From positions 98,082,988-98,146,987 of the forward strand of contig OY294045.1 in assembly GCA_958510825.1 (NCBI GenBank): a stretch of DNA of 64,000 nucleotides. Direction: 5' to 3'. Of this stretch, positions 1 through 64,000 are shown in pieces; the stretch's first letter is position 1; each line of letters starts with the position of its first letter. Made by a program: the position numbers and the translations under genes. The notes below the pieces were generated by a model, which was not told the origin of the DNA, did no database searches, and saw only the letters and a list, made by a program, of their open reading frames with translations. The stretch comes from Brachypterus glaber. Taxonomy: Eukaryota > Arthropoda > Insecta > Coleoptera > Kateretidae.

Positions 1-98
1 AGGTAAGAATATAACATATAAAGTGTCTAGGAGATTCCATTCAAAAAGGTAATTATACTTTTCAATTTAAAACATAATAGGTAGGTATAAATTTTAAT

Positions 99-3000
99 TT
101 AGAACATTTCATTTTTAATATGTGTACTGTTTAATTTTAAATATATTTTTAATTCGCGTCTCAATCTTTTTTGATTTTTTATATTTTTAATTTCAATGGG
201 TATTAAATTATAAGCTTTGGGACCTAAAAAAAATATAAATTTTTGTGAAAACGTTGTTCTGTATAGAGGTATTTGTGTTGATTCGTTTGTCACAGCCCTA
301 GTTCTATATTTATGCTGACGCAAAGGTGTATTATTTTTAGAAGCCCATATTAACGCCCTGTAAGTAAATAATTCCCTAATGTCAAAAAGACCAGATTCTT
401 GGTATAAAAGTTCAGTGGGGTATCCGTTATCTTTTTTAAAAATAATTTTGACAATAGTATTTTGTGCAACCTCTAAAGGTTTTAAAGCATTTTTGGACAA
501 GCCACCCCACGCAGTGATGCAATATTGCAAAATCGATTCAGCTAGGGCGTAGTACACGGCGATACAATTCTTTCTAGTAAGAAAACTTCTTAATTGGTAA
601 AAAACATATACTAACTTCCTAAGCCTCTTCATAAGAGCCTCTGTGTGCTTGTTCCATCTGAGATGTTGATCGATTATGACACCTAGATATTTGATAGAGT
701 ATTCTCTTTTAATATAGCAACAATTACAGTTCAACGTTTGTCCACAGTTGTGGTTATGTATGTAAATTTTATCGTTTTCTGGTTGATCAACACTCGTGAT
801 TGAAAAGGTGAGGAAACTTGTTTTTGAAGTATTGAGGCTTAGGGAGTTAATACTCAACCAATCTACAATATTTTTTAAACCAAGTGTCGCGTCTCTATAT
901 GCAATGTCCCAGGACTCACCCACAAATATAGCAACTGTGTCATCTGCATATGAAAGTACCTTACAATTTTTGTTTATAGCAAGTAAATTATTTATGTATA
1001 TTAAGAACAATATTGGACCTATAACAGTTCCTTGAGGAATGCCCATATTTATTTTTAATGGGTCACTTAAAGTTTCATTTATTTTGACTCGTTGCATTCT
1101 ATTTGTGAGGTAGTCCTGAAGCAGTGCATAAGAAACGCCTTTTAAACCTAACAGATTTAGTTTTTTTAGTAAAATATAGTGATCAACCGTGTCAAACGCC
1201 TTCGCCAAATCAAGGAATACTGCAATACACTTTTTGTTATTATGCAGCCCACCAACTATAGTTTCTGTAAATTCCAAAACGGCATTTTCAGTAGATACAT
1301 TTTCTCTAAACCCGAATTGATTTGAATTTAAAATATTGTTTTCATGTAAATAGTTATTTAATCTTTTTTTGACACAATGTTCAAAAATTTTTCCAAAATT
1401 ATTTATTACAGAAATCGGCCTATAGTTAGTGGGTTGCGATTTGTTTCCAGATTTATATATGGGTGTGACTATTGACTCTTTCCATTGAGAGGGGACTTTG
1501 CCTGTTAAAAAAGAGAGGTTTATTATATGCTCGAGAGGCTGCACAAAATACATATGAAATCTTTTTATTATGGTCACCGAAACACCGTCCGGACCTGGAG
1601 CAGACTGATTTTTTAACTTTGAAATACTGAGTATAATCTCATTTTGACTTACTGGGTCTAAATAAAAAGTATTATTAATTCTTCTGTCAGACGGTGCCGA
1701 AATTCCATCTTTTTTAATTTTTTTTGCCATTTTTTTACCAATGTCTATAAAAAATTTATTAATGTGATTAGATTTCGTTTTATTATCTGTTATCAGGTTC
1801 CCTTCCTCATCAACTAAATTATTTAAATTGTTTTGATTTTTTTTCGATTTTTTATTACATGACTCATTTATGGTTTTCCAAATTTTTTTACTGTTATTGT
1901 TTGCCTGTTCTATTTTATTTTTATAAAAATTATCCTTTGTTGATCGTATTAAAGTTTTTAAAAAATTTCGGTACCGCGTATATAATAATTTATTTTCTTC
2001 AGAAGGGTTCCTAATAAGTACTTTTTTTAAGTTATCTCGCTTTTTTATAGACGTTATTATCCCATTTGTTATCCATTCTTTTAATTTTCGATTTTTATTA
2101 CTAATTTTTATTGTTTTTGTTGAATTTTTTATATAGCTGGTTACTTTATTAATAAATATATCACAGGACTTTTCGGCATCGTCTGACGTAAGAACGTCGT
2201 TCCAGTTCTCATTTCTTAAAGAATCTTCTAAAATATTATAATTTATTTTATTTTTTGTGTAGTGATCTGAATATAAGTTTGTCACCGTTTTAGGTTTATT
2301 GTTTATATTTGATTGAATAGTTAAAAATGGAGAGTAATGGTCGCTTAAGGCGGTTTTGTAAACGAAGCCTTTAACATATAAGTTTCTTTTAATAGAATTT
2401 TTAACTTTTACAAAAATGTGATCTATTGTACTAATCTCATTTCCATTGATCCGTGTAGGCTTATTTATATATGATAAGTATCAAAATTTGATAGGGTAGA
2501 TACATAATTATTTACGTTATTATCTATCGAATCTAAAATATTAAAATTAATGTCCCCTAAAAATATTTCAATATCATTAAATGTCAAATTTTGCATAAAA
2601 TTATCTAACTCAGTAATAAAAAGATCTTTGTTTGATTCGTACACACGGTATGTACCCGTAAGACCAATGTTTATGTTTAAATCAGGACAATTAATATGGA
2701 CCCTTAAAAAGTTTGTTTGTGTCAGTGGTTGTATTGTAACATCAGCCTGTAAAGTGTCCCTTACATAAATTATGAACCCGTCATTTTTATTGAGATGAGA
2801 ATCATTATAAAATATATTAAAATTAGGTATGTGAAATAGATGAATATCATCAACCTTAAATGTTTCTGATAAGGTAATTATATCTAAATTATTTATGTTA
2901 AATGTTTCTAAATATACTAAAAACTCGTTAAAATTTTGTCTTACGCTACGTATGTTAAAATTTAGGATATTTAAAATTCTCTTACCGCTGATTTGGCATA

Positions 3001-3112
3001 CTCCCTCATGTATATTTTCATAAAAAATAGTATTAACCTGCTCAAACTCTTCTATCTCCTCTATCAACTCTAGTGTTTCTATCCTAATATAAGATCTAGA
3101 AAATAAATAAAA
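99..3112 (-). pseudogene. LINE ORF2: APE endonuclease and reverse transcriptase, one frameshift
   Basis: The first open segment (3112-2465) encodes the APE-type endonuclease: NFNIRSVRQN, TLSETF and a GDINFN motif. It ends prematurely. The next frame, from about 2480, resumes with the expected end of the domain (PTRINGNE, IDHIFV, ALSDHYSP) and runs to 99, so a single indel near 2470 separates them. The RT contains FLDLAKAFDTVDH, GIPQGTVIGPILFLIYINN and the catalytic YADD (codons at 939-950). It makes first-strand cDNA on nicked target DNA. There is no in-frame ATG ahead of the endonuclease domain. The protein must start by re-initiation at a non-AUG codon, by frameshifting, or after splicing; a CTAG preceded by a T-rich tract lies at about 3101. 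Confidence 0.8.
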
Positions 3113-3222
3113 TTATCACACTTTGCGTAATCATACTAGCCTAATTAAAGTTCCCATTTCTTTAATTATATGTAAAAAAAAAAAAATAATAATTCTAACT
3201 CAGTTTAATTTAAATTTGTTCA

Positions 3223-3852
3223 TTATAAATCTGTCTCAGTATTTACACTAATTTTAACATTATTGTTCATTGCGAAGATTTTCCCATCAATTGTCCATAC
3301 ATTACGAAAGCCATATTTTTGCATTGCTTTTTTTAACAATTCCACTTTATTTTTAGTAAGGTCTTCGCGAATAGTAATTTTGGATCCTTTTAATACGCTT
3401 TTGTTTGTATACACAAGGTTTCTAGAAAAAAGATTCGTAAATTTGACGACAATCGCTTGCGGTTTTTTGTTTGTTGTTTTTTCGGTGTCCTTGATTTTTA
3501 ATCTATAGCAGCCGTCGATCTGATTTTCATTTATTGCTAAATTCATCCTTTTTCTTATTATATCGCTTACTATTTCCTTAATATTTTCATTTTGGCTTTC
3601 CATTACTCCATAAATTCTTAATGTTGATAGTCTGTTGTGTTGTTCTAGTTGCTCTATTTTATATTTTAGGTATTTGTTCTCTTCTTCAATTTTATTTATT
3701 TTACCATTTTGCACGTCCAGAGCCTTTTGTAACTCACTTTTCACTTTCGTAGATATCGAGTTCACTAGATTTTCAGTTTTTGCAGGGTCGTTAAAAAACC
3801 GCTCCAGCGTGGTTTCGAGGTTATTACTCGTATTTCTGGTATCAGGGGCCAT
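3223..3852 (-). CDS. LINE ORF1 protein (coiled coil plus L1-ORF1-like RNA-binding domain)
   Basis: This is a 209-residue protein starting at an ATG in good context (CAACCATGG on the minus strand). Residues about 40-72 are rich in K, E and L with heptad spacing (for example KIEEENKYLKYKIEQLEQ), which suggests a trimerising coiled coil. The part after LRIYGV resembles the RRM plus C-terminal domain of L1-type ORF1 proteins, including a TIREDLTKNK segment. There are no CCHC knuckles, unlike the LINE at 50.5 kb, so the two LINEs belong to different lineages. In this family such proteins coat the element RNA and act as nucleic-acid chaperones. The frame is intact. The stop lies 110 nt before the open part of ORF2. 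Confidence 0.75.
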   Translation of the reverse strand: MAPDTRNTSNNLETTLERFFNDPAKTENLVNSISTKVKSELQKALDVQNGKINKIEEENKYLKYKIEQLEQHNRLSTLRIYGVMESQNENIKEIVSDIIRKRMNLAINENQIDGCYRLKIKDTEKTTNKKPQAIVVKFTNLFSRNLVYTNKSVLKGSKITIREDLTKNKVELLKKAMQKYGFRNVWTIDGKIFAMNNNVKISVNTETDL

Positions 3853-4031
3853 GGTTGATAAATTTTTGAAGAAATTGTACTTTTCTCAAACTCACAACAC
3901 TTTTTCGTTAATATATTGCACTGTTTCACAATTTTTTGTTACTGATTTACTTGTAGAAAACAATTTTATACCGGGAGCTGTTAACTACGCTACTCGCAGT
4001 CGGCCATCTTTACACAACCAATACACCAAGG

Positions 4032-4211
4032 TCTAAAAAAAGCCATGAAGTTTCGATCGTTTGCATTGGGCGACTGACTCCAATGTGTCTTCGGATCATA
4101 TTAGAATAGTTTAGTTTACTTTATTTTGTTAAAATTATTTTATAAATTATTGTATTTGATATACACTTAATTGTGTAAAATCAATAAAGGATTCATTCAT
4201 TCATTCATTCA
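4032..4211 (+). mobile_element. 3' end of a LINE/SINE-like retroposon with (ATTC)n tail
   Basis: A plus-strand segment ends with AATAAA (4183-4188) followed by an (ATTC)n run. This is the usual look of a 5'-truncated retroposon 3' end. No coding sequence remains. Confidence 0.45.
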
Positions 4212-4219
4212 ATTTATTA

Positions 4220-4374
4220 AATTTTGAAAGTCTGTATCTCCAAAACGTTATATTCTAGCAAAAACTGTTTATAGCATTTTTTATAGTGCTTAAAACAGCT
4301 TTCATTTAAAATATCTCGCCAATATCTCGAAAACAATGTATTTTAGAAAAAATAGTTTGTAACATTTGTTGACC
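4220..4374 (-). repeat. Repeat R, part 1 (interrupted by a Penelope-like element)
   Basis: This is the reverse complement of the distal part of repeat R (other copies at 9977-10640, 57308-57985 and 59330-60045). It reads up to the 11-bp target duplication ATTTGTTGACC (4364-4374) and continues at 5492 after the inserted element. Confidence 0.75.
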
Positions 4375-4415
4375 ATATAAAGAACTTTCACTTTCGGGTT
4401 TAGACCGTGGTAATG

Positions 4416-4473
4416 GATTTTCACTTTCCGACGTTTCGTCTCTTACTACTAGAGACATCTTCAGGGATTAATC
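4416..4473 (-). ncRNA. Hammerhead-ribozyme-like motif, 3' pLTR of Penelope copy 1
   Basis: On the minus strand the order is GATT, TCC, CTGAAGA, hairpin GTCTCT/AGAGAC, GAAACGTC, GGA, AATC. This fits the type I hammerhead core: CUGANGA, stem II, GAAA, a minimal ACGU stem III and a GUC cleavage site, closed by stem I (TCC/GGA and GATT/AATC). One extra U before stem II departs from the consensus. Confidence 0.55.
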
Positions 4474-4507
4474 TGAAACTAAGTTTCGAATCAACTTGTG
4501 TCACTAT

Positions 4508-5222
4508 TTATGACGAGTTGTGGTTATTCACCCGTGACGAGGTTTTTCCTATCAAAGACTTCCATATTGCAGGTAAGTGGTAACCAGTGTCCCGATTGAT
4601 ATTGTTAGGATGCTTGATGATTTCTATCGATTCCCGTATCTTCCTTGGCATTTTTCTGTTTTCTGTTAATATTTGTTTTGTTTCAGACAAATTGATTTTA
4701 TGACCTGTTTCATGTACATGTTCGGCTACTGCCGATAAGGAAATTTGTTTCTTTCTTATATTGCGCTCATGCTCTTGAAGTCTTGTAGAAATTTTTCTCT
4801 TAGTTTCACCTATGTAAACCGTACCACAGGAGCAGGGTATTTTATATACGCCTTCTGAACTCAGGGGTATTTTGTCTTTTGTTGAAGTCAAACATTGACC
4901 TAATTTTTGGTTGGACCGAAATATAGGCTTAATATTTGACTTTTTCAAAAGTTTACCTATTTTATCCGTGATACCGCTTACATAGGGAAGTATAACTTGT
5001 GTCTGTCTGTCATTGTCACTATTGTCCTGTTGTTTGGGTCTGGGATTTCTGTATTTGTATATGGTCTTATTAATGTCTTTTTTGGTATAACCGTTCATGG
5101 TCAAGGCTTTGGTTAGTTTAAGGAGTTCTGTGTCTAGGGAATTCTTGTCTGAAATCATGAAAGCCCTATGAACAAGTGAATTAACTACCGAGCGTTTTTG
5201 AGAGGGATGGTGATGTGAAAAT
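4508..5222 (-). CDS. Penelope-like RT thumb and GIY-YIG endonuclease (partial)
   Basis: The frame is open from the truncation junction near 5222, where it starts in the RT thumb (FSHHHPSQKRSVVNSLVHRA), down to the stop at 4508. An internal ATG at 5158 gives 216 residues. The second half contains a GIY-YIG nuclease: GVYKIPCSCGTVYIGET, then R and the EH of RLQEHERNIR. The CSC insertion between GVY and YIG is typical of Penelope-like endonucleases. In the intact family this domain nicks the target for reverse transcription. The catalytic RT palm is missing, so the copy cannot move by itself. Confidence 0.85.
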
Positions 5223-5362
5223 GCATCCTAACAATATCAATCGGGACACTGGTTACCACTTACCTGCAATATGGAAGTCTTTGATAGGAAAAAGCTCGTC
5301 ACGGGTGAATAACCACAACTCGTCATAAATAGTGACACAAGTTGATTCGAAACTTAGTTTCA

Positions 5363-5420
5363 GATTAATCCCTGAAGATGTCTCTAGTAGTAAGAGACGA
5401 AACGTCGGAAAGTGAAAATC
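5363..5420 (+). ncRNA. Hammerhead-ribozyme-like motif, inverted pLTR of Penelope copy 1
   Basis: CTGAAGA is at 5372-5378, stem II GTCTCT/AGAGAC at 5380-5385/5393-5398 with a 7-nt loop, and GAAACGTC at 5399-5406. Stem I pairs TCC (5369-5371) with GGA (5407-5409), and GATT (5363-5366) with AATC (5417-5420). The short palindromic ACGU stem III would favour dimeric folding. U5379 is an extra unpaired base. Confidence 0.55.
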
Positions 5421-5491
5421 CATTAACACGGTCTAAACCCGAAAGTGAAAGTTCTTTATATCTTAATGGCCGTGAAAGCTTAAAATCTAAA

Positions 5492-5752
5492 ATTTGTTGA
5501 CCAATTTAAAATTAAGTGCTAAATTAATAAAATACAATAATAATTGCCTTAATTATAACCAAACAACGCTAAAAATAGGAGTTTTACCCCATTTCCACCC
5601 CTTACCTCCAATAGTTTACCCCCAAAATCTAATCAGCTCTCCGGAATACGATAAGAAACAATATGCAAAAAACCGCAAGTCGAGATCATATTTAGAAATG
5701 GAGTTATCGAGTTTATAGAAAGCATATATCGGCACTCCTAGTAGCACTTAGT
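5492..5752 (-). repeat. Repeat R, part 2 (continues from 4220-4374)
   Basis: This is the proximal part of repeat R on the minus strand, including the block around AATCAGCTCT and the terminal words GCCGAT and CACTAAGTGCTAC. Joined to 4220-4374 it makes one copy split by the Penelope-like element. Confidence 0.75.
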
Positions 5753-5759
5753 GACGATG

Positions 5760-6144
5760 GAATTATTAAATAATATTTAATAATAATAATAATAATTATT
5801 ATTATAATGTCTAAAAATTTTTTATTGTAATACAATTTTTGCGATATTTAGAAAATCAACCTTATTATTAATCAAGCGTCTCAATCTCTATGCCAACCGC
5901 GATTTCTGATTTTTTTTTCTGCATTTACGGCTCCAGTAAAATCGAGTACGTTATAAATTCGATAAGTACATCAAGCATACAAAGTGGGGCACTGCAATAA
6001 CGACCCTGTATTACAGGAAAAAAAACGATTATTTTAACATACTTGATTTTAATTACATTAAATTGCTATTGCTACATAGTTGTCTTTATTGTTTTATGTG
6101 CTCTTTGGCTAGTTGCTTGTGTTTATACTTTTAACTTAAAATTT
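5760..6144. other. AT-rich intergenic stretch
   Basis: I see no gene here. There is a short TAA/TTA microsatellite at about 5778-5813. Confidence 0.5.
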
Positions 6145-6384
6145 TACCGTCAACTGGGGTGACTTCGAACGGTGTGGGTGACTTCGGACACTTTTTCGAA
6201 AAACTTTCTCAATCAAAGTACGTGTGCACGAGTTGTGGGGTTATGTGCGCCAGGTTGTGGGGTTCAATTCCACAACTTGTGCACATAACCCCACAACTTT
6301 TTCACACGTGCTTTGATTCAAAGAATTTTGCGAAAAAGTGTCCGAAGTCACCCACGCCGTCCGAAGTTACCCCAGTTAACGGTA
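6145..6384. mobile_element. Hairpin MITE, about 240 bp
   Basis: The two halves are near-perfect inverted repeats starting TACCGTCAACTGGGGTGACT and ending in its complement. The centre repeats a GTTGTGGGG word. There is no coding capacity. A TA dinucleotide at each end fits a mariner-type mobilised MITE. Confidence 0.7.
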
Positions 6385-7036
6385 TTTAACGTATGAAATA
6401 AGAAAACTTAACAGTGAAGTAAATAATAACTAAATAGCTAATACAACTCCCTCAATAGGGCAGATGAATTTTCCTAGATATTGTTTTTTTTATAAGGAAG
6501 TCAAGATCAGCATATTCATCATTTACAAATTACAAATATTAGAAATTACAAAATACAAATCCCAAATTACAACTATGCTTTTCCCTAAAAAATGTGCAAA
6601 AAATATTATTTCATTTAATGTAATATTATTTTATCAAATATCAGTCTCAATTTTTTAGAGGAAAAAGCATATTTGGAATAGGATTTAGTGGTATATAATA
6701 ATAAAAAATTTCTAAAATTCCCCTTATCTAATAATAACTAAATCAATTTCCTGACATTTTAATACACACTCCTAGGGTGACCTTAGCATGTATTATATCA
6801 AAGGGCATAACTATGCTATACATTTTGGACTAGCATTTTCGCGACTGTGATACGATTAATATGCAAAGACTAAAATAAAATAAAACTATTAATTTTATAA
6901 ATAATATTTTTAATTTTACTAAAAGCGTGTATTATAAGAAGAATCATTACGACACGATAATTTGTATTATTTTATTATATCTTCTTTAATTCATTATTCA
7001 AGTTTCATGAAAAAGTTTCATGTGCTTTTATTTTCA
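6385..7036. other. AT-rich stretch without recognised features
   Basis: I see no gene, tandem repeat or inverted repeat here. It ends at the assembly gap. Confidence 0.5.
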
Positions 7037-7236
7037 NNNNNNNNNNNNNNNNNNNNNNNNNNNNNNNNNNNNNNNNNNNNNNNNNNNNNNNNNNNNNNNN
7101 NNNNNNNNNNNNNNNNNNNNNNNNNNNNNNNNNNNNNNNNNNNNNNNNNNNNNNNNNNNNNNNNNNNNNNNNNNNNNNNNNNNNNNNNNNNNNNNNNNNN
7201 NNNNNNNNNNNNNNNNNNNNNNNNNNNNNNNNNNNN
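7037..7236. other. Assembly gap of 200 N
   Basis: There are exactly 200 undetermined bases. The right edge continues directly into a repeat whose other copy lies at 43166, so the missing sequence is probably repetitive. Confidence 0.99.
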
Positions 7237-7760
7237 ATGAAGCACTGTATGGGTTTTAAACTGCGGACAAGGTTGATAACAATGTTTTTTTGTGACTCGA
7301 CATTGTAAATGCAACAAAAAACATATTTTTTAAATAAAGCAATTAATGTTATTTAATAATTTTATCAAATCAGTACTTAAAAAGATTTTTATTTAATTTT
7401 AGCACATATTTACAAATTATAATGCAAAAATTGAAGGTTATGTCAGATTGTTATGAGAGATATCAGGTTTAAATATTTAACAATAGATGGAGCAGTTTTA
7501 ATTTTTTGAACTAAATTGATAAAAAAAATTGGTCAAATATTAAGAAAAACTAATAAACTTTATGTAATTTTAACGCAAAACTTTAGGTTGCATTAAATTA
7601 TTCAATATTTCATGGTAAAATATATATATTTTTGCTAATTTTGCTACAGTTTTCTTTACTTTTATAAACAAGAGATGGCACTACATGTGCTCACACTTGA
7701 TTCGGAATATTGTGTGTGTATTTGCTTACATTCTAAAGCAGTCGTAGAAAAAACCGTACT
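7237..7760 (+). repeat. Dispersed repeat, copy 1 (partner at 43166-43735)
   Basis: It starts ATGAAGCACTGTATGG and ends near the word CATTCTAAAGCAGTCGTAG. The same order and orientation are found at 43166-43735. It is non-coding. Confidence 0.75.
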
Positions 7761-7876
7761 GTTTTCCGAGCACAGCTATTATAAACTGAGAACCAAATAA
7801 TTGACAACCATGCATTGGATTGCCTAGAACAAAAGAGCAGAAGCCCAAAGACTGGGAAATTTTGAATTTTAAGTTA

Positions 7877-8089
7877 TACAGTGCGATTACAAAGTGCCGA
7901 ACAGTTTGAAAAGAAAATACTCTTCGTTTGATGCCACGCCTCTGTTAGAGTTGTGCGCGACAAGCCCATGTGATTGCTACATACAACTGCTTGGTGGCCA
8001 GTATAACGCACACAGGTTTCTTGCATTTTACTCATCGCTAATGCCAGTTTTGCATTAAAAAGTGTTCGGCACTTAATAATCGCACGGTA
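7877..8089. mobile_element. MITE with TIRs CAGTGCGATTACAAAGTGCC
   Basis: The left end CAGTGCGATTACAAAGTGCC pairs with GTTCGGCACTTAATAATCGC at the right end. TA flanks both ends. The 213-bp unit has no ORF. Confidence 0.6.
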
Positions 8090-8099
8090 TATATAAATA

Positions 8100-9175
8100 A
8101 TTTTTCATTGATTACAGCACAGTATCATAGGGTGTCCCAAATAAGCCGAGACTTGACCCCCACGATTTCTTAAATTCTTCAATTTGGCCTCCTACAAAAG
8201 TCCAAACCATTCCTCGTTTTTCGTTAATTATTTGTTTTATATCAGTATTCTTTTTTTCTGCTTATTTCTTCCAATTTTAAAGAATTTAAATGGACTAAAA
8301 ATTTTTGACCACGTATTTTTGTATTTTTTTTTAAATTTTAAGTTGAACTCACGTGTGTTAGTGTTGCTTATAAAAATCAGAACCATATGTTTATATAAAA
8401 TTTTCATGAAAATATAGCCAAAAAATACGAAAAAATCTCATTTTTTGATATTAGAAGCCTATAAAAAACAAACGAATACAGATATTTTAAATCCGCTTTT
8501 TCTGTCTGACAGAGCCCTATTAATAGAGAACCAATCGACTACTAAAAAAAATTAATTAGATCTTGATTTTTTTTATCACAACTATAGTCAAAAAAACACT
8601 GCGATATATAAAAAAAAAAAAAAAATGAGGCGATCAAGAAAAACGGAAAAAGGTTCCGAAATCAGGGCATCAAATAGAGCCAGATGCAACTAAAATGGTG
8701 TCGGCAAATTGTGTTGTATGTGTTGTGTTGTATGTGTTGTGAAACTATGTTTCGCGGTTTTTATTCTAGTGTATCTATCTATATATAGACGAGAACAAAA
8801 CAATTATTGTCGAAACTAATCTAATATGCTACATAACTCCTTCCTGAACGAAGGAGTCAGGATAAATATTCATGAGACATGCCTGTTCTTATAAATGCCA
8901 TTGTATTTCTATGTACGAGCAGAAACCTACATGTGTAGGCAGACAAAACCTTTTTTATTAATAATTTTGAACAATGCGGAAAAATATGCCAGATGAAATA
9001 TATATCCTCATTTGGTGTTCAACCCCCCCCCCAGGAGGGTTTAAAATTTAATTTTTAAAATTTTCTGAACTTTCTGATTAGGAAAAATTTGAAACAAGCG
9101 AAATATATATGACTGTAATCTTATAATTATATAATATATATTATGTAGATCTATTTTTGGATAGTTTTCTTTGTA
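8100..9175. other. AT-rich stretch, no gene recognised
   Basis: It contains a short TGTGTTGTA tandem (about 8712-8742) and a lone TAGGGTGTCCCAAATAAG word near 8129 that resembles a MITE end. No coding sequence can be supported. Confidence 0.4.
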
Positions 9176-9179
9176 CAGG

Positions 9180-9790
9180 GTTCCTACAGATCAGGAAAAA
9201 CAGGGAAAATTCATAAAAGTTTTGGGTTGCGGCGCTAGATCTTTCTTACATTTTGGTGAAATTTGAATTATAAAACTGTTTTAAAATAAAAGTATGTAAA
9301 ATAAATTGCCTGTGGCACTAGGGCTTTCTTACATTTTTTTTTGTCTAAGATTGCAGAACTTAAGCGTGACATTTGTAAAAACTTTCGTCTGCTGCGCTAG
9401 AGCTCTTTTGCATTTTTTGTGAAATTTAGAATTATTAAACTGTTTAAAAATATAGACCATCAATTTTGTAAAATTTTTCGCCTGTGCCACTGGGCTTTCC
9501 TTCGTTTTTTATCTAAGATTTTAGTGTGAAATTCGGAAATATTTTCGCCTGTGGCGCTGGAGCTTTCTTGAATTTTTTTGTGAAATTTAGAATAATAAAA
9601 CTGTTTAAAAATTAAACTTTTCAAAAAAATTTGCTTGTGACACTAGGGCTTTCTTACGTTTTTCTATATTTAGGATTGTAGAACTTATGTGTGAAATTAG
9701 AAAAAGTTTCGCCTGAGGCGCCAAAGTTTCCTGCATTTTTGTAAACTTCGAAATATAATTAATTTAAATTAAAAAAAAACTAAATAGACC
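9180..9790 (+). repeat. Degenerate satellite, two alternating monomer types
   Basis: Units begin with words such as GCCTGTGGCGCTGGAGC and GCCTGTGCCACTGGGC, followed by CTTTCTT and then either GTGAAATTTAGAAT or TAAGATT. A pair of units is about 160-170 bp. The same family is found on the other strand at 27070-28080. Confidence 0.6.
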
Positions 9791-9976
9791 AATTTATTCC
9801 TTTCGAATTTATAGAATTAAAAAAGATTATATATTTTATACTTAAAATTAAAAAAAAAACGTACTTTGAATAAAAAATTTAGATAAAATAAATAATAAAC
9901 CATCGAAATATTTTAGAAAAAATGTGAATGCAGGATATTGCTTCATCATGCATGGGTAAAACAGTGTTTTTGGCAC

Positions 9977-10640
9977 TTAGTGCTACTAAGAGTGCCGATG
10001 TATTGAAATCTTCGCCGAAAAGTCAAAATCTTTGACCACGTTTTTTTCACATTTCTCGACGTTTTAGACCATTCTGAGTCGAAATAAGTAAAAAAAAATG
10101 GGTGTAAACTCTCTAACTCCATTTCTACATGAGATATCGACTTGCGGTTTTTTGCATATTGTTTCTTATCGTATTCCGAAGAGCTGATTAGATTTTGGGG
10201 TTAAACGATTGGAGGTAAGGGGGTAAAAATAGGGTAAAACTCCTATTTTAGCGTTTTTTGTTTATAATTAAAGCAATTATTATTGTATTTGGTTAATTTA
10301 GCACTTATATAAAAAATAATTTTAAATTGGTCAAAAAATGTTATAAACAACGTTTTCCTAAAACGCATTGTTTTCGAGATATTGGCGTTTAAAGCAGTAA
10401 AAGGTTTTTTTAGCATATCTCATATATTTATAACCCGATTTCAAAAAATTATATTTTAAATAAAAGCTCTTTTTAAGCCCTATAAAAAATGTTATATACA
10501 GTTTTTTGCAAGAATATAATGTTTTAAAGATACAGAAATTAAAATCAAACAAAACACCTAGTTTGAAATTTGCAAACTAGATGGCTCTAGTGTACAATAG
10601 TGCCGATGTTTTGACAGGGTGCTTGCAACGTTTCATCTAG
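9977..10640 (+). repeat. Repeat R, full copy
   Basis: It starts CACTTAGTGCTACTAAGAG and ends GCTTGCAACGTTTCATCTAG. It is about 660 bp and non-coding. A minus-strand ORF inside it (10552-10358) reappears in the other copies and looks like a by-product of the repeat. Confidence 0.8.
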
Positions 10641-10798
10641 TTTTTATTAATATTTAAATACTATTAAAAAATCTGTAAATATTAATTTAGTTTTCAAAAT
10701 TATTGAAATTTCATGGTATATATTAATCCATTAAGCTTTAAAGCTAAACTGACCAAAGTAAATTCAACAATTAACTTAAAGAAAACAGAAATTGGTGG

Positions 10799-10955
10799 CC
10801 AATTGGTCGGTCTAAAGCCAAAGTGAACTAAGCGCTACTTTTTCAAAAAATTCGGTTTTTATTGCAGACCGTAGGATATAAAAATCAGCACCATGGACTA
10901 CCAATAGTAAAAAATATTGGCGCTTAGTTCACTTTGACTTTAGACCGACCAATTG
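10799..10955. mobile_element. MITE with 36-bp TIRs
   Basis: CAATTGGTCGGTCTAAAGCC at the left is answered by the complement (TTTAGACCGACCAATTG) at the right, enclosing about 85 bp. Confidence 0.65.
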
Positions 10956-10984
10956 TCCGGAAGGAAAAAGCCAAAAATTAATTT

Positions 10985-11456
10985 GGAATGGACTGCCGCC
11001 TATTTAGATTAGATAAAGAGAGAAGTTCTACAGAAAGAGATAAAAGTATAATTATTATTGTTTTGAAATAAAATTATGCATATTTTAAGTAAAAAAAAAA
11101 CTTTTAGATTATATTTGAAATTACATGAAGGTACAATATTTGTTTTTTTTTTTGAGTAGAAAACTATTTTTTTTTAATTTTTATAATACAGCTATGTGTA
11201 CAGTAGGTATAAACTTTCCTAGGGAACTTATGACCTACTCCTTAATTCGACATTCATTGATAATACCCCGTGGTGTGTGAAGATGTTTTACTTGTTTTTG
11301 TGTTTAATAAGCTGTTTTATGTATTCTTTAATTATTTTGTATATAATGCACACTTTTTGTTGCACAGTGATAACATCCAAACATAATATTTTTAGGGAAT
11401 TTTCTTTTTGGGTTGGTATTGAAGACCTAAATTTATGTTGCCTAAAGTATTGGACT
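10985..11456 (+). repeat. Inverted dispersed repeat, arm 1 (partner at 17865-18745)
   Basis: The block from GGACTGCCGCCTATTTAGA to GCCTAAAGTATTGGACT recurs inverted at 18745-17865. The partner holds an extra element at 18083-18491. This could be one large terminal inverted repeat or two dispersed copies. The 11277 and 18047 ORFs are only reflections of this repeat. Confidence 0.65.
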
Positions 11457-12258
11457 CAACGAACTAATAACTCGACAGTTGCTTTTCATCCGTGAAACGA
11501 GTAAAATGTACTTTCGGCAGGAATTAGTAATACGTTAAGCGCGTTTAATTTTCTAGCATCAAGTCTTTTAGTATTAGTTATTTATTTATTTATTTATTTG
11601 CTATCTTAGATATGCCCCAGAATCGATTTTATATATTTTATAGTGATTGTATGGAAGATATACAGTAAAATAACGAACATGTGATTATATTGGAGTAAGA
11701 AGGGAATTTTATGTTTTTTAATCATTTATAATGCTGATAAATTTTGATTTGGAAGCAACTAACACGTAAAGAAGTTTTTATACGTACAAAATTTTTTATA
11801 TACTAGCGCATGCGCAAATATAATTACAAATTAGAAAAAACTGTCTTGGCAACAGCTAACACAACCAACAGTAAACACGAAAAGGAAAGAAGGAAAAGAA
11901 AAAGAAAAGGTCTTACAGAAGACTGGAAATTTTATATAATTAAAACAGGAGTGGGCAGGTAAAAAGCCAGACAAGAACCACTCTTGGTGAATTGAGTAAC
12001 TAAGAGGGATCTGGCTAATTATCTCACTGAGAAAAGGCCAAAATAAAGGAAGAAGAAGAAGAACTAATAACTCTTCTCTCTAGAATAGCCATTTCATTCG
12101 TTAAAATTGTCAAAAACGTCGGCATAGACATTCGTCTGTCTTACTCGCACATATTTGTTCCAACAGAGACAACAATACCAGTTACTGGTAACTGTTATTG
12201 TTCAGGCCTGAATATACCTACTAATTGTTTACAAACAAACCGAGTTATTAGTTCGTTG
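11457..12258. mobile_element. hAT/P-like MITE, interrupted by a retroposon
   Basis: The left TIR CAACGAACTAATAACTC is at 11457-11473 and the right TIR GAGTTATTAGTTCGTTG ends at 12258. A retroposon (11474-12060) sits inside with duplication of GAACTAATAACTC. The inner sequence matches the MITE at 33601-33854. Confidence 0.75.
11474..12060 (+). mobile_element. Retroposon with (GAA)n tail and 13-bp target duplication
   Basis: It is flanked by GAACTAATAACTC (11461-11473 and 12061-12073). It ends AAAATAAAG followed by (GAA)n, the signature of target-primed insertion. An inverted copy lies at 63480-64000. It has no protein-coding frame. I could not identify a parent LINE. Confidence 0.75.
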
Positions 12259-12284
12259 ACCCACACAGCACAAACACGTTCCTA

Positions 12285-13045
12285 TTATATACATAGAATA
12301 TTCTCCGGGAATATTGAAACATTATAAGAACATTCCCACAATGTGCTGATATCACCATAGAACGTTCTATGCCCATTCAAATGTTCACTATTTTGAAAAT
12401 TCTAGGAACGTTCTGAGAACATTTGATGAAACATTTATAGAATATTCTTAGAATATTTTGGTATATTTAAAAATTACTTTTGTGAATATAATAGGTTTGT
12501 TTGTGTTGCTTTACTTAGACTATATAACGTAAGCAATAAACATCCAACCATTTACCGACCATTTTAAGATCGGATGTTGCAACCTGCAATCTATAGATTA
12601 CTCTAGCACAGAATTTTCCATAATGAGAAAATCCCTACCAAAATGACTTTAGTATTGATCGTTCAAGGGAATTGATCCTTATAAGAATATATTAAATTAA
12701 AAAGTTGTAGTGAAAGCGTATATATGGTGGCGCCATCTAATGTTGCACAAAAGTACTATACTGTTAATTATCCTTATAGGCTGGGATCGTTTTTGTTTAA
12801 AATCGAAGTAGGGTAAAAACAAGTTTTTCAAAAAAAAAACAGTAATTTTTAATAGGGGTGTATTTTATGTCGGATATATTTTAATTTTAATATATTTTTT
12901 TATTTAGAGAGAACATTCTATGCATGTTATCATTTTTAAGAGAATGTTATTGTTATGTTTTATAAATATTCTCGAAGAATATTCTACAAGAAGTATATTG
13001 ACACCTTTTCAGAATGTTCATAGAATATTCTGTGCTTTGTGGGGA
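12285..13045. repeat. Two clusters of GAANNTTC palindromes
   Basis: The clusters are at 12297-12455 and 12910-13035. They contain AGAATATTCT, AGAACATTCC, AGAACGTTCT, AGAACATTCT and TCGAAGAATATTCTAC. Each matches the nGAAnnTTCn heat-shock-element core. The AT-rich spacer between the clusters has no gene. Confidence 0.45.
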
Positions 13046-13346
13046 TTGGACTGCTGTCCATTGGATTCTTTTATTTCTGTGGATTTAAAATTGCGTCATC
13101 TGGTTTTATTCTATGCATAATTTTATCATTTCCTTTAAAGAGTACTTATTTAATCTTATTTGATTAATCTACTAAATTCCAGTTCGTATAATACGTAAGT
13201 TTCTTAAATAGAAAAATAAGAAAAGTTTCCGTATAAAAATAGTTTTATAATCCTACTCTTACGAGGTCTTACGAAAAGTGACTAGCCATCATAAAACGGT
13301 CTATCAAAACGACATAAAAATCTTTACTGCCGTTTTCTGTTCATTT

Positions 13347-13497
13347 AAGTGCCTATTCACAGGCTCGCATAAGAACATAAAACATAACGATGCGATGCCG
13401 TGTTTGGCTTGATGTAGCGCCATGTATCTTGTAAGCCAATCACGGTATGACATTCTTGTGTTTTATGTTCTTATGCAAGCTTCTGGATAGGCCTCAA
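13347..13497 (+). mobile_element. Palindromic MITE, about 150 bp, copy 1
   Basis: The ends GTGCCTATTCACAGGC and CTTCTGGATAGGCCTC enclose inverted arms containing GCATAAGAACATAAAACATA. A second copy in reverse orientation lies at 28633-28780. Confidence 0.7.
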
Positions 13498-13737
13498 TGC
13501 AGACAAATAAGCACGTGCAGTTTTTCGGAACAAATGGAGTACACGCAGAAAAATATTGTCTTAAATTAAGAATATGGTCATACGTTTATAACTAAGAGAA
13601 TATATTTTTCTTTCATGCATACTATTTTCTTATCCTTTAATATTTGGGATATATTCTCCTTTCAAGCATACCATATTCTTATCCTTTCATATTTAAATAC
13701 AATCTTGCTTTAATGAGAATATATTCTCTTCGTTATA

Positions 13738-13773
13738 TCCTTCTTCTTCTTCTTCTTCTTCTTCTTCTTCTTC
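13738..13773. repeat. (TTC)n microsatellite
   Basis: About twelve TTC units, preceded by ATATTCTCTTCGTTATATCC, a phrase that recurs at about 14149. Confidence 0.9.
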
Positions 13774-13779
13774 AAAAAT

Positions 13780-15000
13780 TCCTTTTGGACACTAAATTAA
13801 AGTGGCCCAAAATGACTTAATGGTCTTGAACTCTCGTTCTTATTGACCAGGTACAAGTATTAGAGACTTAAAGCGAGTCTCTCTAATCGTTTCAACTAAA
13901 TATAATTTCTTATTAACATAACCTCACAAAAAAAAAGTGGTTAACCCACAAAAGTAAATCACAAACGTCAAATATTCAATTTAAATCAATTTAAATATGT
14001 AGAACGGTTTCGTAGTATAGATATTTTCTTGACAAACACATTTTCACATAAAATACTTAATGCGTAAAATAAACGTTGTTACCGATTTACAAATTCTAGC
14101 CGAAAGTATACATGTTGCCCGTTCCACGGGTGGAACGCAACTCCTATATTCTCTTCGTTATATCCAAATCACACATTCTTCAATCGTGGCCTTTTCCTTT
14201 GGAATTTGGCCAGTTCGGTACAAATATGTATTTGTACCGTATTTTTTCTTCCTGTAATCTAGGAATTCGGGTCCCAACGAAGTGGTCTGGGAATTCCTAT
14301 CCCCGAAGTCCAAATTTCTGAGTTATATTGTTTGTTTTTCTATCTTGACTCGCAAAAAACTTCTCACTGTGTAATGATCTTTGCGGACACGCTAACTTGT
14401 TATCTTTAAACTTAAAAATACTTATCTTCCACGTTGTACGTTTCAAATTAAATTCATTAATATTTTTTGCGATATTATTCAGTGTTTATGTTACCAATTT
14501 AAGGTTTTTTTTTACTCCATGCTTTTGTGTGCATATTATACTATGTTCATTTCGTTTTTTAAATTTTATTAGCATTATGTACTAATACTACGCAAAAGTC
14601 TGTGATAAAAATGTAAAAGCCCTGTGATGGCAACAAACACTCACTTAAAAACTAAATTACCCTAAACGTTAACCTGCCGTCTTCATTGGATGAAGACGAC
14701 TTCTCTTCAAAGGTTTTTAAATTTTTGAACCTCTAAAAAAGCAAACATTTTCTCATTGTAATGATGATAGTTTTTTTCAAGGGTTTGAACAAATATCAAC
14801 AAGAATTTATAATTTTTTTAATTCTGAAACATTTGACCTTATTTTACTTCATAATGATATTCCAAAAAATGTATGAAATAAAAAACATCATTTTGTTTAA
14901 GCTATTAGACTTTCAGTTTCATTTTCTAAACCTTTTTCATTTTGCGACTTAAATCATTTGTCCCATGTAGTCAAGGGCGTAGATCTTTTTCTTCTATGGG
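13780..15000. other. AT-rich stretch, no gene recognised
   Basis: ORFs of about 60 codons occur here but have no recognisable domain and low-complexity composition. I see no supported feature. Confidence 0.4.
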
Positions 15001-15019
15001 GGGGGGGATAATACCCAGG

Positions 15020-15345
15020 GCCGGCCTTTCAAGCCTCAAATTTGGCGCCCCTAGCAAAAGAAATAACACCCTAAAATAAAGTTTGTGCGCCTACAAAAAA
15101 AAAATTGCCCCCCAAAAAATGCCATCAAGAAAAAAAAGCTTTGTCCCTGACGGTTTCTACCAAACGTGGCGCCCCTACAAAAAAAATGACGGCGCCCAAA
15201 AAAATACCCCAAGACAAAAGCTTTGTCCCTGACGGTTTCTACCAAACTTGGCGCCCAAAAAAATACCAACAAGAATAAAAACTGTCCCTGACGGTTTCTA
15301 TCAAACTTGGCGCTCTGCAAACAAAATTGACGCCCACACCTATGG
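15020..15345 (+). repeat. Minisatellite with GCTTTGTCCCTGACGG units
   Basis: Four or five diverged units contain AAGCTTTGTCCCTGACGG, TTTCTACCAAACTTGGCGCC and A-rich spacers. The same unit forms an array at 58915-59290. Confidence 0.7.
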
Positions 15346-15747
15346 GGGGGTAATTACCCCCATTACCCCCATTACCCCCCCCCTCATCTACGCCCTTGCA
15401 TGTAGTCTTTATATCGCAAGTACCACCATTAAACAATAACAATTATTTATTGTTTTAAAAAGTGTGATCCGTATAAAACAAACTATCGCGAATTCAATTT
15501 ATGGATTCTATAATCAAGAATGGTCTAACGAGTCTTAAGAATTCTTTTAATATATGGACAGGTAGAGTTTTTGTTCGTATAAGTATACTTATACAAAAGC
15601 AAAAGTTTTGTATTGAATGCGTTATTTAACAAGGTCAATTCAGTTCAATAACATTTTTCTTAGGTACTTGATTGCTTTTATTTATCTACGTGGTTTAGAC
15701 TTTGTTAAACAGAATTTATAATCATAACAAGCCGTGAAGATATATAA

Positions 15748-16501
15748 ACTGCCGCGCATTAAATTCCGGACACCTAAAAAATTTTTGAAATTCAAATATT
15801 TTGAAAACTAATTAATGGATTTAACTGATTCTTTTTTTATTTTGAAGCTTAAACATTATCCACTTTTGTTTGTTTTAAGAATGATTATTTTTTTTTTCGT
15901 ATTAACAGCAACAAATAATGTAGAACTATGTTTCTTAACCCATCTTCTAGGACTTGCATGGTAGGCCACTGCAACTGTTTATTAAATAATTAAAGTCTTT
16001 CTTATTGCTGCAGTTTTAATGAATATTTCCTTTTTTATTTTTTTACATTTTTACTTCTGGTTTAGGAGATATCAGGATTTTCCTGACAGTTGTCATTTTT
16101 TCAGTTAAGTTAAAAAGTACTACATGAATTTGATTGATGCTGTGCTTTAAATTTGAAGCTTAACCGAGTTACGTTTTTCTTCTAATCAAGTTTATCAAAA
16201 ACATAAATTGGGTTTGAAAAACTTGAGTAGAAGAAAAAATAGGGTCACTCCGTCCGGCGGCAGTTCTGCGGGATGAAGAAACTGTAGAAGAAGAAGTAAA
16301 AGACATGAACGTAGAAGAAGAAGTAAAAGACATGAGCTTCAAATAAAAAACTCTTTTTGAGTTGACTGAAAACATGATAACTTTCAGGAAAATCCTGATC
16401 CTGTATATCCTAAACCAGAAGTAAAAATATAAAAAAATAAAAAGTCCAAACCAAAAGGAAATGTCAATTTTTTAGGTGTCCGGAATTTAATGCGCGGCAG
16501 T
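15748..16501. mobile_element. Tc1/mariner-like non-autonomous element
   Basis: The TIR CTGCCGCGCATTAAATTCCG is complemented at 16468-16501, and both ends abut TA. No transposase is readable. The interior has a duplicated 27-bp GTAGAAGAAGAAGTAAAAGA unit at about 16287-16340. A partial copy is at 48726-49010. Confidence 0.65.
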
Positions 16502-16919
16502 GTATTAAAAATAAATATTGTAACATCTAATAAAGGATAATAAAATCTTTTGTTGAAAGTAAAATAAAAACAGATAATCTTCTATATATTCGTTATAAGT
16601 TATAACAATTGGGCCGCGTTATGCAGAAAGCTACCAACCCACATTGTGAGATGACAGTAGGTTACGGAACATTCTACCCAATATCTTTTACAGGAATTGA
16701 ATTATAAAAAACAACTATAATGCTTTTAAATACCTTCAGACAGAGCAAGTACGAAACCAAAAATAAAGAAAACCTGACAAATATAAAAACCTTTCTTTGG
16801 TCCAAAAAAATTTTTATTTTCAAATGATAAAAATATACAACAAAATACCTCTTAAAATTAGGAACTTAAGAACCGAGGATTTAAAAAAACATTAAAAAAT
16901 ATATTGGTAAAAAATCCTA

Positions 16920-17655
16920 TACAGGGTGTTCCAGAACTCGCGTACCGAAATTTAAGAGGTGATTCTACATCCAAAAATATGAAAAAAAGTTTCTATAAAG
17001 GTTGGTCCGGAAATGAGCCCTAAGGGAGCTACGGCCCTTCGAAGATGACGTATTGAATGGGGAACAAAAAAAGCACCAATAAAATTTTTAATGTTGCAGG
17101 GTGATTCTTCATTTAAAACTGAGCAAAAAAGTATTATACACCAAAACACCTAAATTTAATATTAAAGGAGTAATAGCCTTTTAAAAAGTAACGTTTTTGG
17201 TGGCACAAAATGTTACTTCCTCTTAATTGCATTTTTTTTTGATAACGGTTGCTCCTACAGTGTTACACTATATGATATTTTATATGTATTTTTACTCTAG
17301 AAATCTATATTTTTTACAACAAATCCAAAAAACATACACATAGAAAAGTTTGGGGCATAAATGTTTTAAGCCTCATATATTTTGTCCGTCTGGGCACGCC
17401 TCTGGATAAATTAAAAAAATAAATTAACATAAACTTATTGCCCTTATTAATACTAGTATACATGCAAAAGCTCGCCGCTCTATCTTAAACGGTACCCGAG
17501 TTATTAATTAAAAACCTTATTTTTATTACAATTTTAAAGGGCCCTAGATCCCTTAGGGCTCATTTCCGGACCAACCTTTATAGAAACTTTTTTCATATTT
17601 TTGGATGTAGAATCACCTCTTAAATTTCGGTACGCGAGTTCTGGAACACCCTGTA
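16920..17655. mobile_element. MITE with long TIRs, TACAGGGTGTTCCAGAAC family
   Basis: Arms of about 120 bp (16920-17045 and 17537-17655) are inverted copies containing GGTTGGTCCGGAAATGAGCC. The ends are TACAGGGTGTTCC. Relatives are at 40749-41952 and 61547-62037. Confidence 0.75.
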
Positions 17656-17659
17656 TATT

Positions 17660-17863
17660 CAAATGAAGAGTTTTTTACGTTAAATTTGTGACAGTTTATC
17701 CTTAAATTACAATTATCTTATAAATGCATGTAAATGTAATGTAAAATGTAGTGTTTTTTATTGCTCTGTGTTATATTATTATTTATAATATTTATTCTTT
17801 TTTGACTTGTCCTACACATTTTTGTATATTATGGATGAATAAAATACTATACTATACTATTGA
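17660..17863 (+). mobile_element. LINE 3' end fragment with (ATACT)n tail
   Basis: It contains GACTTGTCCTACACATT and TGGATGAATAAAATACTATA, resembling the 3' ends at 31050 and 54730. It is severely 5'-truncated. Confidence 0.5.
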
Positions 17864-17864
17864 C

Positions 17865-18745
17865 AGCAGTCCAATACGTTAGGCAACATAAATTTAGGTC
17901 TTCAATACCAACCCAAAAAGAAAATTCCCTAAAAATATTATATTTGGATTTTATCACAGTGTAACAAAAAATGTGCATTATATGCAAAATTATTAAAGAA
18001 TACATAAAATAACTTATTAAAAACAAAAACAAGTACAAAATCTTCACACAACGGGGTATTAATTATCAATGACTGTCAAATAGAGCTCTCTACAACTAGA
18101 ATTATGAAACAAAAGACGTCTACCCTATCTCTGTCTCATTTGTGCTACACTTTCCAGCCAACCAAATAAATACTGTATTTGTTTTTTATACAACAAATAC
18201 AATATTTATTTGGTTGGCCGGAAAGTGTAGCAGTGAGCGACACGAACGAACATAGCTAATGTGAATCTGTAGAATAAGATAATTCTACTAAAATTTAGAT
18301 GGCGCCAGTAATTTCTTTAATAAAAATATTATAGTTACACTTTTCGCCCGGCCAAGTAAATATTGTATTTGTTCAACAAAGAACAAATACAGAATTTGTT
18401 TGGTTGGGTGGAAGTGGGAGTGTATGTATGTCGTCTATCCTTTTTGGGTAGAACTTTCGTCCCTGTCTAATGTAACGGGAGAAATCTCCATTAAGGAGTA
18501 TGTTATAAGTTCCCTAGGAAACTTTAGACTGTACACATAGCTGTGTAAAAATTAAAAAAAAATAGTCTTTTACTTAAAAAAAAAACAAATAAATTACCTT
18601 CATGTAATTTAAAATATAATTTAAAATGTTATTTTTACCTAAAATATGCATAATTTTATTTTAAAACAATAATAATTATACTTTTAGCTCTTTCTGTAGA
18701 ACTTCTCCCTTTATTTAATCTAAATAGGCGGCAGTCCATTGTTTG
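17865..18745 (-). repeat. Inverted dispersed repeat, arm 2 (partner at 10985-11456)
   Basis: This is the reverse complement of 10985-11456, interrupted by the element at 18083-18491. Confidence 0.65.
18083..18491 (+). mobile_element. Hairpin-containing element S, copy 1
   Basis: This 408-bp block starts GAGCTCTCTACAACTAG and ends GGGAGAAATCTCCATT, and recurs almost unchanged at 49100-49508. It has a near-perfect hairpin (about 18143-18235) with arms reading ACACTTTCCAGCCAACCAAA and its complement. The whole block is inserted in the repeat arm. Confidence 0.7.
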
Positions 18746-18749
18746 TAGG

Positions 18750-19130
18750 CAAAAATAATAAATATTTTAATATTTTGATATCGCATTTAAAAAACCTATG
18801 TATTGCATAATGCATTAATTAAAAATTCATTTTTAATTTGTTACTAAATATAGTAGTGCATCCATTGAAGGTCATAATAATTTATTTACGCGAACAAAAA
18901 AATATATATCATGTTGTAAAATTTAAAATTTAATGTAAAAAAAAATAAAATATAATACAATTGTTGTAATACGAGATGTATATCACTGGCTACGGTATTA
19001 GAATATGAATCAGTTTTTTTATTTTTAATTAAAATGTCTACTTACTGTTTCATTATTTCCGCGTTGCAAACCTTGGAATTCCATTTCTAAACTGATGAGG
19101 AATAAAGTCCAACTCAAAGAAAAATATATT
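18750..19130. other. AT-rich stretch
   Basis: I see nothing supportable here. Confidence 0.4.
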
Positions 19131-19179
19131 TTTTTAATTTTGCTTACCCATCATCAGTAGTTTGTTTGGATCTTTAAGA

Positions 19180-19990
19180 GACAGGCGCAGTGCCTATGGC
19201 TCATTTTTTAAAATATAATTAGTTTGAATGGATAATTGGGGGAGTGAGTCTTTGCTCACTGATGCTGGAGTTGCATCTGTCATGAATTGGCGTTAGTGGC
19301 GGGGGAAGAAGTGGGAGGGGGATGAGGAGGATTAGGAAGGTGAGGGATGTGTGGGAGTAGTGAGACTAGCTCACTGATGCTGGGGATGCATCTGTCCTGA
19401 ATTGGTGGGTACCATTACTGGTTGAGGACGTTTTTGATCTTTTTGTGGGTGTAGTGGATTTCGTGATCATAATCTAGAAAGTTTAAAATGAGGGGGTTTG
19501 GGTGATCTAAATTGTCTTGTATCAAAGACGTGCTGTAGCGGATGATTTCCGTTTTTAGGAGGGGCATTTCGAGATCTCTGTGTATTTGGTTGTTCCTCAT
19601 GAACCAAGGGGGCATCAAGGCATATTCTGAGTGCCTTATTTTGGAAGGCATGAAGTTTGGCTGAGAGCTTTTTGTTAAGGTTGATTTTGTTCCAGGCTGG
19701 GGCTCCGTAGAGGAGTACCGGCTTTAGGTTTTAGTTGTAAAGAAGAAGTTTTTTTTGATGGATAGGGGGCTCTGTCTACCTATTAGGGGGTAGAGTTTGG
19801 AGAGGCGGCATTTGGCTATTTGGAGGGTGTTTTTGACGTGTTGATCCCACGTAAGGTTTTTGGAAATTGTAATGCCGAGGTATTTGGCATGGTTTTCCCA
19901 GTTAATGGCTTGGCCATTTATCTGATTGGGTTGTTTGCTCACCCATTTTGAAAATTTTCCAAATTGTGGGAAAGCCTTGTATTCGTGCAA
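19180..19990 (-). pseudogene. 5'-truncated Jockey-type LINE, RT C-terminus
   Basis: Minus-strand frames at 19990-19724 and 19651-19415 carry the region after the RT catalytic core: YLGITISKNLTWDQHVKNT, then a broken link with APAWNKIN and HAFQNKALR, and a Jockey-like tail (NNQIHRDLEMP, LDHPNPLILNFL). At least one stop and one frameshift separate the pieces. The GC-richer 3' UTR at 19180-19415 contains a duplicated TCACTGATGCTGGAG word. It is non-functional. Confidence 0.7.
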
Positions 19991-20700
19991 ATTTTATTTT
20001 TTTTGCGTATTTTTGCTTTCTATGACGTTTTATGTCGATATGAATCCAGCAGAAAAAAAAACTGTCGGTAGAAAAATCCGCCATCCCGGGAAATCTTACG
20101 GGCTAACTTTCAGGTATGTTACCAAAAGTCTTCACTCTAATTGCTAAAATTATATCTGATAACGACATTTTTCTAATTTCATCCCCTGGCCACGGGGTAA
20201 GGGGTAAATATTTTTAAATATTTTTAATGTTGTCGTCAAAATTGGTATATATGTATTTTTGGGGTAGACGAAACTGAATCTGATAACAAAAATATTCTAA
20301 CCCACCCCCAGGGACTTGAGGTGATTATTTTTTTAAAAGTTTAAAATATTTACTTAAAAAATTGTATATATATATATATTTTGAGGTAGCTTAAACTAAA
20401 TTTGATAATAAAAAAAACTCCACCCTCGGAAGGCGGGGGTAATTAATTTTTTAAATTACAATAATAAAAATATTTACATTATTTCATGAAAATTGGTATA
20501 TAGAGGTTTTTGAGGTCGCTAAAACTGAATCTTAGAATACAACATTTCTAAACTCCAGCCCCTGAGGAGCGGGGGGTAATTTTCTTAAAAATTAGTATAT
20601 TGGGGTTTTTGAGGTCGCTAAAACTAAATCTTAGAATATTTTCTAAATCCACCCCGATGGTGTATTGGGGTTTTTGAGGATTTTAAAAGCCAATCACGCG
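19960..20700 (-). repeat. Element X copy 1: minisatellite plus shared flank
   Basis: Five or six diverged units of about 90 bp (20160-20690) contain GAGGTCGCTAAAACTGAATC and a C-rich CCCCTGAGGGG-like palindrome. Read on the minus strand, they are followed by GGTAACATACCTG, AAGATTTCCCGG and ATCGACATAAAACGTCATA. The same array and flank order occurs at 49640-54890. Confidence 0.65.
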
Positions 20701-21089
20701 CAGGGTGAAAAAATGAGCAGCTTTTTTACTGGGCAGTCTATTTTAAAAGAAACTATTTCTTTTGTACAGTATGGTTTTTATGGGACTTTTGAGGAAGAGA
20801 TTACTGTTTCAAATTCAAATTCATTTATGCATTCCTTTTGATTTACAAATACCCAAGTATTGGAATATATTATAATTATAAGTACAGGTCAACTTGATCT
20901 TCTAAGGCTTTTGATTGTGTACGCCCTGAATTTTTACTACGTAAACTAGGTAAACTCAAGCTCAGCTCGTTCAGTCAGTATTGTAAAAATAGCTCGCCGA
21001 GCTACGAAATTTATCGACTAATCTTTTTACCACCAACTACATTGAGCAAAGCCTTATTTATCTCAATCTACTATGTCTTATTATTAAAT

Positions 21090-21352
21090 GGGAGGCGCAG
21101 TGGCTAGCGCGTATGCATAGCAAGCCTACTAGCGTGAGTTCGATTCTCACTGGCGCCGATTTGCCTTTTTCAGTTAAAATTTGGCGAAGGCGATAAGTGC
21201 AACACACTCCCTAGAAACAGGTTCGAAAATCAGTATAAGTCGGTGGTTCCCTCTACTACTAGCCCAAAAAAGTCCTGGACTTAGGGGATGCTTAATTAAG
21301 TAGAATAGTACGAGGTTAAACAAACAAACAAGCAAACAAACAAATAAACAAA
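21090..21352 (+). mobile_element. tRNA-derived SINE, copy 1
   Basis: It starts GGGAGGCGCAGTGGCTAGCG. A box A-like GTGGCTAGCGCG (21100-21111) and a box B GAGTTCGATTC (21136-21146) form a pol III promoter. The body is about 230 bp and the tail is (CAAA)n at 21318-21352. A second copy is at 29180-29449 on the minus strand. The CCA-end pairing of a functional tRNA is absent, so it is not called a tRNA gene. Confidence 0.85.
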
Positions 21353-21354
21353 CT

Positions 21355-22150
21355 TATAGTCTTTTAGCCGAAGGCCACTCTGGTATAAAAGATCAAGTTT
21401 TTTTTTATCTACAAAGACAAATTTTAAGCGTTTTGGCTGACTTATTTCTTGAATAAGTGAAGAGAAAATAGAGGAAACATGATTAGTTAGTTGATAAAAG
21501 AAACAAATGACAGAAAAGCATCGTTCATATTTTATTAAATGATATATAAAAATATAAAAAAGGGATATATAAAAAATCTCAAGAAACAAATAAAATGCAA
21601 AAATTTTAAACTTAGTTTAATGGAACCCATTTTAAATCCTGATCTAAATTGCTAAAAAGTAACTTACAGAAATTAATCAGATAATAATAATTTAATTAAA
21701 AAAAAATAAATTTAATAACATAATTGTAATTAATTGTTAACATAAAATTTTTAAAAATTAAAAATTAAGCGTCGTTAGTCACAGCAAATTACGACAAATT
21801 AAATTAAATTAAGGTTTTTAATAACCCAAATTAAATTTTACGACAAACTAATTTTAGACATCAACAACTATTTTTAGATTATTGCAACGGTTACATTATT
21901 TTTTACATTTGTATAATAACACAACTAATCTAGTTTTCTCCATAAATAATATAAAATATATATTAATATTAAGACTTAAAGTCATCTCTTAAGTGTCTGA
22001 CCCCATAATTTTTAAATAAACTGCAAAAGAGACGAGCTAGCTTGATATCTTTACAGTTCTCTGGCACGTAAACTAATGAACTCACAATGTTGTGCCCAGA
22101 GACGCTTTTTATCAGAACATATTCAGAAAAATCAGTCAAATCGGAACTAA
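21355..22150. other. AT-rich stretch between SINE and Transib
   Basis: I see no supported feature. The ORF at 21589-21296 on the minus strand overlaps the SINE tail and is not a gene. Confidence 0.4.
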
Positions 22151-22156
22151 ACGACT

Positions 22157-22192
22157 CACTAAGGAGTATTTAATGATTTTAGCTGGCCAAAA
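22157..22192 (+). repeat. Transib left terminal inverted repeat
   Basis: 36 bp pair with 24996-25031, with four mismatches near the tip. The first three bases, CAC, match the conserved start of RAG signal heptamers. Confidence 0.9.
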
Positions 22193-22427
22193 TTCGAATT
22201 CTTAGAAGTGGCCGTACCCCCTTAATTACCTACCCTTATTAATCCTCGATAATGGTCGCTTAATGAGCAATTAATGATTTGGTTATAAAAGCAGAATTTT
22301 GAACTATACAGGTTAGTTAAATATCTGATTTATAACTGTGTGGTTCATTTTATTCACGAACGATTTTAGTGGTGTTCTTTGAAGCTGTGTACAATTGTTT
22401 ACAACAGAAGTTTTATAGTGTTATACC

Positions 22428-24778
22428 ATGGATGAATCTATGACAGGTATGTACATTATTTACTCTTACTACCGTTTTGAAATATTAATCACCACAGAAG
22501 TTATGTCCCATGAAACTTAGCATTTTTTTAACGAATAATAAACTAAATTTTGACTTTAAAAGTGAAAAAGTTACAGTGCCTATTGAGACCCAGTTATTTT
22601 TTTGAGTTTTTCTGTGAGCTTATACCACTAGCTATTTAAAAATCTTAATTTCACCTGCCCATTACTGCCACCTAAATTCCAATCATGTTCTAAATACATC
22701 AAGGTCCAAAGGTGGATTTTTCAACTAAATTTCTTTTTTCTAGCTGGGTCATCAGAAATGCAAACAATCTCTCGTTTGGACTTCTACAACAGTATTCAGC
22801 AGCAGCAGGCTCCGAATTTCGACGAAAAAATGGACTTAGCCGATCAACATTTGTTATCAAGAAATCAATACACCGAAGAACTGAAACAAGTATACAAGCG
22901 TCAAATGTCGAGGTTGAAAGCTGCTCTTAGAAATATGTGGTCGTCTTCATCAAGAACTCATGAAAAATTTATTAAGAAGCACGGCACTTGGCTGCAAGGG
23001 AGTTTCCAAATACCGATACCGGCCACCCTATCCACTCCATCATCAGCAGGACGACCAAGAAAAAGTTTTGTCGATTCAAGTGAACGATCAAAGAGGAGAA
23101 AAACAGAACAGCTCAGGAAAGATGTGGAACCAGAAGCTATTGTTTTTGCAGCTGAAACTTGTTTAACAACAAGTGGCAAAAGAAGTGCTGCAACCGTCCT
23201 GAAAGTTCTTCAATCATCTCCTAAAAGAGCGGGAAAGTATAAAAAAGCCTACCGCAGCAGCCTTGAACCTACAAAAAAATCATTGACACCGTTACAGGCT
23301 CTTTCAATATTTGCTGACGCAGGTCTAACAAAATCTCAATATGAAATCGTTCGTACAAGCGATAAGAAGAAATGGCCCTGCTACAGTATTTTGGCTAAAG
23401 AAAAAAAACATGCTATCCTGATTCTGATTCGTTCACAGTCACAGAAAGTTTAGCTGAAGTAGACTTACAAAGTCTGTTAAACCATACTGCCGAAAGATTG
23501 CTATTGTTTTTAGAAGAAGTTATCAAGACTTTAACGGAAAGTGAGCGTAAAAATATGAAACTATATACGAAATGGGGTTGTGATGGCTCCCAGCAGACAC
23601 AGTTTAATCAAAAGTTTGAGGATGACACTCATTCTGATGCCAGTATATTTCAATGCTCAATGGTTCCACTACAGCTAACTTGTGGAGTAAATAAAAAGGT
23701 TATCTGGCAAAACTCTACACCATCATCTCCAAGGTTTTGCAGGCCAATTCGAATTAGGTTTATAAAAGAAACTGCTGATGTAATAGCTGAAGAAATTGCT
23801 TACATGGAAAACAAAATTGCAGATCTAAAACCAACTAAACTTCAAGATATAGCAGTAGAACATGTAATGATGTTAACCATGGTGGATGGAAAAGTCTGTA
23901 ACGCAGCAACCACCACTACATCGACAATGCGATGTTATATTTGTGGAGCAACATCGAAGCAATTTAATGATTTGGACAGAGAATGTGTTGACAAGCAAAG
24001 CACCTACAAATTTGGACTGTCAATTCTGCATGCTAGAATACGGTGTTTTGAAAGTCTCCTTCACCTATCATATAAATTGCCTTTGAAAAAATGGCAGAAA
24101 AAGCTAAATGAAGATGAGAAGAGACTCATCTCAGATAGAAAGAAGAAAATTCAAGATGAATTCAAGAGCGAAATGGGCATTCTTGTCGACATACCTAAGG
24201 CTGGATTTGGGAACACCAATAACGGCAACACAAGCAGGAGATTCTTCAACGACCCGGAAACATCTGCAGCTATCACTGGAGTTGACGTAAGTTTGATTGC
24301 TAGAATAAAAATTATCCTACAAGTAATTTCCAGTGGCCACAAGATTGATGTAGAAAAGTTCAGACAGTATACTTTGGATACGGCAAAACTTTATGTTGAA
24401 CTATACCCCTGGTGTCCAATGACTCCAACTCTGCATAAAGTTTTAGTACACGGTCCTGATATAGTAGAGAATGCGCTTTTGCCAATTGGACAATTGTCAG
24501 AAGAGGCTGCCGAAGCCAGAAACAAACATTTCCGGGAGTACAGACTTAGCTATGCTAGAAAATTTTCTAGAAAAGATTGTAACCAAGATATCATCAATAG
24601 GTTATTGTTAACATCCGACCCTCTGTTGTCCAGCCTTGGGAAAAAGAAACACAAACTTACAAAGCCTTTTTCAAAAGAAGCTGTGGAAATGCTGCTTCCT
24701 GGAGAAGTCCAAGATTCCGACACTGAAAACAGTGAAAATGAAGAATATTCTGACAATGACGAAGTAGAATCTAATTAA
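22428..24778 (+). CDS. Transib transposase (RAG1-like DDE), one frameshift
   Basis: A 19-bp first exon (22428-22446, MDESMT) is joined to 22744 by a GT-AG intron with a T-rich acceptor, both in phase 1. The N-terminal part runs to an A8 tract at 23401-23408. One base is missing there: the plus-one frame continues with CYPDSDSFTVTE, the expected sequence, and then stays open to 24778. DDE residues: D in CDGS (23582-23584), D in MVDGKVCNA (23885-23887) and E in EEAAEARNK (24512-24514). A zinc-binding pair CYIC and HKVLVH matches the RAG1/Transib fold. The enzyme cuts at the element ends by a hairpin mechanism. The tail is acidic. An assembly homopolymer error would restore an intact gene, but a genuine mutation is equally possible. 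Confidence 0.9.
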
Positions 24779-24995
24779 ATATCAAAATATATATATGTTA
24801 TTTACCATAATAAAGTTTGAAAAATAATATAATTTTTATTTCCTCAACTCCTATTGAATGAAAAAAATGTAATCCTTAAAGTACCCATCTTTCCCCTATA
24901 TTGAACGCCATTGGCTTGGGTTTGTACAAAATGCATATATTTTACAATTTCTTGCCATATGGTAAGGTTTTCCGCCAATAAAAAGACATAAATAA

Positions 24996-25031
24996 TTTTG
25001 GCCAGCTAAAATCGTCAAATACTCCTATGTG
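24996..25031 (-). repeat. Transib right terminal inverted repeat
   Basis: This is the complement of the left end, ending ATGTG next to the CGACT duplication (25032-25036). Confidence 0.9.
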
Positions 25032-25089
25032 CGACTTGGAACCAATAATGTTGAACCTTTGAATGCGAGATTTATTTTTGGAAAGGTAT

Positions 25090-25320
25090 ATTTGCAGAGC
25101 GGGCACGCGTTAAATCCACATTCTTCTTTTATGACGATTTTTATATTTTGTGTATGAGTTACATCCCAGAGCCAATTTCAGGGCCCTATTTATATAGGAT
25201 TTAACAAAGATGGCTGGATTCTGAGTTCATCCATGTAACTCATACACAAAATATAAAAATCGTCATAAAAGAAAAATGCTGAAAGTAGATTTAACGCGAT
25301 TTGCGTGCCCGCTCTACATT
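25090..25320. mobile_element. Hairpin MITE, about 230 bp
   Basis: TGCAGAGCGGGCACGCGTTA is complemented at the right end, and the arms also share ATAAAAATCGTCATAAAAG. No coding capacity. It lies 58 bp after the Transib end. Confidence 0.65.
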
Positions 25321-25495
25321 TAGTTATATAATTTATACTAGCTCCAACGAACTAACAACTCTTCTCTCTAGAATACGCATACCGTTAATATAAAGTATCG
25401 CCAACATCTTGGTTTGTTTGTAAACAAATAGTAGGTATATTCAGGCCTGAACAATAACAATTACCAGTAACTGTTATTGTTGTCTCTGTTAGAAC

Positions 25496-25876
25496 TGTAA
25501 GGAATCATTTTATTTGTAGTTTTTACTAACTAAATACAGATACTACCGATAGAGGTCCGCTGATAACAGGTGACCGTTATTTCAGTCTTTTAACCACGCG
25601 CTTCAGTGTGTAAAGTATAGTACTTTGATACAACCGTGGGTGGTTATATTTTGCCTGTATATTTGAATATAGTACAAAATTGTGCCTGGTGTATTTAGGT
25701 AAGTTTTGTACGTCAAGTATTTAAGCTTTTGTAAGTAATTTTGTATTTTGTATTTAGGTATAAATCTTTACGACACTGTTGCTCACATAATTAATAATAA
25801 ACCGATTGTTGATCCTATTTTGGTTTTTTCGCTGTGCAACCCTCTCCCCTGAGTCTCATCTTACCGTCTCGTTACA
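25496..25876. mobile_element. Solo LTR 1, 381 bp
   Basis: It starts TGTAAGGAATC and ends CTCGTTACA (TG...CA). GAAC duplicates at both sides (25492-25495 and 25877-25880), and the uninterrupted MITE has a single GAAC there. An AATAAA word is present near 25796. No internal region or second LTR is seen, so it is a recombination remnant of an LTR retrotransposon. Confidence 0.75.
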
Positions 25877-25963
25877 GAACAAAGCTGTGCGAGTAAGACA
25901 AATGTATATGTTGGCTACGTTTTTGTCAGTTTTGAGAAATGCAATGCCTATTCTAAAGAGAAG

Positions 25964-26599
25964 TGTTGTGTGACGTCGAAAGGTCCCATTCGGTGATATG
26001 GGATTGCCTCCGTAACATCGCCTTTATGATATTAATTAAGTGGACTGCGAATAGGTATTAATGATTGAAAAGAATATTAAAGACAAAACGACAGTTCCAA
26101 TAATATATATGGTAATCTTACCTTAGCTACAGCATTCAGCACGACAGGTCATGACCGCCATTTCTTCACAGGAGACACCACATAATTGGAAACTGATGTA
26201 CGCGAATTTAAGTTTGTTTGACCAGTGTAGGTATACACTACTAATTATTTAAATACATATGTGTATATGGAACTTATTTCTATAGTTTGCAGCCGTAAAT
26301 ATGGTAAATTCTAACGAATGCCCGCGGCGTGGTATATTCGTCAGCTGATTTGAGTATATTTTTATTGACACGCATCGATCGTTCTCGAGCGTCAAATTGC
26401 TACTGCTTGCGGAAGGCAACCTACCCGAACTCATGCGCAGAAAAGCTAGGAGGTTTTCAGCGCGTTACTTACAAAAATACAATTAATTTAAAACAAAATA
26501 TTATTTTTGAATTATAACTAAGTAAAGAAATTAAATAAAATTATGTATAATAAAACCCAAATTAAAAATAAATACAAACACAGAAATGTGGTTGTAACA
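25964..26599. mobile_element. Solo LTR 2, 636 bp
   Basis: It starts TGTTGTGTGACG and ends GTTGTAACA. AGAAG is duplicated at 25959-25963 and 26600-26604, and the intact MITE reads AGAAGAGTTATTAG at that point. It contains an AATAAA motif near 26550. It is a different family from solo LTR 1, judging by sequence and length. Confidence 0.75.
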
Positions 26600-27069
26600 A
26601 GAAGAGTTATTAGTTCGTTGATTAGCTCTAATTTGAAAGACTTGGTTATTTCGAGTACATTACTATTAAGGATTCTATACTTTTTTTTAAAATATTTTAA
26701 ATTTATTCAGCTTTTAAATATTAAAGCGTGAATGAGATTCTTAATAAAATAATAACTAAAATCAAATTACGGTACCTAACTCGTTAACAAACAAAAAAAT
26801 AATTTGAGTCATGCACTAACAATGATTAATTCATTAAAAAGAGAAATACAGAACATTTAAATCACTAACGATGTGGTTTAGTAGATTTAAATCAAAAGGT
26901 CTGCAGAGGTGACAGATCTTTTAATTTAAATCCACAAAACCGCATTTTTTGCTTTTTAAAGCCAGAGACGGCCACAGTATTTTTATGGTCTATTTATTTA
27001 TGGCCTATTTTACTTTTTAACAGTAAAGGGTGCAGGGTGTAGCCAGACTTTTTTGCAATTTTGGTAAGC

Positions 27070-28080
27070 AAATTTAGCGCCGCAGTCAATTTTGATTACA
27101 ATTTTCAAGGTCACGCACTTTCACGTTGAAATTTGAAAAACAATTTATTAAAAAAAAACTTCTAATCGACAGAGGAAATAAGAAAACCCTAAATTTTCGC
27201 ATTTCCCAGACACATCAGAACTTGCAGACATGTAAATAATTTTATAAAATATATTAATTAAAATTGTAATTACTATATTAATATCACATTATTGATTAAC
27301 AAGTTAAGGGAAGCAGGCAATTTTTTTACAGTTCACAGTTTTACAGGATAAGCAATTTCCAAGACATTCAAAAAGCAAACTATTTTATAAAATTGCAAAT
27401 AAGTAGAGAAAATCTCTTAAATTAGTTATCTTGTTTAGCGCCGCAGGCAAAATCTTTTAGAAATCTTAATTTTTTTTACATTTCCCAGACACCTCAGAAT
27501 TTAAAATGTAAATAATCTTATAAATCTCTTAATTAAAATTGTAATATCACAGCATTGGTAATAAAGTTTAGCTCCGTAGGCGAAAATTTTTACAGTTTAC
27601 AGCTTTCAGGACAAACAATTTCTAAGAATTCGAAAAGCAAATATTTTTTATAAATTTTTAAATAAGTAGGTGAAACCTCTTAAAACACAAGTTATTATGC
27701 TTAGCGCCGCAGTCAAAAAAATTTAGAAATCTTAAGTTTTTGCATTTCCCAGACACCCCAAAATTTGACATGTAAATAATTTTACAAAATCTATTAGTTA
27801 AAATTGTAATATCACATTATAAAGAAAATTTTAAGATTTTATAGTTTTTTCCAGATAAGCAAATTATTTTATAAAACTTCAAATGGGTAGGTAAAAACCT
27901 CTTAAAATACAACTGATCATGTTTAACACCGCAGGCAAAAATCTTTAGAAATATTGATGCTTCACATTTTTGAGTTTGATGGATCATATTATCTTATAAA
28001 ATCTATTAACAAAAATCGAGATATTAGCGCCGCAGGCGATTTTTTTTGAAAAGCTAACAAGCAAAATATTTAAAAAGTAA
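27070..28080 (-). repeat. Degenerate satellite, same family as 9180-9790
   Basis: At least six units start with TTAGCGCCGCAGGC or close variants (27078, 27427, 27568, 27701, 27924, 28025), with shared words CATTTCCCAGACAC and AATTGTAATATCACA. On the other strand the word is GCCTGCGGCGCTAA, the motif of the 9.2-kb array. Confidence 0.6.
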
Positions 28081-28084
28081 TTTT

Positions 28085-28630
28085 AAAAACATTAAATTTG
28101 AGGGCTTGGAGAGGGGGGGGGGGGTTGGGTGCGCCATTGTCGACTTCAAACTTTTAAATAAGATAACACTTAAATAATATAACTTAAACTATGTTTATGC
28201 ATATATTTGATATTTTTATCTATTAATATGTGTGCAAGGGCTAATAGGGGGGTATTTTTTTTAAATAGAGTCGTGTGATATATCATTTTAAAGCCAAAAA
28301 GTTGTCCATTTGACCATAAATTTTAATTAAAAAAAAATTTTTGAGGGTTCGAAAAAATTAAAAAAAAAATCGCAAAAAAAAAATCAAAAATCAAAATTAA
28401 TTCTATACTAAAAGATAGTTTAATTTTTCCTATTTACGCGTTTCACATTTTAATTTGATATCTCAACTCGTTCAAAAGCTATGAGGAGGGTGAGGGTTCT
28501 ACTTCTAATTCTTTTGGACCGCACTGTATATAAAAGAATTATACTTATTTACGAGTTTTGTAGGAATTTTTAAATAGGATAATTCTATAGATTTTAAATG
28601 AAACTACATATTAGCATACATCATCAGATT
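28085..28630. other. AT-rich stretch with poly-G run
   Basis: A G-run lies at about 28103-28122. I see no gene. Confidence 0.5.
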
Positions 28631-28632
28631 TA

Positions 28633-28780
28633 CGGCCTATCCAGAAGCTTGCATAAGAACATAAAACATAAGAATGCGATGCCGTGATTGGCTTACAAGA
28701 TACATGGCGGCACATCAAGCCAATCACGGCATCGCATTGTTATGTACTATGCTGTTATGCGGGCCTGTGGATAGGCACTT
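28633..28780 (-). mobile_element. Palindromic MITE, about 150 bp, copy 2
   Basis: This is the reverse orientation of 13347-13497 and shares GCATAAGAACATAAAACATA and GATGCCGTGATTGGCTT. Confidence 0.7.
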
Positions 28781-28872
28781 AAATATAAATTATGCCAGAT
28801 ATATCGTTATAATACATTGATATAAAAAATATCAATGCCAAATACAGTTTTAGTTTATATGACATATAGATT

Positions 28873-29929
28873 CCCAGGTAGCAAAATAACATGACATTCA
28901 CGTGAAAGTCACGTTAATATGTGACATGTGATGTTAAGATTGTAGTCTCATTTAACAAGAATGTAGCATGGTGGGGATGTCCTAAGTCCGCTCCTAATAA
29001 CATCACACAATGACATCCCGAAAATAACGTGTTTGTGACATCATAAATCCACATTCCTGTTATATCTAATATCTTATGGATGCCGTTACTGGTACTTTAA
29101 TATTTAAATAATATTCTAGGATATTAGCTTTTTCTAAATTAAAACCATTAAAAACGCTATAACCCTATAAAAAATCGAGTTTGTTTGTTTGTTTGTTTGT
29201 TTAACCTGATACTATTCTACTTAATTAAGCATCCCCTAAGTCCAGGACTTGTGTGGGCTAGTAGTAGAGGGAACCACCGGCTTATACTGACTTTCGAACC
29301 AGTTTCTAGGGAGTGTCCGTTTCACTTATCGCCTTCACCAAATTTCAATTATTAATTAACTGAAAAAGGCAAATCGGCGCCAGTGAGAATCGAACTCACT
29401 ATAGTAGACTTGCTATGCATACGCGCTAGCCACTACGCTATGCCTCCCATTAAAATCAATCATTAATTGAAACAATCACAGATTGAAACAGATAGATTCT
29501 AAATACGAAATTGCAGATTAAGCGGAGAATAAATTCCTTTAATCCATGTCCGTGGTCTTGAGAAGCCCGGCAGAGCCCCCTATCCATTGGAAATCGTATA
29601 ATGTGTATACAATTTCCTTATAATAATTTACTCTATCAACATCATCTTATATCGATTTTTTTGCTTCGAACGTCGGTAAGAAGCAAAATAACATGACATT
29701 TACGTGAAAGCCACGTTAATATGTGACATGCGATATATTCACAGCGTTGGTAAATATTTGTTATTAAATAACATGGTTGTCACGTCACACGTGTTACGTT
29801 GCAAATGTGATGTTAAAAACTTGTTATTTTTCAATATTATGTGATGTTATGATTTAGTTTAAAAATACACCCAAAAGTGATGTTAATTTCTTGTAATATA
29901 ACATCCCTTGCTACCTGGGTTGGGTTTCC
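28873..29929. mobile_element. Non-autonomous element with CCCAGGTAGCAA ends, copy 1
   Basis: The ends are CCCAGGTAGCAAAATAACAT and its near-complement ATAACATCCCTTGCTACCTGGG. Inside are many ACATGAC/GTGATGTTA words. A SINE is inserted at 29180-29449. The empty-site copy is at 32278-33030. Confidence 0.75.
29180..29449 (-). mobile_element. tRNA-derived SINE, copy 2
   Basis: This is the reverse complement of the SINE at 21090, with its (CAAA)n tail at 29180-29201. Comparison with 32278-33030, which lacks it, confirms insertion. Confidence 0.85.
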
Positions 29930-30051
29930 TGTTACTTTTAAATTTTATACATTAAAATAAAAAAAAAACAAATTAATAAATATTTATTATATCATTAAAA
30001 TGACATTAATATGGGATAAAAAAATCAACTTATTATACTATTTACAGCATG

Positions 30052-30206
30052 TAAGGGAACGTTCAAGTATTACGTGACGCTCCTAGGGGGGGGTGGGGGT
30101 CATTTTGGATTGTTACGCCCATGTTAATGGTATAAGAAAATAGCGTTACAGGGGGGGGTTCAAAATGATCAAATTTTGCGTTACGTAATACTAGAACGTT
30201 CCCTAA
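30052..30206. mobile_element. MITE with AGGGAACGTTCAAGTATTAC ends, copy 1
   Basis: TIRs of about 30 bp enclose two G-rich runs. A second copy lies at 58135-58286, close to an exon of gene A. Confidence 0.7.
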
Positions 30207-30213
30207 GTGCTAG

Positions 30214-30214
<1 letters not shown>

Positions 30215-30252
<38 letters not shown>
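30215..30252. repeat. (TAA)n microsatellite
   Basis: About twelve units of TAA. It may be the tail of a retroposon, but no body was recognised. Confidence 0.85.
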
Positions 30253-30254
<2 letters not shown>

Positions 30255-30699
30255 TAAACGGTAGTTATGAATTTCCCAAAATCTCCAAAAAACGACATAG
30301 ACCAAAAATTCTTGGATGCAAACGTGTTTCATGAAAACGAAACTTTAAAAATGTCAGTCCGACACAATAACTCAAGAACGAATAATCCGATCGACTCAGG
30401 AAAAATCAAGTTCTGGGAGGGGAAGATCCCTATTGTTTTTAAAAATAATCCCCCCAAAAACAAAAAAGTTATTGGGGTTTTAACTTAAAAAAAAAGGTTT
30501 TTCGTTTTTCGACAAAAAAATCTTTTGAATTTCTTTTTATTTTTATTTTTTGGCAAACTTTTTTTTTGTTTTTGAAAAAGAATTTTTTTTTGAAAAAAAA
30601 GTGTTATTAAAAAAAAAAGATTTTTTGTTTTATTCTTTTATTGGTACCGATTTTTTATTTTGTGTATCAATACCCCTTTAAATACAAAAAAATTAAAAG

Positions 30700-31152
30700 T
30701 GCATACAGTAAACACTTTTTATTAGTTCCAAAAAGACATTTTTATTTCGATTTGAAACAAAACTAGGTAACCATTTAAGGGGACTTTTCGTTTCATAATT
30801 CGCAAAAAATAAAGTTTTAATTTTTTTTTGTGAAAAGAATATTGTATTTTATATTGTATTGTATTAAACTGATTTCTTTTGGACATATTTATAAAACATA
30901 TTAAGAATATAAAAATTTTTTTTTTGCATTTTTAGTACATCTTGACCACTTCAGCGGTCTAGGTCAAATTCTTTATAGTGAAAATCCTAATCCCGCATAA
31001 TATTTTTTATTAATATTTTATTTGTATTTATTGATAGATATATTTTGTATTTTTGCAATGCAAAAATTTATTTATGTGTATATTTTGTAACATATATGTA
31101 GATGTTTATTTATACTTGTCCTGTCATTGGTGTATACTGTTGGTCAATAAAG

Positions 31153-31188
<36 letters not shown>

Positions 31189-31905
31189 AGGGCGTCTTCC
31201 AAAAGACAGTTTTTAAACGGCTCCACAGTTTTTGGGCTTCCTGTAACACATAGAGTAAAAATTCCAACGGGATTCTATTCATAAGACTAAATACTAGTAA
31301 CTAAACCTAAAAAATATTCTATTTTTAATATTTTTATCATTGTATAAACATTTTTCTGAAAAATTAAAAAAAAGCCATTAAATTTTTCAGAAAAATGTTT
31401 ATTATAAGATGATAAAAATATTAAAAATAGAATATTTTTTTGGTTTAGTTACTAGTGACACATATATAAATATCAAGATGTACTAAAAATGCAAAAAAAA
31501 ACATTTTTTTTATATAATAATATGTTTTATAAATATGTCCAACAGAAATCAGTTTAATAAATTCGGGTAAATACATGTTAAAATGAACTTAATATAACCT
31601 AAATAACCTAAACTAAACTAAATAATAAATTAAACTATATAATTAAATATAAAAAAATTCGTCCAAACCCGGCTCAACGTTAAATGTCCCCATCACGGAG
31701 GCCGCGTTTCCCCTCTGAACCGCCAAGCTTATCCTTTGAGTGATGAAACTTTTTGATTTTTTGCCAACTTTAGAGAAAATTAAAAAAAATAATAAATACA
31801 ACAATATTCTTTTCACAAAAAAAATTAAAAAGCTTTTTTTCCAATTATGAAACGAACAGACCCTTAACCACTCCTATTGTACCATTAAAAAAACACACAC
31901 AAATT
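30700..31905. repeat. Large inverted repeat, with LINE tail and inner hairpin
   Basis: Arms at about 30780-30960 and 31480-31860 are complementary (for example AAACTGATTTCTTTTGGACA and its complement). Between them are a LINE 3' end with AATAAAG and (ATT)n at 31050-31184 and a hairpin at 31300-31450. Confidence 0.5.
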
Positions 31906-31999
31906 TTGTAACGATACCCCATATATAGCTTTAAAGATAAATGCCCACTATTATAATGTTTTCTTTGTAATTTTAATGAATTTATCTTTTTTATTACAG

Positions 32000-32079
32000 C
32001 TGGACATGGACACAGCCACGGAGGAAGTCCACATGATCATGTGCACCAACACAGTCATACTGAACATGAACATTTTTAA
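32000..32079 (+). CDS. Terminal exon encoding a histidine-rich C-terminus
   Basis: A strong acceptor (TTTTTTATTACAG at 31987-31999) precedes 80 bases ending at TAA (32077-32079). In phase 1 the frame reads GHGHSHGGSPHDHVHQ followed by HSHTEHEHF and stop, giving 25 full codons. The histidine density suggests metal binding or a flexible tail. The upstream exons must lie on the plus strand to the left, but I could not find any. The gene is not recognised. A chance ORF with this composition beside a good acceptor is unlikely, though not excluded. Confidence 0.55.
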
Positions 32080-32277
32080 GTTTCCATTCAAAAATATATG
32101 GAAAATAATTTGAAAAAGAAACCGCGTGCTGCGGTTTTCATCGTTTTTGAGTCCATTCAGTCAGGGACCTTGACCAACTGGAATTTGCAGTTTTAAACTG
32201 AAATATTTGATAAAAACTTTAGTGATAGGACTAAAATAGTGTATTTATAAAGTACGAAGGTGATATTTTATAAGACG

Positions 32278-33030
32278 GCCAGGTAGCAAAATAACATGAC
32301 ATTCACGTGATGTTAAGATTGTAGTCTCATTTAACAAGAATGTAGCATGGTGGGGATGTCCTAAGTCCGCCCCTAATAACATCACACAATGACATCCCGA
32401 AAATAACGTGTTTGTGACATCATAAATCCACATTCCTGTTATATCTAATATCTTATGGATGCCGTTACTGGTATTTTAATATTTAAATAATATCCTAGGA
32501 TATTAGCTTTTTCTAAATAAAACCATTAAAAACGCTATAACCCTATAAAAAAAATTGGATTTAAAATCAATCAGTAATTGAAACAATCACAGATAGAAAC
32601 AGATAGATTCTAAATACGAAATTGCAGATTAAGCGGAGAATATATTCCTTTAATCCGTGTCCGTGGTCTTGAGAAGCCCGGCAGAGCCCCCTATCCATTG
32701 GAAATCGTATAATGTGTATACAATTTCATTATAATAATTTACTCTATCAACATCATCTTATATCGATTTTTTTGCTTCGAACGTCGGTGAGAAGCAAAAT
32801 AACATGACATTCACGTGAAAGCCACGTTAATATGTGACGTGCCATATATCCACAGCGTTGCTAAATATTTGTTAATTAATAACATGGTTGTCACGTCTCA
32901 CGTGTTACGTTGCAAATGTGATGTTAAATACATGTTATTTTTCAATATTATGTGATGTTATGATTTAGTTTAAAAATACACCCAGAAGTGATGTTAATTT
33001 CTTGTAATATAACATCCCTTGCTACCTGGG
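32278..33030. mobile_element. Non-autonomous element with CCAGGTAGCAA ends, copy 2
   Basis: It matches 28873-29929 without the SINE, and also lacks about 25 bp near the left end. It sits about 200 bp downstream of the His-rich exon stop. Confidence 0.75.
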
Positions 33031-33084
33031 CGTATAAGTCCAAAACATGTATTAATTAATTAATTTAAAAACATAATATTTTTA

Positions 33085-33245
33085 CATAAATTAAAAAAAA
33101 CACATAATACCCGTTTGGGGCAGGTAAAATTTTTCAAAAAAAAAAAATCAAAATTATTGGTTTTTCGAAAAAACAAAAAAAATTGATTTTTTTTTTGAAA
33201 AAAATGCCACAAATAGGTATTATTATGTGTTTTTTTAAATTATTA
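33085..33245. repeat. Imperfect palindrome around ACACATAATA
   Basis: ACACATAATACC at the left is answered by GGTATTATTATGTGT at the right, with A/T runs between. It is probably a small MITE. Confidence 0.45.
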
Positions 33246-33600
33246 TAACAAAAACATAAATGTAAAACTTTACCGACCGCCCGTCACTGAACCATCACAC
33301 GGGTTGATGGCCCAGTAATGGCCCGTCGGTAATGTTTTGTTAGGAATGTACACGGAGAAAAATATAGATAAAAATTACCTTGCTTTCTTAGAATCCGTGT
33401 GCATAACATGTGCTGATTCTTATAAAAATTGTGCTGATTCTTATAAAAATTTACCAGAAAAACCAAAAAAAATATTGGTATAAAAGTTATACTGTTTCTT
33501 TAATAGCTAAGAAAAATTTTCAAAAATACAATAAATGTGTACCAATTTTAGTGCCAGCACGGTAATTTTATGTCGTAGATTTTTTTCTTCATAATTATAA

Positions 33601-33854
33601 CAACGAACTAATAACTCTTCACTCTAGAATAGGCATTTCATTCGTTAAAACTGACTAAAACGTCGGCAACATAAACATTCGTCTGTCTTACTCGCACATC
33701 TTTGTTCTAACAGAGACAACAATACCAGTTACTGGTAATTTTTATTGTTCAGGCCTGAATATACCTACTATTTGTTTACAAACAAACCGAGATGTTGGCG
33801 ATACTTTATTTTGACGGTATGCGTATTCTAGAAAGAAGAGTTATTAGTTCGTTG
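33601..33854. mobile_element. hAT/P-like MITE, uninterrupted, 8-bp duplication
   Basis: TIRs CAACGAACTAATAACTC and its complement bound 254 bp, flanked on both sides by AATTATAA (33593-33600 and 33855-33862). An 8-bp duplication fits the hAT or P superfamilies. It is the reference copy for those at 11457 and 25345. Confidence 0.85.
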
Positions 33855-34004
33855 AATTATAAAGCGATTCTGTATTTTTTTGCAGTAGCGTTAATTGCAA
33901 ACCCTTTAATTTAAGAAAGAAAATTTATTTTAATTTACAACTTGTAAATCTTTTGACCATCGAAGATCAAAAAATCGATTTTTTTTTAATTACTCTTAAA
34001 AGTC

Positions 34005-36500
34005 CAGTCAAATAACGAGAAATTCCTATGTTAAATTGCAATAAATGTACACGAGCTGATATCTTAAAGGGTAGTAGTGGATAGTAACAGAACACTCCTG
34101 TTAGTTTTTCACCGGGTGATTTGCGTAAGGGTTGTCCGCTAACTTAAATTTTAAAAACGTTTTCTTAATCAGCGTGCAGAGTTGACTCTTGGTACTTTCC
34201 AGCAGCCCGAAACTGTCAGTCTACCAATATCACTCTGTACGATGATTAGAAAATAGATTGATGGAATAATAAATTAAATTTTATGGGTGAGTGCGGTTAT
34301 CTCGCTAAAAATGTATCTTACAATAAAAATACATATACCCAATTTTGTTAAGGAGGAAATTTCCAACAATTTTTGTTTTAATCATTTTTTTAATATATTA
34401 TTAACAACTGAGTTATGAACCCACTAAGCAAAATAACCTTACGAGAAGCTTACCGCAAGCATTCTTTGGGATGTGTAAGTTAGGAAGAAAGTTTAAAGTA
34501 AGCTTGCAGTAAGCTTGTATATACCTTGTAAAAGACTTTTTAAAGCTTGCATCGGTAAGTTTGTAAGTTTCGTAAGGTTCAGGCAAGCTTGAGGTAATGT
34601 TTAGAGTAAGCTTCACAGAAGGTTTATTTAAAGTTTAATATACAGGTTACGAAAAAAAAATTAACAAGGGGTGGCGGCGGAGTTGGTTAATTTTAGAGAG
34701 GGCAATATTAAAATATGAGATCCTATGACAGGATTTCATAGAAAATTTTTTGCCATTCCTCCCTCCACATATCTGCTCCTGTCCAGTGAAGGGAATTTTC
34801 CACAGGCATGGAGAATCCGTACTAATCCGATGATATACATCAAATTAGCATACTATCTAGCGACTAAACAGTACTGTTCAGTTTACATAATTCGAGAAAA
34901 AGACTTTATAAGGTCCTTAATTTTTAATCAGTATATAAACTTTAAAACTTTGTTTAGTGGTAGAAAAGAAAATGTGGCGCCACCTACCCACTGAACAAAA
35001 ATAACTTACAAGAAGCTTACCTCAAGCTTTAAGTAAGTTAGGAAGAAAGCTTTAGGAAACCTTACTTTCGTAAGGTTTAGGAAAACTGGAGATAATGTTG
35101 AAATAAGAAAAAATAAAAAGACGGAAATTTTAAAGAACAAAATAAAAAAAAGGTCTCAACTCGCTTTTTCCCTGACGAAAATTAAAAAAAAAATTAAATG
35201 TATCTGACGAAAATGTTGATGATAAAAAAAACTCGCTTCTAAAAAGCTTTTTCCTGGCGAAAAAATTCGCACTAAAAAAAAAGCTTTACCACCTGAACCC
35301 CTGACGCAAGTTTTGATTGATGACTAAAAAAGGGGCTCTGAAAAATTACATCCCTGGGATTTAGTCGAATAAATTAAAAATTTGCCTAATGAATCCAAAT
35401 ATTTGCCGAATTGAAAAACATTGGGGTGGGGGACACCGCCCCCATACCCCCCTTATGTCCGGCCATGGATGTACTTTCATAATTATAGGGGAATTCTCAT
35501 GACTTAAGACATGTTGTCTATAAGCTTATATTCTTATATTCTAGAATTTAAAGTTAAAATAAAAGTTTTCTCTTCTTTTCATTTGAAACCTTTAATGAGT
35601 TAGTAAAACTAAAGCTTAACGTAAAGTTTCAAAAGTAACCTTTCTGAAAGTTTATATCAAAGCTTGACGTAACCTTTTTTTTACAAACGTTTTTAAAAGC
35701 TTGTAAATTTAAGCTTACAGCAACGTTTCATAAGTAACCTTTCTGAAAGTTTATATTAAAGCTTTAATTTGAAACCTTGCGTAAGTTAGGAATATAAATC
35801 TTGACGTAACCTTTTTTTACACACGTTTTTAAAAGCTTGCAAATGTAAGCTTACAGGGACGTTGGCAAGGTTGCATGCTCAGTGGGAATATTCAAAAATG
35901 GTCATGTTGGGGGTGAAGTTGGTTTTTTCGTTTTTCCAGCCAAATTATTAATCGAAGGTTATGGGCGAACTTGTAGTTCTTGAAATTCTCTAAAGCTTTA
36001 TACATTATGCAGTTTCATAAGAATTTTTTACGGTTACAGTGGGCGCTGAAATTCGAGTTGCGCCCTCTGTAACCGTATCAAAGTTCCTATGAAAATTTAA
36101 AATACATGAAACTTATAGATAATTTCAAGAGCTACAAGTTTGCTCATAACCACTTTTATCCTCCGATGAATAATTTGGCTGAAAAATGAATAAAACAATT
36201 TCGCCTCCAACGGCTATTTTTAAATCAACTCGATTGTTATTAATATATTAAAAAAATCATCCAAACAAAAATTGTTGGAAATTTCCTCCTTAACAAAATT
36301 GGTTATATGCATTTTTATCGTAAGATGCATATTGAGAAACTCACCCCTAAAATTGAAGATATCGGACACCCCTTACGCAAATCACCCGGTGAAAAACTAA
36401 CAGGAGTGTGCTGTTACCATCCGCTACTACCCTTCAAAATATCCGCCCTTGTACATTTATTGTAATTTACATTTATTATTTTACTGGAGTATAACCAGAC
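34005..36500. repeat. Large inverted-repeat element with nested AAGCTTAC-rich unit
   Basis: Arms at 34005-34396 and 36225-36500 are complementary (for example GGAGGAAATTTCCAACAA, and CACCGGGTGATTTGCGTAAG). Inside, 34430-35885 is bounded by CCCACTAAGCA and TGCTCAGTGGG and is filled with words like GTAAGCTT and AAGCTTGC. A second CCCACTGAACA start lies at 34987, so this is itself composite. No ORF resembles a transposase. Confidence 0.55.
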
Positions 36501-36836
36501 TATATTTTCCTTTTTCTATTTTTGGCTGCTGAAAACGATTTTGATAATGAAAAAACTCGCTGACCTCCAAAGTACCTCGCTTCCTTTTTATGTATAAGTG
36601 GTTTCAGTCAGATTTGGCTCAATTTGGTATGTCTTAGTTCTCGACTTTCTGATTAAAAGTTTTTTTAGGCACAACTTCCAAAATTTAACAGTTTGGAGCT
36701 AGATAATTTTGAAGATTTCTAGCTAGCTTGTCCAATATTCATTATCGAAGAAACTCAAAATCGTTTTCAGCGAAAAGAAAAAACCGTAATAAGAAAAATA
36801 TAGTCTGACTATTATAGTAATAGTATAATACTATTA
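36493..36836. mobile_element. Hairpin MITE
   Basis: GACTATATTTTCCTTTTTC and GCTGAAAACGATTTTGA at the left are complemented at 36760-36830. Confidence 0.5.
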
Positions 36837-37005
36837 ATAAGTTGACGGGCACTCCCTATTTTCTGATTTTTTTTTGTGCCCGTAGTTCTTTTTTATAAAA
36901 AGTACAATGTAAATTTTTTTTATACGATAAATCGGACGCTGATCAGCGTACCGTTTTGAGCCTCAATAGAAATTTTGACACCGTACAGCGTTGTGTTGAA
37001 GTTTC

Positions 37006-37171
37006 TAACGTCGCACACAGGTAAAAAATACCACAAAAAAAAAACGGAAAAAAAATCATGAAGCGTCGAAAGTTCAATATTTATAAACCTTATAGTGACC
37101 TCTAAATGATTTTAATACATTTTTTTCTTTTTTTTTTTTTTGATTTTTTACCTGTGTGCGTCTTACGGCGT
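37006..37171. mobile_element. Hairpin MITE with ACGTCGCACACAGGTA ends
   Basis: AACGTCGCACACAGGTAAAA is mirrored by ATTTTTTACCTGTGTGCG at the right. The same left end recurs at 47170. Confidence 0.5.
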
Positions 37172-37324
37172 CAGTGGCCTTAAACGTGTTAAGAGTAAAT
37201 GACGCGATATTTTTGAAGGTGCACTATAGTCTGATGCCAAAATAATTGAGAGTGACTCACCACTGCAACGGTGGGCAGACCTCCCGCGCGCCGTTGAAAT
37301 ATTAAGTCATAATAGTTATTTATG

Positions 37325-38130
37325 GTACTAGTGGGTAAAGTAAGATATTGCCCATGAGAAAATTAACCTGCGAGGCGTCAGCCAAGCAGGTTAATTTTCG
37401 AGAGGGCAATATCGGTTTACCCATGAGTGCCATACGAGGTTTTATCCAATAAATAGCTTAGGAATTCATATTTTTATTAAAAATTTTAATGACATTTACA
37501 AGAAAATAATTTGACAAGTGACAGTTGAGTGGGTAAAATAAATAATTATCCACTCAATAAAGTAAAAGCCACGCGGGGGTTATTATTAAGTTTATCTATT
37601 TAAAATAAAGCTGGTAATTGTATTATATTTATTTTTGGATAATTTAATTACAAGTCCAAATATTTTGTACTCATATTTTGTTAATTTAAGAATTATATAC
37701 TCGATTATAGGCTGGTTATAATCTATAATTATTACTTAATTAACCATTTAAAAAATTAACCAATGAAATGTAAAGGTTGGTTTACCCAACAAATAACACT
37801 AAGAATTTAACCAATGAAACGAATTGGTCTAAACATTGACAATAAATCTGACATTTAATTGGTCAAATGCTTAGTTAATTATTGGTTAGGTAAACCAAAC
37901 TTAAGATGATAAATAGATATCTATGACAAATAAATATAAATTTTTATGGGTCAATTCTTATTTTGGTGATTAATAATTTAAATACAGGTTAACATAAACC
38001 AAACATATAGATATTATAATACCTATGTATTACTACATATTTAAATTAAATATATTTTAAGAACTGAATAATATTCTCAAAGACAGAAGGCAAAAAACAG
38101 AAAAAATAATAATAATAGAGTTTTCACTTT
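37325..38130. other. AT-rich stretch with a short hairpin
   Basis: A hairpin at 37345-37430 (TTAACCTGC...GCAGGTTAA) is the only structure seen. There is no gene. Confidence 0.4.
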
Positions 38131-38220
38131 TAATACTGAGAGTAAAAATTTTAGATTTTAAGCTTTCACGGCCATTAAGATATAAAGAACTTTTACTTTC
38201 GGGTTTAGACCGTGTTAATG

Positions 38221-38278
38221 GATTTTCACTTTCCGACGTTTCGTCTCTTACTACTAGAGACATCTTCACGGATTAATC
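38221..38278 (-). ncRNA. Hammerhead-like motif with mutated core (Penelope copy 2, inverted arm)
   Basis: Same layout as the other three, but the first core base is changed (GTGAAGA instead of CTGAAGA on the minus strand). C3 is needed for hammerhead cleavage in known ribozymes, so this one is expected to be dead. Confidence 0.5.
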
Positions 38279-38410
38279 TGAAACTAAGTTTCGAATCAAC
38301 TTGTGTCACTATTTATGACGAGTTGTGGTTATTCACCCGTGACGAGGTTTTTCCTATCAAAGACTTCCATATTGCAGGTAAGTGGTAACCAGTGTCCCGA
38401 TTGATATTGT

Positions 38411-39222
38411 TCACTTCCCTTTTTGGACGTTTTGGTTTACAAAACGGAAAATGGCTCAATAGGATACACGGTATACAGGAAGAAAACCCACACTGACAGA
38501 TACCTAAACGCATTTTCACATCACCATCCCTCTGAAAAACGCTCGGTAGTTAATTCACTTGTTCATAGGGCTTTCATGATTTCAGACAAGAATTCCCTAG
38601 ACACAGAACTCCTTAAACTAACCAAAGCCTTGACCATGAACGGTTATACCAAAAAAGACATTAATAAGACCATATACAAATACAGAAATCCCAGACCCAA
38701 ACAACAGGACAATAGTGACAATGACAGACACAAGTTATACTTCCCTATGTAAGCGGTATCACGGATAAAATAGGTAAACTTTTGAAGAAGTCAAATATTA
38801 AGCCTATATTTCGGTCCAACCAAAAATTAGGTCAATGTTTGACTTCAACAAAAGACAAAATACCCCTGAGTTCAGAAGGCGTATATAAAATACCCTGCTC
38901 CTGTGGTACGGTTTACATAGGTGAAACTAAGAGAAAAATTTCTACAAGACTTCAAGAGCATGAGCGCAATATAAGAAAGAAACAAATTTCCTTATCGGCA
39001 GTAGCCGAACATGTACATGAAACAGGTCATAAAATCAATTTGTCTGAAACAAAACAAATATTAACAGAAAACAGAAAAATACCAAGGAAGATACGGGAAT
39101 CGATAGAAATCATCAAGCATCCTAACAATATCAATCGGGACACTGGTTACCACTTACCTGCAATATGGAAGTCTTTGATAGGAAAAACCTCGTCACGGGT
39201 GAATAACCACAACTCGTCATAA
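38411..39222 (+). pseudogene. Penelope-like RT thumb and GIY-YIG endonuclease, frameshifted
   Basis: The frame begins at the truncation point with LPFLDVLVYKTENG and YRKKTHTDRYLNAF, the RT thumb of the family. Compared with copy 1 it has lost one GACA unit (about 38722-38731), which shifts the frame and stops it at 38750. The downstream frame, 38782-39222, restores the endonuclease (GVYKIPCSCGTVYIGETK). The RT palm is absent. This copy preserves slightly more of the N-terminal side than copy 1. Confidence 0.85.
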
Positions 39223-39256
39223 ATAGTGACACAAGTTGATTCGAAACTTAGTTTCA

Positions 39257-39314
39257 GATTAATCCCTGAAGATGTCTCTAGTAGTAAGAGACGAAACGTC
39301 GGAAAGTGAAAATC
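39257..39314 (+). ncRNA. Hammerhead-like motif, 3' pLTR of Penelope copy 2
   Basis: It is identical in core to 5363-5420: CTGAAGA, GTCTCT/AGAGAC hairpin, GAAACGTC, and stem I pairs TCC/GGA and GATT/AATC. It lies downstream of and in the same orientation as the endonuclease frame. Confidence 0.55.
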
Positions 39315-39404
39315 CATTAACACGGTCTAAACCCGAAAGTGAAAGTACTGAGAGTAAAAATTTAAAAATCGTACCGGAAAATGGGCTACAAGAAAAACAC
39401 AATT

Positions 39405-40670
39405 TAGATAGATAGATAGATAGATTTATTCTTGCTAAAAAAATTACAAACGTCAGAAAAAAATACAGTAGAGAAAAAAAAATTAAACATAAAATATTAA
39501 AAGTCTAGATCATTGAAGTTATTATCTAAATATTCTTCAAGGCTATAGAATGCCTTTTTAATTAAATAAAATTTTATACGCTTTACAAAAACAGAAAATG
39601 ACATACATCTAAAATTTGTAGGTAACACATTAAAAAATTTTATACAGTAGTAGTTAGGGCCGGTTTTTGACCTTTCCAGTCTTAATTGTGGTATACAAAG
39701 ATCAGTCTTATTTCTCGTATTATATGTGTGTTTTGTGAGAAGAGATCTGGGTTCTTCCTAAGATAAATTAGGCAATTTAATATAAACAAAGAAGGAAAAG
39801 TAAGGATCCCCAACTTGATAAAGTGCTGTTTGCATTCATCCCTATATTTCAAACCCGCAACTATTCTAAGTGCTTGGCGTTGTAACCCGAAGATCCGGTG
39901 CCTACATGACGAGTGACCCCAGGCTACAATACCATAGTTTAGCAGCGATTGAAACAGAGCGAAGAATGCATTTCGCAATATTGGCTCTGACAGACATAAT
40001 GAAAGTGATCGAAGCAGGTAAATATTTTTGCATAGCTTTTTTGATAAAGCAGTACCATGGTTATTCCAGGTCAACTCAGAATCTAGATGTAGACCTAAAA
40101 ATTTCACACTTGTTGATAGATCTTGATCTTCTAGGTTTCGCAAAGTAAAAATCATATTAACGGTTTTACTTTGATTAAGACATAATCTGTTATCCAAGAA
40201 CCACACAGAGGCTTTCAATTGTATGTCACGAATTTTAATCGATCCCATTATAAAGGATTCATCTTGGACCCCGAAATTTGTGTCATCTGCAAATAATGTG
40301 CAAGCTGCGTCCGAAACAAATTCCGGTAGGTCGTTAATAAAAATTAAAAAAAGTAAAGGGCCTAGGATAGACCCTTGTGGTACCCCAAATCCCACAGGCC
40401 TGTCTTCAGACCGAGATCCGTTGAACAGTACCTGTTGGGTTCTACCAGATAAATAGGAACTTATTAATTTAACACTATTACGATCAAAATTGTAGTAATA
40501 CAGTTTTCTTATTAAGATGTCATGGGATACACAATCGAAAGCCTTCGTGAGATCCAAGAATGTGGCAAAATTGAATTGTTTGTTTTCATAGGATGAAATT
40601 ACAGTATTAATAAATTTAAGTATAGCGTCAATAGTCGATTTACCCCTGCGAATTTGAAAATTGGATGTTT
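39405..40670 (-). pseudogene. 5'-truncated LINE reverse transcriptase with (ATCT)n tail
   Basis: The frame is open from about 40665 (RRGKSTIDAILKFINTVISS) to 39682. It contains FLDLTKAFDCVSHDIL, GVPQGSILGPLLFLIFINDLP and the catalytic LFADDTNF. After it come a 270-bp 3' UTR and a GATA-type tail (39405-39424 on the plus strand). Truncation is just before the RT fingers. RT residues are conserved, which suggests a fairly young insertion. It lies on the opposite strand to Penelope copy 2. Confidence 0.8.
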
Positions 40671-40748
40671 AAATGGACATTCTACCATTGTACTTTAACC
40701 TGAAGATATATTATTTTGTTGTTTAAGTCCTTATAACATGTTTATTGT

Positions 40749-41952
40749 ATACACGGTGTATTTGAAATAGGGTCGGTAATTTTAACAGATTCTACATCAT
40801 AAAATATGACAGATTCTACATCATAAAATATGACAAAAAGTTCCAATAAACATATGTCTAAAAATGCGTCATAAGGGAGCTACGCCCCTTTGAAAGTGGC
40901 TAAAAAAATCGGTTTTTATTTAATAACTCAGGAACCCTTTGAGATATATCAATGAAGTTTTACACGTCAACTAATTCTACCAAGGCCCGTTTTTATGCGT
41001 TATTTTCGTGTACTTGTTTCAACCAGGGGTATGCGAAACGGGGGAGGGGCTTATCAGTTTTTTGTCCCAAACTTTTTTTTGTGTAACTTTTTTGCAATTT
41101 TATTTTTGAAATATGATTCCCCAGGTCAAAATACATAAAAAAGGTACTCTTGTTGTAATACTGTAGGATTAACCGTTTTCGAGAAAAAATCATTTGAAGG
41201 TGAAATTCCACGGTTCGAGGACGAAAAATTAAATACTAAAATGTTGAAAACCAAAATTTTAATGATGCAGGGCGAATGTACATTAAAAACTAAGAAAAAA
41301 GCCTCATATACAGGTACTTCCAAAAATGAATCCTAATGGAGCTATGGTCTCCTAAATATGCACCATTTTTAAAGGGCTATGGTAGCTTTAAAAGCGTTTT
41401 TTTCGACCTACATGCATGGAAACTTTTTTTCTTAGTTTTTGATGTATAATAACATTGCATCATTAAAATTTTGGTTTTCGACATTTTAGTATTTAATTTT
41501 TCGTCCTCGAACCGTGAATTTTCACCTTCAAATGAACTTTTCTCGAAAACAGTTAATCCTACAGTATTACAACAAGAGTACCTTTTTTATTTATTTTGAC
41601 CTAATGAATCATATTTCAAAAATAAAATTGCAAAAAAGTTACACAGAAAAAAGTTTGGGACAAAAAACTGATAAGGCCCCCCCGTTTCGCACACCCCTGG
41701 TTTAAATAAGTACGTGAAAATGACATACAAAGATGGGCCTTATTAGGATTAATTCACGTGCAAAACCTCGTTAATATATCTCAAAGGGTTCCTGAGTTAT
41801 TAAATAAAAACCGATTTTTTTAGCCAATTTCAAAGGGGCGTAGCTCCCTTATGACGCATTTTTAGACATATGTTTATAGGAACTTTTTGTCATATTTTAT
41901 CATGTAGAATCACCTGTTAAAATTTCCGACCCTATTTCAAATACACCCTGTA
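40749..41952. mobile_element. MITE with long TIRs, TACACGGTGTATTTGAAATA family
   Basis: Arms of several hundred bases are inverted, including GGGAGCTACGCCCCTTTGAA and its complement. The central part is also mirrored (41220 against 41500), so the whole element could fold back. A partial relative is at 47232-47600. Confidence 0.75.
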
Positions 41953-42353
41953 TTATGCGCTTATCAGTATGTATATTTTTTTTGAAGAATTTTTGAGAAA
42001 CAGTTTGTTATTTTTTATTTTATTATAATACATAATGTATTAACTTTATTTAAGCTCGAATAACAATGAAGAATAAATATTTTCTTATTAAATTATTGTT
42101 GTAGTTTAATTTTCTTTCTGTTCTTTAAGAGAAAAATAAAACTTTGAAAAGAAAATTAGCGAGAAAAGAGAAGTACCTACGAAACAGTAGTTCTGAAGTC
42201 AGTTTAAGTTTAAAACAACCAGTAGATTACTCATTACCATCAACAGCAAAATAATAGGAATTCGTTTTCGGAGAATACTGTAAGTTTTTCACAATTTGGG
42301 AATTTATATAGAAACAACTCCGTTAAATCCGAATCCGTTAGAATTGCTATGTC

Positions 42354-43095
42354 TACAGGGTGGCCCAAAAACAAAATTTGAAAGAGTTTCGCCCATAAAT
42401 TCTCTCTTACAACTCGTTTCTTAAAAAAAAATTGTTGCCAAATTTTCTTAGATAGTTGGAGCACCGAGAACCGGAACCGGAAGTTGCTAACCCATACCAT
42501 CTCGGCGGCAGAGCTTCTCAAAATACTTACTTTTTCGGATGTTTTACAATTTCTGTAGATTTGCTTAGTTGCTGAGAGGAAGAGGTTTAAGATTAGCACC
42601 AAGAAAGAGGAAGAAAAAAATGAATGAAAAATGGCAGCAATTAACAGGCGCTTGTCCGAGCCATATGCCGTCGCCAAACCCTATCATCCCGATCATGACA
42701 GGTTCGAAGGCCTTTTAGCCAAACTCTTCCGCCCCTTAGCGGCTATAACCGTGGTCCAGAACACCTTAAGTTTAAATCTGGGGAGTGGCGACCAGTGCGG
42801 ACTGGCTACCGGATCGGCTCGGGTTAATTTTAGGGGAGGCCGAAGATGGCGTTTGCGCAGGAAGAAAAAAAATTGTTACTTACCTCGAAAGTTCAAACGC
42901 CAGTTATTAACCAAAAAAAAAAAGTCCAAAATACACGAAAAATGTCCAAACGAAAAAAAAATATATAGGCCAAAATCAGTATTTAGGTGGTCCCTAGAAT
43001 GTTGATCAAGCCCCCTAAATTTGACACGCCTCCTACCTACAAATTTCGAAAAAAATCTATTTTAGCCAGTCGCATATTTTTTGGGTCACCCTGTA
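42354..43095. mobile_element. Non-autonomous element with TACAGGGTGGCCCAAAAA ends
   Basis: TACAGGGTGGCCCAAAAA pairs with TTTTTTGGGTCACCCTGTA. The 741-bp interior has ORFs on both strands (42631-43005 and 42677-42240) with no domain I recognise. Confidence 0.55.
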
Positions 43096-43165
43096 TCAAT
43101 GCATTATGAAGGCGCGGAATGACTATTCCATACGTGTTGTAGACTATACTTTTTCTTTGACTGAA

Positions 43166-43735
43166 AATATGAAACACTGTATGGCTTTAAACTGCGGACA
43201 AGGTTAAAAACCATGTTTTTTGTGACTCGACATTGTAAATGCAACAAAACACATATTTTTAAATAAATCAATTAATATTATTTAATAATTTTATCAAATC
43301 AGTACTTAAAAAAGATTTTTATTTAATTTTAGGACATATTTAGAAATTATAATGCAAAAATTGAAGGTTATGTCAGATTGTTGTGACAGATATCAGTTTT
43401 AAATATTTAACAATAGATGGAGCCGTTTTAATTTTTTGAATTAAATTGATAAAAAACTGGTCAAATATTAGGAAAAACTAATAAACTTTATGTAATTTTA
43501 ACGCAAAACTTTAAATTGCATTAAATTATTCAATATTTCATGGTAAAATATATAAATTTTTGCTAATTTTGCTACAGTTTTCTTTACTTTTATAAACAAA
43601 AGATGGCACTACATGTGCTCATTCTAACACTTGATACGGAATATTCATACCGTATCTAGAGCTAGAATGAATTCATTCTGTCTTTGAAAAGTGTGTGTAT
43701 TTGCTTACATTCTAAAGCAGTCGTAGAAAAAATAA
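43166..43735 (+). repeat. Dispersed repeat, copy 2 (partner at 7237-7760)
   Basis: It starts ATGAAACACTGTATGGC and keeps the order of copy 1, with a 50-bp insertion around 43640-43690. Confidence 0.75.
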
Positions 43736-43984
43736 ATTCCTAAATTATACCTAAAATTATAAAAAAACAGGGCCATCACCAAGAACTTTTAACAGTAGGT
43801 ACTTTTGAAAATGATCTGCTGCAATTTTGTGGTGATGATTATGAATAGACCAAAATCCACTGGTTGTTTGATTTTATCATTCTTTAAAACTTAAACTGGA
43901 TTGAGGACTGCCGTGAACAATTATAAACTCCCAAAAAGCAGTTTCGTTGTAGGCCTGTGTAATCGTGGTCTTGGGATTTTTTTG

Positions 43985-44540
43985 GCAGACTAACATCTCT
44001 ACTCTAAATTTCTCTACTCCCTAACATCCCTACTCCATAACATCCCTACTCCACAACAACTCTACTCCGTAACATCTCTACTCCATAACAATGTCATCTC
44101 TACTCTGTAACAACTCTACTCCACACTGTAGACACTCGATTAGCCACTTGTCATAACTCGAAAGAATATTTGTCATGCTAAGTCACTGTCAAAAATGAAT
44201 TCAGTTTATTAATTACTTACATATTAGTGCATGTTAAGAGTACGCGGTCATTGTTGCTTTTAGAATAATTCATTTATGATTGTTCTAGATTTACATTTAA
44301 AGATAAACGTTTTCTAGGAAAAAAATAAAATAATCTAGAAGAAGATTCTTTGTTCTTTGAACTGCTCATTTATTATTAAGTGGCTAATAAAGTGCATATA
44401 GTGTGGAGTAGAGTTGTTACGGAGTAGAGATGTTATGGAGTAGAGATTTTACGGAGTAGAGTTGTTGTGGAGTAGGGATGTTATGGAGTAGGGATGTTAG
44501 GGAGTAGAGAAATTTAGAGTAGAGATGTTAGTCTGACATT
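43985..44540. mobile_element. Foldback element with iterated TAACATCTCTACTCC units
   Basis: The left arm (43985-44130) holds about eight units of a 14-17 bp repeat (TAACATCCCTACTCCA and variants). The right arm (44396-44535) holds the complement in mirror order. The outermost words TCAGACTAACATC-like sequences also pair. It ends about 140 bp upstream of the gene A start codon. Confidence 0.75.
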
Positions 44541-44678
44541 TTTTTAATAAAAATTTTATCAACATAGACAATGTCTGTCAATGTCAAAAAACAATTAATT
44601 TTTCAACATGCAGACAAAAAATTCTGGTTAAAAATCTAGAACATGAGGAAAAAAAGTTAAAAAAAAATCTCACGTAAT

Positions 44679-44806
44679 ATGCCATCAAACGATAACGAAT
44701 ACTACAACAATGTTGCCAACGATTGTGCCATAGCTGCAATTATCCAGGGAAGATTGGCTTACTTTTTGATGTCCTTGCATGCCCCCAATCCCAGTTTCCT
44801 AACCAA
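44679..44806 (+). CDS. Gene A, exon 1 (unrecognised membrane protein)
   Basis: Starts with ATG at 44679 and encodes 42 residues beginning MPSNDNEYYNNVANDCAIAA, ending at a GTAAGA donor in phase 2. IIQGRLAYFLMSL is hydrophobic and could start a membrane segment. QGRLAY...NPSFL aligns with QGALSY...NPSLV in exon 1 of gene B, with the same donor phase, which supports a real gene. Intron 1 (44807-48563) is filled with foldback and MITE sequence. I do not recognise the family. Confidence 0.75.
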
Positions 44807-45044
44807 GTAAGAGTCCAGTAAATACATCGAAAAATAATGATTCTTGATTTAGTTTATTTGTTTGTTTATCTAATTATTATATCATTTATAAAATATTACA
44901 ATAAATGTTAATCCTGTATTGGGTATTTCCATTGTTATGGGTGGACACTGATACTTTGATTTTTAATTTTAATTAGTAACATTTTTGACAATTTTTGTGT
45001 TTCTAGTGCTCTAATATAACCAGTACGGCGTATTTCCGGATAGG

Positions 45045-45855
45045 GGACTTTACCTGGAAAAAAATTACCTAGCAAGCAATTGCCTCTAAAATTTTTACCT
45101 CGAAAACCGTTACACTGAAAAATTTTACCTCGAAAGCCCATTACCTCGCACGAAAATTACCTCGAAAGGACATTACCTCGAAAGAAAATACCTCGAACGG
45201 ACATCACCTCGCATAAAAAATTACCTCTAAAATACATATTTTTTTTAAAAATTATGAAAAACCAAACCAAACAATTTTTTTTTTTAGAAAAAGAAGGGAA
45301 TAAACAGCAATAAACTTAGTTATTTAACGCAATAATATTGATATATTATACAAAAAGAAAGTATTTGAAATCACAAATAATCAAAAATCTGTCAATAAAT
45401 CTACAATAAATCTAAACCATTTTAAAAAATAAATAAATAATTAACAATAAATGTTTTACTTTTTAATGAATTTCACCATATTTCCAAATTTCCAAAAACA
45501 CTTGTCTTTGTACACACGATCTTTATAATACACAAAGTTTTTATACAACGCTAATTTATGTTTCGCGAACTCTCGATTCATTTTGAAATATTTACTAAAA
45601 CTAAAAGCTAATATTTGCCCGTAAATTAAAGTTTAATCAAAATAATAATAAAATATGAACAAAAAACTATAATATACAACAATCGCAAAGAAACAGAAAA
45701 AAATTTAAAAAAAGTCCTTTTCGAGGTAAACGCCGTTCGAGGTAAAATCTTTCGAGGTAATGTACTGTCGAGGTAACGACTTTTCGAGGTAATGTCCTTT
45801 TGAGGTAAATTTTTTCGAGGTATTTTTTTCGAGGTAAAGACCGGCTTCCGTATTT
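45045..45855. mobile_element. Foldback element with iterated TTACCTCGAAA units
   Basis: The left arm (45049-45240) has about ten units of TTACCTCGAAAG/A-like sequence and the right arm (45717-45845) has about seven in complement (TTTCGAGGTAA). The middle 470 bp is AT-rich. It lies in intron 1 of gene A. Confidence 0.75.
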
Positions 45856-45879
45856 CCAGTATTTCCCGTATTTCTAGTT

Positions 45880-46580
45880 CCAGGTCAATAAAAGAGGCTT
45901 TACCTAAAAATAATTCAGGGAGTTTTGATTTTCGGTTTATTGGGTAGGGTTTAAGAACGCAAATAAAAAAAAACAACTTTGCGAGGTTGAACTCGATTTG
46001 GACCTGTTATTTTTTTAACGTGTTTTCACAAAAAAACGGATTTTTAAAATATCTCTTAAACCTTTTAGATGTTTAATTTTTTTTTCGAAAAACCAAAATT
46101 GTTCTTTATTGTCGCTTAGGCATGCATGCTCCTTAGAACATTTTGGGTAAAAATTAAAAAAATCTATCTGGCACTTTCTTTTTAATTTACGTAAAATTAT
46201 TTTTTTTTTAAATAATTCACACATTTGTGCCCCATTATTTCGAGTAAACCGATTTTCGATTGAATCACCATTGTATTAAGCATTAAAAAAACCTTCCTAA
46301 CCAAGTTATAAAGAAAAATCTAAAATCCTACAGTGTAACGTGTAAGGCGGTGCCGTGAATTAGCTATAAGTCGTACAAAAAAATATATGACACAAAAAAT
46401 GTTGGAGATTTGGTCCTCTTTATTTTCATATCAAAAGTTTTTTTGTTTTAGGATGCATTGAGTTCATCGAGTCGCATAATTATTTTTTTGCGGCCTTAAA
46501 CCCTACCCAATAAACCAAAAATCTAAACTCCCTGAACTACTTCCAAGTAAAGCCTCTTTTATTTACTTCAAGACTGGACT
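45880..46580. mobile_element. Hairpin-ended element
   Basis: AAAGAGGCTTTACCTAAAAA and TTATTGGGTAGGGTTTAAG at the left are complemented at about 46495-46560. No transposase. It lies in gene A intron 1. Confidence 0.55.
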
Positions 46581-46599
46581 ATAAAAGAGGGTTTACCCG

Positions 46600-47230
46600 G
46601 AAATAATTCAGGGAGAGTCGATTTTCGGCCAGAAAACCTTGTTAATTTGTTTTTGTAAAAATGTTAACTTTTCTATTTGATCGTAGAAAAAAGACGTTTT
46701 CCTACGACCTAGTTAGTAGTTAGTGCCTATTTCCCACCCGTTGCCCATGACAACGGTTGGGAAGTGACAATCAACTGATTTTACATATCTGATGTCAAAA
46801 AATTAGTAAACGCACACACATAACCTTAAGTTGACAAACAGTTAGGTGTTAGGTCGTAAGAAAAACAGTATACGCACCTCGACGCAAACAATTTCAGTGC
46901 ACATCGAGTGATTTTTTTACTCGTAAAAAAGAACTCTGGTGCACTAAAAACTAGGTTCGCGTACTCGGTGCGTAATATACTATTACTTGCATTTCCCTCT
47001 AAAAAATGTTAGGGGTGGGATGTAAAATTGGTACGCGAGGCACACTATAAAAATAAATTTAAAAAATGGGAAATTTAAAAAATTTACGTAATTATAATAA
47101 AGCAGTTTATTCAAATTTATAATCAACAACATTTCTGTAGAAAAAAACACCCAATCGCCAGTAAACGCCAACGTCGCACACAGGTATATAGTCCCAGATT
47201 AAGGGAAAACATTGAATTAAGCGTCGAATG
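46600..47230. other. Intronic AT-rich stretch
   Basis: Nothing recognised apart from a left MITE end, ACGTCGCACACAGGTA, near 47170. Confidence 0.4.
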
Positions 47231-47231
47231 T

Positions 47232-47600
47232 TTAATATACACGGTGTATTTGGAATAGGGTCCGAAATTTTAAGGGGTGATTCTACATCATAAAATGTGA
47301 CAAAAAGTTCCTATAAACCTATGTCTAAAAATGCGTCTTAAGGGAGCTAAGCCCCTTTTAATGTGGCTAAAAAAATCGGTTTTTATTTAGTAACTCAGGA
47401 ACCCTTTGAGGTATAACAACGAGGTTTTGCAAGTGAATTAATAAGACTCATCTTCTTATGTACCTATTTTAACCAGGGGTGTGCGAAACGTGGGGGCCTT
47501 ATAAATTTTGTCCCAAACTTTTTTCTGTGTCACTTTTTTGGACTTTTATTTTTGGAATATGATTTTTCATGTCAAAAAACATAAAAAAGGTACTCTTGTA
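47232..47600. mobile_element. Partial copy of the TACACGGTGTATTTG MITE family
   Basis: It matches 40749-41100 (GGGAGCTAAGCCCCTTTT, AACCAGGGGTGTGCGAAACG). The right arm is missing. Confidence 0.65.
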
Positions 47601-48563
47601 TATTATTATTAAAAAAAATATATATATTTATTTTAATAAAAGTCCAAACGATACATTGAGACACTTTCTTAACAAAAAATGGCCTTCGGCGGACTATGGT
47701 GGCTTTGATTTTTTCGGGAAAACATTCTAGACACCTTAATGAATATAAAACTTCTAATTAGAGCTTGGCGGCACTTCGCGGCAACAACGAAACATCTATG
47801 TAAAAATTAAGCTTTTTTTTCAGTTTATATTTTTAGGTTTAAAGAAAAAGAAAAATTAAGATTTGTATTCACCAAAATATTAAGAATAGTTGGAAGATAA
47901 TGCTTTTTCAACATTTGTTTGAATTAAATTCTTTTACAAAAATTTTAAACTTTAAACATTGGGCTTCTCTTTTAGCGAAAACGGTAACATACAAAAACTT
48001 CAAGTTTCAGGCTCTGTCACTAACAAACAAAAATGCAAAAATATATACATATTAAACCTTTTAGCCCAATCATTTAACAATGCAATGGTGTATAGTTTAT
48101 ATCAAAATTCAAAAAACGTTTTTTCCCAAATGGCCTTTAAGTCCCGAAAAGTCCACTGTGCGCCGCGGCGCCACTAATATTATAAATAATATTACTAAAA
48201 TTTCAGGCTCATTAGGTAAAAGAATTAACAAAAAAAAATCCTGCATAAAATCTGCGTTGTTTGATAAAGAAAAACAGAAATTTAAAATAAATCATCGGCA
48301 AAGCTTTTTTGTCCACCCTATTAATATATTAAATTTATTTCCTAAAAATAAAAATAAAATTGTAATACTTATTTCTATCTTCTTTGGTTTTACATAATGT
48401 AAGAAATTCATAAAAACATGAGAATGTTTGTTTTTGAATTCAACTCTAATAGGGTGGCTAAAAAAATCACCAATAGATTCTTTTTTTTTGTTTCTCCTGG
48501 CGAACTGTGAAAGGGTTTATATTTTCTAAAATATTTAAAATATTCACTGTCTTGTTTTTTTAG

Positions 48564-48683
48564 TTTGCTACATATTGATCCCTATCCGTTTCTATTTGCA
48601 AATATTGTTTATGGAATTGGAGTGTTGCTTTATACAAGACCAGCATTGCGAACCATACATCCCTTACATAGATTTACTTTTAG
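48564..48683 (+). CDS. Gene A, exon 2
   Basis: A 120-bp exon between a T-rich acceptor (GTTTTTTTAG) and a GTAAGA donor. Joined to exon 1 the frame stays open (AA|T), and the exon ends in phase 2 (AG). It encodes LLHIDPYPFLFANIVYGIGV followed by LLYTRPALRTIHPLHRFTF. The hydrophobic stretch FLFANIVYGIGVLLY looks like a membrane segment. LLYTRPAL aligns with LYMYNRPHL in gene B exon 2. Because it ends in AG, it can be joined to either last exon, which both begin with T. Confidence 0.75.
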
Positions 48684-48723
48684 GTAAGAAAAGGTGAACA
48701 AAAATCAGAATTTTTTATCGTTC

Positions 48724-49010
48724 TACACTCCCGGACATTAAATTCCGGACACCTAAAAAATTGCCATTTTTTAAATTCAAATATTTCGAAAACTAATTAA
48801 TGGATTTGACTGATTCTTTTTTTGTTTTAAAGCTTAAACATTCTCTACTTTTGTTTGCATTAAGAATGATTAAAAAAAGTATTTTTGTATTAACAGCAAC
48901 AAAAAATGTACAACTATGTTTTTTGCCCCATACTCTAGGACTTGCATGGTACGCCACTGCAACTGTTTATCAAATGTTTAAGGTCTCTCTTATTGCCGCA
49001 GTTTTAATGA
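48724..49010 (+). mobile_element. Partial copy of the mariner-like element at 15748
   Basis: It shares ACATTAAATTCCGGACACCT and GACTTGCATGGTA-type words with 15748-16501. The right end is lost. It lies 40 bp after gene A exon 2. Confidence 0.65.
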
Positions 49011-49099
49011 ATGGCCCCCCCCTAAATCCGCCAATGCTTAAATATATAGACATTTATGTTAGGTGTATTATTTTGGTATAAGTTTAGGTAAATTCAATG

Positions 49100-49508
49100 G
49101 AGCTCTCTACAACTAGAATTATGAAACAAAAGACGTCTACCCTATCTCTATCTCATTTGTGCTACACTTTCCAGCCAACCAAATAAATACTGTATTTGTT
49201 TTTAATAAAACAAATACAGTATTTATTTGGTTGGCCGGAAAGTGTAGTAGTGAGCGGCACGAACGAACATAGCCAATGTGAATCTGTAGAATAAGATAAT
49301 TCTACTAAAATTTAGATGGCGCCAGTAATTTTTTTAATAAAAATAATATAGTTACACTTTTCGCCTGGCCAAGTAAATATTGTATTTGTTCAACAAAGAA
49401 CAAATACAGAATTTGTTTGGTTGGGTGGAAGTGGGAGTGTATGTATGTCTTCTATCCTTTTTGGGTAGAACTTTTGTCCCTGTCTAATCTAACGGGAGAA
49501 ATCTCCAT
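49100..49508 (+). mobile_element. Hairpin-containing element S, copy 2
   Basis: Near-identical to 18083-18491, including the hairpin of the ACACTTTCCAGCCAACCAAA arms. It lies in intron 2 of gene A. Confidence 0.75.
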
Positions 49509-49639
49509 TGTTTGGCATCAAGAATCTTTAACAATTATTGTAATTTTCTAAATAATTTCTTATTTAACACCAGCTACATTAACTTCATCCCTTTTAATAC
49601 CCATTGAAACGTGGTTCGGAAGTAAAATAGATTTTTTAT

Positions 49640-50518
49640 TATTATTTACTTTTAGCAACCTTAAAAATATACCAATTTTCACGAAAACTACCCCCCGCCT
49701 CTTAGGGGGTGGAGTTAGAACTTTTTTATTATCAGATTCTCTTTCAGCAACCCTAAAAACACCAATACACAAATTTTCACAAAAACTACCCCCGCCCCTC
49801 AGGGGGCGAAATTTATTAAAAGCTTCAGTTTTAGCGACCTCAAAAACCCCAATATATAAATTTTCAAGAAAACTACCCCCCGCCCCTCAGAGATAAGATT
49901 TTTTTATTATCAGATTTACTTTCAGCAACCTGAAAAACCCCAATATACCAATTTTCACGAAAACTACCCCCCGCCAATTGGGGGTGGAGTTAGAATTTTT
50001 TTGTAATCAGATTCACTTTCAGCAACCTCAAAAACCCCAATTTACCAATTTCCACGAAAACTACCCTTCACCCCTGAGGGGGTTGATTTAAAAAAAATTA
50101 TTATCAGATTCACTTTCAGCAACCTCAAAAACCCCAATATACCAGTTTTCATGAAAACTACCCCCACCCCTCAGGGGGTGAAATTAGAAAAAAATTATTA
50201 TCAGATTCATATAACCCCAAAAACCCCTATATACCAATTTTGACGAAAATATTTACCACCTCACCCCCTCAGGGGTGGAGTTAGAAAAAAATTATTACTA
50301 GATTCAATTTCAACAACCTCAAAAAGCAATTATCTAATTTTTCTAAAAAAAATGTATTTTTCCCCATTTGCCCAACTTGCCGCACCCCAATGTTCACCAA
50401 AAACAATCCCGAGCTAGAACTTTCGGTAACATACCTGTATGCAAAATGTCAAGTCTCTAGCTTAGCGTTCTTAAGTTATCGTGCCCACAAGATTTCCCGG
50501 CCAGACCGATCGACCGAC
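49640..50518 (+). repeat. Element X copy 2: about eight 90-bp minisatellite units
   Basis: Units contain TTCAGCAACCTCAAAAACCC, AATATACCAATTTTCACGAA, AACTACCCCC and a CCCCTCAGGGGG palindrome. After the array come GGTAACATACCTG and AAGATTTCCCGG, as in copy 1 (19960-20700). The LINE at 50519 interrupts this element, and its remainder resumes at about 54799. Confidence 0.7.
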
Positions 50519-50543
50519 CGAATAACATACGGGATACGTCAAC

Positions 50544-51785
50544 ATGGCGGCAGGTGTAGATTTAAGTGCGCTGACCGCTACAATAAAACGCCTTAGTAAA
50601 GAGGAATTAGTACAAATAATTGTAAAAAAGTGCATAGATTTTGATGTTAGTGCTTCGATGAGTGTAGGAACCTTTGAAAAACTTAAACAAATGGTACAAG
50701 TGCATTTTAGTGATAGTACAAAAACAGATTCACAAAATAAAGTTACAGCTAAAGAAAACGAGTGCCTAAAACGGGAAATAGTGTTGCTTAAAAAGTCGGT
50801 GGAAGATCTAGACTATACAGTGAAACTGCAAAAAGACGCAATAGATTTGCAAAAAAAACATGAGGTCAACGCCACTTCAAATCCGTCCAGTACGAATTTA
50901 TACGCAAATGTGATAAAAACTTCTGTCCAAAAAAACGGACATCAAAACATAAACAGTACGGCCAGCGTGATACAAAATACGGGGGCAGTTCCAAAAACTA
51001 ACATTAAGCAACTAGAAAATTTAATAACATTAATTATAAAAAACAATAACAAAACCTCAGAACAAGTATATAATGAAATTAAAACACTAATAAATCCAGT
51101 CAACCTATCTGTACCTGTAGCTAAAATTTTTAAAATAAACAAAGGTGTATCTCTACATTGTGATCCAAAACAAAAATCAAAACTCAGCCAAGAAATCATG
51201 AAGATTCTTCCCAGTGGATATGAAATCGAAGAAGCAAAGCAGTTTACTCCCAAGTTAATTATATTCAGTGTAAATAAAAATGACCAAATAGGCGATAATG
51301 TGCAACTCGCTAAAGACATAGTAAAAATAAATAGCTTAAATACTAGTGCTGAAAATTTTTCGTTTGAAATAGTGCGAAGATTAAATACAAAAAACAAGAA
51401 CTTTATTAATCTTATTATCTCTGTGGACATAAACACTAGGAAAAAATTAATAGAAGCAGGGGGAATATTTATAGGGTGGCAAAAATGTGCAATAAAAGAC
51501 TCATATCACATCAAAAGGTGCTTCAAGTGTGCAAGTTTTGGTCACATATCTAAAGATTGCCAAAATACAACCCAAGTATGCTCTCTGTGCTGTGAAAGCC
51601 ACGACACCTCAACATGCACTGCAATGGAAAAAAAGTGTGCAAACTGCGTAAGGCACAATAGAAAAGGTAATTTAATATATGATACATCTCATTCTGCATC
51701 TGATTCCATGTGTCCTGTATACTTAAACATCCTGAATGAAAAAATGCAGCATGCACAACAATTTATAAACTCCAACATACCTTAG
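50544..51785 (+). CDS. LINE ORF1 (Gag-like, three zinc knuckles), ends at UAG-CAA-UUA
   Basis: 413 residues from ATG at 50544 in the context CAACATGGC. The N-terminal 120 residues are K/E/L-rich and may form a coiled coil. The C-terminal part (from residue 326) has CFKCASFGHISKDC (CX2CX4HX4C), CSLCCESHDTSTC (CX2CX3HX4C) and a third CANC...H...C finger, as in Jockey-group ORF1 proteins, which bind element RNA. The middle resembles the RNA-recognition-like region of those proteins. The stop TAG (51783-51785) is followed by CAATTA, and ORF2 continues in the same frame. Readthrough would yield a fusion of about 1380 residues. Confidence 0.85.
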   Translation: MAAGVDLSALTATIKRLSKEELVQIIVKKCIDFDVSASMSVGTFEKLKQMVQVHFSDSTKTDSQNKVTAKENECLKREIVLLKKSVEDLDYTVKLQKDAIDLQKKHEVNATSNPSSTNLYANVIKTSVQKNGHQNINSTASVIQNTGAVPKTNIKQLENLITLIIKNNNKTSEQVYNEIKTLINPVNLSVPVAKIFKINKGVSLHCDPKQKSKLSQEIMKILPSGYEIEEAKQFTPKLIIFSVNKNDQIGDNVQLAKDIVKINSLNTSAENFSFEIVRRLNTKNKNFINLIISVDINTRKKLIEAGGIFIGWQKCAIKDSYHIKRCFKCASFGHISKDCQNTTQVCSLCCESHDTSTCTAMEKKCANCVRHNRKGNLIYDTSHSASDSMCPVYLNILNEKMQHAQQFINSNIP

Positions 51786-51791
51786 CAATTA
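51783..51791 (+). promoter_or_regulatory. Candidate stop-codon readthrough signal UAG-CAA-UUA
   Basis: The nine bases TAGCAATTA fit UAG-CAR-YYA, the leaky-stop context known from tobamovirus replicase genes. It joins ORF1 and ORF2 in one frame with no other stop until 54686. The function is inferred from position and motif only. Confidence 0.6.
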
Positions 51792-54686
51792 AAAACCATT
51801 AAAAACAACTTTAAAGTACCCTCGTATTTAATAGAACCAAATAGTGAAGAATTATGCGTGGTTCATCAGAACACCCAATCTATCCGTAATAAGCTTGAAG
51901 AATATGAAATTTTTCTACATGAAGAAAAAGTAAATATATTTTGCGTCACCGAAAGTTTCTGTACAGAAGACGAAATATCATACATAAACCTTGAAGGTTT
52001 TAAAATATCCAGCAAATACTGTCGTCCAAATAGCAAAAGAGGGGGCGCAATTATTTTTACAAATAGAAAATATTATACCACTGATTTAAGGAGTATCGTC
52101 AGCCTAAGTGAGCCCTTTATCTTCGAGTGTGCAGCGACCGAAATAAAAATAGACAATAAATATATTTGTATCTTGTGTATATACCATGTGGGAGATTCTG
52201 ATGTTAACATATTTCTTAACAAAATTGAAGAAGCCATAGATAAAATTTTTAGCAAAAAAAAGTATTTTAAAATAATCATCTGCGGAGACCTAAACATAAA
52301 TTATCTTATAAAATCTACGGAACGAACTAAATTACTCGAAATAACTAGCTCTTACAATATTACAAGTATTTTTAATGAAGCTACCCGCCTAAAAACTGCG
52401 GCTACTGGCATAGATTATGTATTATCAAATTTTAACGAAAATATAATATCAAAAAGTATTATAGAAAATGGACTATCAGATCATACAGCCCAAAAGGTAA
52501 GCTTTAAAATTAATAAACAACAACCCATCAAAGTAGAATATAGACCTTTTTCTAAACAAAATATAGATACTTTCATTTATAAATTAAAAAACGAAAAATG
52601 GTGCGATATTTTTAATAGTACAAACGGAGTAGATACAAAATTCAATAGTTTTATGAATACTTTACTTTATCATTTTCATATTTGTTTCCCCTTAAAAACT
52701 AAAATACAAAAAAACTCTGAAATAAACAAAAATTGGCTTACACCTGGAATTAAAATATCAGCAAATAAAATTAAACTTTTGTATATACAGCAAAAAAACG
52801 GCGAAATAAATCCACTTTATTATTATTCCTACAAAAAAATTTACCAAAGAGTTATTAGAGAAGCTAAAAAACTCAACGTAAACAAAACTATAATAAACTC
52901 AGGTAACAAAACCAAAGCGGTTTGGAATTTTATAAATAATTCTATAAAAAATAAACAAAAAACACAAAATAAAATTTTTAATATAAATAATGCAGAAACA
53001 ACAGACAAAAAAACTATAGCAAATGCCTTTAATAATTATTTTACAAACCTTCCAAAGGACTTAGTAAAAACAATAAAAAACATAGAAATGCCTCAAATAG
53101 ATCAAAAAGAAAAAAAATCGATATCAAACTCAATATTTCTTCAGCCTGTCCTTGAACCTGAATTAATACGCACAATTCTAAATCTAAAAAACTCTAACTC
53201 ATGCGGTATCGACAATTTTCCAACACATTTACTAAAAAAATGCGCACACGAGATTTCTAAACCTCTTTGTTTTTTAATTAATTTATGTTTTACTGAGGGC
53301 TGCTTCCCAACCTATTTAAAAACATCTAAAGTAGTTTGTATTCACAAAAAAGGAGATCCCAAACAAATAAACAACTATAGGCCTATCTCCTTGCTCTCCG
53401 TCTTTTCAAAGGTTATTGAGAAGTTAATAGTAGTGCGCCTCCTAAACTTTTTTAATCAGAATAATCTACTTTCTCCGCAACAGCACGGCTTCACCAAAAA
53501 CAAATCCACGTTAACTGCACTTATTGATATAATAAACTACATTTATACAAACATTGAAAAAAATAACAACATAATAGCACTACTATTAGACATATCAAAA
53601 GCCTTTGATTGCGTAGACCCGGATATTCTTGATAAAAAACTTGAAACTTTTGGTATACGAGGAGTTTGCAAACAACTTATTCTTTCATTTATTAGGCATA
53701 GAAAACAACTTGTTTTATTTCTAGATGAGTTCTCAGATGAACTAGAGGTGGACATAGGCGTTGCACAAGGAAGCGTTATGGGGCCTATAATTTTTTTAAT
53801 TTATAGCGATGACCTAAGATACTTTATTTACCTGTATTACTGCTCTTTTGCTGATGATAGTACATTTATCTCTGCCCACAAAGATAAATCTAAAACCACT
53901 ACAGAAATAAATGAAAATCTGAAAAGAGCAGCAATATATTTTGCTAATAATAAACTGGTACTAAATCAGGAAAAAACTGTTTTTATGGAATTCCAAACCC
54001 GAGGAAATATCGACAATTGTAGCCCCTTAATAAAACTTAATGGTAAATCCGTTCAGAAAGTTACTAGTTCAAAATTGCTTGGAGTTTACTTTGACATGTC
54101 TCTTACTTGGTCAAATCACATAGATTATGTAAGCAAAAAATGTGCAAGCTATTGCTTTGCCCTAAAAAGGTTACGTCAACTCTCTGACCAAAGTGTCGTT
54201 AAAATATTCTATCATTCCAATTTTATTTCGGTTATTAGATACGCCATAGTTATTTTGGGTAATTCGTCTCATTCCGATAGATTATTTACTTTGCAAAAAA
54301 GAGCTATCCGTTGCATGTATAATCTACCATTTAGGCATACTTGTAAAGAAACATTCAAAAATGAACAAATACTAACTTTTCCATCGCTGTATATTTTTGA
54401 AACACTAAAATTTGTTAAACTCAACTTAGATAAATACACCCTTCTAAACTCAAATCATGACTATAATACTAGGCACGGCACTGATCTGAGTTATCCTGCT
54501 CATCGTCTTACTTTATTCGAAAAAAATCCTTTTTATGCTGGCGCTACCTTATTTAATAAATTACCCGTTAACATAAGAAACTTACCTTATACAAATTTCG
54601 TCAAAAAAGTTAAATCTATGTTAGCATCAGAAGCTTTTTACTCAGTTGAAGAATTTAAAATGTTTAATTTTAATATTTATGTGTAA
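51786..54686 (+). CDS. LINE ORF2: APE endonuclease and reverse transcriptase, no start codon
   Basis: The frame is open directly after the ORF1 stop. It starts QLKTIKNNFKVPSYLIEP and enters the endonuclease domain with VHQNTQSIRN, TESF, GDLNIN (about 52283), IDYVLSN and GLSDH (about 52473-52484). RT motifs follow: ISKAFDCVDPDIL, GVAQGSVMGPIIFLIYSDDL and the catalytic FADD at 53847-53858. The C-terminus carries the usual RHTCKETF-type region. The first in-frame ATG comes only after the whole endonuclease domain, so a separate AUG start cannot give a working protein. The GTG at 51858 is not a credible start. No internal stop or frameshift is seen. It could still be active. Confidence 0.88.
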   Translation, partial: QLKTIKNNFKVPSYLIEPNSEELCVVHQNTQSIRNKLEEYEIFLHEEKVNIFCVTESFCTEDEISYINLEGFKISSKYCRPNSKRGGAIIFTNRKYYTTDLRSIVSLSEPFIFECAATEIKIDNKYICILCIYHVGDSDVNIFLNKIEEAIDKIFSKKKYFKIIICGDLNINYLIKSTERTKLLEITSSYNITSIFNEATRLKTAATGIDYVLSNFNENIISKSIIENGLSDHTAQKVSFKINKQQPIKVEYRPFSKQNIDTFIYKLKNEKWCDIFNSTNGVDTKFNSFMNTLLYHFHICFPLKTKIQKNSEINKNWLTPGIKISANKIKLLYIQQKNGEINPLYYYSYKKIYQRVIREAKKLNVNKTIINSGNKTKAVWNFINNSIKNKQKTQNKIFNINNAETTDKKTIANAFNNYFTNLPKDLVKTIKNIEMPQIDQKEKKSISNSIFLQPVLEPELIRTILNLKNSNSCGIDNFPTHLLKKCAHEISKPLCFLINLCFTEGCFPTYLKTSKVVCIHKKGDPKQINNYRPISLLSVFSKVIEKLIVVRLLNFFNQNNLLSPQQHGFTKNKSTLTALIDIINYIYTNIEKNNNIIALLLDISKAFDCVDPDILDKKLETFGIRGVCKQLILSFIRHRKQLVLFLDEFSDELEVDIGVAQGSVMGPIIFLIYSDDLRYFIYLYYCSFADDSTFISAHKDKSKTTTEINENLKRAAIYFANNKLVLNQEKTVFMEFQTRGNIDNCSPLIKLNGKSVQKVTSSKLLGVYFDMSLTWSNHIDYVSKKCASYCFALKRLRQLSDQSVVKIFYHSNFISVIRYAIVILGNSSHSDRLFTLQKRAIRCMYNLPFRHTCKETFKNEQILTFPSLYIFETLKFVKLNLDKYTLLNSNHDYNTRHGTDLSYPAHRLTLFEKNPFYAGATLFNKLPVNIRNLPYTNFVKKVKSMLASEAFYSVEEFKMFNFNIYV

Positions 54687-54767
54687 ACTTTTTTATTATT
54701 CTTTCAAATTTATATGATATATTATATTGACTTGTCCTATATCTGTAAAAGATCTCATGGATTAATA

Positions 54768-54798
<31 letters not shown>

Positions 54799-54804
<6 letters not shown>

Positions 54805-54890
54805 ACGACAATTTTTTTTGCTTGAAATTGATTTATATCGACCCATTGAAACGACATAAAACGTCATAATTTATGACCAGTCATCGGCGA
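54799..54890 (+). repeat. Element X copy 2, segment after the LINE
   Basis: CGACAATTTTTTTTGCTTG and ACGACATAAAACGTCATA match 19960-20060 (minus) in order, so the LINE interrupted this element. Confidence 0.55.
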
Positions 54891-56760
54891 ATTTCCAGTG
54901 CTCGCATAGGCGCCGCGTCGATTCTATCGTTGACGCGAGGTTTTAAATATTTACATTTTTATTTTCTTCGAAAAACACCGATATATTTACATATTTATAG
55001 TTAATATGTATATTCAATATTGTTGTGTGTAACAAATTAGTCGTCAAATGTGTCGATTTAGTGACCTTTATAAAAATTTCCCTCATAATTCGCCAAAATT
55101 ATTCCGTAAGCCTATGTTTTTGTGTTTATTTTCAACGTTGATGAGCATTAATCGGAATAAATTCAGTTATGACTCATCAACGTTGAAAATAAATACAGAA
55201 ATTTTGCCGAATTATGAGGGAAATTTTTATAAAGTTCACTAAATCGTAACATTTGACGACTAATTTGTTACCCACAACAATATTGAATATACATATTAAC
55301 TATAACAGTTGCTCGATTTTGTGCACTTAGAACTAGATTTACATAAGTATGTTTGCCTTCAATTTGATGTAAGTAAAGCTTTTGACACAGTTCGACCTGA
55401 ATTTTTGAAGACAAAGCTGGACAGTATTAGGATACCTCCGAATATTACCAGCTGGATCTATCCTACATGCGACAACAAAAGTTAATTATTAACCTTAATA
55501 AAAGAACAAGATCAAAAACATTTTATGCTAAGTTAGGTGTACTCCAAGGTTCTGTTTTGGGGCCCCTCCTTTTTTTAATCTACATAAATGATTTGCCTGA
55601 TTATATTAAGAATGCCCTAGCGTAATGTTTGCTGATGACACCACAATTGTGATTTCTGCTCACTGTGTTGCTGAATTATATGATTTGATATTGAAGGTCA
55701 TAGACGATTTTAATATATGGTGTCAAAGAAATAAACTTGTTTTAAATAATACTAAAACAGTTGCTATTAGCTTTTTAATTAGAAGACGACTTCCACAAGA
55801 CTTTACAATACCTGATATACAGTTAAGTCAAAATACTAAATTTCTTGGTACATATTTTGATGAGAATCTGTCTTGGGATTTACATATTGACCATGTTGTA
55901 AAAAAGTTAAACAGCGCATATTTTGGTATATCAAAGATGAAATCTGATCTCAATGAAACCGGTTTATTGAACATGTACTACTCACTCTTTTATTCACATG
56001 TCATATAACATAATCAGCTGGAGCTATGGCAGAGAAATTGACAGGGTATTTGTGGCTCAAAAAAGGGATATTAGAATGATTTTTAACATGCCTTTTAGAG
56101 ATTCCTGCAAACAGATATTTAAAGAAAAGCGTTTGTTAACTATTCATTCATTATTTATTTTTAAGTGTATTTTATTTGTGAAAAAAAATTAATCTTTTTG
56201 TAAACAATTCAAATGTAAATTCGGGTGCCACTCAAAATCATTATCCAGACACCGCGGCATAGAAAATCTTTTTACGAGAAATCTCCGAGATACTCTTATA
56301 TAACTTTTTATAACAAACTGCCAAAAAACATCAGAAATATAAATAGCTACAACTCATTTAAAAATTCTGTAAAAAACTATCTGATTGATAAAGTTGTTTT
56401 GTAACAACAAATTGTAATGGTTTATTGTCGTTCTAGGACCTATTTTTATAGGTATTTTACCCTATATTAGACAGTTATAACACAATAAATTTTGATGGAT
56501 ACTCTTCACTTCTAATGACTAATCTTCTCAAAAAACATCCAAAATGACTGCCTCCGTTTCCAGTGATTTTCTATATTTGCTATCCTTTCCAAACAATTTA
56601 GGATTATTTATCACCCCCTAGTAACTGAACTTATTTTAAATGTAAATATTTAAAACCTCGCGTCAACGATAAAATCGACGCGACGCCTATGCGAGCACTG
56701 GAAATTCACCGATGACTGTTGATGAGCCATGACTGAATTTATTCCGATTAATGTTTATGA
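54880..56760. mobile_element. Foldback element interrupted by a LINE fragment
   Basis: 54890-54960 (CCAGTGCTCGCATAGGCG, AACGATAGAATCGACGCG-like) pairs with 56640-56720. An inner hairpin pairs 54995-55135 with 55160-55311 (TTTCAACGTTGATGAG, TTCCCTCATAATTCG). A LINE fragment lies between 55315 and about 56500. The element ends about 160 bp before gene A exon 3a. Confidence 0.65.
55315..56500 (+). pseudogene. Degenerate 5'-truncated LINE reverse transcriptase
   Basis: RT pieces in shifting frames: FDVSKAFDTVRPEFL, LQGSVLGPLLFLIYINDLPD, then MFADDTTIVISAH (55625 onward), FLGTYFDENLSWDLHID and RDIRMIFNMPFRDSCKQIF. Several frameshifts and stops interrupt it. It ends near ACACAATAAATTTT. It is of the same general group as the LINE at 50.5 kb but clearly older. 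Confidence 0.75.
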
Positions 56761-56922
56761 CTCATAAAACGCAAAAAAAAAACATTTTTGAAAATTTTCA
56801 AAATGGGAAAGCAATTATCAAAAAAAAGAACGATCATCATTGTTTCAGTTCCAGAACCGCTTCTTTTAGGTAATATACACAAAATACAAGTCCAATTAAA
56901 TGTTTAACGTTTTTAATTTTAG

Positions 56923-57148
56923 TGCCCTGGGCAGTTTGATGTTTAGTCATGGAGCCGTGCTCTACTACCACTGGTTGAGAAACACATTTCCAGAACGACC
57001 TTTTATGGTTGGGTTTTTGGGATTTTTAGGAGGACGAGTTATGCTGGTCCACCTATATGCATACATATACCATGTGGACACTAGACATCGATATGACGGA
57101 TACAGATTAAGAAGAATATCTAGCTATGAAGGAATGTATGACGTATAA
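56923..57148 (+). CDS. Gene A, alternative last exon 3a
   Basis: The acceptor TTTTTAATTTTAG (ends 56922) precedes T + GCC CTG GGC. Joined to exon 2 (AG|T) it gives S-ALGSLMFSHGAVLYYHW and two hydrophobic stretches (ALGSLMFSHGAVLYY; FMVGFLGFLGGRVMLVHLYAY), then a charged tail, stop at 57146-57148. The full product would be 157 residues. It is paralogous to exon 3b: LGSLMF, FPE, GFL.GR.M, and Y.DTR positions agree. SALGS...W.....P also aligns with gene B exon 3. No AATAAA follows within 60 bp; AATATA variants are present. Confidence 0.75.
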
Positions 57149-57307
57149 ATATATTATGTATAAAAAAATTAATACAATATTTTAACTTGATAGATTTGTT
57201 TAAAATTAGTTTGACTGTAGTGAATCTCGGTGAAATCACACTCTGTTAGTAATTTTTTGGTAATACTACCGCATATCTCTACGAATAATTTAAAAGTAGA
57301 AATTACA

Positions 57308-57985
57308 TCGGTACTTAGTGCTACTAAGAGTGCCGATGTATTGAAATCTTCGCCGAAAAGTCAAAATCTTTGACCACGTTTTTTCGCATTTCTCGACGTT
57401 TTATACCATTCGAGTCGAAATCAGTAAAAAAAATTTTTGCGTCCGTCTGTCTGGGTGTAAACTCTCTAACTCCATTTCTACATGAGATATCGACTTGCGG
57501 TTTTTTGAATATTGTGTCATATCGTATTCTGAAGAGCTGATTAGATTTTGGGGGTAAACGATTGGGGTAAGGGGGTAAAAATAGGGTAAAACTCCTATTT
57601 TTAGCGTTTTTTGTTTATAATTAAGGCAATTATTATTGTATTTGGTTAATTTAGCACTTATATAATAGATAATTTTAAATTGGTCAAAAAATGTTATAAA
57701 CAACGTTTTCCTAAAACGCATTGTTTTCGAGATATTGGCGTTTAAAGCAGTAAAAGGTTTTTTTAGCATATCTCACATATTTATAACCCGATTTCAAAAA
57801 AATATATTTTAAATAAAGACCTATAAAAAATTTTATATACAGTTTATTGCTAGAATATAATGTTTTAAAGATACAGAATTTAAAATCAAACAAAACACCT
57901 AGTTTGAAATTTGCGAACTTGATGGCTCTAGTGTACAATAGTGCCGATGTTTTGACAGGGTGCTTGTAACGTTTCATCTAGTTTG
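57308..57985 (+). repeat. Repeat R copy
   Basis: It matches 9977-10640 from TACTTAGTGCTACTAAGAG to GCTTGTAACGTTTCATCTAG. It lies between the two last exons of gene A. Confidence 0.8.
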
Positions 57986-58134
57986 TGAATAATATTCGTA
58001 AAATTGATGTAAAAAACCACCGATACCTAACCTAGTATCACTTATGATATTACCCCTGATAATACTAATGTAAGGCACTTTATACATGTATAACTAAAAA
58101 TATCTAATTTTGGCACTTAGACCTTTTATAACTT

Positions 58135-58286
58135 AGGGAACGTTCAAGTATTACGTAACGCTCTTAGGGGGGGGGGGGGGGTCATTTTGGAGTGTTACGC
58201 CCATGTTATTGGTATAGGAAAATAGCGTTAGAGGGGGGGTCCAAAATGATCAAAATTTGCGTTACATAATACTTGAACGTTCCCTT
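58135..58286. mobile_element. MITE with AGGGAACGTTCAAGTATTAC ends, copy 2
   Basis: Second copy of 30052-30206. Its right end is 22 bp before the first base of exon 3b, so only a short tract (TTACACTCCAAATATT plus the T-run and AG) remains as acceptor region outside the MITE. Confidence 0.75.
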
Positions 58287-58308
58287 ACACTCCAAATATT
58301 TTTTTTAG

Positions 58309-58570
58309 TTTTTTGGGATCCCTTATGTTTACTTCATCAACATGTCATGTCTACGACTGGATACACTACTGTTTCCCGGAGTCAAAGCTTTTTGCAGTAA
58401 TATTGGGCTTCTTATTTGGCAGAATTATGATGTTACACTTTGTGGCCTTTTTGTACCATATGGACACAAGGGTTTTCTTTCCTGGTTTGATAATACCTCG
58501 TAGCAGTGGTGGGTTTGAAGTGATGTATATTGTACCAACAGACATACCAACAGAAGTAGAGGCAACTTAA
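58309..58570 (+). CDS. Gene A, alternative last exon 3b
   Basis: The acceptor ATTTTTTTTAG (ends 58308) precedes T + TTT TTG GGA, in the same phase as exon 3a. It encodes FLGSLMFTSSTCHVYDWIHY, a FPE motif, AVILGFLFGRIMMLHFVAFLYHMDTR and a 30-residue tail, stop at 58568-58570. With exons 1 and 2 the product has 169 residues. The core of about 50 residues matches exon 3a, while the tails are unrelated. It could instead be a dying duplicate, but the frame and splice site are intact. Confidence 0.72.
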
Positions 58571-58914
58571 GTAAATGTATATGATAAGTCCAAGTAAAAA
58601 ATATAAGAAAGAAAATGGTACTTATTTTTTATGTTCATAATAATATATTAAACACTCTGCAATAACAAACATACTACTGTCAACAATAGAATAGTTTTCC
58701 CTGAGTGCAAAAAAAAAATTTTTTAAAAAACGAAAAAATATTGTTTTCACTCAAAAGACCGAGGGGCTGACCGCGTCTGAAATTTGTACAAAAGAGTTCC
58801 TTTTCGCAAAGAGTTCCTCCGGAGTTCCTCCAGAGTTCCTTGGGAGTTCCTTCTCTCGAAGGGGTAATTTTTGGCAAATACGCCGCTATGCAAGCACTAC
58901 TGCCAATAAGGCAC

Positions 58915-59290
58915 CCTCAAAAAAAGCTTTGTCCCTGACGGTTCCTACCAAACTTGGCGCCCTTCAAAACAAAACACAAATTGGCGCCACAAAATTACCT
59001 TCAGGAAAAAAAGCTTTGTCCCTGACGGTTTCTACCAAACTTGGCGTCCCTTCAAAAACCAAACTTGGCGCCCCTTTAATAACCAAACTTGGCGCCCTTC
59101 AAAAACCAAACTTGGCACCCCTTCAAATTTAAAAAGAAATTGATGCCCCTTCAAATAAAAAAATTAAAAAATGGCGCCCCACATTTACCTTCAAGAAAAA
59201 AAAGCTTTGTCCCTGACGGTTTCTACCAAACTTGGCGTCCCTTCAAAAACTTGGCGCCCCTTCATAATTAAAAAAAAAAATTGGCGCCCA
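58915..59290 (+). repeat. Minisatellite with GCTTTGTCCCTGACGG units, array 2
   Basis: Several units of CTTCAAAAACCAAACTTGGC and three of AAGCTTTGTCCCTGACGG. Same family as 15020-15345. Confidence 0.75.
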
Positions 59291-59299
59291 AAGGTAGGA

Positions 59300-60045
59300 T
59301 GTTTTGATAAGGTGTTTGTAACGGCTCATCTAGCACTTAGTGCTACTAAGAGTGCCGATGAATTGAAATCTTCGCCGAAAAGTCCAAATCTTTGACCATG
59401 TTTTTTCCACATTTCTCGACGACTTAGACCTTTCTAAGTCGAAATCATTCCGTCTGTCTGTCTGTAACCTCGATAACTTCATTTCTAAATATATTTATAT
59501 TTATATTTATCTTATAAGATATCGACAAGCGGTTTTTTGCATATTGTTTCTTATTATATTTCGAAGAGCTGATTAGATTTTGGGGGTAAACGATCGGGGG
59601 TAAGGGGTTAAGAAAGGGGTAAAACTCCTATTTGTAGCGTTTTTTTTTGGTTATTATTAAGGCAATTATTATTGTATTTTATTAATTTGCACTAATATGA
59701 AAGATAATTTTAAATTGGTCAAAAAATGTTGCAAACTATTTTTTCCTAAAATGCATTGTTGTCGAGATATTGGCGTTTAAAGCATTAAAACGTTTTTTAG
59801 CATATCTCACTTATATATAACCGAATTAAAAAAAATATTTTAAATGAAAGTTGTTTTTAAGCCCTTTTAAAAATGTTATATACCATTTTTTGCTAGAATA
59901 TAACGTTTTGGAGATACTTTCAAACTTTAATAAATTATGCAGGTGTATTAATGGTTGCCTATTCACGTGATCAAACAACTTCACTTTTCATAACGTTTCA
60001 AATTAGTGCCTAGTGTCGATGTTTTGACAAGGTGCTTGCAGCTAG
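59300..60045 (+). repeat. Repeat R, head-to-tail junction plus one copy
   Basis: 59300-59336 is the end of one unit (GTTTGTAACGGCTCATCTAG), directly followed by the start of another (CACTTAGTGCTACTAAGAG) that runs to about 60045. This tandem join suggests a satellite-like organisation. Confidence 0.75.
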
Positions 60046-60469
60046 TTTGGATCATAGACAAGGAAAGACCTCCAAAGCCGTTGCGGGATACTGTGATAAA
60101 TGTGCCTAGCGCATCTGAGATAAACTTGCACATGCGCACTACTATTGTTGTTTTTGACGAGTATTTTTTAACCTTAGTTTTGTGTGTCAAATAAAAATTC
60201 TAAAAAATTCAACAAAAAACAATAATTATCTACGAAGAAACGTCGAGATAGTTTTTTTTAATTATTTTATAGGAATCTTTCGAGGTGTGTTTCGGGATTT
60301 TGTACACCTACTTTGAGTACACCAGTGATTGACCCTTTGCTCTTCATAAAGCAACAATACAGGTTAGGTTTAAAGTTATAAACAAATGCAGCAAAAAAAC
60401 AATTAAAACACAGTAGAAGTCGAAAAGTGAACAGAAACAAACGACGATCTGACAGTATAAACAAACTAC

Positions 60470-60590
60470 TAATAATTCGTCACCCCAGTATTGATTTGCC
60501 ATATCTCTATTTTTGGACATTTTAAGATTTTTACTGGGGGATTTTTGGAGATAAGACAAATGAATACTGGGGTGATGAATTGTTTTACGA
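60470..60590. mobile_element. Hairpin MITE, about 110 bp
   Basis: AATTCGTCACCCCAGTATTG and ACATTTTAAG-flanking bases are mirrored by ATGAATACTGGGGTGATGAA at the right. Confidence 0.6.
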
Positions 60591-60961
60591 CCGACAGCAT
60601 TTCACAGCTGATAGAAATGCGTACTGCGCAAGGTCAGATATATTGCGTTACCTCATTTCGCTGCCCCGTTCTGTCACAAAATAATCTTGCGCAGGCTGGA
60701 CTAATGGTTCTCTTTACTTCTCTATGGTTTGGATATAAAACGCCGAGAAACGTACAAAAACCAACTTTCCTCCGCGGAGTTCGGATCCGAGATCGGGAAA
60801 GTAAATATTATTAAAAAGTAAACAATATTAAATAAAATATTTTATGTAAAAGAATTCTATACTAGTTATATTAAGAAAAAAAATATGATTATTACATTTG
60901 GTATATTTTAAAGTCATTTTTTGACTAATTAACAATAAAATAATCAGAACAACAAATACAA

Positions 60962-62455
60962 CTAAGCTTTTTTGACTAGGGAATCGCAATGTTCAGCATA
61001 GTTTGTACCAATTTTCATTAACGCAACTGCCGAACCGACGCCACAGGCTGTGCATAAAGCTACATTTTGGGGTACAATACTTCTGACGATGGCCCAAATG
61101 AGGACCGATCCAAGGGAGAATGTTACAGCTGCAAATGAACTGCAAGAAAAATGAATATCATGAAAAACTTAAATTTATGGTTAGTTTACGATGAACTTGG
61201 TGTTAATTGGTTGTAATTATGGTTATAAATACTATTCAATACAATTTGTCCGAAAACTTTTTTTTTTCGGTTTAAGTTGTTCTGATTTTGAGGCAAAAAA
61301 ATGACGATTTTTGGATTTTTTTGGTTTGGATGATGATGGTTTGAAAATAGCAACAAAAAAAATCAATTTTTGAAATCAAAAATCAGAACAACCCCTTAAA
61401 TTCGAAAATTATTTATTAACTAAAATATAATTTTATTGGTTTGGCACAACCCTAGATTATATCTATAGTTATACATATTTAAATAAACTTTTTCAATTAA
61501 CCTTTAAATTCTACAAAGTACCCTAGGTAGGGTTTAAGGGTTACCATACAGCCTGTTCCAGAACTCGCGTTAAGAAATTTGAGGGTATATTAAAAACCCT
61601 CTGGAAAATATGAAAAAAATTTAAAAAAAAATCCATCTTCAATACTAATTATAGTTTTTCCCTACTTATTAGTAACTATGGTTGCATTTTAATTGTTGAC
61701 GCGCGCATGGTTTGAGACTTTCAACTTTATATCAAATATTCTATTTTTATAGGGTCACACATCCAGCGGTGGTTTTTTGACATTAATAAGTATTTATGTC
61801 ACATTAATCACCATGTCAACCTACAGAATATGTACCTGCAATAATTAAATTTGCTTCCATAGCTACAAATTCAACTTTTAAAGGTAATTTAACATCAGCA
61901 ACAGTATTGGTCCACTTAAAGCTTTCTTATTTTTTAATTGAACAAAGATGGATTTTTTTTTACATTTTTTTCATATTTTCCAGAGGGTTTTTAATATACC
62001 ATCAAATTTTGGTATGCGAGTTCTGGAACAGGCTGTATCTATTTTAAATAAATAAAATAAAAACTGTACTTTTTTAGTTTTTTTAAGAAATAACCTCCAC
62101 CTTATAAAAGTTACATTACCTGGTCAAAACTTTTTCTTTAGTTGATAAAGCAGATAAATGTGGTCTGTTGTACATGTACAATCCAGTGCCCAAAAATGTG
62201 TTGAACAGCAAAATATTGGTGATGTCACGTTTTGGGAAGATTCTAAAAGGAAAATCAATTATTAATACTTAATAGTCTTTTTAATCATTATATTTAATAC
62301 CTTAAAACTAATGATGGATTCATAACATTCATGGAAAGTGCGGTGTAACTTAGAGCTCCTTGTGCTGGGATGTAATAATAAAGGATATTTTGTTTTGTAA
62401 GAGGTTTTAAACCCATTTTGCATAGTGCTCCTTTGGTTTCTTTTCCTGATGACAT
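60962..62455 (-). CDS. Gene B: three-exon membrane protein, paralogue of gene A
   Basis: Exons 62455-62301, 62242-62120 and 61139-60962 have GT-AG borders and phase 2 joins. They sum to 456 bases and encode 151 residues. It starts MSSGKETKGALCKMGLKPLT in an AAAAATG context. A longer frame upstream begins at a non-AUG codon and is ignored. Hydrophobic segments: NILLFNTFLGTGLYMY, SSFAAVTFSLGSVLIWAIV, VALCTACGVGSAVALM. It resembles gene A in QG.L.Y...NPS, LY.RP.L and S...GS...W.....P, with identical intron phases, so both derive from one ancestor. The family is not recognised. A small organelle membrane protein would fit, but that is inference. Intron 2 holds a MITE (61547-62037). Confidence 0.82.
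61547..62037. mobile_element. MITE with TACAGCCTGTTCCAGAACTC ends
   Basis: The arms include GAGGGTATATTAAAAACCCT and its complement, bounded by TACAGCCTGTTCC. It is related to 16920-17655. It sits in intron 2 of gene B. Confidence 0.75.
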
Positions 62456-62813
62456 TTTTTTACTTATTTGCACTATATCACGGCACAAAACTATGAAAAA
62501 AGGTTGAATAATCTCCAAAAATAACACCGACTTTTCACATGAAATTTTTTTGCACTTTTGACAGTAGTTTACGTAAGACCAACCTAACGAAAATGGTTGA
62601 AATCTATAAAAAAATAAATATGCTTAATAAGCTAAGTAATATTTATTTGCTATTGTTCCTTATTTATATTTATGTAATATTTTATAACTTAAGCTGATAA
62701 AATCATTATTTTTTCTAATATTTCGATGTTATATTTTCAAGTTTTATTTCTCTAATGTTGGTATTGTTGAAGCACATTTTTTGAGGTTAGGTTCCTTTCA
62801 AAAACAAATAAAA
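62456..62813. promoter_or_regulatory. Shared intergenic region of gene B and MRPS28
   Basis: 358 bp separate the two start codons, which point away from each other, so this is probably a bidirectional promoter. It is AT-rich with no clear TATA box. No further element could be supported. Confidence 0.5.
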
Positions 62814-63226
62814 ATGTCTTTTATACGAATTTTAAGTAAAAATACTTTAAAATTAACTGAAAAAAGTGGTTTTTATCAGTGTAGAGCATTTTTTTCTTCA
62901 GATGTCATAAAGGATACAACCTCAGAAACCAAACAAGGGGGTTATGCTCAGGCCTTCGATAAATTGGAAAAACTAGCTGAACCTGAGCCTAAACCAGTGG
63001 AAAATCAAACATTTGCTGCTTTATTAAGAAATTCTAAATTAATAGATGTAAGTTCTTAAACAAGAACTATCTATTTGTATATTAAATTTAATTTTAAATT
63101 TTAGATGGGTGATCCTGAAGGAAAAATTGTAATGGGCAAAGTGTTTCATGTAGTTGATGACGATTTGTACATTGATTTTGGTTGGAAGTTTCATTGTGTA
63201 TGTCCTAGACCAAAGAAAGATGGAAG
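62814..63226 (+). CDS. MRPS28: Mitochondrial ribosomal protein S28, first two exons
   Basis: Exon 1 is 62814-63047 and exon 2 is 63105-63226, with GTAAGT donors and a TTTAAATTTTAG acceptor. The chosen ATG (context AAAAATG) gives [20 protein letters not shown] and a basic, serine-rich leader fitting a mitochondrial targeting sequence. An upstream in-frame ATG at 62781 adds only 11 residues. The body carries the family signature: [19 protein letters not shown], then [18 protein letters not shown] and KFHCVCPRP, matching the S28 protein of the mitochondrial small subunit. The frame ends in phase 2. The last exon(s), for the conserved VRLRL-type region, must lie beyond this window or in sequence I could not assign. 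Confidence 0.9.
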
Positions 63227-63479
63227 GTAAGTATTTTTATTTTCATATACATTTCAGATACCAAAATAGAACAATCAGATCAAGCCTGATGTGGGGAGAC
63301 GATGCGTCTGACGCTCTGTATTTTATTAAAAAAAAACACACCAGCCTTGATATTTGTTTCATAAATATTGTTTACTTTCAAATGGGCAGTATAACAGATA
63401 ATCTTTTTAAAATGGGAATAATTTTAACCATTTAGTTTGTGTATGTATTGATAATAATACGGTAATTGTAGAAAAGTTA

Positions 63480-64000
63480 ATAGTTTTCTTCTTCCTTTTT
63501 TTTTGGCCTTTTGTCAGTGAGATCATTAGCCAGATCCCTCTTAGTTACTCATTTCACCAAGAGTGGTTCTTGTCTGGCTTGGCACCATGCCCACTCCTGT
63601 TTTGATTATAGAAAATTTCCAGTCTTCTGTAAGACCTTTTCTTTTTCTTTTCTTCCCTTTTCGTGTTTGCTGTTGGTTGCGTTAGCTGTTGACAAGGCTG
63701 TTTTTTCTAATTTGTAATTATATTTGCGAATGCGCTAGTATATGAAAAAATTCTGTATGTATAAAACCTTTTTCACATGTTAGTTGCTTCCAAATAAAAA
63801 TTTATCAGCATTATAAATGATTAAAACACATAAAATTCCCTTTTTACTCCAATATAATCACATGTTTGTCATTTTACTGCACATCATCCATACAATCACT
63901 ATAAAATATATAAAATCGAATCCAGGGCATATCTAAGATAGCAAATAAATAAATAACTATACTAAAACACTTGATGCTAAAAATTAAACGCGATTAACGG
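63480..64000 (-). mobile_element. Retroposon with (GAA)n tail, copy 2
   Basis: This is the reverse complement of 11474-12060 over most of its length, with the (TTC)n tail at about 63486-63495. It runs off the right edge. It lies within the downstream intron of MRPS28 if the gene continues. Confidence 0.75.

Follow-up and report, generated by a model that had tools for sequence, protein, structure and literature searches.

A predicted leaky UAG between ORF1 and ORF2 of a LINE in the beetle Brachypterus glaber

How a little ORF2 protein is made from the RNA of a two-ORF LINE is a long-standing question, and the answers given in the cited parts of the reviews are of the reinitiation types. The element described here raises this question in a particular form; in the window, by which is meant the whole stretch of 64,000 nucleotides that was analysed, its two reading frames are divided by nothing but one UAG. 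Judged from the sequence, we hold it to be very probable that the element is a young LINE with a programmed leaky UAG ending ORF1, readthrough of which would give an ORF1-ORF2 fusion.

Layout of the element

An earlier note on this DNA had placed ORF1 and ORF2 in the same frame with one TAG between them and CAATTA directly 3' of it, and this is what was found. The shared frame of 1381 codons has stops only at codon index 413, which is the TAG, and at the final codon, the part behind the TAG being open from 51786 to 54686; the remaining two frames over the same 1381 codons run into a stop roughly every 10 codons. The features of the element, all on the plus strand and in positions of the window, are as follows.

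50538..50543, plus: 5' end of the element, about 3-6 bases ahead of the ORF1 ATG
50544..51785, plus: ORF1, 413 aa, Gag-like with CCHC knuckles, including its TAG stop (coding 50544-51782)
51516..51563, plus: CCHC zinc knuckle (PF00098)
51783..51785, plus: predicted leaky stop UAG, a TAG in 23/23 junction places and 10 lineages
51786..51791, plus: CAA-UUA, which fits the CAR-YYA readthrough context (CAR in 23/23 and CARYYA in 19/23 junction places)
51786..51842, plus: linker from stop to endonuclease, free of in-frame ATG and of differing length among lineages
51786..54686, plus: ORF2, 966 aa, endonuclease and reverse transcriptase (TAA at 54684-54686)
51843..52514, plus: AP-like endonuclease domain, ORF2 residues 20-243
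52653..52655, plus: first in-frame ORF2 ATG, codon 290, downstream of the endonuclease
53340..54086, plus: reverse transcriptase domain (PF00078, E 1.6e-29)
54771..54803, plus: (TAT)n 3' tail, about where the copies stop resembling each other

A 5' leader seems to be almost absent from the element; all three full-length copies (L010, L011 and L014) cease to be similar 3-6 bases ahead of the ATG, beyond which their flanks are unrelated. From its flanking DNA, read by eye, L011 appears to be inserted in the CCHC-type ORF1 of another LINE. A tandem repeat of about 97 bases, present seven times at 49666-50325 of the window with its end some 210 bases ahead of the element, is absent from the other full-length copies and is thus flanking DNA. 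A 13-base repeat (49599 and 54841) was considered as a target-site duplication and is taken for chance, since the copies place the start of the element just before the ORF1 ATG.

The zf-CCHC match lies at ORF1 residues 325-340 (E 4.3e-4; 20.7 bits, the curated cut-off being 20.8), and ORF1 is 39% identical to its relative P0001; the structure model of ORF1 was too poor for use (pLDDT 43). For ORF2, the predicted endonuclease fold is that of the LINE-1 and TRAS1 endonucleases, with residues 20-29 as the first beta strand (model pLDDT 81.5), and the linker ahead of it (residues 1-16) is predicted with low confidence. With an AP-like endonuclease and a reverse transcriptase in ORF2 and a repeat tail at the 3' end, the element has the features of an APE-type LINE. 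The label "Jockey-type" that it had been given holds, as far as can be told, only at the level of the superfamily: the ORF1s of two related lineages, G and H (see below), begin with a differently built, Cys-rich part, which in H resembles a PHD finger (below the curated cut-off), and in the cited part of a survey PHD-bearing ORF1s belong to the CR1 and L2 lineages and not to Jockey proper (Metcalfe and Casane, PMC4120745).

It had also been claimed that ORF2 has no in-frame ATG before the end of its endonuclease. This is correct; the first such ATG is at 52653, and a protein started there would lose the endonuclease domain. Further, from the 17 ATGs in any frame between 51600 and 52700, none would give an endonuclease-containing protein in the absence of readthrough, and no AUG of the window copy overlaps or adjoins the ORF1 stop in the manner of SART1, the nearest in frame being that at codon 290.

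In the mechanism that we propose, most ribosomes would terminate at the UAG and give ORF1 protein alone; CAR-YYA would weaken termination, and a minority of ribosomes would decode the UAG as an amino acid and continue in frame. The product would be an ORF1-ORF2 fusion of 1380 aa, through which the endonuclease and the reverse transcriptase could enter the ORF1-RNA particle in low proportion, as with retroviral Gag-Pol. The readthrough event and how often it occurs, the residue placed at the UAG and a role for the fusion in the particle are what we infer here. UAG followed by CAR-YYA is the readthrough signal of tobacco mosaic virus (TMV), and in the parts of the two papers cited here CAR-YYA is described as a signal of plants, to which a yeast consensus is related, beetles not being mentioned (PMC2754532, PMC4973966); at the TMV site in plants it is tyrosine that is inserted at the UAG, according to the cited part of one of them (PMC2754532).

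The junction in other copies and lineages

Three queries were run against the window's own assembly (648 Mb, 842 contigs). Element DNA gave at least 47 matches, from which 12 regions were chosen, the ORF2 protein gave at least 50, from which 30 loci were cut out, and the relative P0008 gave at least 52, from which no loci were cut out; these counts are lower bounds, only the best candidates having been scored. Twelve short stretches were also examined for further junctions. The junction was not used as a search criterion, though the DNA query includes it. Loci were omitted where the endonuclease start was missing (5 of the 30: L033, L042, L051, L056 and L057), where the 5' part was absent or rearranged (L046, L052, L058 and L059), or where there was no junction (L017, L022-L029 and L060). 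Once loci at the same place had been merged (L055 is the place of L021), there were at least 23 places with an ORF1 end, a stop and an endonuclease start. By sequence we grouped these into ten lineages, A to J, with 5, 2, 1, 1, 2, 3, 4, 3, 1 and 1 places respectively; C, D, I and J are thus single copies, J rests on 261 bases, and two places are on small contigs (C399 and C568) which may be alternative haplotypes. All ten lineages are from a single genome and are related by descent.

The ORF1 stop is TAG in 23/23 places and all 10 lineages, and the codon after it is CAR in every one of them. The full CAR-YYA hexamer is present in 19 of the 23 places and 8 of the 10 lineages, as CAATTA in A, B and C and as CAACCA in D, E, G, H and J; lineages F (three places, CAACAA) and I (one decayed copy, CAGTTC) are each one base off. 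Since both F and I fall in a group with G, whose hexamer is CAACCA, theirs look derived. The frame from TAG to endonuclease is unbroken in 21 of the 23 places, a linker indel being found in L019 and L021, and in 20 of the 21 unbroken copies there is no in-frame ATG between the TAG and the HQN motif; L053, the decayed and broken copy of lineage I, is alone in having one, three codons behind the TAG. The earlier note had looked to conservation of TAG-CAR-YYA and of frame in other copies for support, and to sense codons, other frames or an AUG start for ORF2 as evidence to the contrary. Within this one genome the former is largely what is seen, apart from the hexamers of F and I; as to the latter, no place has a sense codon, but L053 has its ATG, and in distant families at 35-37% ORF2 does lie in another frame, mostly with a slip site of its own (see below).

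Close to the window copy, TAG-CAATTA is identical in seven junction-spanning copies (L010-L016), five of the window subfamily and two (L014 and L016) of a second subfamily at about 90%. Only two of the five, the window copy and that at C1:82229028, have an unbroken ORF2, the others carrying small indels, and the C1:82229028 copy lacks most of ORF1. Between L010 and L014, dS is 0.25 and dN/dS is 0.17 for ORF2, 0.15 for the endonuclease and 0.22 for ORF1; by this measure purifying selection acts on the ORF2 protein that both subfamilies encode behind the TAG. The 24-codon linker has 1 synonymous and 3 other changes between the subfamilies, and is not visibly constrained itself.

ORF2 identity to A is 0.64 for E, 0.49 for F, 0.48 for G and 0.47 for H, and in lineages at 37-68% ORF2 identity the junction remains TAG-CAR, followed by TTA or CCA in C, D, E, G, H and J. 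Four-fold sites were compared in A, B, E, F, G and H. Their identity to A is 0.32 in E, 0.38 in F, 0.31 in G and 0.30 in H, where random third positions would give 0.32; 13 of the 15 comparisons among the six fall at 0.29-0.38 against the 0.32 expected at saturation, the outliers being A-B (0.82) and F-G (0.43). The linker from stop to HQN varies between 15 and 26 codons in unbroken copies (A/B 26, C 18, E 15, F 18, G 16, H 22, I 18, J 16), and yet the frame of ORF1 and ORF2 is constant. Changes in the nine-letter junction stay mostly within CAR-YYA, with TTA versus CCA meaning leucine versus proline. With four-fold sites saturated and linker length variable, both signal and frame look selected; UAG, CAR and frame are, on these comparisons, conserved beyond synonymous saturation. 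In G and H the junction is kept despite the different start of ORF1.

In an ORF2 tree of our own lineages and unnamed relatives, A-E are joined next by F, G and I, then by H and then by P0008; support within A-E is low (0.31 and 0.44).

Chance was gauged within the window. Over both strands, CARYYA stands directly after 4 of 1731 TAG, 6 of 4692 TAA and 5 of 1972 TGA. There are 604 single-base changes that would create an in-frame stop, the TAG codon itself excluded, of which one yields TAG with CARYYA; none of the 26 such changes in the linker between ORF1 and endonuclease does.

Other explanations and relatives elsewhere

The main rival is that ribosomes terminate at the UAG and ORF2 is then restarted at a nearby non-AUG codon, as has been proposed for human LINE-1. 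Reinitiation at a stop-start overlap in SART1 and an AUG-independent or unconventional start in LINE-1 are both on record in the cited parts of the reviews (PMC5972666, PMC5009743), and in the window copy the fifth codon behind the UAG is an AUU in good context (AAAACC-AUU-A). This candidate start is, however, ACU in the sister subfamily, and a linker that differs among lineages in both sequence and length speaks against a fixed non-AUG start. Moreover, reinitiation has no need of CAR-YYA, of a constant UAG or of a conserved frame, and would not easily account for the keeping of frame and hexamer among lineages that are saturated; we consider it improbable. Less probable again is that the UAG is removed from the RNA, either by editing from A to I, giving UGG, or by splicing. 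UAG offers ADAR a favourable neighbour context, and to that extent the site would suit editing; on the other hand, CAR-YYA has no evident role in it, and folding of the RNA 3' of the stop at three lengths gave no notable hairpin or other structure (z -0.6 to -1.2), which leaves this reading very unlikely.

The least likely is that the TAG is an accident: a nonsense mutation or assembly error in a fused single ORF, or the remnant of a two-ORF element that has lost its ATG. Elements with a single ORF are indeed reported from the CR1 and L2 lineages, in the cited part of the survey (PMC4120745). Against this, TAG is present in all 23 places, on many contigs, with no sense codon, and the read-through protein used as a query, with 7990 candidates scored, found no fused relative, its one match covering ORF2 alone. 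The earlier note's view that decay does not explain the TAG is upheld, and on this sequence evidence copy decay and assembly error may be regarded as excluded for practical purposes.

Relatives from other sources were also considered. Five of six predicted proteins (P0003, P0004, P0006, P0007 and P0008) have their first residue at or within the first endonuclease motif, and P0005 starts 9 residues ahead of it; these starts fit a cut at the stop, but the gene caller alone may explain them. P0001 ends several residues short of the present ORF1 and was not counted as junction evidence, as its contig is 1377 bases and its end may be the contig end. Searches of viral_contigs with ORF2, two ORF2 alignments and one ORF1 alignment gave no relatives. 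From genome_contigs there were 9 matches in bacterial bins, regarded as eukaryotic contamination; two of them, L003 and L004, extend to the start of ORF2, and these are distant and have an ATG-led ORF2.

Distant families and known systems

Families at 35-37%, found in the same genome by means of P0008, were compared over nine stretches of 261 bases. In all nine ORF1 and ORF2 are in different frames. T_TTT_TTA is a classic retroviral slip site, and it is found in seven of the nine (L062, L063, L064, L065, L067, L068 and L070, which by eye are five families), once per locus, in the ORF1 frame and either within or at the beginning of the -1 stretch that is open into ORF2; the register was computed for six of these and read from the translation for L070. 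These seven loci carry a heptamer of the X_XXY_YYZ form of -1 frameshifting; by chance, about 0.05 T_TTT_TTA in this position would be expected per stretch. The remaining two loci, L066 and L071, are one family that lacks T_TTT_TTA and has a different overlap, and in L064 and L070 a methionine stands just ahead of the endonuclease motif, where a start is possible. P0002, from Brassicogethes aeneus, has no knuckle part and is similar to the ORF1 of these families; near its end it has ISNFLY, as at the slip site of L067.

By sequence, then, -1 frameshifting at T_TTT_TTA seems to be the way in which these distant LINE families link ORF1 with ORF2. It is less certain than the leaky UAG itself, though still probable in our view, that a whole branch of the Jockey superfamily makes a Gag-Pol-like fusion by recoding, with evolutionary switching between UAG-CAR-YYA readthrough and U_UUU_UUA -1 frameshifting, as in retroviruses, and with the fused polyprotein as the working form of the enzyme.

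The closest parallel is the type I UAG-CAR-YYA site of tobamoviruses such as TMV, with which the element shares the stop, the six-base 3' context and a predicted low-level C-terminal extension that includes the polymerase. UAG with CAR-YYA is found in the window and in 19/23 places, and the window's is followed by a long selected frame (966 codons, dN/dS 0.17). The element differs in being a retrotransposon of an animal genome, with a Gag-like ORF1 joined to an endonuclease and reverse transcriptase, and in that its readthrough is deduced from DNA. Moloney murine leukaemia virus has the same in-frame UAG between Gag and Pol and a fusion at low ratio; there, according to the cited part of a review, a 3' pseudoknot is stimulatory (PMC5009743), while in the present element, which is non-LTR, the short context seems to be enough. 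SART1 and human LINE-1 share the two-ORF non-LTR layout, with ORF2 made from one RNA, but use overlapping stop-start reinitiation and an unconventional start respectively, and the cited parts of the reviews, in which TART stays unexplained, describe no ORF1-ORF2 readthrough fusion for them (PMC5972666, PMC5009743). The Jockey superfamily (CR1, L2 and Jockey) has the same CCHC-knuckle ORF1, with a PHD-like finger as in H, and the same AP-like endonuclease and reverse transcriptase; the difference lies in the conserved, putatively leaky stop that joins ORF1 to ORF2 here.

Searches of the open-access literature, judged by title, abstract or cited passage, gave no paper in which we recognised ORF1-ORF2 readthrough for a LINE. 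In the main text of a survey of ORF1 in 448 Jockey-superfamily elements the terms "stop codon", "frameshift" and "in frame" do not occur (PMC4120745), and the cited part of the review which names the murine leukaemia virus as a UAG case does not mention LINE readthrough (PMC5009743). If our reading is true, a leaky-stop clade with frameshifting sister families would mean that LINEs reached the retroviral Gag-Pol solution, in a compact system where the ratio of ORF1 to ORF2 may be set by nine bases; gene prediction would split such elements at the stop, which is what the predicted relatives suggest.

The window holds other LINE sequence. A decayed element at 102-3885 on the minus strand has a 220-codon ORF1 ending in TAATG, a possible stop-start site, and an ORF2 frame without ATG ahead of the endonuclease. 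Truncated and decayed fragments at 39500-40668 (minus strand) and 55309-56401 (plus strand) have a reverse transcriptase similar to that of the element's ORF2. A tRNA-Ala (AGC) is predicted by ARAGORN at 29375-29447 on the minus strand.
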